In this document: piece after piece, positions 1-6,464 of the stretch | Numbering within the stretch: position 1 is the first letter of the stretch | Layout: each line of letters opens with the position of its first letter | Source: Candidatus Latescibacterota bacterium | Lineage (GTDB): Bacteria > JAAXHH01 > JABIQT01 | Direction of reading: 5' to 3' | NCBI GenBank assembly: GCA_018667995.1 | Contig: JABIQT010001092.1 | Coordinates: 1 to 6,464 of the forward strand | DNA: 6,464 nt | Program-made: the position numbers and the translations under genes | Notes under the pieces: model-generated | Seen by the model: the letters and a program-made list of their open reading frames with translations, nothing else | Told to the model about the DNA's origin: nothing | Database searches by the model: none

Positions 1-1165
1 ACAGAGGTCGAGCCGCCGTAAACGCAACGCGCCCGATCTCATTGAGCGCCAACCGGTCCGTCGACTGTTTACGTTGTGTCTCAATGTCAACTCGATATAA
101 CAATTGATCCATTCGCACGTTGACGGCCTGTGTGGCGTGCTTCAGAATGTATCGGCTATTGGTTTCCATGGGTGTTTCACTCATCCAGATCACCATCGCT
201 TCAAAGCGAGACTCCGCGCGCGGTAGGTTCTTAGCGTGTACGATCATATCGCCTCGACTCACATCTACTTCATCCTCCAATCGTACAGAGACGGACATGG
301 GCGGAAATGCGACCTCAATCTCACCATCGTACGTATCGATTGACTTTATCCGAGTACGAATTTCACCAGGCAGGATGAGTACCTCGTCGCCCGTCCGCAT
401 AATGCCAGATGACACTGTGCCCGCATAGCTACGAAAATCTTGGTTCGGCCTTATCACATACTGGACCGGAAACCTTAGATCTATCAAGTTGCGATCGCTG
501 AGGAATTGTACGTCTTCGAGAACTTCCAGGATAGTCGGACCGTGATACCAGGCCATCCGATCCGTCATTTCAACTACGTTGTCTCCGTGCAAGGCGCTGA
601 TTGGGACAAACCTGATATCGCCGATATTAAGTTTTGCTGCGTAGTTCACAAAAGACTGCTTAATCTCTTCGAAGACCGACTCATTGTATTCAACGAGATC
701 CATCTTGTTTACAGCTACAACGATATGATTGATGCCAAACAGCGAACTAATGAAAGCGTGCCGCTTCGACTGTGTGAGCAGACCCTTACGAGCATCTATC
801 AAAACGATGGATAGATTTGCGGTTGAAGCTCCTGTAGCCATATTGCGCGTATATTGGTCATGCCCTGGGGTATCGGCTATTATAAACTTTCTTCCCGGCG
901 TTGAGAAATACCTGTAAGCCACGTCAATCGTAATGCCCTGTTCGCGCTCGGCTTTCAGCCCGTCCAAAAGAAATGCAAGGTCCGGATCGCTGTTATTCCT
1001 GCGCAATTTCTCCAGGGACGATAACTGATCTTCATAGATATTCTTAGAATCAGTCAGCAGACGCCCGATCAAGGTAGACTTCCCATCGTCTACGCTTCCG
1101 GCTGTACTTATACGAAGGAGTTGCTTTGATGTGTTCTCTTTCACAAAAGAATGAATGTCTGCCAT
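1..1165 (-). CDS. cysN: Sulfate adenylyltransferase large subunit, GTPase (CysN or N-terminal part of CysNC), partial
   Basis: The frame is open from an ATG at 1165 to the window edge: 388 residues seen, C-terminus missing. CysN is the regulatory GTPase of ATP sulfurylase; GTP hydrolysis drives CysD to make APS from sulfate and ATP in the cytoplasm. Translation shows the EF-Tu-like G domain: P-loop GSVDDGKST at residues 23-31, the region around T79 (EQGITID), DTPGH at 98-102, NKMD at 153-156, and a PISAL stretch at 188-192. The second beta-barrel domain follows from about residue 232, with RPNQDFRSYAGT starting near 239, which is CysN-like rather than EF-Tu-like. It lies 58 bases downstream of cysD, so the two are probably one operon. 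No clear Shine-Dalgarno precedes the ATG; the start is chosen because it gives a normal-length leader before the P-loop. E. coli CysN is about 475 residues, so at least 80-90 are missing; a fused APS kinase (CysC) domain beyond the edge cannot be excluded. Confidence 0.96.
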   Translation of the reverse strand, partial: MADIHSFVKENTSKQLLRISTAGSVDDGKSTLIGRLLTDSKNIYEDQLSSLEKLRRNNSDPDLAFLLDGLKAEREQGITIDVAYRYFSTPGRKFIIADTPGHDQYTRNMATGASTANLSIVLIDARKGLLTQSKRHAFISSLFGINHIVVAVNKMDLVEYNESVFEEIKQSFVNYAAKLNIGDIRFVPISALHGDNVVEMTDRMAWYHGPTILEVLEDVQFLSDRNLIDLRFPVQYVIRPNQDFRSYAGTVSSGIMRTGDEVLILPGEIRTRIKSIDTYDGEIEVAFPPMSVSVRLEDEVDVSRGDMIVHAKNLPRAESRFEAMVIWMSETPMETNSRYILKHATQAVNVRMDQLLYRVDIETQRKQSTDRLALNEIGRVAFTAARPL

Positions 1166-1223
1166 TTAAAGGTCGCACCCAAGAGTTACGTGGTCTAATT
1201 GAAAAAGCTGTTCAACGGACTAT

Positions 1224-2129
1224 CTAGAAGTAACCTTCGCGCTTCTTCATCTCCATGGATCCCTCCTGATCATGGTCGATGATCCTCGTAGATCGTTCGG
1301 ATATCCGAACTGTCATCATCTCTTCAATGATATCAGTAACTGTGATTGCCTTGGATCGGACAGCGCCGGTACATGGTGAACAGCCGAGCGTCCTAAAACG
1401 GCACATCACGCGCTTCGGTTTTTCGCCAGGTAACAGACGCGTGTTCGCATCCGCGGGTATTAGTAGTTCGCTGCGGACCACCACCTGCCGCTCTTCGGCG
1501 AAATACATCGGCACCACGGGGATATTCTCTTGGTGGATGTACATCCAGATGTCAAGTTCGGTCCAGTTTGAAAGTGGGAATACCCGAATGGACTCTCCCT
1601 TCGCGACGCGGCAGTTATACAGATTCCAGAGTTCGGGGCGTTGGTTTTTGGGGTCCCATTGGCCGAACTCATCTCTGAATGAGAATACCCTTTCCTTAGC
1701 TCGAGACTTCTCCTCGTCTCTTCGCGCACCTCCGATGGCGGCATCATAATTACCGGTATTCAGGGCGTCCAACAATGCAGATGTCTTGAGAAGACCGCAG
1801 CATCGTTGTGTCCCAAGTACGAATGGACTGGTACCGTTAGCGATGGCTTCTTCGTTACGGTGAACGATCAGATTCGCACCCAATTCCGCCGCCATCCTAT
1901 CGCGAAATGCATACATATCCTTGAACTTGAATCCTGTGTCAACATGAAGAAGTGGAAAGGGGAGTCTCTGCGGATAGAATGATTTCTGCGCGAGGCGAAG
2001 CATTACCGCGGAATCCTTGCCAACCGAGTACAACATGACTGGTCGTTCGAACTCGGCTGCAACTTCGCGCATAATATGCATGCTCTCAGCTTCTAATTGC
2101 TGCAGATGGGTAACGCTGAAATTCGGCAC
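1224..2129 (-). CDS. cysD: Sulfate adenylyltransferase small subunit (CysD), with an APS-reductase-like cysteine set
   Basis: 301 residues, the normal length for the family. CysD is the catalytic subunit of heterodimeric ATP sulfurylase, adenylating sulfate to APS with CysN. It belongs to the PAPS-reductase/adenine nucleotide alpha hydrolase group. Visible hallmarks are the PP-loop SVGKDS at residues 35-40, HVDTG at 62-66, [15 protein letters not shown] at 133-147, [16 protein letters not shown] at 157-172, FPLSNWTE at 184-191 and the typical C-terminus MKKREGYF. The GTG start at 2129 is supported by AGGAG at 2134-2138, four bases upstream, and by homology ([10 protein letters not shown] close to the N-terminus). 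It is first in a cysD-cysN pair. The odd point is four cysteines: C110-C111 in QRCCGLLKT and C250/C253 in LGCSPCTG. E. coli CysD has neither pair as I recall it. They sit where APS reductases carry their [4Fe-4S] ligands. The reductase's C-terminal catalytic ECG motif is absent, so CysD remains the call. Confidence 0.97.
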
Positions 2130-2202
2130 TGTACTCCTAAATTCATAAGGGAACTTATCTGATGGTGGTTTGGTATTGTATGCCAGCTAAAGGGCTGTAC
2201 GG

Positions 2203-2227
2203 ACAGTCACTCGAATTCTACTGTCAC
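2203..2227 (-). repeat. Short direct repeat / dyad upstream of cysD, possible operator
   Basis: On the minus strand GTGACAGT (2220-2227) is followed 17 bases later by GTGACTGT (2203-2210), a direct repeat with one mismatch. Because the varying base is A/T, the same bases also form an inverted pair GACAGT/ACTGTC (2202-2207 and 2220-2225 on the plus strand). The pair lies just upstream of a possible -10 box for cysD, about 75-100 bases before the start codon. That position would suit a regulator site, but no known sulfur-regulator consensus is recognised, and short matches like this arise by chance. Confidence 0.25.
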
Positions 2228-2386
2228 AATCGTTTATCATCTCAGCCAGACTGGGCGTGTACGGTCCAGACAGCCAGATTTCCTTTCTGCGACCAGTGAT
2301 GAGTCGTATTGCAGCGGAATATCTGGGAAGAACGAACGCACGCACAAATAGAATCACGAATGTGAAACCGGAAATGCCATAGAGAC

Positions 2387-2425
2387 GGCGGGTTCTCCGA
2401 AATTCGACTGCCCGGAAAACCCGCC
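2387..2425 (-). terminator. GC-rich stem-loop after the hemerythrin-like gene, possible transcript end
   Basis: GGCGGGTT (2387-2394) pairs exactly with AACCCGCC (2418-2425). After one mismatch the stem continues with a T-A pair and CCG/CGG (2397-2399 with 2413-2415), closing a 13-base loop. That gives about 12 pairs with a single mismatch. It starts 19 bases past the stop codon of the hemerythrin-like gene (minus strand), where a terminator is expected. There is no T-run after the stem on either strand, so this is not a textbook intrinsic terminator. It could act as a 3' end stabiliser with Rho-dependent termination. Confidence 0.5.
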
Positions 2426-2444
2426 CCGATTCTCATTTCGATAG

Positions 2445-2960
2445 CTACAGAGCTGGCTCAACCACTTTGACGGCGGATCGTGGCCGAATTTGCTGGGTCC
2501 AGCGAATTAGATCGAGATCCTCGCTACGTGAGGCGTCACGCGAGTCAAGAATCGACTGGACCTGCTCTTCCTGAAATCGCTCGACCATGATAGATAGCCC
2601 GTCACAATCACTGACGTGGGGCAATACTTGTCGAATCAGCTGTACCGCCTCTTTGACTTTTGCATCTGTCAATACATCCTCACCCGCAATATCAATGAGT
2701 CTGTGAGCGATGCCGATAGCCCGATCGTGATCCGCTAAGAGATGCTCGATATAATCTGAGCCAAATATCTCTGTGAGAGCCGGATACAAAGACTCCTCTT
2801 CATAGCGAAAGTGCGGGCCTGTGAGTACGGCCGTTCTGCCCAGAAGCGTATTGATCGCTTCCCTATCCCGGGCCTGAAACGCGTCGATTAGATCGAGCAG
2901 TGCGTCCCGTATATCGCGGTGCTCTTCTCGGAATATGGTGCTGAATTCATCAGCTAACAT
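2445..2960 (-). CDS. Hemerythrin-like HHE cation-binding domain protein
   Basis: 171 residues, cytoplasmic, no signal peptide or membrane segment. The pattern is that of a four-helix hemerythrin/HHE domain: H14 in EEHRDIRD, H50 and E54 in PHFRYEEESLYP, H78 in LLADHDRAI, H115 in LPHVSDCD. These would hold a non-haem di-iron centre used for O2 or NO sensing or binding, or for iron/redox protection. The second HxxxE is altered: the residue at +4 of H115 is C119, while D120 at +5 matches the H-x4-D spacing of classical hemerythrins. The start at ATG 2960 is fixed by a near-perfect AAGGAGG at 2969-2975, eight bases upstream. A GTG 27 bases further up stays in frame, but the binding site then lies inside the gene. 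The last 40 or so residues are not clearly part of the domain. It stands alone, with its own promoter candidate and a following stem-loop. The exact role cannot be told. Confidence 0.88.
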   Translation of the reverse strand: MLADEFSTIFREEHRDIRDALLDLIDAFQARDREAINTLLGRTAVLTGPHFRYEEESLYPALTEIFGSDYIEHLLADHDRAIGIAHRLIDIAGEDVLTDAKVKEAVQLIRQVLPHVSDCDGLSIMVERFQEEQVQSILDSRDASRSEDLDLIRWTQQIRPRSAVKVVEPAL

Positions 2961-2968
2961 GGATGCGT

Positions 2969-2975
2969 CCTCCTT
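2969..2975 (-). promoter_or_regulatory. Strong Shine-Dalgarno deciding the hemerythrin-like start
   Basis: AAGGAGG on the minus strand, eight bases before ATG 2960. It matches the anti-SD almost fully and lies inside the longer GTG-start reading frame, which argues for the shorter protein. Confidence 0.85.
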
Positions 2976-3057
2976 GGGCTGGTTCACTCTACCCAGCTAA
3001 CATGGAACTGTTTGGCACCTGAATGTGCCGGAATTTCGAAGCGCTGCATTAGTGGCA

Positions 3058-3086
3058 CAGATAAGTAACATGATCAACTTTGTCAA
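3058..3086 (-). promoter_or_regulatory. Sigma70-like promoter for the hemerythrin-like gene
   Basis: On the minus strand a perfect TTGACA (-35, 3081-3086) is followed by a 17-base spacer and TATCTG (-10, 3058-3063, three of six consensus bases). An AT-rich stretch lies upstream of the -35 box. Transcription would start near 3051, giving a leader of about 90 bases before ATG 2960. The palindrome TGATCA (3071-3076) lies in the spacer and a small dyad ACTT-N4-AAGT (3077-3088) overlaps the -35 box. Either could bind a regulator, but no complete FNR, NsrR or DNR box is present. Confidence 0.55.
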
Positions 3087-3334
3087 GTATATTGCTCTAA
3101 TTTGTCCTTTGAGTTCCCAGTTTTTTGGGTTTGGTGTCTCGTACTGATACCGATTATCAACTTGACTGCCCTGCACGCTACTGAATTGGACAGCACCCGG
3201 TAAAATCTGGTTGAGACATTCCTACTTGTGACTTTTACGTCTGATATTCAGCGTCACTATGACTTTTCTGGTTCACTCGAATGCCCCGCTACGTGCGCTA
3301 TTCGCCATGACCGGTACATCTGGATACCGTGGGC

Positions 3335-3351
3335 TACCAATTCTATTGGTA
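3335..3351. repeat. Short perfect inverted repeat
   Basis: TACCAAT and ATTGGTA form a perfect seven-base stem around a three-base loop. It is AT-rich, not followed by a T-run on either strand, and lies far from any gene start. It may be a protein-binding dyad or chance. Confidence 0.3.
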
Positions 3352-3585
3352 TAGGGCGGTGTAGGTTGCCAGTCTCGTTGTTACCGGCGCAAAGAAGCCC
3401 ACTTTATATACCCTCTGATCCGAGAGAAAGGTCAACGACTCGGAACGAGTGATTGCCCAATGAATCGGTCGTAGATCTGGTAAGTGGACAAAATCCAACG
3501 GTAGGATGCTCACGTTGCTGGTATTTCGAGTTGCGGGGGTATGGTTTTGAAAGAGAGTTCACTGTGGAATACAGATTCTAACAGC

Positions 3586-3602
3586 AATCCGGTGCTCGGA
3601 TT
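3586..3602 (-). repeat. Small hairpin downstream of the transporter operon
   Basis: AATCCG and CGGATT pair around a five-base loop, 45 bases after the stop of the small membrane protein gene. The position suits a transcript end, but the stem is only six pairs and no T-run follows on the minus strand, so a terminator call is weak. Confidence 0.25.
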
Positions 3603-3646
3603 ACGTGACGGACAGGGCAAGTGTCAGCGCTTCCGGTAAAAACTTG

Positions 3647-3973
3647 CTACTGCTTAGAGTCCTTCTTATCCGGACGGCGCCCAGCTTCCCATCTTTGACG
3701 GACGTCCTGGAGTTCGTTGAGCAGGAACTCTCTCGTGGGCTCATCAGCCACAAGTTGCGACTGACGAAAATACGCAATCAGTCCATCCAACCTGTTGACA
3801 CGGTCGTGTGAATCAGACCACGTATCAGGGGGCTCCCTGCTTTCCATGATATGTTCTGCCTCACGGTGTCTCAGCGCGATCTGCGCGCCCGCTCGGCGCC
3901 CCATCAAGTAGGCGCCTGCTTTTACACTGAGCGTCAGAACCGCCACGAACGCAAGGAATCCGAGTATGATCAC
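3647..3973 (-). CDS. Small single-pass membrane protein of unknown function, coupled to the transporter ATPase
   Basis: 108 residues, family not recognised. Residues 2-24 form one hydrophobic membrane segment (ILGFLAFVAVLTLSV and on), followed at once by a basic stretch (GRRAGAQIALRHRE). By the positive-inside rule this puts the long C-terminal part in the cytoplasm. Residues 57-98 look like a charged amphipathic helix (RVNRLDGLIAYFRQSQ, then LLNELQDVRQRW), and the end is very basic (GRRPDKKDSK). The GTG start overlaps the stop of the upstream oppF-type gene as GTGA, and GGAG at 3979-3982 lies five bases upstream. Overlap, membrane segment, and continuity make this a real gene, translationally coupled to the transporter. 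It could be an accessory subunit or regulator of the ABC importer, or merely a passenger in the operon; nothing in the sequence decides. Confidence 0.72.
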   Translation of the reverse strand: MIILGFLAFVAVLTLSVKAGAYLMGRRAGAQIALRHREAEHIMESREPPDTWSDSHDRVNRLDGLIAYFRQSQLVADEPTREFLLNELQDVRQRWEAGRRPDKKDSKQ

Positions 3974-4992
3974 AACGTCTCCACTCCCATAAGCTCAAGC
4001 GTATCGGCAAAGTGGCAGGCGCTATAATGCCCGGGCTCCAATTCTGTCCATGAAGGAGTATCAGTTCTGCAGATGTTCTGGACGTAAGGACAGCGAGGAT
4101 GGAAGTAACATCCCGAGGGAGGATCCGCTGGATTGGCAATCTCCCCTGCCAGTCCGACCGTGGGGGGAACATGGTCGGGGTCCGGTTGTGGTACAGCCGC
4201 CAGGAGTGCCTCCGTATAAGGATGCCGCGGGCGACGGAAGAGCTCGTCGGCTGGTGCCAGCTCCACGGTTCGTCCCACATACATGACGGCCACTCTGTCG
4301 GCGATGTGCTCGACTACAGCCAGGTCATGGGATATGAACAGATAGGTGAGATCGAACTGCGCCTGAAGGTCCTTCAACAGGTTGAGAATCTGCGCCTGCA
4401 CGGAAACGTCCAGGGCAGACACAGGTTCGTCGCAGACTATCAGGTCGGGTCCCGGAGCAAGGGCACGTGCTATGCCGATCCGCTGTCGCTGCCCACCACT
4501 GAAGGCATGGGGATAACGGTTAAGATGGCGGACATCGAGTCCTACAGCCTCCATCAGTTCGCGGACACGATCGGCACGATCAGTTCCGCTCGCCATGCCG
4601 GATTCAACGAGGGGTTCGGAGACAATATCAAGCACTGTCATTCGCGGGTCGAGGGATGCAAAAGGGTCTTGAAAGATCATCTGAATATGTGGTCGGAGCG
4701 ATCGAAGTTCCTTCTTTCCCAGAGCAGTGAGATCCACGGCGTTCTTTCCGTTGGCACTGAAGAATATGGCGCCCTCCGTCGCTTCAAGGACCCGTAAGAC
4801 GCATCGTCCCAGGGTCGTCTTGCCACACCCCGATTCACCCACAAGCGCCAGAGTCTCTCCACGATATAGCGTTAGATTAACATCATCCACTGCCCTGACG
4901 TGTGCCACTGTTTTGCGAAAGAAGCCCCGCTCCACCGGGTAGTGCTTCTTCAGACCACGAATATCCAAAATGACCTCTGAGGATCCGGTCAT
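3970..4992 (-). CDS. oppF: Peptide-type ABC transporter ATP-binding protein, OppF/DppF type
   Basis: 340 residues from the ATG at 4992. It is a cytoplasmic ATPase energising import of oligopeptides, dipeptides or a similar solute. Numbering from this start: Walker A GESGCGKT at 52-59, Q-loop FQDP at 107-110, ABC signature SGGQRQR at 165-171, Walker B LIVCDEP at 184-190, H-loop SHD at 221-223, and HPYTE at 257-261 opening the C-terminal oligopeptide-transporter domain. That domain has C295, C301, C308 and C326, a four-cysteine arrangement linked with a [4Fe-4S] cluster in Opp/Dpp ATPases. The start overlaps the oppD-type stop as ATGA, with GAGGGA (5001-5006) eight bases upstream. An ATG nine codons further up has no binding site and overlaps by 31 bases. 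The N-terminal LKKHYPVERGFF is typical of the F-type subunit. Substrate cannot be assigned: the binding protein lies outside the window. Confidence 0.95.
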   Translation of the reverse strand: MTGSSEVILDIRGLKKHYPVERGFFRKTVAHVRAVDDVNLTLYRGETLALVGESGCGKTTLGRCVLRVLEATEGAIFFSANGKNAVDLTALGKKELRSLRPHIQMIFQDPFASLDPRMTVLDIVSEPLVESGMASGTDRADRVRELMEAVGLDVRHLNRYPHAFSGGQRQRIGIARALAPGPDLIVCDEPVSALDVSVQAQILNLLKDLQAQFDLTYLFISHDLAVVEHIADRVAVMYVGRTVELAPADELFRRPRHPYTEALLAAVPQPDPDHVPPTVGLAGEIANPADPPSGCYFHPRCPYVQNICRTDTPSWTELEPGHYSACHFADTLELMGVETL

Positions 4993-5990
4993 GGTTGGCG
5001 TCCCTCGTGTAAGCGGCATCGTACACTGTGGTTTGGTGCTACCTCTATCAACGATGGTACTCCCTGATCACAGAGCCCGGGACGCGCTTCGGGACAACGA
5101 CCAAGAAAACGACAGGTCCGGGGAAGATTGATGGGGGCGGGCACTGTACCCGTGATCGCCTGGAGCCTTTCTTTGCCGTGTCCCAGGCGTGGTACCGAAG
5201 CCATCAGACCTCTGGTATACGGATGGAGAGGATTCTTGAAGATTTGGTGTACGGACGTTTGCTCCACCACTTGTCCCAGGTACATAACGGCAACTACGTC
5301 AGCCATTCGGGCCATGACGCCGAGATCATGTGTAATAAATAGGATGGCCATTCCAAACTGTTGCTGAAGGGTCTTCATTACAGCGAGGATCTGTGCCTGC
5401 ACGGTGACGTCCAGTGCTGTGGTCGGTTCGTCCGCGATTAGCAGCTGGGGGTGACAGGCGAGCGCGAGCGCGATCATCACACGCTGCCTCAATCCGCCTG
5501 ACAACTGGTGAGGGTAATCCTTGATGAGAGATTTCGGGTTAGAAATTCCTACTCGCCCAAGCATATCCACGGCCTGAGCAAGTGCCTCGGCACGGACCTT
5601 GGTACGATGTTCCAGGACAACCTCGGTGACCTGGTCGCCTATCGTATGTACCGGAGAGAGACTTGTCATTGGCTCCTGAAATATCATTGAGATAGCGGCG
5701 CCACGAATGGACCGCATGTCCCTGCCCAAGGGATCAAGGCGAGCAATGTCGACGGGTTGCTCACCCGGTAAAGTGAGCGAAATAGAGCCTCCTACAATGC
5801 GACCGGGCTTAGTGATAATCTGCAGAATGGACTGCGCCAGTACGCTCTTGCCGCAGCCGCTCTCGCCGATTATTCCTACCGTCTGATTACGGTTAATGGT
5901 AAGATCGACACCATCGACGGCCTTGAGCAGTCCCTCATCCAGTTTGAACTCGGTCCTGAGACCCTCTATTCGCAGCACTGAATCAGTCAT
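4989..5990 (-). CDS. oppD: Peptide-type ABC transporter ATP-binding protein, OppD/DppD type
   Basis: 333 residues from the ATG at 5990, the usual D-type length. It pairs with the OppF-type ATPase encoded next to it. Numbering from this start: Walker A GESGCGKS at 42-49, QEP Q-loop at 105-107, SGGLRQR signature at 164-170, Walker B LLIADEP at 183-189, THD at 220-222 and HPYTRGL at 256-262. The C-terminal domain carries C293, C299, C307 and C325, spaced much like those of the partner ATPase. The SGGLRQR signature and the N-terminal LRIEGLRTEF fit the D-type subunit. Start choice is not certain. The ATG at 5990 matches family N-termini but has only a weak GAGA upstream. A GTG at 6098 has GAGG nine bases upstream and would add 36 residues with no family resemblance. 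The stop overlaps the next gene by four bases, so both ATPases should be made in step. Confidence 0.94.
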   Translation of the reverse strand: MTDSVLRIEGLRTEFKLDEGLLKAVDGVDLTINRNQTVGIIGESGCGKSVLAQSILQIITKPGRIVGGSISLTLPGEQPVDIARLDPLGRDMRSIRGAAISMIFQEPMTSLSPVHTIGDQVTEVVLEHRTKVRAEALAQAVDMLGRVGISNPKSLIKDYPHQLSGGLRQRVMIALALACHPQLLIADEPTTALDVTVQAQILAVMKTLQQQFGMAILFITHDLGVMARMADVVAVMYLGQVVEQTSVHQIFKNPLHPYTRGLMASVPRLGHGKERLQAITGTVPAPINLPRTCRFLGRCPEARPGLCDQGVPSLIEVAPNHSVRCRLHEGRQP

Positions 5991-6121
5991 AGATATTATC
6001 TCGTTCGTATCAATTAACGGGCTTCTTGTACCAAGCCCCCGGACAAATTTAGTCGCGCTGTGTATGTTGGGGCGCTGGATCATCCGGGTAGACTTCACGG
6101 CTCCGTGCCTCAGCGATGGTC
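5991..6121 (-). other. Spacer between permease and ATPase genes, or N-terminal extension of the ATPase
   Basis: 131 bases, long for an operon whose other junctions overlap. The minus strand is open in the ATPase frame from GTG 6098 (GAGG at 6108-6111, nine bases upstream). The 36 encoded residues are not hydrophobic and resemble no domain I know. It is either untranslated spacer or an unusual leader on the D-type ATPase. Confidence 0.4.
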
Positions 6122-6464
6122 TTATGTATGATAGGGATCCGCGGCATCGCGCAGCCCATCACCTAGGAAATTAAAGGCCAGTACAGTAGCTACCACAAAT
6201 GCGCCCGGGGTCAGGATCCATGGGTAGAGAATAACGACCTTAACATCCTGGGCTACACTTAGCAGCACACCCCAGCTGACCACGGGTTCCCGAAGACCGA
6301 GGCCAAGAAAGCTCAGGGCAGTCTCGCCCAGAATCATGCCAGGTATGGCCAACGTGAGATTCACAATCAAGTAGCTCATGAATGCGGGCAGCAGGTGGCG
6401 TCGAATGACTCTGGCATCTGTTGCGCCGGCAATGATAGCCGCCACCACATAATCCTCCGATCTC
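6122..6464 (-). CDS. oppC: Peptide-type ABC transporter permease, OppC/DppC type, C-terminal part
   Basis: 113 residues are visible; the gene runs off the right edge, so no start can be given (the GTG at 6448 is internal). This is an inner-membrane permease of a peptide-type importer. The first visible residues, RSEDYVVAA, begin the cytoplasmic EAA loop, which continues with GATDARVIRRHLLP; this loop contacts the OppD/OppF ATPases. The usual glutamate of EAA reads valine here. Two membrane segments follow (IVNLTLAIPGMILG with ALSFLGLG, then WILTPGAFVVATVLAFNF). The protein ends with GDGLRDAADP, the typical end of C-type permeases. The stop at 6122 is 131 bases before the favoured ATPase start, or 23 before the alternative GTG. 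It is the only visible membrane part of the transporter; the partner B-type permease and binding protein presumably lie upstream, outside the window. Confidence 0.93.
   Translation of the reverse strand, partial: RSEDYVVAAIIAGATDARVIRRHLLPAFMSYLIVNLTLAIPGMILGETALSFLGLGLREPVVSWGVLLSVAQDVKVVILYPWILTPGAFVVATVLAFNFLGDGLRDAADPYHT

Follow-up and report, generated by a model that had tools for sequence, protein, structure and literature searches.

We analyzed a 6,464-nucleotide stretch of DNA from a Candidatus Latescibacterota bacterium (contig JABIQT010001092.1; hereafter the window), in which an open reading frame with a GTG start encodes CysD as a 301-amino acid product. This product scores 471.5 bits against TIGR02039 (cut-off, 396.6 bits), with its residues 9–301 aligned to positions 1–294 of the 294 in the model, and 172 bits against PF01507. 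The gene for CysN, whose best family match is a CysN-APS kinase fusion model, directly follows cysD on the same strand, and a cluster of Opp/Dpp-type ABC transporter genes and a gene for a hemerythrin-domain protein lie upstream. The features discussed here are as follows.

1224–2129, minus strand: cysD, small (catalytic) subunit of ATP sulfurylase, four-cysteine type (TIGR02039, PF01507)
2–1165, minus strand: cysN, GTPase subunit, truncated at the contig end (TIGR02034, 524 bits, over the cut-off; NF004035, 596 bits)
2445–2987, minus strand: gene for a protein with a hemerythrin HHE domain (PF01814), located upstream of cysD
2010–2027, minus strand: PP-loop SVGKDS of CysD, residues 35–40, the ATP site
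1797–1802, minus strand: codons for the adjacent cysteines C110-C111 (RCCGLLKT)
1785–1787, minus strand: codon for K115, a lysine that follows the cysteine pair by four residues
1371–1382, minus strand: codons of C250-S-P-C253 (GCSPCTG)

The window CysD shares with canonical CysD (TIGR02039; 1ZUN from Pseudomonas syringae) the full-length family match, the fold (VIA-align Z 24.3–25.8), the PP-loop, the catalytic residues, and the adjoining cysN. Alignment of the CysD sequences examined showed that Ser-35, Gly-37, Lys-38, Asp-39, and Ser-40 of the PP-loop, as well as Arg-136, Arg-137, Glu-139, Glu-140, Arg-143, Lys-145, Arg-147, and Trp-189, are invariant. The same genome contains a second cysD copy (L156, G000:C439), which is 82% identical to the window copy, carries all four cysteines, and is followed by a cysN with an APS kinase domain. 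Further, the genome encodes an APS reductase of the iron-sulfur type (TIGR02055, 263 bits; cut-off, 235.3 bits), the gene for which lies beside one of the nitrite/sulfite reductase type and one for a uroporphyrinogen methyltransferase (siroheme). We also note that the hemerythrin HHE-domain gene upstream of cysD could point to a connection with oxygen or iron, although the ∼300 bases separating the two genes speak against a single operon.

The window CysD contains six cysteines (Cys-110, Cys-111, Cys-173, Cys-243, Cys-250, and Cys-253). An earlier note on this DNA had singled out C110-C111 and C250/C253 as the iron-sulfur ligand set of APS reductases. Direct reading of the codons confirmed these four residues, and the surrounding sequence blocks that the note had listed are likewise all present. 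Canonical CysD, in contrast, has His or Tyr, Thr, and Leu in place of Cys-110, Cys-111, and Cys-253, and further differs from the window protein at Ala-95, Leu-114, Leu-120, Asp-121, Gly-156, and Gln-157. The CysD of E. coli, which the note had correctly described as lacking the complete set, reads HTDIMKT and GCWPLTG, and the three extra cysteines are absent from the CysD of Bacteroides and Paenibacillus as well.

Tandem cysteines are a hallmark of the [4Fe-4S] site of APS reductase. The APS reductase of Pseudomonas aeruginosa (2GOY) reads HGECCGIRKIEPL and IGCEPCT, with cysteines at chain positions 139, 140, 228, and 231, and the 7LHR APS reductase reads HECCRLRKVVPL and IGCAPCT; the latter is the actual reading of the Mycobacterium tuberculosis CysH, which the note had given as RCCGLRK. 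In multiple alignments, the cysteine pair and the CxxC of CysD fell in the same columns as those of CysH, with C110-C111 aligned to C139-C140 of 2GOY, and Lys-115 of CysD corresponds to Lys-144 of 2GOY, a residue that links the cluster to the substrate sulfate in APS reductase. A profile alignment of canonical CysD with CysH placed His-Thr on the CC pair and Leu on the second cysteine of the CxxC; since canonical CysD aligns likewise without the extra cysteines, the correspondence does not depend on matching them. When the cysteines of the four-cysteine set were masked, a global profile alignment still found the CC column but misplaced the second (C-terminal) block. The window protein thus shares with assimilatory APS reductase (CysH; TIGR02055; 2GOY, 7LHR/7LHS) a homologous CC and CxxC, the lysine four residues past the pair, and the fold (Z ∼19). 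However, it scores only 51.5 bits on TIGR02055, retains the ATP-binding PP-loop and the CysN partner, and, as the note had stated, is devoid of the C-terminal ECG motif with the catalytic cysteine, its C terminus resembling that of other CysD proteins. The TIGR02055 score, the missing ECG motif, and the neighboring cysN rule out a misnamed CysH.

We predicted the structure of the window CysD with AlphaFold2 (37 sequences; pLDDT 82.1, pTM 0.84). The best solved matches of the model were the CysD of 1ZUN (Z 24.3), followed by the APS/PAPS reductases 2goy_B (Z 19.6) and 7lhs_B (Z 17.7). Cys-110 and Cys-111 fall close to where a predicted helix (residues 107–126) begins, and Cys-250 and Cys-253 lie in the C-terminal segment. 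Because the alignment to 1ZUN stops at model residue 210, the CxxC segment is unseen in the canonical crystal structure. The protein was also folded with its sequence ending exactly at Cys-253 (pLDDT 82), and this second model was aligned structurally. Residue 253 paired with residue 231 of 2goy_A (Z 19.3, root mean square deviation 2.6 Å) and with residue 226 of 7lhs_B (Z 19.1, root mean square deviation 2.4 Å), in both cases the second cysteine of the CxxC. This pairing, which is of residues and not a Cys-Cys distance, supports convergence on the cluster site in the predicted model.

To describe how the cysteines are distributed, CysD relatives were gathered by searching named genome contigs, 16 genomes of the window's phylum, and 396 Acidobacteriota genomes for similar proteins, a sampling that was not systematic for Bacillota, Bacteroidota, Chloroflexota, and archaea. 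The count was confined to 143 distinct sequences that were 280 residues or longer and left out any selected by pattern. All of Cys-110, Cys-111, Cys-250, and Cys-253 were present in 57 sequences, Cys-250 only in 72, and Cys-253 only in 11, and the remaining 3 had four cysteines with the first pair shifted (Cys-107 and Cys-110 in two and Cys-110 and Cys-114 in one, plus C250/C253). None of the 143 sequences had two or three of the four cysteines. Random loss of individual cysteines in closely related proteins, which the note had named as evidence against its proposal, was thus looked for in these sequences and not seen, and the all-or-none state rules out cysteines arising by chance. In contrast, Cys-80, Cys-173, and Cys-243 are not consistently conserved and come and go among relatives. 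Lys-115 is invariant in all 163 four-cysteine and canonical sequences and is replaced by Gln in the 11 sequences with Cys-253 only. In the window's phylum, every CysD gene found in the 16 genomes examined encodes the full set. We also observed that some Acidobacteriota have a four-cysteine and a canonical CysD together (L155 and L135 in G026, L139 and L140 in G312, and L125 and L134 in G047).

Four-cysteine CysD is known from the window's small phylum, Acidobacteriota, and Pseudomonadota. A DNA pattern search (CCxxLKT ... GCxxC[TS][GA]), in which the counts are lower bounds because only one particular cysteine codon is matched, returned at least 37 of 398 Pseudomonadota genomes, with the reversed-pattern control in one listed genome, and, for that codon, none of 396 Actinomycetota and none of 150 Campylobacterota genomes. 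The Pseudomonadota proteins are 64–70% identical to the window protein, which is above most canonical CysD. The plasmid and phage collections yielded no named sequence closely related to the Pseudomonadota form. Among IMG/VR contigs, the pattern identified one true CysD; a second viral match (L207) had no match to CysD and was rejected. On the former contig (L206:576–8815), the four-cysteine cysD and cysN lie beside glycosyltransferase and sugar-nucleotide dehydratase genes, a context suggesting that a sulfate donor is supplied for surface glycans.

With respect to operon context, cysN follows cysD in most of the sampled four-cysteine loci with a clear open reading frame call. The Acidobacteriota operon is often cysD-cysN-cysH, with a CysH of the iron-sulfur type, and the Pseudomonadota operon runs sulfite reductase, transporter, cysH, cysD, and cysN. 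On the strength of its intact catalytic residues and the adjoining cysN, the window protein is assigned as an ATP sulfurylase subunit, of a kind usually encoded in an assimilation operon, and it is very likely, judging from these sequences, that four-cysteine CysD is a working assimilatory enzyme subunit. We also came across an unusual gene in the Pseudomonadota operons: L256:3690–6377 and ten similar genes encode proteins of ∼880–910 amino acids in which a radical-SAM-like domain (PF04055, just below the cut-off) is fused N-terminally to a sodium:sulfate symporter (PF00939). In the L256 operon, the siroheme sulfite reductase (L256:1384–3723) has a C-terminal TusA sulfurtransferase domain.

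A CysD tree, unrooted and built with the cysteine columns left out, contained a single branch (support, 99/92) that parts all 41 canonical CysD from the four-cysteine, rearranged, and Cys-253-only sequences. The Cys-253-only group, which has QT for KT and GDxTCT in place of the CxxC block, forms one clade nested within the four-cysteine side, and we therefore read it as a later loss of the site. Since the tree can be explained by the set having been gained or lost about once, plus one later loss, the many sequences do not amount to many independent tests. Overall, the all-or-none conservation in a clade of three phyla, the profile alignment, and the superposition of Cys-253 on two solved APS reductases uphold the view that this CysD carries the iron-sulfur ligand set of APS reductase. 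We note that the lineage without Lys-115 and Cys-250 (SRNxxQT and VGDxTCT; L086 and L145–L154), found in Acidobacteriota and Streptomyces, keeps Cys-253 as a third kind of CysD and may differ in substrate or regulation.

Rooting with CysH as the outgroup gave conflicting results. One tree placed the root inside canonical CysD, and in another canonical CysD formed one side with a support of 93; constraining the four-cysteine rows together was likewise not rejected (p-AU 0.766). As neither root is rejected, ancestral retention and a single later gain are both compatible with the trees. We regard it as possible and parsimonious that four-cysteine CysD has kept an ancestral link between CysD and CysH, as the note had suggested, retention being the more parsimonious because a gain would require three cysteines to have arisen anew at exactly the positions seen in CysH. 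A bolder scenario, which we put forward tentatively and consider less probable than its alternatives combined, is that CysD and CysH descend from a shared iron-sulfur PP-loop enzyme that handled APS, that the four-cysteine clade keeps the ancestral cluster and textbook CysD has lost it, and that the first step of sulfate assimilation would have begun as an iron-sulfur-dependent reaction.

We think it probable that this cysD and its neighbor cysN specify a GTP-driven ATP sulfurylase whose catalytic subunit, CysD, belongs to a clade that binds a [4Fe-4S] cluster at the APS reductase site. Of the note's proposal that this CysD may bind such a cluster, the homologous four-cysteine site stands, and cluster binding stays a prediction, albeit a strong one. 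The cluster would sit between the core helix (Cys-110, Cys-111, and Lys-115) and the C-terminal segment and would pin the latter onto the PP-loop core beside Lys-115. By analogy with APS reductase, its most likely functions would be to order the sulfate/APS pocket and to stabilize the fold. Its role would be structural and electrostatic, with no electron transfer, adenylyl transfer having no redox step. Canonical CysD, with His-Thr and Leu at the extra positions, works without a cluster, and the QT/GDxTCT lineage appears to have lost it again.

The sequence itself fits a [4Fe-4S] cluster and a Zn(Cys)4 site alike, and the four cysteines might hold a structural zinc ion that fastens the C-terminal segment, without any iron-sulfur chemistry. 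Zinc is common at four-cysteine sites made up of two close pairs, the CxxC plus CxxC arrangement of two sequences (L128 and L129) would suit it, and a purely structural role is plausible given that canonical enzymes work without the site. However, tandem cysteines are unusual at zinc sites, and in 57 of the 60 four-cysteine sequences gathered by similarity they stand exactly at the ligand positions of APS reductase with the same lysine after them, and we regard zinc as quite unlikely. The idea that the cysteines are a lineage-specific relic of common descent, with no metal or redox role, would accord with a tree in which the set need have been gained or lost only about once. We consider it very improbable, as there is no partial loss down to ∼56% identity across three phyla, a rearranged form has been kept in three sequences, and the other cysteines of the same proteins come and go.

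The note had further proposed that a cluster would give redox or oxygen control of sulfate activation, a claim that we found to be unsupported. Such control could take the form of a thiol/disulfide switch or of a degradable cluster acting as an oxygen or iron sensor. The four cysteines do appear or vanish together, an iron-sulfur site would be oxygen-labile, and the Acidobacteriota with both CysD types (G026, G312, and G047) could use each under different conditions. But we found no regulatory partner or consistent anaerobic context, the genes are often in ordinary assimilation operons beside cysH, which itself requires an iron-sulfur cluster, and the ligands match those of a four-ligand site. 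A switch of this kind seems to us unlikely.

CysDN-type ATP sulfurylase is taught as a cofactor-free enzyme. If the preferred reading, a [4Fe-4S] cluster in four-cysteine CysD, is correct, sulfate activation in a widespread branch of the family would be iron-dependent and potentially oxygen-sensitive, and the non-redox role of the APS reductase cluster would become testable in a second, chemically different enzyme, for which the cluster-free CysD homologues provide natural controls. Four-cysteine CysD also offers a handle on the divergence of CysD and CysH. Annotation pipelines name the four-cysteine and canonical forms identically, and no description of an iron-sulfur CysD was found in the literature searched, mainly open-access papers; as far as that literature shows, four-cysteine CysD is an undescribed branch of a known enzyme family. 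TtuA, NcsA, LarE, TtcA, and DndC share the ATP-using PP-loop fold, and some or all of their members carry a [4Fe-4S] cluster. Clusters of the TtuA/NcsA type are held by three cysteines, leaving a free iron site, and are used for sulfur transfer (PMC10067955), whereas the window CysD has four candidate ligands and an adenylyl-transfer reaction. One member of this fold group, the DNA phosphorothioation sulfurtransferase DndC (L245, G000:C1138; TIGR03183), is also encoded in the genome that carries the window.
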